39,964 bases of DNA from Rhodospirillaceae bacterium (GTDB lineage: Bacteria > Pseudomonadota > Alphaproteobacteria > SMXQ01). Location of the stretch: positions 1-39,964 of the forward strand of contig CANJIM010000025.1 of NCBI GenBank assembly GCA_947474495.1, in the 5' to 3' direction. The translations under genes and the position numbers were made by a program. Shown here piece after piece: positions 1 through 39,964 of the stretch. Position 1 is the first letter of the stretch; every line of letters begins with the position of its first letter. The notes beneath the pieces are model-generated. The model ran no database searches, had not been told where the DNA came from, and saw only the letters and a program-made list of their open reading frames with translations.

Positions 1-85
1 CGCTCGCCGTGCCGCCTTGCGCCAGTACGATCTCTGCCTCGCGCAGCTTGCCGATGATCTCTTCAGGCCCGTGTCTCTTGCCCAT
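1..85 (-). CDS. IS3-family transposase OrfA, 5' part only
   Basis: Reverse-strand reading from ATG at 83-85 gives 28 residues beginning MGKRHGPEEIIGKLREAEI and continuing to the window edge. This N-terminus is characteristic of OrfA proteins of IS3-family elements, which carry a helix-turn-helix DNA-binding domain and are joined to OrfB (DDE integrase) by programmed frameshifting. A Shine-Dalgarno-like GAAGGAGAG lies just upstream (about 89-97 on the plus coordinates). Only the first few turns of the helix-turn-helix region are present here, so intactness of the transposase cannot be judged. Confidence 0.75.
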   Translation of the reverse strand, partial: MGKRHGPEEIIGKLREAEIVLAQGGTAS

Positions 86-148
86 TTTCTCTCTCCTTCA
101 GGGTCCACACTAAAATAGTCGATGGACCACTCTGAAGGGGGCAGATCA
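1..148 (-). mobile_element. IS3-family insertion sequence, terminal part (left end)
   Basis: The first 148 bases look like the end of an IS3-family element whose body lies off the left edge. Seen: the start of an OrfA-type transposase on the minus strand (ATG at 83-85). Reading outward on the minus strand, a terminus beginning TGATCTGCCCCCTTCAG starts at position 148, and TG is the usual first dinucleotide of IS3-family inverted repeats. The roughly 60 bases between this end and the orfA start codon fit the family layout. The other end, the matching inverted repeat and the target duplication are outside the window, so the boundary at 148 is inferred. Confidence 0.62.
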
Positions 149-688
149 AACCGCCCACCCCTGATGCCGAGCAAACCGGATTATGCCGGCGCAGTTGCCG
201 GTATTGTCGGCCAGCAGGCCGGCGCGCGCGCCGGTGGGCCGATGGCCCAAGTGTCGGAGGACAACCGGCTGATCGTCGGACGTAATATCCAGCTCAAGGG
301 CGAGATCGGCGCGTGCGACACGCTGGTCGTCGAAGGCCGCGTCGAGGCCTCGATGAAGAGCCGTATCATCCAGACCGCCGAAAGCGGCGTCTTTATCGGC
401 GAGGCGGACGTCGAGACGGCCGAAATCAGCGGGCTGTTCGAGGGCAAGTTGACGGCGCACAAACGCCTCGTCGTCCACGCCACCGGTCAGGTGAAGGGCA
501 CCGTGCGCTACGGCTCGATCGTCATCGAGGAAGGCGGCCGGGTATCCGGCGACGTCAAGGACATCGAAGCCGGCGAGCCGGTTCAACGCAGCGCATCGAG
601 CGCTCCGCAAGCGGTCCCGTCGCAGCCGATCGGCGAAGTCGGGCGCGCCACGGACGCCAGCCAGCCGAAGTTCGCAACGCTGCCGTAA
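122..688 (+). CDS. Bactofilin (polymer-forming cytoskeletal protein), 5' end altered by IS
   Basis: Bactofilins self-assemble into membrane-associated filaments that localise cell-wall enzymes. The protein has a short disordered N-terminus, a central right-handed beta-helix domain (about residues 48-150; repeated hydrophobic/glycine pattern such as RLIVGRNIQLKGEI, LVVEGRVEA, GVFIGEADV, EISGLFEGKL, GQVKGTVRYGSIVI) and a disordered tail rich in Ser, Ala and Pro. The open frame reaches ATG 122, but codons 1-9 (122-148) appear to be IS sequence. An internal ATG at 164 is the first start clearly outside the IS. Neither ATG has a good Shine-Dalgarno, so the native start and promoter were probably displaced. 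The beta-helix core is intact. A hairpin terminator follows the stop. Confidence 0.82.
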   Translation: MDHSEGGRSNRPPLMPSKPDYAGAVAGIVGQQAGARAGGPMAQVSEDNRLIVGRNIQLKGEIGACDTLVVEGRVEASMKSRIIQTAESGVFIGEADVETAEISGLFEGKLTAHKRLVVHATGQVKGTVRYGSIVIEEGGRVSGDVKDIEAGEPVQRSASSAPQAVPSQPIGEVGRATDASQPKFATLP

Positions 689-695
689 CCGCGAT

Positions 696-729
696 AAAGC
701 CGGCGCGGGCTTGTGTTCGCGCCGGCTTT
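696..729. terminator. Bidirectional hairpin terminator between bactofilin and DUF2794 genes
   Basis: Arms AAAGCCGGCGCG (696-707) and CGCGCCGGCTTT (718-729) are perfectly complementary with a 10-nt loop. A T-run follows on the plus side, and the A-run provides Ts for the minus side. It sits between two convergent genes, so it can serve both. Confidence 0.75.
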
Positions 730-739
730 TCGTTGCGAG

Positions 740-1117
740 TTAAACGAGACGCAGTTTGCGGTCGAAAATTTCCAGCGCGCCTTCCAAAGTGGCGCTGCGG
801 CGCAGGCGCTCGCCGCCGCTCATGATCAGCCATTGGCCGTTGCGCCGCTGGCCGCCCAGCTTGACCACCGAGTAGATCGGTTTGGCCAAGGCATGCTGGA
901 ACATCGAAAAGATCGCCGCGCCTTCGCCATGGTCGATGGCATAGGCTTTCCATTCGCCGGCGATCACATGGCGGCTGTAGACGGCGATGAGCTGATTGAG
1001 TTCGGTGCGGGCGAACACCACGAGGCTCTTGCGCCCACTTTTGGACGACGACTTGCCGAGTTGCTCCTGCGCCGCCTTGCGCGCCTGAAAATCGGAAATC
1101 CGGACCAACTGTGTCAT
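740..1117 (-). CDS. DUF2794 family protein
   Basis: A 125-residue protein typical in length and sequence of the alphaproteobacterial DUF2794 family, whose biochemical role is unknown. Recognisable segments include a basic N-terminal stretch after MTQLVRISDFQARK, then FARTELNQLIAVYSRHVIAGEWKAY and a C-terminal GGERLRRSATLEGALEIFDRKL. The reading frame is open further upstream to 1264, but that extension has arginine/proline-rich composition and no family similarity, so the ATG at 1115-1117 is preferred. No clear Shine-Dalgarno precedes it. The gene converges on bactofilin and diverges from the yfgM-like gene. Confidence 0.8.
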   Translation of the reverse strand: MTQLVRISDFQARKAAQEQLGKSSSKSGRKSLVVFARTELNQLIAVYSRHVIAGEWKAYAIDHGEGAAIFSMFQHALAKPIYSVVKLGGQRRNGQWLIMSGGERLRRSATLEGALEIFDRKLRLV

Positions 1118-1452
1118 CGACGGCGACCACGCCCTCCGTACGGTCTCCGGGGCGCGAATCTGCGTCTCGGGGCTATGGGCAAGTCTTCCCCAAATCGGTG
1201 GCGCCGTCCAGTTGCGCGGCCCGTCATGGTGCGGGGCGTCGGCTTTTTGCCGACCGGGGCCCAAAAAAGCCTTATTCCATTGCGATTATTGGCTTTACGG
1301 CCCTGCGTCGGCGGTGGCCAGATCGGCGTTCGGGGCCGCTTTGGGGTTTCATTAATATCGCTTTTAGGCTAAGGAGTTAGGCCCTTTTACGGCGTCCGGA
1401 CGGCGGTTATCACCGCAGCGTCCGCTGCCTCTCATTCCGGCCTTTGCCCCCT
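1118..1452. other. 335-bp divergent intergenic region
   Basis: This is the only gap over 300 bases. No gene, tRNA or known RNA was recognised. It should hold both promoters for DUF2794 (minus) and yfgM-bamB-der (plus), but I could not pick either with confidence. Two structures are visible. One is a short perfect hairpin GTCGGC-TTTTT-GCCGAC (1238-1254). The other is a larger stem-loop at 1397-1424 (CGGACG GCGGT / ACCGC AG CGTCCG) about 29 bases before the yfgM-like start codon. Confidence 0.6.
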
Positions 1453-2133
1453 ATGGATAATTTCATTCAAGAGATCGAAGAGGACATCCGCCACGACCGG
1501 CAGATGGCCCTCTGGAAGAAATACGGCCGCTTCGCCGTGGCCATTGCCTTGCTCACCATCATCGCCGTCGCGGCGGTGCTGTTTTGGCGGCAATACACGG
1601 CACGCGAGCAGTTGAAAGATGGGCTCGCCTACATGGCGGCGATGGATCTCGCCGGCCCGCAGGTCGATCCGGCGACCGGTTCGCCCTCCGCCGCCGGCAC
1701 GCCCGACGCGGCGATCGGCGCGCTGCGCGATCTCGCGAGCAAAAGCACCGTGGGCTATGCCGCGCTATCGCGCCTACAGGAAGCCGCGCTGCTGTCGAAG
1801 TCCGGCAAGGCCGCCGAGGCGTCCGCGATCTACCAGAATATCGCCAATGACTCGCGCAGCGACAAAGTGTTCCGCGATCTGTCGCTGATCTTGCTGGCCC
1901 TGCAACAGATCGACAGCGCCGAGCCCAACGATCTCGCGGCCCGCTTGGCGCCGCTCACCGCCAGCGGCAATCCGTGGCGCTATTCGGCGCTGGAGCTGAC
2001 GGGCCTGCTGGCCGCGCGGGCCGGCGACACGTCAAAAGCGAAAGATGCCTATGCCACTCTGTCGGACGATCCAGGCACGCCGCGTCAATTGCGCGCCCGC
2101 GCTGCCGAGATGCTCGCGGTGTTCGGTGGCTGA
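1453..2133 (+). CDS. YfgM-like membrane-anchored TPR protein
   Basis: A 226-residue single-pass membrane protein. It has an N-terminal cytoplasmic segment MDNFIQEIEEDIRHDRQ, one transmembrane helix at about residues 27-47, then an alanine-rich helical periplasmic domain with degenerate tetratricopeptide repeats (TPR_21 / YfgM type). In enterobacteria YfgM associates with SecYEG and periplasmic chaperones. Its place directly before bamB and der matches the classical yfgM-bamB-der order, which supports the assignment. The ATG at 1453 is preferred over an in-frame TTG at 1444 because the family begins with this acidic motif. No Shine-Dalgarno is evident, and a hairpin precedes the start. The stop lies 4 bases before the chosen bamB start. 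Confidence 0.8.
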   Translation: MDNFIQEIEEDIRHDRQMALWKKYGRFAVAIALLTIIAVAAVLFWRQYTAREQLKDGLAYMAAMDLAGPQVDPATGSPSAAGTPDAAIGALRDLASKSTVGYAALSRLQEAALLSKSGKAAEASAIYQNIANDSRSDKVFRDLSLILLALQQIDSAEPNDLAARLAPLTASGNPWRYSALELTGLLAARAGDTSKAKDAYATLSDDPGTPRQLRARAAEMLAVFGG

Positions 2134-2137
2134 TCTC

Positions 2138-3460
2138 ATGCGCCGCACGGTTCTCCTATTTGGTATGGTCGCGCTGCTGCCCGCGCTGGCAGCTTGCGAT
2201 TGGCTGTACGGCGCAAGCAAGCCGCCGCCGTTGCCGGGCGATCGGATCGCCGTCATGCAGTTCGAAGCGTCGCTCAAGCCGGCCCCTGAATTGGCCGGCG
2301 AGCCGATTGCGGTGCCGGAGCCGCGCGTCAATCCTGATTGGCAGCAAGCCTTCGGCGCCGGCAACCATGTCTCGGGCCACTTGCAGTTCGCCGACGCGCC
2401 CAAGCGCGTTTGGAGTTCGAGCATCGGCCATGGGTCGGATTCCTCGCGCAAACTGCTCGGCCAGCCCATCGTCGCAGAAGGTATGGTCTTCGCCATGGAT
2501 TCGAGCGGCGAAGTGACCGCCCACCGGCTCGAAAACGGCAGCAGAGTCTGGAAGAAGGACATCACGCCAGACGACGAATCCGACGGCCCGCTCGGCGCCG
2601 GCTTGGCTTACGCCGACGGCAAGCTCTACGCCACGACCGGCTTTGCCGAAGTGGTCTCGCTCGACGCCAAGACCGGCAAGGAATTGTGGCGCCGCAAGGT
2701 CTCCGGCCCGGCCCGCGGCTCTCCCGCCGTCGCTGGCGGCCGCGTCTTCGTCGTCTGCATCGACAACACCAGCTACGCGCTCTCGGTCGACGATGGCCGC
2801 GTGCTGTGGAACCACTCGGGCACCAGCGAAGGCGCCGGCCTGCTCGGCGCCGCGACACCGGCTGTGGAAGGCGACGTCGTCGTCATCGCCTACAGCTCGG
2901 GCGAGCTTTACGGCCTGCGCGTGACCAATGGCCGCCAAATCTGGGCCGACTTCCTGTCGCTGCCGCGTCGTATCAGCGCGGTCTCCGATCTCAATGATAT
3001 TCGCGCTTCGCCGGTCATCGCCGGCGGCCGCGTCTATGCCGTCGGCAACGCCGGCCGCATGGTATCGATCGTTGTCGGGACCGGCGCGCGCGCCTGGGAC
3101 CAGCGCATCAGCGGCGTGCAGACACCGTTGCTGGCCGGCGACGTCATCTATGTGCTCAACACCGACAATGAGCTGATCTGCCTGTCGGCGCGTGATGGCC
3201 GTGTGCGCTGGATCAAGCAATTGCCGCGCTACGAGGACGAAGAGCGCAAGCGCAAGCCGATCGATTGGTCCGGCCCAGTGCTGGCCGGCGACCGTCTGAT
3301 CCTCGCCGGCTCGCATGAAATGGCGATGTCCGTCTCGCCCTATAGCGGCGAGATCCTCGGTCAGAGCGATTTGCCGCACGGGGTCCGGATAGGGCCCATC
3401 GTCGCGCAGAACACGCTCATCTTCCTGACGGATAACGGCGACCTGGTCGCCTATAGGTGA
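2138..3460 (+). CDS. bamB: Outer membrane assembly lipoprotein BamB
   Basis: BamB is a periplasmic lipoprotein of the BAM complex that scaffolds BamA during outer-membrane protein insertion. The 440-residue product starts with a lipoprotein signal peptide whose lipobox LAAC places the lipidated cysteine at residue 20. The rest is an eight-bladed PQQ-like beta-propeller with recurring blade motifs such as GKLYATTGFAEVVSLDAKTGKELWRRK, GRVFVVCIDN and LSARDGRVRWIKQL. The open frame extends to 2045, but only the ATG at 2138 (or a GTG at 2126 overlapping the previous stop) gives a proper signal peptide. It lies between yfgM-like and der, and its stop precedes the der ATG by only five bases, indicating one transcript. 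Confidence 0.93.
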   Translation: MRRTVLLFGMVALLPALAACDWLYGASKPPPLPGDRIAVMQFEASLKPAPELAGEPIAVPEPRVNPDWQQAFGAGNHVSGHLQFADAPKRVWSSSIGHGSDSSRKLLGQPIVAEGMVFAMDSSGEVTAHRLENGSRVWKKDITPDDESDGPLGAGLAYADGKLYATTGFAEVVSLDAKTGKELWRRKVSGPARGSPAVAGGRVFVVCIDNTSYALSVDDGRVLWNHSGTSEGAGLLGAATPAVEGDVVVIAYSSGELYGLRVTNGRQIWADFLSLPRRISAVSDLNDIRASPVIAGGRVYAVGNAGRMVSIVVGTGARAWDQRISGVQTPLLAGDVIYVLNTDNELICLSARDGRVRWIKQLPRYEDEERKRKPIDWSGPVLAGDRLILAGSHEMAMSVSPYSGEILGQSDLPHGVRIGPIVAQNTLIFLTDNGDLVAYR

Positions 3461-3465
3461 CCAAA

Positions 3466-4866
3466 ATGGACGGCAAACGCCTCCCTGTCGTCGCCATCGT
3501 CGGTCGTCCCAACGTCGGCAAGTCGACGCTATTTAACCGCGTGGTCGGCAAGAAGATCGCCATTGTCGATCCGACTCCTGGCGTTACGCGCGATCGCCGG
3601 GAAGGCGAGGCGCGCGTCGCCGATCTCAAGTTCATTGCCGTCGACACGCCGGGCTTCGAAGACGAAATCGGCGAAAGCCTCGAAGCGCGTATGCAGGAGC
3701 AGACGGCCAAGGCTCTGGCCGGTGCCGATCTCGCGCTGATGGTGATCGACGCTCGCGCCGGCGTCACGCCGCTCGACGAGGCCTTCGCGCGCTGGATCCG
3801 CCCGATGAAGAAGCCGGTCCTGCTGCTCGTCAACAAATGCGAAGGCAACAAGGGCCGCGAAGGCATCGCCGAAGCATACAAGCTCGGCTTCGGCGAGCCG
3901 GTCGCCATCTCCGCCGAGCATGGCGAGGGGATCAGCGAGTTGTATGACGGTCTGCGCGCCCATCTCGAAGGCGCCCATCTCTCTTACGACGACCATGAAG
4001 AAGGTTTCGAAGGCGACATCGAGGCGGAGCCGGGCCTCGGCGACAAGCCGCTACGCCTCGCTATCGTCGGCCGGCCCAATGTCGGCAAGTCGACATTGAT
4101 GAACGCCTTGCTCGGCGAGGAACGCTCGCTGACCGGTCCGGAAGCGGGCATCACGCGCGACGCCATTGCCGTCGATTGGCTGTGGCAGGACAAGAAAGTG
4201 CGCTTGGTCGATACCGCCGGCCTGCGCCGTAAAGCCCGCATCGACGAGAAGCTTGAAAAGCTGGCCGGCGCCGACAGCTTCCGCGCCATCCGTCTGGCGC
4301 AGGTGGTCGTGCTGGTGCTCGACGCAACGATGATGCTCGAGCATCAGGACCTGACGATCGCTGCCCATGCCGCCGAAGAAGGCCGCGCGCTGATCATCGC
4401 CGTCAACAAATGGGATCTGATCGACGATCCGGCGACCGCCATCGGCAAGCTGCGCGACCGTATCGAGACGTCGCTGCCGCAAGTGAAGGGCCTGCGCTTC
4501 TTCCGCATCTCGGCCCAGCATGGCGAGGGGCTCGACGATCTGATGGCCGGCGCCTTCGAAGCCTTCGACCATTGGGACACGCGCATTTCCACGAGCAAGC
4601 TCAACCGCTGGCTCGAACATGCGCTGGAAGCCAATCCGCCGCCGGCGCCGCATGGCCGCCGCCTAAAATTCCGCTATATGGCGCAATTGAAAGCGCGGCC
4701 GCCGACCTTCGCGCTGTTCATCAGCCGGGCCGACGAAGTGGCCGACAGCTACCTGCGCTACCTCGCCAATGGCATTCGCGACACCTTCGGCCTGCAGGGC
4801 ACCCCGATCCGCTTCTCCTTGCGCGCCGGCAAGAACCCCTACGCACCGGACGAGAACAAGCGTTAG
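3466..4866 (+). CDS. der: Ribosome biogenesis GTPase Der (EngA)
   Basis: Der has two tandem GTPase domains and acts in 50S ribosomal subunit maturation. Both P-loops read GRPNVGKST (first at residues 13-21, second near residue 203). The first domain has DTPGFED as G3 and NKCEG as G4. The second has DTAGLRRK and NKWD. A C-terminal KH-like domain (about residues 355-440) follows, containing PPAPHGRRLKFRYMAQ. Length 466 fits the family. The start was placed at ATG 3466 because AGGTGA at 3455-3460 is a well-spaced Shine-Dalgarno. An in-frame GTG at 3457 overlapping the bamB stop is possible. It is convergent with the SDR gene 30 bases away. Confidence 0.95.
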   Translation: MDGKRLPVVAIVGRPNVGKSTLFNRVVGKKIAIVDPTPGVTRDRREGEARVADLKFIAVDTPGFEDEIGESLEARMQEQTAKALAGADLALMVIDARAGVTPLDEAFARWIRPMKKPVLLLVNKCEGNKGREGIAEAYKLGFGEPVAISAEHGEGISELYDGLRAHLEGAHLSYDDHEEGFEGDIEAEPGLGDKPLRLAIVGRPNVGKSTLMNALLGEERSLTGPEAGITRDAIAVDWLWQDKKVRLVDTAGLRRKARIDEKLEKLAGADSFRAIRLAQVVVLVLDATMMLEHQDLTIAAHAAEEGRALIIAVNKWDLIDDPATAIGKLRDRIETSLPQVKGLRFFRISAQHGEGLDDLMAGAFEAFDHWDTRISTSKLNRWLEHALEANPPPAPHGRRLKFRYMAQLKARPPTFALFISRADEVADSYLRYLANGIRDTFGLQGTPIRFSLRAGKNPYAPDENKR

Positions 4867-4881
4867 CAGGCGCGTGGCGCC

Positions 4882-4896
4882 CGACGACAATCGTCG
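4882..4896. terminator. Possible short convergent terminator hairpin
   Basis: CGACGA (4882-4887) and TCGTCG (4891-4896) form a 6-bp stem with a CAA loop in the 30-bp gap between the convergent der and SDR genes. There is no T-run on either side, so an intrinsic terminator is only a weak proposal. Confidence 0.25.
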
Positions 4897-5616
4897 TTAG
4901 ACGCCGACGACTTCACCCTGCCGGGTTTCCTCGGCGCTCGCCATCGGCACCATCACTTCCGCGACGTCTTCCGGCGGCTTGACCGTTTGCGGATCTTCGC
5001 CGGGGAAGGCTTCGGCGCGCATGCGCGTGCGCGTGCGGCCGGGATTGAGCAGGTTGGCGCGGATGGCGGTCTTGCCCAGTTCGCCGGCCCAGGTCCGCAC
5101 CATGCTTTCGAGCGCCGCCTTGCTCGCCGCATAGGCGCCCCAATAGGGATGCGTGCCCTGCGCCACCGTCGAGGTGACGAAGATGGCGCGCCCCGCGGGC
5201 GACAGTTTCAGCAGCGGCTCGCAGATGCGGATCAAGCGCCAGTTGGCGGTGACGTTGACAGCGAAGACGCGCTCCCACACCGGCGGATCGATATGGCTCA
5301 TCGGGCTGAGCGTGCCGAGCTGGCCGGCGTTGCCGACGAGAATGTCGAGCTTGCCGAAACGTTCGAGAATGGCCGGGCCGAGCTTGTCGATCTCGGCGCC
5401 TTTGGCGAGATCGAGCGGCACCAGCGTGGCATTGCCATGGCCGGCCTTGCGGATCTGATCGTCGACTTCTTCGAGGCCGCCGACCGTGCGCGCCGTGAGG
5501 ATGACTTGCGCGCCTTCGGCGGCGAACCGCTTGGCGACGGCGGCGCCTATGCCGCGCGACGCGCCGGTGATCAAGGCGACGCGACCGGCGAGGCGGCCGT
5601 TCGTTGTATCCGTCAT
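4897..5616 (-). CDS. Short-chain dehydrogenase/reductase (SDR) family oxidoreductase
   Basis: A 239-residue classical SDR using NAD(P)H. The Rossmann motif TGASRGIG lies at about residues 17-24, NAG in LVGNAGQ near residue 96, a catalytic serine in the VTSTV segment, and YAASK as the catalytic Tyr-x-x-x-Lys. The sequence resembles the YciK-like group of uncharacterised SDRs found beside purF in many alphaproteobacteria, but the substrate cannot be inferred. The start is 7 bases downstream of the purF stop, making it the last gene of the dnaB-to-purF run. No membrane segment or fusion is seen. Confidence 0.88.
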   Translation of the reverse strand: MTDTTNGRLAGRVALITGASRGIGAAVAKRFAAEGAQVILTARTVGGLEEVDDQIRKAGHGNATLVPLDLAKGAEIDKLGPAILERFGKLDILVGNAGQLGTLSPMSHIDPPVWERVFAVNVTANWRLIRICEPLLKLSPAGRAIFVTSTVAQGTHPYWGAYAASKAALESMVRTWAGELGKTAIRANLLNPGRTRTRMRAEAFPGEDPQTVKPPEDVAEVMVPMASAEETRQGEVVGV

Positions 5617-5623
5617 GCCGGGC

Positions 5624-7096
5624 TCAGCGCCGCCCGGCGCGACGCAGGACTTCGGTCAGGAACGAGAGCTGCGCCGGCTTTTCCGTGCCATCCATATCGG
5701 TCAGGCGGATCGGATATTCGCCGCTGAAGCAGGCGTCGCAATATTGCGGGCGCTCGGCATTGCGGCCCGGCTCGCCCATGGCGCTATAGAGGCCGTCCAT
5801 CGAGATGAAGGCCAGCGAATCGACACCAATGAACTGCGCCATTTCGGCGATCGAGTAGCGCGCGGCGAGCAGTTTATCGCGCTCGGGCGTGTCGACGCCG
5901 TAGAAGCAGGGATTGGTCGTCGGCGGGCTGGCGATGCGCATATGCACTTCCGTGGCGCCGGCGGCGCGCATCATCTCGACGATCTTCTTCGAGGTGGTGC
6001 CGCGCACGATCGAATCGTCGACCAGCACGATGCGCTTGCCCTTGATGTAGGCGCGGTTGGCATTGTGCTTGAGCTTGACGCCGAGGTGGCGGATCTGGTC
6101 GGTCGGCTCGATGAAGGTGCGGCCGACATAGTGGTTGCGGATGATGCCGAGCTCGAACGGGATACCCGATTCGTTGGCGTAGCCGATGGCCGCCGGCACG
6201 CCCGAGTCGGGCACCGGAATGATCATGTCGGCGTCGACGCCGCTTTCCTTGGCCAGTTCGATGCCGATGCGCTTGCGCGCGTCGTAGACCGAGACGCCTT
6301 CCATCACCGAGTCGGGGCGGGCGAAGTAAATATATTCGAAGATACAGGGGCGCTTGGTGGTGGTGCCGAACGGCTTGAGGCTCTCGACGCCCTTTTCGTT
6401 GATGACGACCAGCTCGCCGGCCTCGATATCGCGCACGTAGTCGGCGCCGATGATGTCGAGAGCGCAGGTTTCCGAGGCGAGGATATAGGCGTCGTCGAGC
6501 TTGCCGAGCACCAGCGGGCGCACGCCGAGCGGGTCGCGCACGCCGATCAGGCCGTCTTTGTGCAGGCCGACCAAGGAATAGGCGCCCTCGACCTGGCGCA
6601 GGGCGTCGATCATGCGCTCGACCACCGTCTCATGGCGGCTGATCGCCATGAGATGGATGATCACTTCGGTGTCGGTGGTCGATTGGAACAGGCTGCCCTT
6701 GCGCACCAGGTCCTGGCGCAACGTCACGGCGTTGGTCAGGTTGCCGTTGTGGCCGATGGCGAAGCCGCCGTACTGGAAGTCGGCGAACAGCGGCTGGATA
6801 TTGCGCTCGATGGTTTCGCCGCTGGTCGAATAGCGGTTATGGCCGATGGCCGAGCGGCCGGGCAGGCGGCGGATCGCCGCTTCGCTGGAGAAGATGTCGG
6901 CGACATGGCCGAGGCCGCGGTGGCTGTTGAAGCGCGCGCCGTCGTAAACGACCATGCCGGTCGCCTCTTGGCCGCGATGCTGCAGGGCGTGCAGGCCGAG
7001 CGCTGTTAGCGCCGCGGCGTCTTCATGGCCGTAGACGCCGAAGATGGCGCATTCTTCATGAAGATGGTCGTCTTCGAACGGATGGGTGGTCAGCAT
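5624..7096 (-). CDS. purF: Amidophosphoribosyltransferase PurF
   Basis: PurF catalyses the first committed step of purine synthesis: PRPP plus glutamine to 5-phosphoribosylamine. The N-terminal Ntn glutaminase domain begins with a propeptide ending in HEE before the catalytic Cys16 (ECAIFGVYG). Glutaminase motifs HRGQEATGM and GHNGNLTN follow. The C-terminal phosphoribosyltransferase domain shows the PRPP-binding loop VLVDDSIVRGTTSKKI and a CDACFSGEYP tail. Length 490 is typical of the B. subtilis-like type that carries a propeptide. The gene lies 3 bases after cvpA, an association also known in enterobacteria. Confidence 0.96.
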   Translation of the reverse strand: MLTTHPFEDDHLHEECAIFGVYGHEDAAALTALGLHALQHRGQEATGMVVYDGARFNSHRGLGHVADIFSSEAAIRRLPGRSAIGHNRYSTSGETIERNIQPLFADFQYGGFAIGHNGNLTNAVTLRQDLVRKGSLFQSTTDTEVIIHLMAISRHETVVERMIDALRQVEGAYSLVGLHKDGLIGVRDPLGVRPLVLGKLDDAYILASETCALDIIGADYVRDIEAGELVVINEKGVESLKPFGTTTKRPCIFEYIYFARPDSVMEGVSVYDARKRIGIELAKESGVDADMIIPVPDSGVPAAIGYANESGIPFELGIIRNHYVGRTFIEPTDQIRHLGVKLKHNANRAYIKGKRIVLVDDSIVRGTTSKKIVEMMRAAGATEVHMRIASPPTTNPCFYGVDTPERDKLLAARYSIAEMAQFIGVDSLAFISMDGLYSAMGEPGRNAERPQYCDACFSGEYPIRLTDMDGTEKPAQLSFLTEVLRRAGRR

Positions 7097-7099
7097 GGG

Positions 7100-7762
7100 T
7101 TACTGCGTTCCCTCGATAAGGCGGTCCATCTCTCTGCGTTCTTCCGGTTTATAACCCGGCCCCTGATTGGGGGGCACGGGGTTGGACGCGGTCGACGTGG
7201 CGGATGGGGGTGAAGCGGGGCGTGGGGCGGTATCGGTGCGGCGTTCGGCATTGGGCCGGTAGCCGCTGTTGCGGACATGGGCCGGCGCGAGCGAATAGAG
7301 GAAGTCGGCGCCGCGCTCCATCAGCGGCGCGGTGCGCGCGGCTTGCACCCAGGCGGGCTGCTCGCGCGGCGGAATGGCCCAGCTGAGGCCCATATAGACC
7401 AGGCAGATCAGAACGGCGCCGCGCGCCAAGCCGAAGACGAACCCCAGCGTGCGGTCGACCGAACCGGCGGCCGTGCCGCGCACTGCGCCGGCAATGGTCC
7501 CGCTGATGATCGACAGAATGAACAGCACGACGAGGAAGATGCTGGCGCCGGTGACGACGTTGGCGATCGTCGGCTCGCTGATCAGGCGCATCACGTAGGG
7601 GCTCAGGATGTCGAAGCCGTAGAAGGTGGCGAAGGCGGCGCCGATCCAGCTGAAGATCGCGAGCACTTCGCGCACCAGGCCGCGCGCCAGGGCGAAGACG
7701 CCGGACAACAGGATGACGACGATGACAATCAGATCGACGAGGTTGAAGCCGAGAACCTGCAT
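7100..7762 (-). CDS. cvpA: CvpA family inner membrane protein
   Basis: CvpA (colicin V production) proteins are inner-membrane proteins conserved next to purF, with an incompletely defined role in envelope homeostasis. The 220-residue product has four predicted hydrophobic segments, at about residues 7-25, 32-50, 66-88 and 103-125, within the CvpA domain. The motif GLVREVL follows the first segment. The C-terminal 75 residues are hydrophilic and rich in Pro, Ser, Thr and Arg, a variable tail. It sits 14 bases downstream of radA and 3 bases upstream of purF. Confidence 0.9.
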   Translation of the reverse strand: MQVLGFNLVDLIVIVVILLSGVFALARGLVREVLAIFSWIGAAFATFYGFDILSPYVMRLISEPTIANVVTGASIFLVVLFILSIISGTIAGAVRGTAAGSVDRTLGFVFGLARGAVLICLVYMGLSWAIPPREQPAWVQAARTAPLMERGADFLYSLAPAHVRNSGYRPNAERRTDTAPRPASPPSATSTASNPVPPNQGPGYKPEERREMDRLIEGTQ

Positions 7763-7776
7763 GGCCTAACGCGTCC

Positions 7777-9297
7777 TCACTCGTACGGGGCGAAATCGAT
7801 GTCGGGATCGGCCTGCTGGGGAGCAGCCTTGGGGCGTTTGCCCCCTTCGCCTTTTTGGGCCGCGCCTTTGGGGGCTTGGCCGGGGGTAACGCTGAAGAGG
7901 CGCAGCAGGTCGTTCAAATGGCCGATCTCCGTCACTTGCAGGCCACCGGGAGAAGTTTCCCGCTTACCTTTATCACGTTTCGACGGCGCTGCCTTGGGCG
8001 CGAACGCCTGGGCGAAGCCGAGTTTTGCCGCCTCTTTGAGACGGGAATCGCGCTGGCCGACCGGGCGGACCTCGCCCGACAGGCCGATTTCCCCGAAAAC
8101 CACGGTTTCCGGCGGGGTCGGCGTGTCCGCCAGGGAGGAGATCAGCGCCGCCGCGACCGCCAGGTCAGCAGCGGGCTCGGAGATCTTCAAGCCGCCAGCG
8201 ACGTTCAAATAGATATCCAGGCCGCCCAAAGCAAGCCCGCAGCGCGCATCGAGCACCGCCGTGATCATGGCGAGGCGGCCGCTATCCCAGCCGACGACGG
8301 CGCGGCGCGGCGAGGCGAGCGAGGAAGGGGCGACCAACGCCTGGATTTCGACCAGGATCGGTCGGGTGCCCTCCATGCCGGCGAAGACGCAGGAGCCGGA
8401 GACGCGGCCCTCGCGCTCGCCGAGGAACAGGGCGGAGGGGTTGGCGACTTCGCGTAGGCCGCCGTCGGTCATTTCGAACACGCCGATCTCGTCGGTCGGG
8501 CCGAAGCGGTTCTTCACGGCGCGCAGGATGCGGAATTGGTGGCCGCGCTCGCCTTCGAAATAGAGCACCGTGTCGACCATATGCTCGAGCACGCGCGGGC
8601 CGGCGATCTGGCCTTCCTTGGTCACATGGCCGACCATGATGACGCTGATGCCGCGGCTCTTGGCGAGGCGGATCAGCGCTTGGGCGCTGGCGCGCACCTG
8701 GGCGACCGTGCCGGGGGCCGATTCCAGGCTGTCGAGATACATGGTCTGGATCGAATCGACGATCACGGCGCGCGGCGCGTCCGGCTGCTCCATGGTCGCC
8801 AGGATGTCGGCGACGTCAGTGGCGGCGGCGAGTTTCACCGGCGCGTCGGACAGGCCGAGGCGGCTGGCGCGCAGGCGCACTTGATCGAGCGCCTCTTCGC
8901 CGGAGATGTAAGCGGCGCCCCCTTCGCTGCGCGCCAGGGCGGCGGCGGCTTGCGTCATCAGGGTGGATTTGCCGATGCCGGGATCGCCGGCGACCAGGAT
9001 GGTCGAGCCGGCCACCAGGCCGCCGCCGAGCACGCGGTCGAGCTCGGCGATGCCGGTGAGGCGGCGGGCCTCTGGGAGCGTGCGGCCGGTGAGGGGCTGG
9101 AATTCGATACGCCGGCCGAGCGCCTTGCCGGAGGCGCCGCTGGCTTTCAGGGCGTTCTTGAGGGCGCCGGGCGGGGCCTTGGAGACCGCTTCTTCGACGA
9201 TGCTGTTCCACGCGCCGCAGTTATCGCAGCGACCGGCCCAGCGGCTGGTGACAGCGCCGCATTCCTGACAGACGTAGCGGGCCGCCCCGCGCGCCAT
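7777..9297 (-). CDS. radA: DNA repair protein RadA (Sms)
   Basis: RadA is a RecA-like hexameric helicase that promotes branch migration during recombinational repair. Domains in order are a zinc finger C10-x2-C13 ... C24-x2-C27; a RecA-like ATPase with Walker A GDPGIGKST at 104-112; the RadA signature KNRFGPTDEIGVF; and a C-terminal Lon protease-like P domain, including PAADLAVAAALISSL. The catalytic Lon serine is not expected in this family. Length 506 exceeds E. coli RadA (about 460), mainly through a linker after the zinc finger and a lysine/proline-rich tail (about residues 425-506). The ATG directly abuts the mlaF stop. Confidence 0.95.
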   Translation of the reverse strand: MARGAARYVCQECGAVTSRWAGRCDNCGAWNSIVEEAVSKAPPGALKNALKASGASGKALGRRIEFQPLTGRTLPEARRLTGIAELDRVLGGGLVAGSTILVAGDPGIGKSTLMTQAAAALARSEGGAAYISGEEALDQVRLRASRLGLSDAPVKLAAATDVADILATMEQPDAPRAVIVDSIQTMYLDSLESAPGTVAQVRASAQALIRLAKSRGISVIMVGHVTKEGQIAGPRVLEHMVDTVLYFEGERGHQFRILRAVKNRFGPTDEIGVFEMTDGGLREVANPSALFLGEREGRVSGSCVFAGMEGTRPILVEIQALVAPSSLASPRRAVVGWDSGRLAMITAVLDARCGLALGGLDIYLNVAGGLKISEPAADLAVAAALISSLADTPTPPETVVFGEIGLSGEVRPVGQRDSRLKEAAKLGFAQAFAPKAAPSKRDKGKRETSPGGLQVTEIGHLNDLLRLFSVTPGQAPKGAAQKGEGGKRPKAAPQQADPDIDFAPYE

Positions 9298-10110
9298 CTA
9301 GCGCCGGCTCCCCGGCAGCGGATCGCTGATGGCGCCGACCTCGACCTTGATCGGCCCTTCGGCACGGCCGTGAATGAACTGATCGACATAGGCGTTGCCG
9401 GTGTAGTCGATCTTCGACACGGGGCCGGACCAGATGATCTTGCCGTTATAGATCATGGCGATGCGGTGGGCGATTTTGCGCGCGCTGGCGAGATCGTGGG
9501 TGATCGACAGCGTCGTCGCGCCGAGCTGCTTGACGCAATCGACGATCAGGTCGTTGATCACGTCGCTCATGATCGGATCGAGGCCGGTGGTCGGTTCATC
9601 GAATAAGATGATGTCCGGCTCGGTGGCGATGGCGCGCGCCAAGGCGACGCGCTTTTGCATGCCGCCTGACAGCTCGGCGGGCAGCAGTTCGCCGACTTCC
9701 GGGCCGAGGCCGACGGCGGCGAGCTTGCGGATTGCGATGTCTTTCGCCTGCACGCGGTCCATGCCTTGGGCCTGCACCAGCCCGAACGACACGTTTTCCC
9801 AGACGCGCAGGCTGTCGAACAGCGCGCCGCCCTGGAACAGCATGCCGAACTTGCGCATCACGCGCTCGCGCTCGCGCGACGACATGCGCGTCACTTCCTC
9901 GCCGTCGATCTCGATCGAGCCGGCGTCGGGATGGATGATGCCGAGGATGCATTTGAGCAGCACCGACTTGCCGGTGCCCGAGCCGCCGATGATGACGACC
10001 GACTCGCCCGGCATCACGTCGATGTCGAGGCCGTCGAGCACGACCTTATTGCCGAAGGCTTTCTTCAGGCCGCGGACTTTGATCTTCGGCGTTTGCAAGT
10101 TCGTGCTCAT
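9298..10110 (-). CDS. mlaF: Mla phospholipid transport ATP-binding protein MlaF
   Basis: This is the ATPase of the MlaFEDB-type ABC transporter that moves phospholipids between inner and outer membrane to keep lipid asymmetry. Walker A GGSGTGKS is at 42-49, the Q-loop at FGMLFQGGALFDSL, the ABC signature LSGGMQKR, Walker B with ILFDEPTTGLDP, and the switch histidine in SITHDL. The FQGGALFDSL motif is typical of MlaF rather than other importers. The first 4 bases overlap the mlaE stop (ATGA). MlaD and MlaC are not in the adjoining sequence and are presumably encoded elsewhere. Confidence 0.93.
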   Translation of the reverse strand: MSTNLQTPKIKVRGLKKAFGNKVVLDGLDIDVMPGESVVIIGGSGTGKSVLLKCILGIIHPDAGSIEIDGEEVTRMSSRERERVMRKFGMLFQGGALFDSLRVWENVSFGLVQAQGMDRVQAKDIAIRKLAAVGLGPEVGELLPAELSGGMQKRVALARAIATEPDIILFDEPTTGLDPIMSDVINDLIVDCVKQLGATTLSITHDLASARKIAHRIAMIYNGKIIWSGPVSKIDYTGNAYVDQFIHGRAEGPIKVEVGAISDPLPGSRR

Positions 10111-10880
10111 CGGGCGAAGAACAGTTCAGTGATCATGTAATTGAATACCAGGATCAGGATGAGCGCCGAGACGACGGCGTTGATCGTGGCGGTGCCGACG
10201 CCCTGGGCGCCACGCTGCGAATGATAGCCGTGGTAGCAGCCCATCAGCGTGATGATGAAGCCGAACACCGAGGCTTTGACCAGGCCGGAAAACACGTCCT
10301 TGAATTCGAGATATTCGAAGGTGCTCTTGAGGTAGGCGGCAGGGTTAAAGCCGAGCTTGTTGACGCCGATGATATAGCCGCCGAACACACCGATGATGTC
10401 GGCGACCAGCACCAGAACCGGCATCATGGCGAGGCCGGCGAGCAGGCGCGGCATCACCAGATATTTGTACGGATTGGTCGACAGGGTGGTCAGCGCGTCG
10501 ATCTGCTCGGTGACGCGCATGGTGCCGATCTCGGCGGCCATCGAGGCGCCGATGCGGCCGGCGACCATAAGGGCGGCAAGCACCGGGCCCAGTTCGCGGG
10601 TGATCGAGATGACGACGACGGTGGCGACCGCGCTTTCGGCGGAGAAGCGGGCGAAGCCGGAGTAGCTCTGCAGCGCCAACACCATGCCGGTGAAGATGGC
10701 GGTCAGACCGACGACCGGCAGCGAGTAATAGCCGATGTCGATCATCTGACGCAGAATCAGGCGGGGATAAAAAGGCGGACGCAGGCTGTGAAACAGCGCC
10801 AGGCCGGTGAACATGGCGATGCGGCCGACGGCTTGGAAGAAGCTGATCAGCAACCGGCCGATGGCGGCGACGAAGTTCAT
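10107..10880 (-). CDS. mlaE: Mla phospholipid transport permease MlaE
   Basis: This is the permease subunit partner of MlaF (MlaE/YrbE family). The 257-residue product contains an amphipathic N-terminal helix and about five hydrophobic segments. It carries the family-typical stretches LPVVGLTAIFTGMVLALQ, RELGPVLAALMVAGRIGASMAAE, the coupling-helix-like EIGTMRVTEQIDAL, and GYHSQRGAQGVGTATINAVV near the end. It overlaps both neighbours by 4 bases (ATGA junctions with alr upstream and mlaF downstream), showing tight translational coupling within the dnaB-to-purF transcript. Confidence 0.93.
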   Translation of the reverse strand: MNFVAAIGRLLISFFQAVGRIAMFTGLALFHSLRPPFYPRLILRQMIDIGYYSLPVVGLTAIFTGMVLALQSYSGFARFSAESAVATVVVISITRELGPVLAALMVAGRIGASMAAEIGTMRVTEQIDALTTLSTNPYKYLVMPRLLAGLAMMPVLVLVADIIGVFGGYIIGVNKLGFNPAAYLKSTFEYLEFKDVFSGLVKASVFGFIITLMGCYHGYHSQRGAQGVGTATINAVVSALILILVFNYMITELFFAR

Positions 10881-12022
10881 GCCGGCTGGCTTTCTTTGGC
10901 TGGAACGTAAATCCGGTGGAAGCGCCGGCCGAGACCGGTGAGAATTTCGTAGCCGATGGTCTGCGCCTCGCCGGCGAGCGCATCGGCGTCGTGATGCGGG
11001 CCGATCAGGTCGACGACGGCGCCCGGCACGGCCAGCGCGGCGGGCACCTGGGAGACGTCGAGAGCGATTAGATCCATCGAGACTCGTCCCACGACAGGCA
11101 CGCGTATGTCGCCGAGGTAGGCGTGGCCGCGATTGGTCAGGCTTTGGCGATAGCCGTCGGCGTAACCCACACCGACGGTGGCGATCCGGGCCTTGCCCGT
11201 CACGCGATGCGCGGCACCATATCCAACGGTCATGGGGGTGTCAACGTCGCGCACTTGTAGGATTTTCCCTTGTAGACGAACGACTTGGGCCATCGGATTG
11301 GGGGCCGAATTGTGCGGTTTCAGGCCGTAGAGGGCGGCCCCGGGACGGGCCAGGTCGAAGTGGTAGTCGGCGCCCAGGAAGATGCCCGCCGAATTGGCGA
11401 AAGAGGCCGGGACGGCGGCGAAGGCGGGGATCCGGGCCCGCGCCGCCTTGAACGCGGCCAGTTGCTGGGCGCTGAGCGGATGGGCGGGCTCGTCGGCGCA
11501 GGCCAGGTGGCTCATCACCAGGCGGAGATCGAGGCCGGCCAGCCGGGCCGGCGCGCTGGCGATGGCCGCCAGCTCGGACGCTTCCAGTCCCAGCCGGTTC
11601 ATGCCGCTATCGACATGGACGTCGGCGGCGACCGGCTTGCCGCGCGCTTTGGCATGGGCCGTGGCGGCGTCGATCTGCGGCAGGCTGTTGAGCACCGGGA
11701 TGATCCCGTGACGCAGCAACTCGCTCAGGCTGGCGTCGGTCGCGCCGGAAAACACATGGATCTCGGCATCGGGGAGGAGCGCGCGGAGCGCGAAGGCTTC
11801 TTCCGCCAAGGCGACGAAGAAGACGCGGCAGCCGGCTTGGTATAGCGCCGGGGCGACTTCGGCCATGCCGAGGCCATAAGCATCGGCTTTCACCACGGCG
11901 GCGCAAGTCGCGCCCTTTGCCAGCTTGCCCTTCAGCAGCCGCCAATTGGCGACGAGGGCGCCGAGGTCGATGCGCAGAATGCCGCCGGCTAGGGACTCAG
12001 TCGCGGACGGCTCTGGGGACAT
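10877..12022 (-). CDS. alr: Alanine racemase
   Basis: Alanine racemase interconverts L- and D-alanine, supplying D-Ala for peptidoglycan. It is a fold-type III PLP enzyme: an N-terminal TIM barrel with PLP-binding Lys45 in VVKADAYGLG and a C-terminal beta domain carrying the second catalytic Tyr in MTVGYGAAH. The residue after GYGA is usually Thr-Tyr or Thr-Trp in relatives, and here it reads Ala-His. Other motifs are VDSGMNRLG (a fit to the conserved loop), GVGYADGYRQSL and GRVSMDLIALDV. Length 381 is normal. It starts 6 bases after the dnaB stop and overlaps mlaE by 4 bases. Confidence 0.93.
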   Translation of the reverse strand: MSPEPSATESLAGGILRIDLGALVANWRLLKGKLAKGATCAAVVKADAYGLGMAEVAPALYQAGCRVFFVALAEEAFALRALLPDAEIHVFSGATDASLSELLRHGIIPVLNSLPQIDAATAHAKARGKPVAADVHVDSGMNRLGLEASELAAIASAPARLAGLDLRLVMSHLACADEPAHPLSAQQLAAFKAARARIPAFAAVPASFANSAGIFLGADYHFDLARPGAALYGLKPHNSAPNPMAQVVRLQGKILQVRDVDTPMTVGYGAAHRVTGKARIATVGVGYADGYRQSLTNRGHAYLGDIRVPVVGRVSMDLIALDVSQVPAALAVPGAVVDLIGPHHDADALAGEAQTIGYEILTGLGRRFHRIYVPAKESQPA

Positions 12023-12028
12023 CGGGGC

Positions 12029-13585
12029 TCAATGAACGTCGGGGATGCGGTTATCGGCAATATAGTCCGAGAACTTGGTAAAACGCCCCTCGAATTGCAA
12101 GGTTGCCGTGCCAATCGGGCCATGGCGCTGCTTGCCGATGATCACTTCGGCGATGTTGTGCAGATCGCCCATCTGGGTCTGCCATTCGAGATGCTTGTCG
12201 GTGCCCGGATCGGGCTCCTTGCGCGACAGGTAATATTCGGCGCGATAGATGAACATCACCACGTCGGCGTCCTGCTCGATGGAGCCCGATTCGCGCAAGT
12301 CGGCGAGCTGCGGACGCGGCGGATCGCGCGATTCGACGGCGCGCGACAGCTGCGACAGCGCGATCACCGGCAGATTCAGCTCCTTGGCCAGGGCCTTCAG
12401 GCCGCGGGTGATTTCGGAGATTTCCTGCACGCGATTTTCCTGGCTGCGGCCGCCGGGGCCCGGCGAGCCGCGCAGCAGCTGCAGATAGTCGACGACGATC
12501 ATCGACAGGTCATGCTGGCGCTGCAGGCGGCGGGCGCGGGTGCGCAGCGCCGCGACCGACAGGGCCGGCGTGTCGTCGATGTAGAAGGGAATCTGCGACA
12601 GCGCGCGGCTGGCTTGCACGACGCGGTTGAAATCGTCGCTGGTCAGCTCGCCTTTGCGGATCTTGTCGGAATCGACTTCGGCGGCTTCGGCGAGCATGCG
12701 GGTGGCCAATTGCTCGGACGACATTTCGAGCGAGAAGAAGCCGACCACGGCGCCGTCGATGGCTTTGGTCTTGCCGTTGACGACCTGGGTGCGGCCTTCG
12801 CTGAGCGCCCGGTGGTAGGACTGCGCGGCGCTGAAGGCGATGTTGGTGGCGAGCGCCGTCTTGCCCATCGAGGGGCGGGCGGCGAGGATGACGAGGTCGG
12901 AGGACTGCAGGCCGCCGAGCAGCTTGTCCAAGTCGATCAGGCCGGTGGAGATGCCTGTCAGCGCGCCTTCGCGCTTGTAGGCGGCTTCGGCCATGTCGAC
13001 GGCCTTGACCAGGATGTCCTTGAAGGAGCGGAAGCCGCTGTCGGCCTGGCCGGTGGTGGCGAGATCGAACAGGCGCTGCTCGGCCATTTCGATCTGGCCG
13101 GTGGCGGTCTGTTCCGGATCGTGGTCGAACGCCTCGTTGACGACATCCTCACCGATGCCGATCAACTGGCGGCGCAGATGCAGGTCGAAAATCATGCGGC
13201 CGTAATCGCCGGCATTGATCACCGTGGTGGCCGAGCCGGCGAGGCGGGCGAGATAGGCGGCGCCGCCGATCGCATCGAGATCGGCGTCCTGGTCGAACAG
13301 GTTTTTCAGCGTGGTCGCATTGGCGACCTGGCCCTTTTCGATCAGCCGCGTCGCGGCATCGAAAATGCGGCCATGGGCCGGATGGGCAAAATGCTCAGGG
13401 CGGAGAAATTCCGACACCCGGCCATAGGCCAGGTTGTTAGTCAGGATGGCGCCGAGCAGGGCCTGTTCGGCGTCGAAATTATGGGGCGGCTCGCGGGTCG
13501 GGGCGGCCCCAACATTCAGTCCAGCGCCGGGGATGTCGTCCGCCGCGCGCAGCGGCGTCACCTTGGGATTGCTCGTCTCAGCCAT
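12029..13585 (-). CDS. dnaB: Replicative DNA helicase DnaB
   Basis: DnaB is the hexameric 5'-3' helicase of the replication fork. The N-terminal DnaB domain (about residues 35-140) opens with PPHNFDAEQALLGAIL. The C-terminal RecA-like domain has Walker A ARPSMGKTALA near residue 237, FFSLEMSSEQLATRML, Walker B-like MIVVDYLQLL, and the arginine-finger region KQRHGPIGT. Compared with E. coli it carries an insertion of some 25 residues just after Walker A (region containing SEGRTQVVNGKTKAIDG), which I believe is common in alphaproteobacteria. GGAG about 11 bases upstream may be its Shine-Dalgarno. It heads the dnaB-alr-mla-radA-cvpA-purF run. Confidence 0.95.
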   Translation of the reverse strand: MAETSNPKVTPLRAADDIPGAGLNVGAAPTREPPHNFDAEQALLGAILTNNLAYGRVSEFLRPEHFAHPAHGRIFDAATRLIEKGQVANATTLKNLFDQDADLDAIGGAAYLARLAGSATTVINAGDYGRMIFDLHLRRQLIGIGEDVVNEAFDHDPEQTATGQIEMAEQRLFDLATTGQADSGFRSFKDILVKAVDMAEAAYKREGALTGISTGLIDLDKLLGGLQSSDLVILAARPSMGKTALATNIAFSAAQSYHRALSEGRTQVVNGKTKAIDGAVVGFFSLEMSSEQLATRMLAEAAEVDSDKIRKGELTSDDFNRVVQASRALSQIPFYIDDTPALSVAALRTRARRLQRQHDLSMIVVDYLQLLRGSPGPGGRSQENRVQEISEITRGLKALAKELNLPVIALSQLSRAVESRDPPRPQLADLRESGSIEQDADVVMFIYRAEYYLSRKEPDPGTDKHLEWQTQMGDLHNIAEVIIGKQRHGPIGTATLQFEGRFTKFSDYIADNRIPDVH

Positions 13586-13681
13586 GCGCCCCGGAACTCC
13601 AGACTTAGTATGTGATGGGGGGCTAACCTAACGCACCCGGCGCGCCCAGTTCACCCCTCCATCATAGCGTCCCGGAGAAAC

Positions 13682-13690
13682 TTATCCACA
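13682..13690 (+). promoter_or_regulatory. Consensus DnaA box upstream of dnaB
   Basis: TTATCCACA matches the DnaA-box consensus TTATNCACA exactly. It lies 96 bases upstream of the dnaB start, in the 142-bp gap after the secreted-protein gene. It also forms part of an inverted repeat CCACAG-N8-CTGTGG (13686-13705). A single box may be a chance match. Confidence 0.4.
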
Positions 13691-13727
13691 GTGTGTGAAC
13701 TGTGGGGGCGGATCACGCAAAGGCCGG

Positions 13728-14426
13728 CTATTTGCGCAGCCGGATGTCCTTCTGGCGCGGCGTGAAACCGGTGCCGCGGCTGTCGGGGCGGAAATCGATC
13801 GGCACGTCGATCTGCTTGTCGCAATAGCGCACGGTCCAGGTTTCGAGCCAGGGCCGCGCCGAGGCGAACAGAGCGCCGGGCACCGCATCGCCCGTCCAGT
13901 CGTCGAACTTGGTGTCGACGATGGCGATGTCCTTGCAGTCCTTCGTCTTGGCGAAAATGGCGGCGCCTTGCACGGCGACGACCGCGGCATCGCGCTGCAA
14001 CAGCGCATCGGTCACCGTCGTGCCGGGCAGCGTCAACAGAACTTGGATCGGTTTACCGGGCGCGATGACGGTCAGTAGATTGAGCCGCCGGGCCGGCTCG
14101 CAGGGCAGCAACTCGGCGCTTTCCGCCCACATGCCCGAGGTCGGCTTGCCGTCGGCGGCGAAGCTGATCGCCGACAGGGGGATAAGACGCACGGACTTCA
14201 CCTGGCGCGGCTGGCAGACGCCGACCGCCTTGTCGTTGCCTTCGCGGATTTTCGCCATGCGCAGCTGGCTGTAGTCCGGGTCCTGCAGATATTTCAGCAG
14301 GCCCTGCACCATCGGATCGGGCTGCGCCGCAGGGTCTTGCGCCACGGCCGGCGCGGCCGCCGCCAGGGTAGTGAGACCCAGCAGCAAAACACAGGCGAAG
14401 CGTTTAATCCCCCGGCGGTGCGCCAT
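13728..14426 (-). CDS. Exported protein of unknown function
   Basis: I do not recognise a named family. The 232-residue product has a clear Sec signal peptide: basic MAHRRGIKR, hydrophobic core about residues 11-27, and a likely cleavage after AVA near residue 30. The mature part is about 200 residues with four cysteines (in GVCQPRQ, LPCEPAR, KDCKDI and RYCDKQI), which could form disulfides in the periplasm. The frame extends to 14594, but the signal peptide dictates the ATG at 14424-14426. It starts 2 bases after the cfa stop, so it is probably co-transcribed with cfa. No functional link is known. Confidence 0.75.
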   Translation of the reverse strand: MAHRRGIKRFACVLLLGLTTLAAAAPAVAQDPAAQPDPMVQGLLKYLQDPDYSQLRMAKIREGNDKAVGVCQPRQVKSVRLIPLSAISFAADGKPTSGMWAESAELLPCEPARRLNLLTVIAPGKPIQVLLTLPGTTVTDALLQRDAAVVAVQGAAIFAKTKDCKDIAIVDTKFDDWTGDAVPGALFASARPWLETWTVRYCDKQIDVPIDFRPDSRGTGFTPRQKDIRLRK

Positions 14427-14428
14427 GC

Positions 14429-15661
14429 CTATTCCGCTGCCGCGCTGATCTGATCGCGCTGGGCGCGCTCCCAGTCGAAGATGTAATCGCGCGTGAGCGG
14501 CACGGCGGTCTGCTCGCGCGTCAATTGAATCTGGAACACCATCTGCCCCATGTTGCGGAAGGCCATTTCGGAGCCGATGAGATAGAACTCCCACATGCGG
14601 CAGAACCGCTCGTCATAGATGCGCGCCGCTTCGGCGCGATTGGCGATGAAGTTAGCGTGCCACGCCTTCAGTGTCTCGGCGTAATGCAGACGCAGGATTT
14701 CGATGTCGGTCACCCACAGGCCGGCCCGCTCGATCACCGGCAGCACTTCCGATAGCGCCGGCACATAGCCGCCGGGGAAGATATATTTGCGGATCCACGA
14801 ATCCGTAATGCCGGGCCCGTCCATGCGACCGATCGAGTGGATGAGGGCGACGCCGTCCGGCTTGAGCAATTGGCGAACCTTGCCGAAGAAGGTGGTGAAC
14901 TGCGGCAAGCCGACATGCTCGAACATGCCGACCGAGACGATGCGGTCATATTGCGCGGTCTCGGCGCGATAATCCTGCAGCTTGAAGCGCACCGTTTCGG
15001 CGAGGCCGGCATTGGCGGCACGGCTCTCGGCGAGCTTGGCCTGCTCGGTCGACAGCGTGATGCCGGTGACGTCGGCCTTGGCCGCCTTGGCGAGGTACAG
15101 CGCCATGCCGCCCCAGCCGCAGCCGATGTCGAGCACCGTCAGGTTCGGCTTGTCGAGCAGCAGCTTGGCGGCGATATGCAGCTTCTTGGCGAGCTGCGCC
15201 GACTCCAGGCTGTCGTCCGGCTGGGCGAAATAGGCGCAGGAATATTGCCGGTCGCGGTCGAGGAACAGATCGTAGAGCGCGCCCGATAGATCGTAGTGAT
15301 GGGCGACGTTTTTGCGCGAGCGGTCGGCCGGATTGTATTGCTGCAACAGACGCGCGCCGAAGCCGGCGATGCGCGCGACGCGGTGCATCGGCGATTCGTA
15401 GACGCTGTTGAAATTGCGCGTCGCGATGTCGATGAAATCGCGGAGCGACCCGTCTTCGATGGTCAGGGTGCCGTCCATATAGGCCTCGCCGGCGGCGAGC
15501 GACGGGTTGAGCGCGATCTTGAGATGCAGTTTGCGGTCATGCAGCCGTACGGTGACATGGGGCGCGCCACCATCGCCGAAGCGGTGCTGGCGTCCGTCGG
15601 CGTCGATCAAGGTCAGCGAACCGGACCGCACCATCCGGTCGAGCAATGTGGTCAGCAGCAT
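14429..15661 (-). CDS. cfa: Cyclopropane-fatty-acyl-phospholipid synthase family protein
   Basis: It uses S-adenosylmethionine to methylenate the cis double bond of unsaturated acyl chains in membrane phospholipids. The N-terminal lipid-binding domain (about residues 1-95) includes EAYMDGTLTIEDGSLRDFI. The methyltransferase domain carries NVAHHYDLSGALYDLFLD, YSCAYF, SAM motif I VLDIGCGWGGMALYLA, GITLSTEQ, VSVGMFEHVG and the C-terminal KAWHANF and MWEFYL. All are classic CFA synthase motifs. A TTG start at 15670 is possible, but ATG 15661 was chosen. Length is 410. It lies between an SMR gene and the secreted-protein gene, a small block interrupting the rplI-dnaB linkage seen in relatives. Confidence 0.93.
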   Translation of the reverse strand: MLLTTLLDRMVRSGSLTLIDADGRQHRFGDGGAPHVTVRLHDRKLHLKIALNPSLAAGEAYMDGTLTIEDGSLRDFIDIATRNFNSVYESPMHRVARIAGFGARLLQQYNPADRSRKNVAHHYDLSGALYDLFLDRDRQYSCAYFAQPDDSLESAQLAKKLHIAAKLLLDKPNLTVLDIGCGWGGMALYLAKAAKADVTGITLSTEQAKLAESRAANAGLAETVRFKLQDYRAETAQYDRIVSVGMFEHVGLPQFTTFFGKVRQLLKPDGVALIHSIGRMDGPGITDSWIRKYIFPGGYVPALSEVLPVIERAGLWVTDIEILRLHYAETLKAWHANFIANRAEAARIYDERFCRMWEFYLIGSEMAFRNMGQMVFQIQLTREQTAVPLTRDYIFDWERAQRDQISAAAE

Positions 15662-15859
15662 GATCCCCAACCCGGCCCCGCGCTGTTGCCAGCGCTCGGC
15701 CCTCGCTATGGCGGTCCCTACCGCCGTTGCTCATGTCACAATCCAAGCACAAAACGCGCGGCGAGAAAAAGACCATTTTTAACAGAGTCTTTGGAACGAG
15801 TTTTGAGCCGATCCAGTCTTTCCCGGCGGTAACCGATGGCGGAAAGCCTTGCCGGCGAT

Positions 15860-16198
15860 TTAGGAGACGATCTTCAAGCCGGCAATTCCCGCCACGATCA
15901 ACAGGATGAACAGAATCCGCAAGCCATCGCGCGGCTCGCCGAACAGGATCATGCCGGCGATCGCCACGCCGACGGCGCCGATCCCGGTCCATACCGCGTA
16001 GGCCGTGCCGATCGGGATATGGCGCAGCGCCAAGGACAACAGCCCGACGCTGGCCGCCATGGCGCCGACCGTCAGCACGGACGGCACCAGGCGGCTGAAG
16101 CCGTCGGTATATTTCAGGCCGATGGCCCAGCCGACTTCGAGCAGGCCGGCGACGGCGAGGGTGGCCCAGGCGAGCAGGGCGGTGGTGGCGGGGGACAT
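15860..16198 (-). CDS. gdx: SMR-family transporter, guanidinium exporter type (Gdx/SugE-like)
   Basis: A small multidrug resistance transporter with four transmembrane helices that acts as an antiparallel dimer and exchanges protons for substrate. The sequence follows the Gdx/SugE subtype: [19 protein letters not shown] with the essential glutamate at residue 21, and [14 protein letters not shown] in helix 3. In characterised members the substrate is guanidinium. Length 112 is normal. The ATG at 16196-16198 is preceded by GGAG with good spacing. The frame extends upstream through a tandem repeat but is unlikely to be translated there. No guanidine riboswitch was recognised. A TetR-like operator lies about 22 bases upstream. 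Confidence 0.88.
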
Positions 16199-16219
16199 GG
16201 GCGGTCTCCAGAGGTGATC

Positions 16220-16233
16220 GTACGAAACCGTAC
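16220..16233. promoter_or_regulatory. Palindromic operator-like site upstream of gdx
   Basis: GTACG-AAAC-CGTAC is a perfect 5-bp-arm inverted repeat 22 bases before the gdx start codon. The form TTGTACGGTTTCGTAC on the coding strand resembles operators of TetR/AcrR-type repressors of efflux genes. No TetR gene is present in the window, so a regulator would act from elsewhere. Confidence 0.4.
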
Positions 16234-16234
16234 A

Positions 16235-16264
16235 AAAGAATTGGTCTGCAAAGAATTGGTCTGC
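16235..16264. repeat. Perfect tandem duplication of a 15-bp unit
   Basis: AAAGAATTGGTCTGC occurs twice head to tail (16235-16249 and 16250-16264) in the gdx leader between the rplI terminator and the operator-like palindrome. It could be a duplicated binding site or a recent replication-slippage duplication. Confidence 0.9.
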
Positions 16265-16278
16265 GGCAGGCAAAGAAA

Positions 16279-16304
16279 AAGGCGGGGCTTTGCGGCCCCG
16301 CCTT
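16279..16304 (-). terminator. Rho-independent terminator after rplI
   Basis: AAGGCGGGGC (16279-16288) pairs with GCCCCGCCTT (16295-16304) across a 6-nt loop. On the minus strand the stem is followed by TTTTTCTTTG. It ends the rpsF-rpsR-DUF2232-rplI transcript 38 bases after the rplI stop. Confidence 0.88.
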
Positions 16305-16341
16305 GATCGGTCGCGCGTGAGACGCGCGATATGGGGTCGGC

Positions 16342-16944
16342 TTACTCGGCCTTCTCGGCGTCGGCGTCTTCGCCGTCAGCGGCGTCCGCATCCGGCGCGG
16401 CGCCTTCTTCGAACACGTCGGTGAGGGCTTCGGCTTCTTCCTCGGCGGCGGCGATCATCGCCGGGGTCTTGCCGGCGGCCTGCAGCTTCGCCTCTTCCTC
16501 GGAGCGCGCCACGTTGACGGCGACCGTGATCGCCACTTCCGGGTGCAGGTTGACGCGCAGCTTGTGGATGCCGAGCGTCTTGATCGGAATGTCGAGCTTC
16601 ACCTGGGTGTTGTCGACCGTGAGGCCGGCGGCGGTGACCGCCTCGGAGACGTCGCGCGGACGCACCGAACCGAACAGCTGGCCGCTTTCGCTGGCCTGGC
16701 GGATCAGGATCACGCTGATGTCCTTGGCGGTGGCGGCGACCACTTCGGCCTCGCTCTTGCGCTTCAGGTTGGCCGCTTCGAGTTGCGCGCGCTGCGTCTC
16801 GAACAGGCTCATGTTCTGCTTGGTGGCGCGCAGCGCCTTTTTGCGCGGCAGCAAGAAGTTGCGGGCGAAGCCCGGCTTCACCTTCACTTTGTCGCCCATC
16901 TGGCCGAGACGCTCGACGCGTTCGAGCAGGATCACTTCCATCAT
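16342..16944 (-). CDS. rplI: 50S ribosomal protein L9
   Basis: L9 binds 23S rRNA at the base of the L1 stalk. The N-terminal domain [32 protein letters not shown] contains the family signature. A long connecting helix (about residues 40-75) and the C-terminal domain ([16 protein letters not shown] and following) come next. At 200 residues it is longer than the usual 150 because of an acidic alanine-rich tail after about residue 165, common in alphaproteobacteria. Two adjacent ATGs are present; the first (16942-16944) is 7 bases after GGAGG and overlaps the DUF2232 stop. Confidence 0.95.
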
Positions 16945-17885
16945 CGCTTTTCCTCCAGGCTGGTCCCGCCGGCGATGCGCCGACGCAAGAGCAGCCATTG
17001 CTCCATGAAGCCCAATCCGGCGACCAGCAGAGCCGGCCAACCGAACAACAACAGCACGACATAGCAACCCGCGAGGATCGCCATGCGGGCGGGCCAGCGG
17101 CGGCTCCAGACATGGATGACCGACAGACCCACCAATAAGAACGGCACCAGCATCGCCAGGGCCGTGTTGCGCGCCACGAACGTCAGCGCGCCCAAATCCA
17201 TCCAAGGCGCGATCAGCGCCAGGGCCGCCAGTCCCGCCGTCGCGCCGGCGTACCAGCTCGGCAGATCTACGGCGCTGTAGCGCGGCTTCGGCCGGATCGC
17301 GCGGCCGGCCTTCGCCAGCAGCGCTTCGGCGATGGCGGCGTTGGCGATCACCATGATCGACCAGGAGAAGATCAGGATCGCTGGGAAGTAGCCCGCGATC
17401 GCCTTCATCATCTCCGCCACTCGCGGATTGTCGCCGGTGGGGAGCACTTGGCCCATCACCGACTCGATCTCGCTCACCATCGCCGCGATCTCGTCTTCGC
17501 CGCCGGCCAGGGCCAGCACGGCGAAGATGCCGCAACCGTAAAGCACCAGCCAGGCCAGGATGCGGCCGGGCGGATACCACGCCTCGTCATTCACGCCTCC
17601 ACCGCGTCGCAGCAGCGCCTGACGGATCAGGCCGGCCGCCGGCAGGGCGTAGACCAACGCGAAAACGACGCCGAACAGCACGGACGTCGCCGCCGTCACC
17701 ATGGCCGTCGCGGTCGCCGCGGCCACCAGGCCGCTCACCGTTCCCAAGCCAAGGCCCGTTGCGAACAACGGCAGCAGCGCCAGATAGGCCAAGAACATGC
17801 CGGCCGGGCCGCCGATGAAGGTGGCGAGGTAGAGGATCGCGCCGGCGGCTCCGCCGCCTATCGCGATCCCGATCTCCTTCGCCAT
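16941..17885 (-). CDS. DUF2232 family integral membrane protein
   Basis: A 314-residue polytopic membrane protein with about eight hydrophobic segments. It fits the DUF2232 (YybS-like) family, which is typically found between rpsR and rplI in alphaproteobacteria and near the same genes in Firmicutes. The function is unknown. Notable features are a glycine-rich first helix ([21 protein letters not shown]), a central soluble loop with [20 protein letters not shown], and the segment [18 protein letters not shown]. The stop overlaps the rplI start (ATGA), and the start follows rpsR by 57 bases, so it belongs to the ribosomal protein transcript. Confidence 0.85.
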
Positions 17886-17942
17886 TCGCGCCTTCCTCTC
17901 AAGTCACTCCCGCGGCGCGAGAGCCGCAGTTTGTCGTTCGTC

Positions 17943-18218
17943 TTACTTCAGCAAGTAAGGCAGCAGGGACAGGCTGCGCGCGCGCTTGATCGCCTGGGCG
18001 AGTTCGCGCTGCTTGGGCGCGGACACGGCGGTGATGCGGCTCGGCACGATCTTGCCGCGCTCGGAGACGAAGCGCTGCAGCAGGCGGATGTCCTTGTAGT
18101 CGATCTTCGGCGCGTTCGCGCCCGAGAACGGGCAGCTCTTGCGGCGGCGGAAGAACGGACGGCGGCCGCCAGCGGCTTTGCCGTCGGTGCCGGCGTCGCG
18201 CTCGGGACGTTCACTCAT
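17943..18218 (-). CDS. rpsR: 30S ribosomal protein S18
   Basis: S18 binds 16S rRNA with S6 at the platform of the small subunit. The core is clear: [35 protein letters not shown] and [20 protein letters not shown]. The N-terminus has an extra roughly 20-residue polar stretch ([17 protein letters not shown]). The ATG overlaps the last 4 bases of rpsF (ATGA), giving coupled translation of the two partners. Length is 91. Confidence 0.96.
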
Positions 18219-18712
18219 GACTGGTCTCCTTGAACGGGCGTGGCCGGGGCATCGTCACGACGCGGGCGATCGCTGCCGAAGCGGTCGCCGCCGGGGCCGT
18301 CGCGGCGCGGGGGACGCGGACGGTCGCCGCCGCCGAAGCGGTCGCCGCCGCCGAAGCTGCCACGTCCACGCGGACGCTCGTCTTCCTGGCCACGGCTGCG
18401 GATGATGGCCGAGGGGCCTTCTTCCAGCTCGTCGACGCGCACGGTCATGTAACGCAGGATGTCTTCGTGGATGCGCAGGTTGCGCTCCAGCTCGGCGATG
18501 GTCGCGCCGGTGCCTTCAATGTTCATCAGAACATAGTGGCCCTTGCGGTTCTTCTTGATCTTGTAAGCGAGGTTGCGCAGACCCCAGTATTCGCGCTTCG
18601 AGACCTTGCCGCCGTTGGCTTCGACGAGGGCTTGGAAGGTTTCGCCCAGGGCTTCCGCCTGGGGCGCGGCGAGATCTTGGCGTGCAATCAGCACGCTCTC
18701 ATAGAGAGGCAT
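18215..18712 (-). CDS. rpsF: 30S ribosomal protein S6 with RG-rich tail
   Basis: S6 pairs with S18 on the 30S platform. Residues 1-95 form the ferredoxin-like fold beginning [14 protein letters not shown], with [25 protein letters not shown] and the conserved [11 protein letters not shown]. At 165 residues it carries a long tail of about 60 residues built from repeated short units FGGGDR and RPRRD, an arginine/glycine-rich low-complexity region. Alphaproteobacterial S6 often has charged tails, though this one is glycine-rich. The Shine-Dalgarno AAGGAG is close to the start. It is the first gene of the rpsF-rpsR-DUF2232-rplI unit and diverges from fabD. Confidence 0.95.
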
Positions 18713-18908
18713 AAGCAGCAGCTCCTTATGGCTGTTTGTGGCCCGGAGCCCTGATTCCCTATGAAACAGAGGCCGACCGGACCTAGCCGACCCCGAAAGG
18801 CCGGCAAGGAGTTATGAAGGCGCGGAATATACACGAAGACCCCCCAAGCGCAAGCCGCGTTCGGCGGCGAATTTCGGGGGAAAACCAAGCGATTCCGGCC
18901 CCTTTTCC

Positions 18909-18944
18909 TTGACTTGCCAGGGCGGCGGGGTATGTCTTGCCGCC
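18909..18944 (+). promoter_or_regulatory. Candidate fabD promoter with inverted repeat around the -10
   Basis: TTGACT (18909-18914) and TATGTC (18931-18936) are spaced by 16 bases. A perfect inverted repeat GGCGGC (18921-18926) / GCCGCC (18939-18944) brackets the -10. The start codon follows about 22 bases after the repeat. Promoter assignment is by inspection only. Confidence 0.4.
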
Positions 18945-18965
18945 TCTAGGAGCAAAGGGACATTT

Positions 18966-19907
18966 ATGGATCAAGTCTTTGTTTTTCCAGGACAAGGTTC
19001 GCAGGCCGTCGGCATGGGCAAGGACCTGGCCGAGGCGTTTGCTGCGGCTCGCGAGGTCTTTCAAGAGGTCGATGAGGCGCTGAAACAGCCGCTCTCGCGC
19101 CTGATGTTCGAAGGCCCGGCCGACGAATTGACCCTGACGGAAAACGCCCAGCCGGCCCTGATGGCGGTCAGTTTGGCGGTCGTGCGCGTGCTGGAGCGCG
19201 AGGGCGGCATCAAGATCAGCGAGAAGGCCCGCTTCGTCGCGGGCCATTCGCTCGGCGAATATTCCGCCCTGGCGGCGGCCAAGGCGATCTCGCTCACCGA
19301 CACGGCGCGCCTGTTGAAGCTGCGCGGCCAGTCGATGCAGAAGGCGGTGCCGGTCGGCATCGGCGCCATGGCGGCCTTGCTCGGCTCCGATCTCGAGAAG
19401 GCCCAGAAGATTGCGGCGGAAGCCGCCCAAGGTGAAGTCTGCGCCGCCGCCAACGACAACGGCGGCGATCAGGTCGTCATCTCCGGCCACAAGGGCGCCG
19501 TCGAACGCGCCTTGAAGATCGCCACCGACAGCGGCGTCAAGCGCGCGATCTTGTTGCCGGTCAGCGCGCCGTTCCATTGCTCGCTGATGCAGCCCGCCGC
19601 CGACGCGATGGAAGAGGCGCTGTCGCGCGCGACGGTGACGGAGCCGGTGGTGCCGGTGATCAGCAATGTGAAGGCTGGTCCGGTGTTCGATCCCGACGAC
19701 ATCCGCAAATTGCTCGTCGAGCAGGTCACCGGCATGGTGCGCTGGCGCGAGAGCATGATCGCCGTGAAGCAACTCGGCGTCGGGCGCGTCGTCGAGCTGG
19801 GCGCCGGCAAGGTGCTGGCCGGTCTCGCCAAGCGCATCGACCGCGAGTTCGAGACCGCGTCGATCCAGGGCCCCGCCGACATCGAAGCCTTCATTAAAGC
19901 CATATAA
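18966..19907 (+). CDS. fabD: Malonyl-CoA:ACP transacylase FabD
   Basis: FabD transfers the malonyl group from malonyl-CoA to acyl carrier protein, feeding type II fatty acid elongation. The N-terminal FVFPGQGSQAVGMG is the family hallmark. The nucleophile Ser95 lies in AGHSLGE, with the catalytic His in APFHCSLM near residue 203. Length 313 is typical. The frame extends to a TTG at 18909, but ATG 18966 matches the family start and lies after AGGAG and AAAGGGA. It heads fabD-fabG-acpP-fabF-mltG and precedes fabG by 24 bases. Confidence 0.96.
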   Translation: MDQVFVFPGQGSQAVGMGKDLAEAFAAAREVFQEVDEALKQPLSRLMFEGPADELTLTENAQPALMAVSLAVVRVLEREGGIKISEKARFVAGHSLGEYSALAAAKAISLTDTARLLKLRGQSMQKAVPVGIGAMAALLGSDLEKAQKIAAEAAQGEVCAAANDNGGDQVVISGHKGAVERALKIATDSGVKRAILLPVSAPFHCSLMQPAADAMEEALSRATVTEPVVPVISNVKAGPVFDPDDIRKLLVEQVTGMVRWRESMIAVKQLGVGRVVELGAGKVLAGLAKRIDREFETASIQGPADIEAFIKAI

Positions 19908-19931
19908 ATCAGCCTTTCCACAGGAGCGCAT

Positions 19932-20669
19932 ATGTTCGATCTCACCGGCAAGACGGCCTTGGTCACCGGCGCCTCGGGCGGCATCGGCGGCGCCATCGCC
20001 CGCGCGCTGCACGGCGCCGGCGCAACGGTGATGCTGTCGGGTACGCGCGCCGACGCGCTCGAGACGCTCGCGGGCGAACTCAAAGAGCGCGCCCATGTGC
20101 AGACCGCCAATCTCGGCGACGCGGCGAGCATCGAAGCGCTGGTCAAAGCTTGCGACGCGGCAATGGGCAAGACCGACATTCTCGTCAACAACGCCGGCCT
20201 GACGCGCGACACCTTGATGATGCGCATGAAGGACGAAGACTGGCAGTCGGTGCTCGACGTGAACCTGACCGCCGCCTTCCGACTGTCGCGCGCCGTGCTG
20301 CGCACGATGATGAAGAACCGCTGGGGCCGCATGATCAACATCACCTCGATCGTCGGCGTCACCGGCAATCCGGGCCAGGTGAATTACGCGGCGTCGAAGG
20401 CCGGCATGATCGGCATGTCCAAATCGCTCGCCGCCGAAGTGGCCAGCCGCGGCATCACCGTGAACTGCATCGCGCCGGGCTTCATCGCGACGCCGATGAC
20501 CGACGTGCTGAGCGAGGATCAGAAGACCAAACTGCTCGGCGCCATCCCGGCCGGGCGGCTCGGCTCGTCCGACGATATCGCCGCCGCGGCGCTTTACCTG
20601 GCCAGCGAGGAGGCCGCCTATGTGACCGGCCAGACCTTGCATGTGAATGGCGGCATGGCCATGATATAG
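19932..20669 (+). CDS. fabG: 3-oxoacyl-ACP reductase FabG
   Basis: This NADPH-dependent SDR reduces beta-ketoacyl-ACP in fatty acid elongation. Seen: cofactor loop TGASGGIGGAIA (12-23), NNAG at 86-89, and active-site residues Asn111, Ser139, Tyr152 and Lys156 (YAASK). The C-terminal motif VTGQTLHVNGGMAM is typical for FabG. Length 245 is standard. CAGGAG precedes the ATG at good spacing. Position between fabD and acpP fixes its role against the two other SDR genes in this window. Confidence 0.95.
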   Translation: MFDLTGKTALVTGASGGIGGAIARALHGAGATVMLSGTRADALETLAGELKERAHVQTANLGDAASIEALVKACDAAMGKTDILVNNAGLTRDTLMMRMKDEDWQSVLDVNLTAAFRLSRAVLRTMMKNRWGRMINITSIVGVTGNPGQVNYAASKAGMIGMSKSLAAEVASRGITVNCIAPGFIATPMTDVLSEDQKTKLLGAIPAGRLGSSDDIAAAALYLASEEAAYVTGQTLHVNGGMAMI

Positions 20670-20700
20670 GCCGCGAGGCCGCTTGAGACCCCTCAGAGGA

Positions 20701-20730
20701 CCGGGAGCCGTAGAGTTTGTGGCTCCTCGG
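20701..20730 (+). other. Hairpin after fabG
   Basis: CCGGGAGCC (20701-20709) pairs with GGCTCC-T-CGG (20721-20730) with one bulged base and an 11-nt loop. There is no T-run after it, so it may be an mRNA 3'-end or processing structure between fabG and acpP rather than a terminator. Confidence 0.35.
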
Positions 20731-20833
20731 CGCTGGCAATACCAGGGGAAGTATGTTACCAAACCGCACTTTTTCGCCGATCGGCCCCTTTTCGGGGGCG
20801 CGGCGGAACGACAAGACAAGCAAGATTAAGCGC

Positions 20834-20839
20834 TATAAA
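20834..20839 (+). promoter_or_regulatory. Possible -10 element for acpP
   Basis: TATAAA lies 36 bases before the acpP ATG in a 206-bp gap after fabG, which is consistent with separate high-level expression of acpP. No good -35 is seen at the expected spacing. Confidence 0.3.
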
Positions 20840-20875
20840 CCTAGCGACCAAAATCACCAGCCGAGGACTTGAAGA

Positions 20876-21112
20876 ATGAGCGACGTTGCCGACCGCGTGT
20901 CCAAGATTGTTGTCGAGCACCTGGGTGTCGACGCTGCCAAGGTGACGCCGAACGCGAGCTTCATCGACGATCTGGGCGCCGACAGCCTGGACACCGTCGA
21001 ACTGGTCATGGCCTTCGAGGAAGAGTTCGGGTGCGAAATCCCCGACGACGCCGCGGAGAAGATTCTGACCGTGAAAGACGCGGTTGACTACATTCAGTCG
21101 CACAGCAGCTAA
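20876..21112 (+). CDS. acpP: Acyl carrier protein
   Basis: Small acidic carrier of growing acyl chains. The 78-residue protein has the four-helix ACP sequence with Ser37 in the [10 protein letters not shown] motif as the site of 4'-phosphopantetheine attachment, and the conserved [17 protein letters not shown] in helix III. GAGGA lies 8 bases before the ATG. The gene is 206 bases after fabG with its own possible -10, and 26 bases before fabF. Confidence 0.97.
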
Positions 21113-21138
21113 GCTCTGCGACAATCGAGCCTGAGCCC

Positions 21139-22407
21139 ATGAGACGAGTCGTCGTCACCGGCCTCGGTCTCGTCACGCCGCTCGGGTGCGGCGTCGACGC
21201 GACTTGGAACCGCCTCATCAATGGCGAGTCCGGCCTGCGCGCCATTCAGTCCTTCGATGTCTCCGACATCTCGACCAAGATCGCCGGGCAAGTCCCGCTC
21301 GGCGATAAAGCCGCCGGCTTATTCAATCAGGCGGATTGGGTCGACACCAAGGACGTGAAGAAGATGGACCAGTTCATCATCTTCGCGATGGCGGCCGCCA
21401 TTCAGGCGGTCGAGGACTCCGGATGGATGCCGACGGCGGAAGAAGACCGCGACCGCACCGGCGTCATGATCGGCTCGGGCATCGGCGGCTTGCCGTCGAT
21501 CGCCGAAGGCGCGATGACGATCCACGAGAAGGGCCCGCGCCGTCTCAGCCCGTTCTTCATTCCGGCGGCGCTGATCAATCTCGCCTCCGGCCATGTCTCG
21601 ATCAAATACGGCTTCCGCGGCCCCAACCATGCTGTGGTCACCGCCTGCTCGACGGGGGCGCACGCCATCGGCGACGCCGCCCGCTTGATCCAGTGGGAAG
21701 ACGCCGACGTGATGGTCGCTGGCGGCACCGAAGCGGCGGTCTGCCGTTTGGGCCTCGCCGGCTTCGCCGCCGCGCGCGCGATGTCGACCAACTTCAACGA
21801 CACCCCCGAGAAGGGCTCGCGCCCGTGGGACAAGGACCGTGACGGTTTCGTCATGGGCGAAGGCGCCGGCGTCGTCGTGCTCGAAGAACTCGAGCACGCC
21901 AAGAAGCGCGGCGCCAAGATTTACGGCGAGATCATCGGCTACGGCATGTCGGGTGACGCCTATCACCTGACCGCGCCCACGCCCGACGGCAACGGCGCCT
22001 TCCGCGCCATGTCGGCGGCGCTCAAGCGTTCGGGCATCAATTCCGACCAGATCGGCTACGTCAACGCGCACGGCACCTCGACGCCGCTCGGCGACGAGAT
22101 CGAACTGGGCGCGGTGAAGCGCCTGTTCGGCGATCACGCCACGACCAAGCTCTCCATGTCGTCGACCAAGTCGGCCATCGGCCATTTGCTCGGCGCGGCG
22201 GGCAGCGTCGAAGCGATCTTCTCGCTGCTGGCGATCAAGCACGGCATCCTGCCGCCGACCCTCAATCTCGACAATCCGTCGCCGGGTTGCGAGGTGGTCG
22301 ATCTCGTGCCGCATAAGGCCAAGGAAAAGAAGCTGGACTACGCGCTGTCCAACAGCTTCGGCTTCGGTGGCACGAACGCCGCGCTGATCTTCGGCAAGGC
22401 CCCCTAA
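21139..22407 (+). CDS. fabF: Beta-ketoacyl-ACP synthase II FabF
   Basis: FabF condenses malonyl-ACP with acyl-ACP. It has the thiolase fold with nucleophilic Cys in VVTACSTGAHAIG (near residue 170), active-site histidines in NAHGTSTPLGD and KSAIGHLLGAAG, and the C-terminal SNSFGFGGTNAALIF. Length 422 fits FabF rather than the shorter FabH. It follows acpP, and its stop is followed after one base by the TTG start chosen for mltG. Confidence 0.96.
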   Translation: MRRVVVTGLGLVTPLGCGVDATWNRLINGESGLRAIQSFDVSDISTKIAGQVPLGDKAAGLFNQADWVDTKDVKKMDQFIIFAMAAAIQAVEDSGWMPTAEEDRDRTGVMIGSGIGGLPSIAEGAMTIHEKGPRRLSPFFIPAALINLASGHVSIKYGFRGPNHAVVTACSTGAHAIGDAARLIQWEDADVMVAGGTEAAVCRLGLAGFAAARAMSTNFNDTPEKGSRPWDKDRDGFVMGEGAGVVVLEELEHAKKRGAKIYGEIIGYGMSGDAYHLTAPTPDGNGAFRAMSAALKRSGINSDQIGYVNAHGTSTPLGDEIELGAVKRLFGDHATTKLSMSSTKSAIGHLLGAAGSVEAIFSLLAIKHGILPPTLNLDNPSPGCEVVDLVPHKAKEKKLDYALSNSFGFGGTNAALIFGKAP

Positions 22408-22408
22408 G

Positions 22409-23443
22409 TTGCGCCTGCGGCGCGTCTTCGTCGCGGCTCTCCTTCTCACCGGCGCCATCGCCTCCGTCCTCGCCGGCTTCGCTGTCTGGCTGTACGCCGC
22501 TTTCGAGCGGCCCTATGCGGACGGCCCCGCCGTCACGCTCGTCGTGCCGCGTGGCGCCGGCGTCGATGAGGTTGGCCGCCTGCTCGTCGCCGCCCGCGTC
22601 ATCGAAGATCCGCTGCCGTTCGCGTTTGGCGTGCGCATGAGCAACGACGGCCGTCCGTTACGCGCCGGGGAATATGCCTTTCCCGCCGCGATCAGCCCGC
22701 GCGCCGCCATGGACCTCATCATCAGCGGCAAGACAGTCGTTTATCGCCTGACCGTGCCGGAAGGCCTGACCACGGCGCAGGTGCTGAAATTGATCGGCGA
22801 CGCTGAACCTCTCATCGGCGACATCGCGCGCAAGCCCGACGAAGGCGCGCTGCTGCCCGAGACCTACAATTATTCGCGCGGAGATAGCCGCGAGGGCGTC
22901 GTGGCGCGTATGGAAAAAGCGATGCAAGGCGCGCTCGAGGCGGCGTGGGCCGCGCGGCCGGCGGACTTCGCGCTGAAATCCCCGCGCGAACTCGCCGTGC
23001 TCGCTTCCGTCGTCGAAAAGGAAACCGGCATCGCCGAAGAGCGGCCGCAAGTCGCTGCCGTCTTTCTCAACCGTCTGGCGCGCGGCATGAAACTGCAGTC
23101 CGATCCGACGGTGGCTTACGGCGTGGCCAAGCGCGAGAACAAGCCGGGCGACTGGCTCGACCGCCCGTTGACGCGCGGCGATTTGAATGCGCCGTCGCCG
23201 TTCAACAGCTATCTCAATGAGGGATTGCCGCCGACGCCGATCGCCAATCCCGGCCGCGCCGCGCTGATGGCGGTGGTCAAACCGGCGAGCACTGACGCGC
23301 TGTATTTCGTCGCCGACGGATCGGGCGGCCACGCCTTCGCGCGCACGCTCGATGAACACAACCGCAACGTCGCCAAATGGCGCGCGCTGTCGCGCAGCAA
23401 GCCCGAGCCGGGCAGGGCTGCGCCGGATGCTGCCACGCCTTAG
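22409..23443 (+). CDS. mltG: Endolytic murein transglycosylase MltG
   Basis: MltG is an inner-membrane lytic transglycosylase that cleaves nascent glycan strands and sets their length. The 344-residue protein has an N-terminal transmembrane anchor (about residues 7-30), a LysM-like region and the YceG catalytic domain. The catalytic glutamate lies in ASVVEKETGIAEERPQVA, followed by FLNRL, MKLQSDPTVAYG, and LNAPSPFNSYLNEGLPPTPIANPG. The start is TTG, one base after the fabF stop, because no ATG is present before the anchor. Its TAG overlaps the stop of the convergent SDR gene. Confidence 0.93.
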   Translation: MRLRRVFVAALLLTGAIASVLAGFAVWLYAAFERPYADGPAVTLVVPRGAGVDEVGRLLVAARVIEDPLPFAFGVRMSNDGRPLRAGEYAFPAAISPRAAMDLIISGKTVVYRLTVPEGLTTAQVLKLIGDAEPLIGDIARKPDEGALLPETYNYSRGDSREGVVARMEKAMQGALEAAWAARPADFALKSPRELAVLASVVEKETGIAEERPQVAAVFLNRLARGMKLQSDPTVAYGVAKRENKPGDWLDRPLTRGDLNAPSPFNSYLNEGLPPTPIANPGRAALMAVVKPASTDALYFVADGSGGHAFARTLDEHNRNVAKWRALSRSKPEPGRAAPDAATP

Positions 23444-24261
23444 CGCCCCGGCTTGTCCGGCAGCTTGTTGATGAAGCGGTCGGTGAAGCCCGGCGACAAT
23501 GTCGCCAGCAGCCATACCGCCGCGTAGAGCCGGAACGGGAAAGCGATGCGCGATTTATTGGCGCGCAAGCCCTTGGCGATGATCTCGGCGGCCGGCTCCG
23601 GATCCATCAGGAAGGGCATGGGGAAGGGATTCACCGCCGTCATCGGCGTGCGGATGAAGCCGGGGCAGACGACGGACAGTTCGATGCTGTCGGTCGCCAG
23701 CGTGCCGCGCAGGCCTTCGCCCCAGGCGCGCACGGCAGCCTTGCTGGCGCAATAGGCCGGCGCGCCTGGCATGCCGCGAAAACTCGCCAGCGAACTGATG
23801 ATCGCGATCTGGCCCTTGCCCTTGGCGAGCGCTGGATGGGCGCGCATCAGGTCGATGGCGGGCAGCACGGTGTTCATCGCGCCGGTGACATTGACGGAGA
23901 AGATGCGCCGCGCCTGTTCGGCGCTTTCGATCTTGGCCGGGCTGCCGAGCGTGCCGCCCTCGGTGGAGCCGTCGCCGCCGCTGCCACCCGAGATGCCGGC
24001 GTTGGCGACGACGAGATCGAGCGGCGCCTGGGCGTCGGCGCGCTTTAGCCAGTCGGTCATGGCGGCGCGGTCGGTGACGTCGATCACCGCCGTCTCGACG
24101 ATGGCGCCCAGGGCGCTGCAGGTGCCGGCAGTGTTGTCGAGGCGGGTGCGGTGGCGGCCGCCGAGGAACAGGGTGACGCCCGGCGCGGCGTAGAGGGTCG
24201 CAAGGGCGGCCCCGAGGCCGCTGGATGCGCCGGTGATGAGGATACTCTTGGGGGACAGCAT
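23440..24261 (-). CDS. SDR family oxidoreductase, substrate unknown
   Basis: A 273-residue classical SDR with cofactor loop TGASSGLGAALA (10-21), ANAG near residues 86-89, catalytic Ser in IISSLASF, and YCASK as Tyr-x-x-x-Lys. A glycine/serine-rich insertion (SGGSGGDGSTEGG) follows the ANAG motif, where classical SDRs have a short loop. The C-terminal 60 residues are hydrophobic (AFPFRLYAAVWLLATL), suggesting membrane association. It is a single gene facing mltG (stops overlap: TAA 23440-23442 and TAG 23441-23443) and diverging from yicC. Confidence 0.85.
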   Translation of the reverse strand: MLSPKSILITGASSGLGAALATLYAAPGVTLFLGGRHRTRLDNTAGTCSALGAIVETAVIDVTDRAAMTDWLKRADAQAPLDLVVANAGISGGSGGDGSTEGGTLGSPAKIESAEQARRIFSVNVTGAMNTVLPAIDLMRAHPALAKGKGQIAIISSLASFRGMPGAPAYCASKAAVRAWGEGLRGTLATDSIELSVVCPGFIRTPMTAVNPFPMPFLMDPEPAAEIIAKGLRANKSRIAFPFRLYAAVWLLATLSPGFTDRFINKLPDKPGR

Positions 24262-24312
24262 GATGGCTCCACCCTAGGCGTTGCCGCCCCCGCCTGCCAG
24301 CCCAATGGCGGG

Positions 24313-24350
24313 TTGTTCGGCCCCCTCGGGCCGCGCTATATTGCGGCCCG
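24313..24350 (+). promoter_or_regulatory. Candidate yicC-gmk promoter with inverted repeat around the -10
   Basis: TTGTTC (24313-24318), an 18-bp spacer and TATATT (24337-24342) form a plausible promoter. The -10 lies within the 8-bp loop of a perfect inverted repeat CGGGCCGC (24327-24334) / GCGGCCCG (24343-24350). This is a possible operator or a GC-rich structural element. Confidence 0.42.
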
Positions 24351-24412
24351 CGATTTTAAGGCCACTAGATGCTGTCATTCCGAGGGGGAATAGGCGGCGA
24401 TAAGGGGGAGCG

Positions 24413-25300
24413 TTGAGCGTCGCCAGCATGACCGGGTTCGCCCGGGCCGCCGGACAGATGGACGACATCGGCTGGCAATGGGAGGTCAAAAGCGTCAATG
24501 GGCGCGGCCTCGACCTGCGCATCCGCCTGGCGCCCGGCAGCGAGAGCCTTGAGGTGGCGACCCGCGCCGCCCTGGCTGAGAAATTCAGCCGTGGCAGCTT
24601 CAGCCTCAATCTCACGGTGACCCGCGCCGGCAGCGCCGGCCGCTTCGTCCTTAACCGCGATCTGCTCGATCAGCTGGTCAGCGTCATGGCCGAGGTGAAG
24701 GCCCGCGTGCCCGACGCCGCGCCGCCGCAGATCGACGGCCTGCTGCGCGTCAAAGGCGTGCTGGAGGAGATCGAGGCGAACGACAGCGAAGAGGCCAAGG
24801 CGGCGCGCGACAAGGCGATGCTCAAGAGCCTCGCCGAGGCGCTGACCGCCATCGCCGCCGCGCGCGCCGCCGAAGGCGCCAAGCTGGCCGCCGTACTCGA
24901 CGCTCATGTGGGCAAGATCGCCACCTTGGCAACTCAGGCCGCCGGCATTGCCGGGGCGCAGCCCACCGCCATCCGCGACCGCCTGCAGGCCAAGCTGAAG
25001 GATCTGCTCGGCGGCGGCGGCATCGCCGAGGACCGCTTGATCCAGGAGGCCGCCCTGCTTGCCGCCAAGGCCGACGTGCGCGAGGAGCTCGACCGCCTCA
25101 ACGCCCATGTCGCCCAGGCCCGCGAATTGATGGCGGCCAAGGAGCCGGTCGGCCGCCGCCTCGATTTCCTGTCGCAGGAATTCAACCGCGAAGCCAATAC
25201 CCTGTGCTCGAAGGCCGAAGATCTGGAGCTGACACGCGTCGGCCTCGAATTGAAGGCGACCATCGAGCAATTCCGCGAGCAGGTGCAGAATGTCGAATAA
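24413..25300 (+). CDS. YicC family endoribonuclease-like protein
   Basis: YicC/YloC proteins are conserved bacterial proteins, and members have been reported as endoribonucleases linked to small RNA turnover. The 295-residue product has the family N-terminus SMTGFARA, EVKSVNGRGLDLRIRL, LL...KGVLE, and C-terminal GRRLDFLSQEFNREANTLCSKAED, the DUF1732 signature. The start is TTG at 24413 after AGGGGGAG; an ATG five codons later is an alternative. It overlaps gmk by 11 bases, a pairing conserved in many bacteria. Confidence 0.9.
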   Translation: MSVASMTGFARAAGQMDDIGWQWEVKSVNGRGLDLRIRLAPGSESLEVATRAALAEKFSRGSFSLNLTVTRAGSAGRFVLNRDLLDQLVSVMAEVKARVPDAAPPQIDGLLRVKGVLEEIEANDSEEAKAARDKAMLKSLAEALTAIAAARAAEGAKLAAVLDAHVGKIATLATQAAGIAGAQPTAIRDRLQAKLKDLLGGGGIAEDRLIQEAALLAAKADVREELDRLNAHVAQARELMAAKEPVGRRLDFLSQEFNREANTLCSKAEDLELTRVGLELKATIEQFREQVQNVE

Positions 25301-25964
25301 AGCGAACCCGGCGCCGCTCGCGGAGCATGATCCGCTATCGATCCACCGGCGCGGCCTGATGCTGGTGCTATCGTCGCCGTCGGGCGCCGGCAAGACGACG
25401 ATTTCCCGCGCCCTGCTCGAGCGCGAGCCGAACCTCACTATGTCGATCTCGGCGACGACGCGCGCCAAGCGGCCGGGCGAGACGGCGGGCGTCGATTACA
25501 TCTTCGTCGATCCGACCGAATTCAACCTGATGGTCAACCGCCAGGAACTGCTCGAACATGCCCGCGTGTTCGAAAACTATTACGGCACGCCGAAAGCGCC
25601 GGTCGAGGCCGCGCTCGCGAGCGGCAAGGACGTGTTGTTCGACATCGATTGGCAGGGCACCCAGCAACTCAGCGAGAACGCGCGCGACGATCTCGTCACT
25701 GTCTTCATCCTGCCGCCCTCGACGCAGGAATTGGAGCGCCGCCTCAACACGCGCGCGCAGGATCCCGCCGACGTGGTGGCCAAGCGCATGGCGCGCGCCG
25801 CCGACGAGATGAGCCATTACCCGGAATATGACTACGTGATCGTCAATCACGACATTGAGCTCAGCGTGCGCTCGGTGCAGGCAATCCTCACCGCCGAACG
25901 CTTGAAGCGCGAACGGCAGATCGGCCTCGGCGATTTCGTGAAGGCCTTGAGAGAAGGCCAATAG
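25290..25964 (+). CDS. gmk: Guanylate kinase
   Basis: Guanylate kinase phosphorylates GMP to GDP using ATP. P-loop SSPSGAGKTT is near residues 28-37, the GMP-binding region ISATTRAKRPGE follows, then GVDYIFV, and ARVFENYYGTPKAPVE, DIDWQGTQQL and the lid region RMARAADEMSHYPEYDYVIVN. Length 224 includes a 20-residue N-terminal extension. A CAGGTG element precedes the ATG within the yicC coding end. It is convergent with rsmA, and the two stop codons lie in a shared palindromic stem. Confidence 0.95.
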   Translation: MSNKANPAPLAEHDPLSIHRRGLMLVLSSPSGAGKTTISRALLEREPNLTMSISATTRAKRPGETAGVDYIFVDPTEFNLMVNRQELLEHARVFENYYGTPKAPVEAALASGKDVLFDIDWQGTQQLSENARDDLVTVFILPPSTQELERRLNTRAQDPADVVAKRMARAADEMSHYPEYDYVIVNHDIELSVRSVQAILTAERLKRERQIGLGDFVKALREGQ

Positions 25965-25979
25965 CCTTAAGGCTTGGCC
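25956..25979. terminator. Hairpin spanning the convergent gmk and rsmA stops
   Basis: GGCCA (25956-25960) and AGCC (25963-25966) pair with GGCT (25971-25974) and TGGCC (25975-25979), with TTAA as loop and two unpaired bases. Both stop codons fall inside. It lacks a clear T-run and may act as a symmetrical weak terminator or RNA end stabiliser. Confidence 0.35.
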
Positions 25980-26824
25980 GCCGTATAGGCGTTGGCCAGG
26001 CGGCAGAAGGCCGCCACATCCAATTCCTCGGCGCGCGCGGTCGGCGCGATGCCGGCCTGTTCCAGCAGCGGCAGCGGATCGATGTTCAGCGCCTTGAGGC
26101 TGGCGCGCAGCATCTTGCGGCGCTGGCCAAAGGCCGCCTTGCTGACGGTTTCCAGATCGGCCCGTACCGCCTGATGCAGCGGCGCGGCGCGCGGGATCAT
26201 ATTCACCACGGTCGAGGTCACCTGCGGCGGCGGCGTGAAGGCGCGCGGGCTGATGTCGAACACGAGATCGACGCGGCAGAGCCATTGTGCCAGCACCGAG
26301 AGGCGGCCGTAAGCCTTGGTGCGCGGCGGGGCGGCGAGCCGTTCGGCGACTTCCTTTTGCACCAGCACGGTGATACCGGCGATATCGCTTGGTCGCTCCA
26401 GCCAATTCAAGATCAGCGCCGTGCCGACGTTATAAGGCAGGTTGGCGACGACCTTGATCGGCCCTTGCCAGTTCTCTTTCCGCAAGAGGTCGACAGCATC
26501 GATCTCCAGGGCGTCGGCCTCGACGATGGCGAGCCGCCCCTCGCCGACGGCGATCAGCGGCTGCAAAGCGGCGATGCAGCGCTCGTCGCGCTCAATGGCG
26601 ATGAGCTTGGCTGCGCCCGCTTCGAGAATGGCGCGCGTTAGCCCGCCGGGACCGGGGCCGACTTCGATGACGGCACAATCGGTGATTGGGCCGGCTGCGC
26701 GGGCGATCTTGGCCGTGAGGTTCAGGTCGAGCAGGAAATGCTGGCCGAGCTTCTTGATGGCATTCAGGCCATGGGCGGCGATGACGTCGCGCAGCGGCGG
26801 CAGGTCGGCGATGCTGTCGGTCAA
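25967..26824 (-). CDS. rsmA: 16S rRNA (adenine(1518)-N(6)/adenine(1519)-N(6))-dimethyltransferase RsmA
   Basis: RsmA (KsgA) dimethylates two adjacent adenosines near the 3' end of 16S rRNA late in 30S assembly. The 285-residue protein shows KKLGQHFLLD, SAM motif I VIEVGPGPGGLTRAIL, acidic residue in IAIERDERC, EADALEID, and the catalytic NLPYNVGT. It also has VQKEVAERL and GRLSVLAQW, and C-terminal FGQRRKMLRASLK. It is the last gene of the lptF-lptG-lptD-surA-pdxA-rsmA run; its ATG overlaps the pdxA stop by 4 bases, as in the enterobacterial surA-pdxA-rsmA order. Confidence 0.95.
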   Translation of the reverse strand: MTDSIADLPPLRDVIAAHGLNAIKKLGQHFLLDLNLTAKIARAAGPITDCAVIEVGPGPGGLTRAILEAGAAKLIAIERDERCIAALQPLIAVGEGRLAIVEADALEIDAVDLLRKENWQGPIKVVANLPYNVGTALILNWLERPSDIAGITVLVQKEVAERLAAPPRTKAYGRLSVLAQWLCRVDLVFDISPRAFTPPPQVTSTVVNMIPRAAPLHQAVRADLETVSKAAFGQRRKMLRASLKALNIDPLPLLEQAGIAPTARAEELDVAAFCRLANAYTAAKP

Positions 26825-27837
26825 TTGGCGGCCCGGCGCGCGGCCATGTCGGCGGCCATCCGGAGCGCGGCGATCAAGCTGCTGGCGCTCGCCACGCCGG
26901 TGCCGGCGATGTTGAAGGCGGTGCCGTGATCCGGCGAGGTCCGCACGATGGGCAGGCCAAGTGTGATATCGACGCCCTGGTCGAAGCCCAGCGTCTTAAG
27001 CGGGATCAGCGCCTGGTCGTGATACATGCAGAGTGCCGTGTCGTAGGTGGCGCGCGCGGCGGCGTGAAACATCGTGTCGGACGGCAGCGGGCCCGTGACC
27101 TGAATGCCGAGTTTGCGCAGTTGCGCCACGGCGGGCGCGACGATCTCGATGTCCTCGCGCCCCAAGGCCCCCTCTTCGCCGGCATGGGGGTTGAGGCCGG
27201 CGACGGCGAGGCGCGGGTTGGCAATGCCGAAATCGTGCTTGAGCGCTTCGGCGGTGATGCGGCCGCGATCGACGATCGCCTCGGTGGTGAGCGCCGCGAG
27301 CGCGTCGCGCAGCGACAGATGGATGGTCACCGGCACGACGCGGAAGTCGCCGGTCGCTAGCATCATCACTGGGCGGACGACGCCGGTCAGCTCGCCGAGA
27401 TATTCGGTGTGGCCGGGATGCTTGAATCCGGCGTCGTAGAGCACTTTCTTGTGGATCGGGTTGGTCACCACGGCGCCGGCGCGGCCGGCTTGCGTGAGCT
27501 CGATGGCGCGGCGGATCGCCTCGATCACGGCGGGCGCGTTGGCGCTGTCCGGCTTTCCCGGCTCGACGGCGCGCGGCAGCTTGACCGGCAGCACGGGGAG
27601 GGCGCTGGGGAAGACATTATCGGCGTCTTCCGCTGCGGCGATGGCTATGACTGGAACGTCCCACCCGAGATGTTTGGCGAGGGCCGTCAGGCGCGACGGG
27701 TCATCGAGCAGGAAGAAGGGCGGCAAGCTGTCTCGCGCCGTCTGCCAAGCCTTGAGCGCGATCTCGCCGCCGATGCCAGCCGGCTCGCCCATGGTGAGGG
27801 CCAAAGGTAGACGGGAGGGGGGCGATGAGGTCGTCAT
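26821..27837 (-). CDS. pdxA: 4-hydroxythreonine-4-phosphate dehydrogenase PdxA
   Basis: PdxA oxidises 4-phosphohydroxy-L-threonine in the DXP-dependent pyridoxal phosphate pathway. Recognisable motifs are LALTMGEPAGIGGEIALKAW (usually GDPAGIGPE in relatives, so the Asp is replaced by Glu here), TNPIHKKVLYDAGFKHPGHTEYL with a metal-ligand His, AGLNPHAGEEGALGREDIEI, CMYHDQALIPLKTLGFDQGV and LPIVRTSPDHGTAFNIAG. Length 338 is normal. It starts 21 bases after the surA stop and overlaps rsmA by 4 bases. Confidence 0.94.
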   Translation of the reverse strand: MTTSSPPSRLPLALTMGEPAGIGGEIALKAWQTARDSLPPFFLLDDPSRLTALAKHLGWDVPVIAIAAAEDADNVFPSALPVLPVKLPRAVEPGKPDSANAPAVIEAIRRAIELTQAGRAGAVVTNPIHKKVLYDAGFKHPGHTEYLGELTGVVRPVMMLATGDFRVVPVTIHLSLRDALAALTTEAIVDRGRITAEALKHDFGIANPRLAVAGLNPHAGEEGALGREDIEIVAPAVAQLRKLGIQVTGPLPSDTMFHAAARATYDTALCMYHDQALIPLKTLGFDQGVDITLGLPIVRTSPDHGTAFNIAGTGVASASSLIAALRMAADMAARRAAN

Positions 27838-27858
27838 GGACGGGCCTGTTCGGCGCCG

Positions 27859-29160
27859 TCAGGCGCGGATGTCGACGAAGGCGCTCTGGCGCAGATCGCG
27901 CAGGAAGCGGCGCGACTGCAATTCCATTTTCTGCTCGCCGAGAATGCGCGTCACTTCCTGACGGTTCGGCAGATTCGCGACAGGCTCTTCGCGTTCGCAA
28001 ACCATGACGACGCGCAGGCCGCCCTCGACCTGGAAGGGTTGGCTCGGCTTGCCGATCTCGAGGGCGCTGACGATCTTGCGCATGTCGGCGGCAAGTTCGC
28101 CGAGACGGAACGTGCCCATGGCGCCCGAGTCGGACGAGGCCATTTCCTTGGCGACGGAGTCCATGTCGGCGCAACCGCTGACGGTTTCGGAAATGGTCTC
28201 GGCCAATTCGCGCTGGCTGGCGATCTCGTCGGGCCGCGCTCCGGCGCTAATGGGCAAGAAAATCTGATTGAGCGAGACTTTGATGTCTTGCGCGGCAGTG
28301 ACGCGCGGCTCGCGACGATTGCGCAAGGCGACAATATAATAGCCTTCGGCGGAGCGGATCGGACGCGAGACGGCGCCAACGGGCATCTTGGCGAGCACTT
28401 CATCGACTTCCGGAGGCATCTGGCCGACTTGCACCCAGCCGGCATCGCCGCCGCTGCCCGCCGTCGCATCCTGGGAGAATTGCTGCGCTAGAACGGTGAA
28501 GGGCGTGCCGGCCTCGAGCTGCTCGTAGAGCCGCTCGATATTGCCGCGAATCTCGGTTTCGTCTTGCGGCGAATCGACCGATAGGAAAATCTGCGACACA
28601 AGGTGCGAGGGCTTGTCGGCGTTTTCTTTAAGCTGCTCCAATGCGTCATCCACCTCGTCTTCGGCGACATTAACGAGACGGGCGGCGCGGCGGCGAACCA
28701 CCTTCGGCCAAATGATCGAGGCCTTGGCCTGATCCTCGAAGCTGCTCATGCTCAAGCCGCTGACTTTGAAGGCTTCCGCCAATTTTCCCGGCGCCAGGTT
28801 GTTTTGGCGTTCGACGCGGGAGACGGCGTCTTCCAATTCGTCCGGCTGAACGGTGATGCCGAGCCGCTTGGCTTCCTGCATCTGCAGGCGCTCATCGATC
28901 ATGCCGCGGAGCACTTGGCTCGACAGCCGGCGGAGCTGCTCGGCATTGGGCATTTGGGCGGCCGGGCCCAAGGTCAGGCGGATGCGCTGTTCAACGTCAT
29001 AGGCGGTGATCGACTCGTCGTTCACGACGGCGACGATACGCTGGCTGCCCTGCTGCGCAGCGACAGGCAGGCTGCCGAATAGCAGCACAGCAAGCAGGGC
29101 GAATACAGCCAAGGCGCCGTGGCGAAAACCGCGAACGGCGCACGCGGGGGGGCGGCGCAT
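27859..29160 (-). CDS. surA: Periplasmic chaperone/peptidylprolyl isomerase SurA
   Basis: SurA escorts unfolded outer-membrane proteins across the periplasm. A Sec signal peptide (basic MRRPPACAVRGFRHG, hydrophobic AVFALLAVLLFGSLPVA) is followed by the SurA N-terminal domain IVAVVNDESITAYDVEQRI. A PpiC-type parvulin domain then contains LVSQIFLSV, QFSQDATAGSGGDAGWVQVGQMPP and VSRPIRSAEGYYIVAL. A second, degenerate parvulin-like region carries DSGAMGTFRLGEL. The frame is open to 29241. ATG 29160 was chosen for a compact signal peptide; ATG 29178 is equally possible but lies so close to the promoter that the mRNA would be leaderless. The order lptD-surA-pdxA-rsmA matches E. coli. Confidence 0.88.
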   Translation of the reverse strand: MRRPPACAVRGFRHGALAVFALLAVLLFGSLPVAAQQGSQRIVAVVNDESITAYDVEQRIRLTLGPAAQMPNAEQLRRLSSQVLRGMIDERLQMQEAKRLGITVQPDELEDAVSRVERQNNLAPGKLAEAFKVSGLSMSSFEDQAKASIIWPKVVRRRAARLVNVAEDEVDDALEQLKENADKPSHLVSQIFLSVDSPQDETEIRGNIERLYEQLEAGTPFTVLAQQFSQDATAGSGGDAGWVQVGQMPPEVDEVLAKMPVGAVSRPIRSAEGYYIVALRNRREPRVTAAQDIKVSLNQIFLPISAGARPDEIASQRELAETISETVSGCADMDSVAKEMASSDSGAMGTFRLGELAADMRKIVSALEIGKPSQPFQVEGGLRVVMVCEREEPVANLPNRQEVTRILGEQKMELQSRRFLRDLRQSAFVDIRA

Positions 29161-29187
29161 CTGGGACAATACGAACATTGCGAGAGT

Positions 29188-29215
29188 TATATAAGGAACC
29201 GCCCCGATCCGACAA
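29188..29215 (-). promoter_or_regulatory. Candidate surA promoter
   Basis: On the minus strand TTGTCG (29210-29215) is separated by 16 bases from TATATA (29188-29193), within a CTTATATAA context. It lies in the 190-bp gap between lptD and surA and would start transcription about 20 bases before ATG 29160. Confidence 0.42.
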
Positions 29216-29350
29216 CAGCAGCCGAGGCCTCGGAGACCCACCTGGAGCGGAATTTTGGCGAAACGACGTATTTTGAAGGGCTTTTACTCAGCTTGGAACC
29301 TCGCCGTTCGCGCCCTGACCAAGAATTCGGCTTTACAGAGCCGCTACCCA

Positions 29351-31642
29351 TTAAAAGGCCGAGGTCTGGAATTCGCCGAGATTCTTGAAGACGAACTGGA
29401 ACAGCAGGGTGGTCGAGGGGACGACGTCGCGGTCGTAGGTGAAACGTCGCGTGATGCTGGTCTGGAAAATCAGGCATTCGTCAATGTAGCGCAGCCCGCC
29501 GCCAACACCGAGGAAACCGCCGTCGTCGGCCAGATCGTTGCGCGTGAAGGCAAAAGCGCTCCAATATTTGGAAATTCCGCCCTGCAGCGAGGCGTAGACT
29601 TGCTCGCGATCGCTGAATTGCGAGTTATTCCGATCCGATGCGACAAAGAAATAGCTCAAGTCGAGGCGCAGCTTGGAGGCGTTGCCGATGCCGAGCTTCA
29701 CTTCATTGCGCCGCGACGTGAGATCTTCCGCATCCGCGCGGAAACGGTACATGACATCGAAAGTGTTGCTCGGCGAAATGGTGAGGCGGCCAACGACGTC
29801 GGAAAGCTGATCGTTCAATCCTGTGCTCGGCGCGAATTCGCTATCTTCGTTGAAGCGATAGCTTTGTCCGACGAAGGCGGTCGTCGAACCGCCGCCGTCG
29901 CCGTAAAGCCCGCCGCGCAAGCCATATAACAGGCGCTGGCCGCCTTCGACGCGATCGACGCCGGTGAAGCGGCTGTCGGCGAATAAGTTGGTGTCGTCGA
30001 ATTCGATGTCCTGGCTGTCCTCGTTGGGCAGCTTCGCCGGGTTGCTGCCGCGCGGCGCAATAACGGCACCGGCAATCGGTTCGATCAGTTGAGTCACGGA
30101 ACCGCTGTGCTTGGAAAAGGGATAACGGTAATCGAGCTTCATTTCGGGGAACACGCGTCCGGTAAATCCGTCATCTTGGCGGCCGTATACCGAATCGGTA
30201 ACGTTGGCAACGTTGTAACCGTCGGCTTGGACGCTGGCGGTGACGCCATAGATTTCCCCGGTGGACGCGATGTACGGCAAATTCCAAGCTGTCTTGGTCG
30301 AGAGACGATTGCTGCTGGTGCCTTCATCGCGGGTCAATGATAGGACCGAGGCATCGAAATTCCAGCGTCCGCCGTTGCTATCTGGCGTGCCGCGGAAATT
30401 ATAATCGGCCATGGGCAAAATGAGCGGTGTCGTGCCCGGATCGTCTGTCACCCGCAAACCTTGGAATGACATGGCCTGCATATTGGCATAGCTACGGCCG
30501 TTGAAGCCTTCGACGTAGGCGTTCGAAATCAGCGCCTTGTTGTTGCTGCCGAAACCGTAACGACGGAGGTAAGTGTCGTCGGTAGAGCGGTCAATGTTAA
30601 ACCCTGTCCGCCAGGTTTCATCGATGTCAAAACGTCCGCGACCGCGGATGTGCCCACGAGTATCGAGGCCTTCTGGCGGAGTGGTCGGTTGCGTATAGCT
30701 GCCGGAAAACTCGTATTCGCCATTGACGAGGCGTTGACGATATTCGCCGGCCCACACTATGCCTTGATCGCTCGTGTAGGTCGGCGAAAAGGTAAAGTCC
30801 TTGTCGTCGGAAATGGCCCAGTAATAGGGCACGCGGGCGAAGGTGCCGAGATCCGTCGACGACCCGTAGCTCGGGAACAGGAAGCCGCTTTGGCGCTTCA
30901 CTGTCGGGTCGGGATGCGAGAAGTAAGGCAAGTAAAGGACAGGTAGCCCAAACATTTCGAGCTGAGCGTCACGATATTCGACGCTTTTGGCGACGGTATC
31001 ATGGGTGACGCGCACGGCCTTGATCTGCCAGAGCGGTGCCCGTGTCGGATCCTCCGCACAGAGTTCGCAAGGGGAATAAACGGCCTTGCTCATCTCCGTT
31101 GTGACGCCGCCGAGCCGCCGCCCGCCATTGGCTGCGAGGCGCGAGTTATCGGTCATCAGCATGCGGATGCTGTTGATCGCCCCGGTCTTGAGGTCGTCGG
31201 TGAATTCGGCATAGTCGGAAAACAGGACGTCGCCCGTCGGCTCGAGCAGGCTGACGTTGCCCGACGCCGTCATGATGTCGGTCTTCTGGTTGTAAGTGAC
31301 CGTGTCGGCCATCAGCACGCGCGCGCCCTGCGAGATCTCGACATTGCCGCGCGCGACGACGAGGCCAAGGCTCTCGTCGAAGGTCATCTCGTCTGATTTC
31401 AACAGGTAAGCGCCGTCGCCGGTCGGCACGGCTTGCGGCGCCGGGCGTTGAGGCTGCGATTGAAACCCCGGGAGAACGGGCGTCAAAGTCGTGAAGTTGC
31501 TGCCGGCAGCGCCGGTGGCCGGCTCGCCCGACGAGGTGCCGAAAATCGAGCTGGTATGCGCGATGGCGGGCACAAGCGCCAGGGTCCAGACGACGACCAT
31601 CGTCGCCGCAACCGCCGTCAGCCCCCTGTATCCCCTCAGCAT
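29351..31642 (-). CDS. lptD: LPS assembly protein LptD
   Basis: LptD is the outer-membrane barrel that, with LptE, inserts lipopolysaccharide into the outer leaflet. The 763-residue protein has a signal peptide ending near residue 29, then an OstA/LptA-like periplasmic jellyroll (about residues 75-175; KSDEMTFDESLGLVVARGNVEI, VTYNQKTDIMTASGNVSLLEP). The LptD C-terminal beta-barrel follows, rich in alternating aromatic strands and ending in QTSAF with a terminal Phe, a BAM-recognised signal. Cysteines in SPCELCAEDP and one near the end (ECLIFQ) could provide inter-domain disulfides. It starts 23 bases after the lptG stop. Confidence 0.93.
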   Translation of the reverse strand: MLRGYRGLTAVAATMVVVWTLALVPAIAHTSSIFGTSSGEPATGAAGSNFTTLTPVLPGFQSQPQRPAPQAVPTGDGAYLLKSDEMTFDESLGLVVARGNVEISQGARVLMADTVTYNQKTDIMTASGNVSLLEPTGDVLFSDYAEFTDDLKTGAINSIRMLMTDNSRLAANGGRRLGGVTTEMSKAVYSPCELCAEDPTRAPLWQIKAVRVTHDTVAKSVEYRDAQLEMFGLPVLYLPYFSHPDPTVKRQSGFLFPSYGSSTDLGTFARVPYYWAISDDKDFTFSPTYTSDQGIVWAGEYRQRLVNGEYEFSGSYTQPTTPPEGLDTRGHIRGRGRFDIDETWRTGFNIDRSTDDTYLRRYGFGSNNKALISNAYVEGFNGRSYANMQAMSFQGLRVTDDPGTTPLILPMADYNFRGTPDSNGGRWNFDASVLSLTRDEGTSSNRLSTKTAWNLPYIASTGEIYGVTASVQADGYNVANVTDSVYGRQDDGFTGRVFPEMKLDYRYPFSKHSGSVTQLIEPIAGAVIAPRGSNPAKLPNEDSQDIEFDDTNLFADSRFTGVDRVEGGQRLLYGLRGGLYGDGGGSTTAFVGQSYRFNEDSEFAPSTGLNDQLSDVVGRLTISPSNTFDVMYRFRADAEDLTSRRNEVKLGIGNASKLRLDLSYFFVASDRNNSQFSDREQVYASLQGGISKYWSAFAFTRNDLADDGGFLGVGGGLRYIDECLIFQTSITRRFTYDRDVVPSTTLLFQFVFKNLGEFQTSAF

Positions 31643-31665
31643 GGTCTAGCCCCTCGCCATGCGCA

Positions 31666-32772
31666 TTAACCGTCTTCCAGATGCAGCATCGCGGCGAGGC
31701 CGAGCAGCAGGCTGAAGCCGGCTGGCGTCCAGGCGGCGAGGATCGCCGGAATGGAGGCGGAGAGGCCAAGCGCCAGCACCACGTCCGACAGGAAGAACAA
31801 CAAGAAGCCGAAGAGCACACCGCCGCCGATCAGCGCTGCGGTTCCTCCGCGGCGCGATGAGCGCATCGAAAAACTGGCGGCGATCAGCACCATGGCCGCC
31901 AGCATCGCCGGTACCGACAGCAGCGAATGCCAATAGAGGCGGTGCCGGTTGGCGGAGAACCCGGCATTGTCGAGCAGCTTGATGAAGCCCGGCAAATCCC
32001 AGAAGGACATGGTCTCCGGCGCGGCAAAACTGTCCTGGATTTTCTCGAGCGTCCAATCGGTCTTCACTTCGTAAGTCGGCAGGCTTTGCGGCGGCTGGCC
32101 CGGCGCTGTCAGCAGCACGCTTTTCAGCAGCCACACGCCATCGCCGAGGCGAGCTTCCGCCGCGTCGATGCGGTTGATGAACTTGTCGCTGCCTTCGTAC
32201 ATGAAAATGACGACGCCGCGCAGCACCAAATCGGGCTGTGTGACGCTGGCGGCGTGAATCACTGCCTGGCCGATGTCGTCCGCCTGGCGCAGCCATAGGC
32301 CGGTGCGCGACATGGCCAGCATGTTGGTCTGGCCGATCACCAGCTTTTCTTCCAGCCGGTCGTAGCGCGACAGCATGGCCGAGGCGAGGGGGTTGAAGGC
32401 GGCGACGTTGATGACGCCGATGATCATCATGCTGCCGACGGCGGGCAGCAGGAATTGCCAGGCGGAAATGCCGGCTGAGCGGGCCACCACGAGCTCTTGA
32501 AAGCGCGTCAGGCGCGAAAAAGTGTGCATGCCGCCGAACAGCGTGGCGAAGGGCACGATCTTTTGCGCCATGTAGGGCAGCTTGAGCAGGGCCATTTGCG
32601 TCAGCAGAGCGACCGAGACATCGGCCCGCGAACTGGTTCGGCGCATCAGCTCGATAATGTCGATCAGGAAGATGATCGTGCAAAGTCCGAGCATCACGAT
32701 GGCGAAGCTGACGAGAAACCGCTTGGCGATATAGAACGACAGGGTCGGGGACAGGGTGGTGACGCCGGACAT
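31666..32772 (-). CDS. lptG: LPS export ABC transporter permease LptG
   Basis: LptG is one of two permeases of LptB2FG, which extracts lipopolysaccharide from the inner membrane. The YjgP/YjgQ family is recognisable: N-terminal LSFYIAKRFLVSFAIVMLG, KLPYMAQKIVPFATLFGGMHTFSRLTRFQELVVARSAGIS, with the ARSAG coupling helix, a periplasmic jellyroll about residues 130-265, and three C-terminal transmembrane helices. Length 368 is normal. It starts 8 bases after the lptF stop. The LptB ATPase is not in the window. Confidence 0.93.
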   Translation of the reverse strand: MSGVTTLSPTLSFYIAKRFLVSFAIVMLGLCTIIFLIDIIELMRRTSSRADVSVALLTQMALLKLPYMAQKIVPFATLFGGMHTFSRLTRFQELVVARSAGISAWQFLLPAVGSMMIIGVINVAAFNPLASAMLSRYDRLEEKLVIGQTNMLAMSRTGLWLRQADDIGQAVIHAASVTQPDLVLRGVVIFMYEGSDKFINRIDAAEARLGDGVWLLKSVLLTAPGQPPQSLPTYEVKTDWTLEKIQDSFAAPETMSFWDLPGFIKLLDNAGFSANRHRLYWHSLLSVPAMLAAMVLIAASFSMRSSRRGGTAALIGGGVLFGFLLFFLSDVVLALGLSASIPAILAAWTPAGFSLLLGLAAMLHLEDG

Positions 32773-32780
32773 CGCTTGGG

Positions 32781-33899
32781 TCAGACCCGCGCCAAGATGT
32801 CGCCGGCAGGGCGCCGAACGGGGTTGTGCAGGAGCACGTAAAGTGCGCCGGCGGCGGCAACGAGCGGGATCAGATAGACCATCAGAATCGCCGCGGGCAT
32901 CGTCGATGACAGATTAAAGGAGCCGAGATAGGTGACCTGCACAGTGGCGACCGCGCCGGTCGCCCAGAGTATCCGGCGCACTTGGCCGCGGCGGTTGAAT
33001 TCACCGGCCAGCAGCGCAGCGAGTGCGATCAATGTGAAGGACATCGTGAGGAGCGGCGAGGAGAGTCGCTGATGGCCCTCGGCGCGCAAGGACGCGCGGG
33101 CGCGAATGTCGTCGGCCGAATCACCAGGCCAGAAGAGTTCGTCGAGATAGCGCTCGCGCGCTTCGCGCCAGCGCACCCCGCCGGTTTGCGTCGCGGTGTC
33201 GAAGTCCAAGGTATATTGGTCGAAATAGAGGATCGACAGCTGCTGTTCGCGGCCCTTTTCGATGGCTTGGCGGTTGCCGTTGGCCATCACCACGCGCGGG
33301 CCGTTGGGCGTGTGCACCAGCGCGCCGCGCTCGGCCATCATCGTGATCGGCTTGTCGGGGACGCGCTCGTCATGCACCAGGATGCCGAGCAGTTCGCCGT
33401 CGCTCTTGCGCTCGCGGACGTAAACCGTGACACCCTCGACGACATTGTTGAAGGTGCCTTCCTGCAACAGCACCGACGAATAGTCGTTGCGGATCGAGAA
33501 TTGCAGATCCTTGAACTCGCGATAGGCGAGCGGCATGAAATAGAGATTCACGGCGTAGCAAATCAGCGCGACGAGCACCGCCATGGTCACGGCCGGGCGG
33601 GCCAGCGTGCCCTGGCTCATGCCGCAGGCGCGCAGCACGATCAATTCGCTGTCCATCGTCATCTTGCTGTAGGTGAAGATCACCGCGATGAACATCGCCA
33701 CCGGCAGCAGCACCGACATGACCATCGGCAGGATCAGGATTGCGAGATAGAAAAAGGTATGCGCCGGCAGACCGCGATTGAGGATCAAGTCGACAAAACG
33801 CAGGGACTGGGTCAGCCAAATGACGCCGGCCATAGCTACCGTGATGAACAGGAGCGGCCAGACCAGCAGGCGCATGATGTAGCGGTAGCTGCAGCTCAT
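32781..33899 (-). CDS. lptF: LPS export ABC transporter permease LptF
   Basis: LptF is the second permease of the LptB2FG exporter. It belongs to the YjgP/YjgQ family like LptG: helix 1 LLVWPLLFITVAMAGVIWL, then SLRFVDLILNRGLP, LILPMVMSVLLPVAMFIAVIFTYSKMTMDSELIVLRACGMS as the coupling region, a periplasmic domain about residues 130-255 (SSVLLQEGTFNNVVEGVTVYVRERKSDGELLGILVHDER), and C-terminal helices. Length is 372. It heads the lptF-lptG-lptD-surA-pdxA-rsmA cluster and diverges from pepA over a 214-bp gap. A palindromic element lies just upstream. Confidence 0.93.
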   Translation of the reverse strand: MSCSYRYIMRLLVWPLLFITVAMAGVIWLTQSLRFVDLILNRGLPAHTFFYLAILILPMVMSVLLPVAMFIAVIFTYSKMTMDSELIVLRACGMSQGTLARPAVTMAVLVALICYAVNLYFMPLAYREFKDLQFSIRNDYSSVLLQEGTFNNVVEGVTVYVRERKSDGELLGILVHDERVPDKPITMMAERGALVHTPNGPRVVMANGNRQAIEKGREQQLSILYFDQYTLDFDTATQTGGVRWREARERYLDELFWPGDSADDIRARASLRAEGHQRLSSPLLTMSFTLIALAALLAGEFNRRGQVRRILWATGAVATVQVTYLGSFNLSSTMPAAILMVYLIPLVAAAGALYVLLHNPVRRPAGDILARV

Positions 33900-33908
33900 G
33901 GCGCGGCA

Positions 33909-33938
33909 TTATAGCCATCGGCGAGCCTGAGGCTATAA
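33909..33938. promoter_or_regulatory. Inverted repeat with back-to-back -10-like boxes between lptF and pepA
   Basis: TTATAGCC (33909-33916) and GGCTATAA (33931-33938) are perfect 8-bp inverted arms separated by 14 bases. The left arm carries TATAAT on the minus strand (33908-33913) and the right arm TATAAA on the plus strand (33934-33939). The -10-like boxes thus face away from each other at the lptF end of the divergent gap. Good -35 elements are not seen. Confidence 0.4.
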
Positions 33939-34022
33939 AAAGGGCGCTGACCGAGGCCATACCGGCGGCGAATTTTCCTGCCGAGTCCGTTACTTGCGGA
34001 GAAAAGCATCCGCGAGCGGGAG

Positions 34023-34051
34023 TTGGCATTCGGCGGCGGCGGGACTAGACT
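34023..34051 (+). promoter_or_regulatory. Candidate pepA promoter
   Basis: TTGGCA (34023-34028), a 17-bp spacer and TAGACT (34046-34051) give a reasonable housekeeping promoter about 62 bases upstream of the pepA ATG. GGAG (34100-34103) provides the Shine-Dalgarno. Confidence 0.45.
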
Positions 34052-34113
34052 TCTAGCCCCTTTTTCCCCGCGCGGAGTCCGCCGCGCGCCTCATCGACCG
34101 GAGATCACACGAT

Positions 34114-35619
34114 ATGAAGATCGGCTTTGCCGTCCCGGCTGCGTCCACCCTCGCCAAAGCGACCGGCACGATCGTCGCGGCGGCCTTCGAAGGCAAGGTT
34201 CTTGGTCCTGCGGCCAAGGAATTGGATGGTTTGACCGGCGGTGCCGTGGCCCGCGCCGTCAAGAACGCACGCTTTGCCGGCAAAAAGGGCGAAGTCTTTG
34301 CCTTTCCGGCACCGGTTGGCCTCTCGGCAAATCATGTGATGATCTTTGGCCTTGGCGCACCCGATCAGCTCGACGAGGCGGCAGCCGAGGAAGCCGGCGG
34401 CTCTGTGATGGGCCGTTTGCAGGGGATTCGCGAGACGAAAGCCACGGTTTTGGCGGCACTACCCGGTACGGCCAAGCTGAAACCGGGCAGTTTTGCCGCG
34501 CATTTCGCCTTTGGCGCGCATTTGCGCTCCTATCGCTTCGACAAATACCGCACCAAGGAAAAGGCCGAGGACAAGCCGGTGATTGCCGATCTCACCATCG
34601 CCCTGAAGGCCGCCGACGAGGCGAAGAAGCGCTTTGCGCCGTTGGCCGGCGTCGCCGAGGGCATCTTCCTGACGCGCGACGTGGTGTCCGAGCCGCCCAA
34701 CGTCATCTATCCCGAGACCCTGGCCCAGCGCGCCAAGACCCTGGTGCGCGATGGCGTGAAGGTCGAAGTGCTCGACGTTGCGGCAATGAAGAAGCTCGGC
34801 ATGGGCGCGCTGCTCGGCGTCGCCCAGGGCAGCGTGCGCGATGCGCGCCTGGTCGTCATGCAGTGGAACGGCGGCAAGAAAGGCACCGCGCCGGTCGCCT
34901 TCATCGGCAAGGGCGTGACCTTCGACACCGGCGGCATCTCGATCAAGCCCGCCAAGGGCATGGAAGACATGAAGTGGGACATGGCCGGCGCCGGCACGGT
35001 GATCGGCCTAATGAAGGCGCTGGCCAAGCGCAAGGCCAAGGTCAATGCCATCGGCGTCGTCGGCTTGGTCGAGAACATGCCGGACGGCAACGCCCAACGT
35101 CCCGGCGACGTGGTCACCAGCATGTCGGGCCAGACCATCGAAGTGCTCAACACCGACGCCGAAGGCCGCCTCGTGCTGGCGGACGCCATGTGGTACTGCC
35201 AGAACCGCTTCAAGCCGAAGTTCATGGTCGATCTCGCGACGCTCACCGGCGCCATTATCATGGCGCTCGGCCATCACCGCGCCGGCCTGTTCTCCAACAA
35301 CGATAATTTGTCGGACAAACTCGAGGAAGCTGGCGCCGCGACCGGCGAGAAGCTGTGGCGCATGCCGCTCGGCCCCGAATACGACAAGCAGCTCGCCTCG
35401 CAGATCGCCGACGTGGCGAATATCGGCGACGGCGGCGCCGGCAGCGTCACGGCGGCGCAGTTCCTGCAACGCTTCGTCAACGACGTGCCCTGGGCGCATC
35501 TCGACATCGCCGGCACGGCTTGGTCGAAGCGCGACACGGCGATGGTGCCGAAGGGCGCGACGGCGTTCGGCGTGCGCTTGCTTGATCGCTTGATCACCGA
35601 TCATTACGAGGGCCGCTGA
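34114..35619 (+). CDS. pepA: Leucyl aminopeptidase PepA (M17)
   Basis: A hexameric dimetallo aminopeptidase that removes N-terminal residues from peptides; in E. coli PepA also binds DNA. The C-terminal catalytic domain contains GKGVTFDTGGISIKP (metal-binding Lys and Asp), KWDMAGAGT, the M17 signature NTDAEGRLVLADA (Asp and Glu metal ligands), and the conserved RPGDVV. The N-terminal macro-like domain is about residues 1-160. Length 501 is typical. It is followed after 7 bases by holC, the usual partner in proteobacteria. Confidence 0.95.
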   Translation: MKIGFAVPAASTLAKATGTIVAAAFEGKVLGPAAKELDGLTGGAVARAVKNARFAGKKGEVFAFPAPVGLSANHVMIFGLGAPDQLDEAAAEEAGGSVMGRLQGIRETKATVLAALPGTAKLKPGSFAAHFAFGAHLRSYRFDKYRTKEKAEDKPVIADLTIALKAADEAKKRFAPLAGVAEGIFLTRDVVSEPPNVIYPETLAQRAKTLVRDGVKVEVLDVAAMKKLGMGALLGVAQGSVRDARLVVMQWNGGKKGTAPVAFIGKGVTFDTGGISIKPAKGMEDMKWDMAGAGTVIGLMKALAKRKAKVNAIGVVGLVENMPDGNAQRPGDVVTSMSGQTIEVLNTDAEGRLVLADAMWYCQNRFKPKFMVDLATLTGAIIMALGHHRAGLFSNNDNLSDKLEEAGAATGEKLWRMPLGPEYDKQLASQIADVANIGDGGAGSVTAAQFLQRFVNDVPWAHLDIAGTAWSKRDTAMVPKGATAFGVRLLDRLITDHYEGR

Positions 35620-35626
35620 GCCGGGC

Positions 35627-36076
35627 ATGACCGACATCGGCTTCTATCACCTCGTCGCGACGCCGCTGGAAAAGGCCCTTCCCAAATTGCTGGAGAAGGT
35701 GCTCGGCAGCGGCGCGCGCGCCGTGGTGATGGCCGGCTCGACCGAGCGCGTCGAGGCGCTCAACGGCCTGTTGTGGACCTATGCGCCGAATGGTTTTCTG
35801 CCGCATGGCAGCGCCAAGGACGGCCATGCCGAGCGCCAGCCGATCTGGCTGACCGCCAAGGATGAGAACCCCAATCAGGCGACGATTTTGGTGCTGACCG
35901 ACGGCGCGATGTCGGACCAGTTGCCGAGCTATGCCCGCTGCCTCGACGTGTTCGATGGGGCGGATGACGCGGCGGTGGCGCAGGCGCGCGAGCGCTGGAA
36001 GCTTTACAAGGACGCCGGCCACGGCCTGACCTATTGGCAGCAGACTGACAGTGGCGGCTGGGAACGTAAAAACTAG
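35627..36076 (+). CDS. holC: DNA polymerase III chi subunit HolC
   Basis: HolC (chi) links the clamp loader to single-strand binding protein at the replication fork. The 149-residue product matches the family: [68 protein letters not shown] and [20 protein letters not shown]. The adjacent pepA gene is the conserved neighbour. The start is the ATG 7 bases after the pepA stop, with GCCGGGC upstream as a poor Shine-Dalgarno, suggesting translational coupling. A hairpin at 36120-36136 lies downstream. Confidence 0.92.
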
Positions 36077-36119
36077 GTCTTAACCCCGCGAAAAGTCGCG
36101 AAAAGCCGGGCAGGACGGC

Positions 36120-36136
36120 CTGTTGCGCCGCAACAG
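36120..36136 (+). other. Short perfect hairpin between holC and ndk
   Basis: CTGTTGC (36120-36126) and GCAACAG (36130-36136) form a 7-bp stem with a GCC loop, immediately before the candidate ndk promoter. There is no T-run, so it is not an obvious intrinsic terminator. Confidence 0.4.
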
Positions 36137-36141
36137 CAGGG

Positions 36142-36170
36142 TTGCCGCCCGCCGCCGATCCTTATATAAG
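36142..36170 (+). promoter_or_regulatory. Candidate ndk promoter
   Basis: TTGCCG (36142-36147), a 17-bp spacer and TATAAG (36165-36170) lie 56 bases before the ndk ATG. The -10 is inside a perfect 12-bp palindrome CCTTATATAAGG (36160-36171). Confidence 0.5.
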
Positions 36171-36186
36171 GCCGCAACTTTACGCG

Positions 36187-36219
36187 CCCCCGCCGGGGGT
36201 GAAAGCCCCCAGGAGCTCC
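36187..36219 (+). promoter_or_regulatory. ndk leader with mutually exclusive stems next to the Shine-Dalgarno
   Basis: CCCCC (36187-36191), GGGGG (36195-36199) and CCCCC (36206-36210) allow two alternative 5-bp helices sharing the central G tract. AGGAG (36211-36215), the Shine-Dalgarno, directly follows the last C tract and is itself within GGAGCTCC (36212-36219), an 8-bp palindrome. Function is inference. Confidence 0.35.
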
Positions 36220-36225
36220 CGAATT

Positions 36226-36648
36226 ATGGCCATCGAACGCACTCTCTCCATCCTCAAGCCGGACGCGACCCGTCGCAATTTGACCGGTCAGATCAACGCG
36301 CGCTTCGAGCAGGCGGGCCTCAAGATCGTTGCCCAGAAGCGCATGCAGCTGAGCGAAGCCCAGGCCGGCCAGTTCTATGCCGTCCATAAGGAACGCTCGT
36401 TCTTCGGCGAGCTGGTGGCCTTCATGGTGTCCGGTCCGGTCGTCGTGCAGGTTCTCGAGGGCGAGAACGCCGTCGCCAAGAACCGTGAGATCATGGGCGC
36501 GACCAACCCGGCCAACGCTGCCGCCGGCACCATCCGCAAGGACTTCGCCGAATCGATCGAAGCCAATTCGGTGCATGGTTCGGACTCGCTCGACAACGCC
36601 AAGATCGAGATCGCCTACTTCTTCGCCGGTCTCGAGATCGTCGCCTAA
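36226..36648 (+). CDS. ndk: Nucleoside diphosphate kinase
   Basis: Ndk transfers the gamma phosphate from NTPs to NDPs through a phosphohistidine. The 140-residue protein has the family start [16 protein letters not shown], and the active-site His in [20 protein letters not shown] near residue 117. The open frame extends upstream to 36142, but the ATG at 36226 is the family start and follows AGGAG by 10 bases. It has its own candidate promoter after holC and a strong terminator downstream. Confidence 0.97.
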
Positions 36649-36666
36649 GCGACATCTCAGCGCGTT

Positions 36667-36698
36667 AAAAAAGCCCGGCCGAATGGCCGGGCTTTTTT
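36667..36698. terminator. Strong bidirectional rho-independent terminator
   Basis: AAAAAAGCCCGGCC (36667-36680), loop GAAT and GGCCGGGCTTTTTT (36685-36698) form a perfect 14-bp stem including the A/T tracts. It ends ndk on the plus strand and can also end the small cytochrome oxidase gene on the minus strand. Confidence 0.95.
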
Positions 36699-36718
36699 CT
36701 TGTCCGCGTGCCGCCCTG

Positions 36719-36841
36719 CTAGGCGACGAAGAGCGCCATCAGGATCAGAAAGATCGCGATTCCGATGCATGAGTAGGTGACGATGCGGGTGAAGTTGCGC
36801 CACATCTCGATATGCGGCGTGAGATCATGTGTATCGGCCAT
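36719..36841 (-). CDS. aa3-type cytochrome c oxidase subunit IV (small)
   Basis: A 40-residue frame with polar N-terminus MADTHDLTPHIEMW, a short linker RNFTRIVTYS and one transmembrane helix (CIGIAIFLILMALFVA). This pattern, with an aromatic/charged stretch before a single helix ending near the C-terminus, fits the small subunit IV of alphaproteobacterial aa3 oxidases (PF07835 type). AAGGGGG lies 5 bases before the ATG. It is too short for ordinary ORF lists. Here it sits alone between ndk and purN, away from other oxidase genes. The assignment is by pattern only. Confidence 0.68.
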   Translation of the reverse strand: MADTHDLTPHIEMWRNFTRIVTYSCIGIAIFLILMALFVA

Positions 36842-36917
36842 GGGGGCCCCCTTGATGTTCCCGGCTGTTGACGCCGGCTGAGGGCAGTATGGCGCAGGTC
36901 GCGGCCGGCGAAAAGCC

Positions 36918-37577
36918 TCAGCGCGCCGGGCTGATCAACTGCGCGCCAGCGGTCGCGTCGTCGACCACCCCATCGATGAAAGCCTTATCGCCGGCGATGC
37001 GCACGCGCTGCTCGGCGATCAGCTTAAGGGCGAGGGGATAGATCTTGTGCTCGGCCTCGAGCACGCGGGCGGCCAGGCTGTCCGCATCATCGCTGTCGAG
37101 CACCGGCACGGCGGCCTGGGCGATGATCGGGCCGGAATCCATTTCCGGACGGACGATATGCACCGTGCAGCCGGCCAGCTTCACGCCAGCGGCGAGAGCC
37201 TGCTCGTGGGCGTGCAAGCCCTTGAAGGCCGGCAGCAGCGACGGATGGATATTGATAATACGGTCGGACCAGCGCGCGATGAAGCCGGGCGTCAGCAGGC
37301 GGAGATAGCCGGCGAGGCAGACGAACTCGACGCCGGCGATGCGCAACGCTTCGTGCAGCGCATCGTCGAACGCCTCGCGGCTGTCGTAGGCTTTGTGGTC
37401 GAGGCCGATGGCGGGTACGCCTATCGCCTGCGCGTGCTTGAGACCGGCGGCATCGGGCCGGTTGGAGATCACGGCGACGATCTCGGCGGGAAATCCCGGC
37501 GTTAGGCAGGTGTCGAGCAGCGCCTTGAGATTGCTGCCGCGTCCAGAGATAAGGACGCCGACACGGAGCTTGGCCAT
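36918..37577 (-). CDS. purN: Phosphoribosylglycinamide formyltransferase PurN
   Basis: PurN formylates GAR using 10-formyltetrahydrofolate, the third purine step. The 219-residue protein shows LRVGVLISGRGSNLKALLD at the substrate-binding N-terminus, NIHPSLLPAFKGLHAHEQAL with catalytic Asn and His, and CTVHIVRPEMDSGPIIAQAAVPV with the catalytic Asp. The frame runs upstream within purM to 37799, but the ATG at 37575-37577 is the family start. It starts 2 bases before the purM stop boundary, in the conserved purM-purN order. Confidence 0.95.
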   Translation of the reverse strand: MAKLRVGVLISGRGSNLKALLDTCLTPGFPAEIVAVISNRPDAAGLKHAQAIGVPAIGLDHKAYDSREAFDDALHEALRIAGVEFVCLAGYLRLLTPGFIARWSDRIINIHPSLLPAFKGLHAHEQALAAGVKLAGCTVHIVRPEMDSGPIIAQAAVPVLDSDDADSLAARVLEAEHKIYPLALKLIAEQRVRIAGDKAFIDGVVDDATAGAQLISPAR

Positions 37578-37579
37578 GT

Positions 37580-38641
<1,062 letters not shown>

Positions 38642-38682
38642 GGGACACCCGCCCGTTAAATGCTAAGGTTCTGGCGAAGAAC

Positions 38683-38712
38683 GGGAACCGGCGCGGCGAG
38701 CCGCTCGTTCCC
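38683..38712 (-). other. Stem-loop in the purM leader
   Basis: GGGAAC (38683-38688) and GTTCCC (38707-38712) form an outer stem; GCGG (38693-38696) and CCGC (38701-38704) form an inner one with a CGAG loop. It lies between the candidate purM promoter and the ATT start codon. Confidence 0.4.
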
Positions 38713-38729
38713 TTAAAAGAATCGCCGCG

Positions 38730-38757
38730 AACATAGCCGATCCAGAACGGTTTGCAA
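38730..38757 (-). promoter_or_regulatory. Candidate purM promoter
   Basis: On the minus strand TTGCAA (38752-38757) is spaced 16 bases from TATGTT (38730-38735). The -35 overlaps the first base of the divergent DUF2066 start codon, so the two genes share this short 115-bp region. The transcript would have a leader of about 80 bases. Confidence 0.4.
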
Positions 38758-39964
38758 TGGCCCCCAGCCCAGTTATCCGCGGCCTCCGCCGCTTGTTTTT
38801 CGCCAGTTTTTTCCTGGTTTTGCCGCTTTATGGCGACCTCTCGGGCGTGCGCGCTCAAGCGGCCGGCGAAGCCGACGTCTTTACCGTCGATGACGCGGCG
38901 GTGGACGCCACCGCCGCGACGGCGGCCGCCGCCCGCGAGACGGCCCTGGCGCGCGGCCAGGCCGAGGCCTTCAACCGCTTGCTCGCCCGCCTGACGGTGC
39001 GGTCCGACGCGTCGCGTCTGCCGCGTCCGTCGGCTGCCGAGATCGCCGATCTGGTGCGCGGCATCGAGCTCGACGGCGAGAAGACCTCTGCCGTCAGGTA
39101 TATCGCCAGCCTGCGCGTACGCTTCCGCGCCGACGGCGTGCGCAACCTACTGCGCCGCAGCGGCATTCCCTTCGCCGAGACGCGCAGCAAGCCGATGCTG
39201 ATTTTGCCGCTGGTCGCCGCCGACAGCGGTCCGATCCTGTGGGAGCAAGACACCGATTGGCGCGCGGCTTGGGCTGCGTCTTCGCGCAGCGAAGGGCTCG
39301 TGCCGCTCGTGGTGCCGGTCGGCGACCTCGACGATCTACGGGCGATTTCCGCCGAACAGGCCTCGGCCGGCGACACCCGCCGTCTCTCCGCCATCGCGGC
39401 GCGCTATAACGCGGGCGATGTCGTCGTCGCGGTGGCGACGCCGCAATATGCCGGCGACTCGGTTACGGCGGTGCAGGTCTCGATCAACCGCTTCAGCGCG
39501 CTCGGCCAGGACGAGACGGTGCTCGAAAGCTACGGTGCCGAGCCGGGCAAAAGCGCTTGGACCAAAGCCGTGGCCGGCGTCGCCGCCAATCTGGAAGATA
39601 CGTGGAAACGCGCCTCATTGATCCGCTACGACAGCCAGCGCTCGCTCACCGCGACCATCGCGCTCGCCGGCATCGACGAACTTGTCGAAGTGCGCCGCCG
39701 CTTGGCCAATGTCGCCATCTTGCGGCAAGCCGATCTTGTTTACCTTGCGCGCAACGAAGCGCAGTTCCGTTTTGATTACTTCGGCGACGAGCGTCAGCTC
39801 GCCAGCGCCTTCGCGCAGAACGATCTGGTGCTGGAGCAGGGGGCGAACGGTTGGCGCTTCCGTCCGCGCAGCACCGGTGGCGCACCCACCGGCCGCCTCG
39901 GCACACTGCCGGGCGCGGCAGCGCCGGGTGCCGCGGCCTCAATGCCGGCGACTGAACTGCCGGA
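38757..39964 (+). CDS. DUF2066 family exported protein, 3' end beyond window
   Basis: The frame from ATG 38757 stays open to the right edge (402 complete codons). A signal-peptide-like N-terminus (basic IRGLRRLFF, hydrophobic ASFFLVLPLYG, candidate cleavage after VRA) is followed by a DUF2066-type region: ARETALARGQAEAFNRLLARL, RYIASLRVRFRADGVRNLLRRSGIPF, LILPLVAADSGPILWEQD and GDVVVAVATPQ. The later part, about residues 290-350 (RSLTATIALAGIDELVEVRRRL), looks like a second domain. Function is unknown; the family is usually beside purM and upstream of a CDP-alcohol phosphatidyltransferase and hda, which would lie off the edge. Confidence 0.82.
   Translation, partial: MAPSPVIRGLRRLFFASFFLVLPLYGDLSGVRAQAAGEADVFTVDDAAVDATAATAAAARETALARGQAEAFNRLLARLTVRSDASRLPRPSAAEIADLVRGIELDGEKTSAVRYIASLRVRFRADGVRNLLRRSGIPFAETRSKPMLILPLVAADSGPILWEQDTDWRAAWAASSRSEGLVPLVVPVGDLDDLRAISAEQASAGDTRRLSAIAARYNAGDVVVAVATPQYAGDSVTAVQVSINRFSALGQDETVLESYGAEPGKSAWTKAVAGVAANLEDTWKRASLIRYDSQRSLTATIALAGIDELVEVRRRLANVAILRQADLVYLARNEAQFRFDYFGDERQLASAFAQNDLVLEQGANGWRFRPRSTGGAPTGRLGTLPGAAAPGAAASMPATELP

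Follow-up and report, generated by a model that had tools for sequence, protein, structure and literature searches.

Insertion sequences (IS) of the IS407 group of the IS3 family are about 1.2-1.3 kb long when complete, carry orfA and orfB and generate a target-site duplication of 4 bp. IS407 itself is said to have been called gene-activating in the title of a 1991 paper. In ordinary IS disruptions, the element comes to lie inside a coding region and the start signals of the gene are removed. Among bactofilins, BacA is a studied member whose N-terminal region binds the membrane. An N-terminal membrane-targeting peptide is common, though not universal, among bactofilins. For such peptides, the consensus MFSKKKK has been given (PMC12448750). 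For the combination of bactofilins with insertion sequences or transposases, the available text of a Deinococcus paper treats bactofilin as a merged gene only (PMC11219805), and we do not claim that cases like the present one are unreported.

The locus described here shares with ordinary disruptions an element that lies within a coding region and lost start signals, and differs from them in that the bactofilin frame stays open into the IS. With a probability of roughly 0.85, the left end of an IS407-group IS3 element has replaced the start region of the bactofilin gene, by insertion or by IS-adjacent deletion, and the gene is most likely silenced. It represents an ordinary disruption by an IS, affecting one of the three bactofilin paralogs, and provides a clear case of a multicopy IS disrupting a gene in a fragmented genome.

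The Insertion Sequence End

The window, i.e., the whole stretch of DNA analyzed (bases 1-39964), is contig 25 of a host genome assembled to 2.99 Mb in 127 contigs (96% complete), and since the contig is broken within a repeated IS, its first bases belong to that element. We assigned the following features, with G001 denoting the sole other genome of the same genus that was compared:

1-148, minus strand: left end of an IS3-family (IS407-group) IS, cut by the contig start (identical contigs and 22 termini)
2-85, minus strand: start of transposase OrfA, 28 codons, running off the contig (translation MGKRHGPEEIIGKLREAEIVLAQGGTAS; sibling copy in L044)
122-148, plus strand: nine IS-derived codons from ATG 122, in frame with bactofilin and without a Shine-Dalgarno sequence
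137-148, minus strand: outermost 12 bp of the left inverted repeat, TGATCTGCCCCC (genome copies; printed IS407-group element of Sphingomonas ERG5)
149-688, plus strand: 5'-truncated bactofilin gene, 179 codons and stop (PF04519; 87% identity to the G001 ortholog from M164)
272-556, plus strand: complete bactofilin core domain (residues 51-145 of the frame starting at 122, profile positions 2-97/98)
740-1117, minus strand: convergent DUF2794 gene (PF10984; 96% identity to G001, which has the same neighbor)

The 12-bp terminus TGATCTGCCCCC, located at 137-148 on the minus strand, occurs in 22 exact copies in the host genome (11 forward, 11 reverse; 0 for the reversed control pattern), and the sequence outside it is different at all 22. 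Therefore, the element ends at window base 148, which bears out the preliminary description in placing the IS edge near this position and leaves no room for an end well before 122. The best 40 of 66 candidate matches to window bases 1-148 include identical sequence (100% over 126-149 bases) on 10 other contigs and 12 additional matches of 77-99% identity; those that run past the edge do so by only 1-3 bases, which we read as chance. The minus strand from 85 to 2 translates as MGKRHGPEEIIGKLREAEIVLAQGGTAS, beginning with MGKRHGPEEIIGKLREAEIVL, in agreement with the earlier assignment of an OrfA start.

With the assembly fragmented and a contig end 148 bases away, the junction might also be a chimera in which IS and bactofilin DNA were wrongly joined. 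Since eight of the 11 identical copies, the window included, extend 147-149 bases into the IS before their contig ends, as graph breaks in a shared repeat do, the contig start is read as a repeat break. The IS moreover stops exactly at its own terminus, and we regard an assembly artefact as highly improbable.

Terminal inverted repeats of the 5'-TG...CA-3' type known from IS407 are present (TGATCTGCCCCC on the left, TGATCGGCCCCC on the right), and the right end in the host genome consists of TGATCGGCCCCC, a variable stretch and GTCC, adjoined by an rve_3 transposase. Both proteins expected of an IS3/IS407 element, an OrfA with an HTH_Tnp_1 domain and an OrfB with a DDE integrase core (rve), were found in sibling fragments: a longer, diverged OrfA in L044 matches PF01527 (HTH_Tnp_1), and an OrfB fragment in L076 matches PF13683 (rve_3). 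Matches to the IS3 transposase model NF033516 (E 5e-07, 29 bits; E 4.4e-30, 105 bits) both lie under its cut-off of 160, as expected of fragmentary OrfA and OrfB queries. For the OrfB fragment, there is a further match to an IS481 model (9.3e-22), less good than that to IS3, and weaker ones to other models. Judged by these sequence features, the element is an ISSpma1-like member of the IS407 group of the IS3 family.

A printed counterpart is the IS of Tn6228 from Sphingomonas sp. ERG5, placed in the IS3 family, group IS407, and 84% identical to ISSpma1 (PMC3877037). The first 15 bases of its left repeat are the same as in the host, the sixteenth differs and GAGTGGTCCA follows; its right end is of like kind (GGCCCCC...GAGTGGTCC; PMC3877037). 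The two left ends share 81.6% identity over 141 bases and are thus not identical. The left end was matched by 40 plasmid records (four at 80-90% and 36 at 60-80% identity), of which 37 come from five genera that we take to be Sphingomonadales and three from Acidiphilium. Among the matches listed, eight of 15 plasmid relatives (75.8-81.6% identity) carry an IS3 transposase annotation; those of L105 and L106 are 1266 bases long. No full-length copy was found in the host regions read. Among the best 40 of 49 candidates, 11 of 12 relatives' genomes lacked a match to the left end, the twelfth (G008) having one of 48 bases (E 3e-6). From this distribution, the element probably reached this genome recently and then multiplied in it.

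The Bactofilin Remnant and an IS-Free Congener

The remnant matches PF04519 with an E value of 1.5e-17 and 64 bits (cut-off 27.9), and, in line with the intact beta-helix core that had been proposed, the profile is covered over positions 2-97/98. Its open frame counts 188 codons from ATG 122. A TAG stop at 116-118 and a single codon precede this ATG, the nine codons that begin with it end at base 148, and five native codons (NRPPL) then lead to M164, the first ATG outside the IS. The coordinates given previously for these two ATGs and the nine IS codons are correct.

In G001, the bactofilin, DUF2794 and TPR_21 genes follow in the same order in the absence of the element, whose left end has no match in this genome among the best 40 of 49 candidates. 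Its bactofilin gene is whole: a Shine-Dalgarno sequence GAGGAGGG lies before the ATG (L010:1429, preceded by GAGGAGGGCCCT), from which 24 codons lead to the counterpart of M164. From M164 onward, the window gene is 87% identical to this ortholog. The alignment resumes at base 149 (AACCGCCCACCCCTGATG in the window, AGCCGCCAGCCGGTGATG in G001), while over 122-148 the two have only scattered bases in common; an IS-free locus with the same sequence across 122-163, which would have told against the preliminary description, was not encountered. Consequently, the native start appears to have been lost in the window gene, and by comparison with this single IS-free congener the element would have replaced the first 19 codons, which read MAFRDRIVSKDSNSKDEAA in G001, together with the ribosome-binding site and the promoter. 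The preliminary description had the IS at the 5' end of the gene, where it indeed lies, except that the edge falls inside the coding region, 19 codons past the native start. The replacement of the native start and promoter also stands when measured against this one relative; the "insertion" may instead be an IS-adjacent deletion, from which it cannot be told apart here.

The nine IS codons share the reading frame of the gene since the edge happens to coincide with a codon boundary (149). Any right-strand gene with a codon boundary at this base would join the ATG, by our own reckoning one in three, so the fusion is not remarkable and the in-frame ATG would be a chance result of the edge position. 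Of the 22 IS ends, two lead into frames longer than 100 codons, those at the bactofilin gene (179) and on contig C32 (606); two more have 97 codons behind a TTG. On C32 (L049, bases 100-1944), the left IS end continues in frame into a gene for an NAD-specific glutamate dehydrogenase, of which it adjoins the final 606 codons.

Between the window and G001, the bactofilin gene has a dN/dS of 0.11, compared with 0.055 (DUF2794) and 0.123 (TPR_21) for its neighbors. The intact frame and the value of 0.11 give no sign of decay, which counts against silencing, yet a late insertion would show none either. As an inter-species dN/dS reflects the history of the species, it says little on the time after the IS event.

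Expression Signals and Fate of the Gene

A scan of window bases 1-800 for a sigma-70-like promoter returned 0 sites, with 0.1 expected for the IS end (the consensus covers sigma-70 only), and two terminator-like sites (0.7 expected). The IS-borne signal on which expression had been suggested to depend was thus not detected as far as outward promoters of the sigma-70-like kind are concerned. Neither ATG 122 nor ATG 164 is preceded by a Shine-Dalgarno sequence; farther along the frame, ATG 353 is accompanied by a Shine-Dalgarno-like stretch but sits within the core domain.

The IS end might nevertheless supply both transcription and the ATG at 122, yielding a bactofilin that begins with MDHSEGGRS and lacks the native N-terminus. 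Such a donated start would fit the in-frame ATG and the open frame of 188 codons, and the reported "gene-activating" title of IS407 makes an outward promoter of a non-sigma-70 type possible. The empty sigma-70-like scan of bases 1-800, the missing Shine-Dalgarno sequence at ATG 122, the in-frame stop at 116-118, the one-in-three chance of an in-frame join and the two of 22 ends that enter a frame of more than 100 codons all argue against it, and we consider it unlikely. Less likely still is its extension, in which the IS end works as a gene start and the third bactofilin becomes a soluble polymer placed via client proteins or the two paralogs.

Under the preferred reading, a multicopy IS407-group element with its left end facing outward sits inside the 5' part of the bactofilin gene and, as measured against G001, has taken the place of the first 19 codons, the Shine-Dalgarno sequence and the promoter; the remnant would be silent or very poorly expressed, and two bactofilin paralogs remain. 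Most likely, the gene is silenced or its product made very poorly, an N-truncated protein at best. Any protein made would keep the core domain and lack the native N-terminus, which would correspond to the membrane-binding region of BacA. Its expression would make it a naturally occurring N-terminal deletion of a bactofilin; failing that, the case is of local interest only. In either event, ATG 122 should not be annotated as the native bactofilin start. Some cells may have the whole site, if the genome is a metagenome bin.

Three PF04519 matches, the window gene included, were found in the host genome. The two paralogs, on contigs C6 and C11, have open frames that start with MFGRKK and MFTKAKK and resemble the MFSKKKK consensus. 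In the window gene, an N-terminal membrane-targeting peptide is absent by sequence from either start (MDHSEGGRS from ATG 122, MPSKPDYAG from ATG 164). The G001 N-terminus MAFRDRIVSKDSNSKDEAA is itself unlike the consensus and not typical, so that membrane binding by the lost N-terminus, judged by G001, is a guess. In eight of nine other genomes of the same family, the best bactofilin match among the candidates listed starts with M(F/L)xxxK; for the remaining one (G007, L017), the first three candidates were listed. These matches may be orthologs of the C6 paralog and not of the window gene.

Insertion or IS-Adjacent Deletion

After a plain insertion, the native 5' part of the gene should be found next to a right IS end. 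Of 17 right-end matches, four without the exact terminal motif were left out, and none of the 13 right ends compared adjoins native bactofilin codons. The sequence AACC, which flanks the IS at the bactofilin junction, is likewise absent from these 13 flanks, AAC being found at one (C82) that otherwise does not resemble the gene and lacks its 5' end. Against 1090 bases of G001, the 13 flanks gave a best E value of 0.06, and no peptide score exceeded 20 of 96. Inspection of the 22 left and 13 right flanks by eye shows CGAC and CAAT on both sides between other ends, and AACC lacks a convincing counterpart. A clear target duplication is likewise not apparent in two plasmid relatives (GAAG/CCTC and CGAT/TGTG). 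When the missing left half was sought in the own genome with 121 bases from the start of the G001 gene region, 17 weak matches were returned; the best (E 0.0139, 41 bases; C103), which we read as lying within a clpB-like gene, was rejected.

As a variant of the preferred reading, an IS-adjacent deletion or IS-IS recombination might have removed the 5' end of the gene together with kilobases upstream. Besides the 13 right-end flanks, none of which shows the native 5' end or a terminal AACC, this is consistent with searches of the host genome with DNA from upstream of the G001 gene, in which no match of at least 100 bases exceeded 81% identity among the best 40 of 225, 518 and 253 candidates. 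With 10,950 bases as the query, 63 matches were obtained, the first of them along the query at base 7614 (best 40 of 518 candidates), and upstream bases 4000-7999 gave three short matches (133, 50 and 35 bases long, 74-89% identity; best 40 of 253 candidates), two of which are absent from the 10,950-base listing; bases 1-3999 were covered by the 10,950-base search only. A similar gap is seen at the IS end on C32, where the first 267 of 497 positions of the glutamate dehydrogenase catalytic domain were not found in the genome, its sole match to this domain covering positions 268-496 of 497. On the other side, at 96% completeness and with 127 contigs and many breaks at this IS, the left flank may simply be unassembled, G001 may be alone in having the upstream block, and searches that scored the best 40 of 225, 518 and 253 candidates do not prove absence. 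Removal by deletion or recombination is therefore possible, at somewhat less than even odds. The missing left sides of the bactofilin gene and of C32 reflect either an assembly gap or an IS-adjacent deletion, and the consequence for the bactofilin gene is the same whether insertion or deletion took place.

Other Copies of the Element

Internal left-end copies in L038, L039 and L042 (contigs C30, C49 and C119) are apparently devoid of a full transposase, judged by the frames listed, and are perhaps solo or decayed ends. L044 (C38, about 1896-3319) has a diverged left IS end, in which OrfA is truncated, and about 1.4 kb away an inverted partial match to the same end; a 350-codon frame between them looks by eye like an alpha/beta hydrolase, possibly representing an IS with a passenger gene. 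On plasmid pCADAB1 of Sphingomonas ERG5 (L105), a site-specific integrase is annotated at 1558-2610, reaching 110 bases into a related IS end; as this end starts at 2501, the C-terminus of the annotated integrase is IS-derived.
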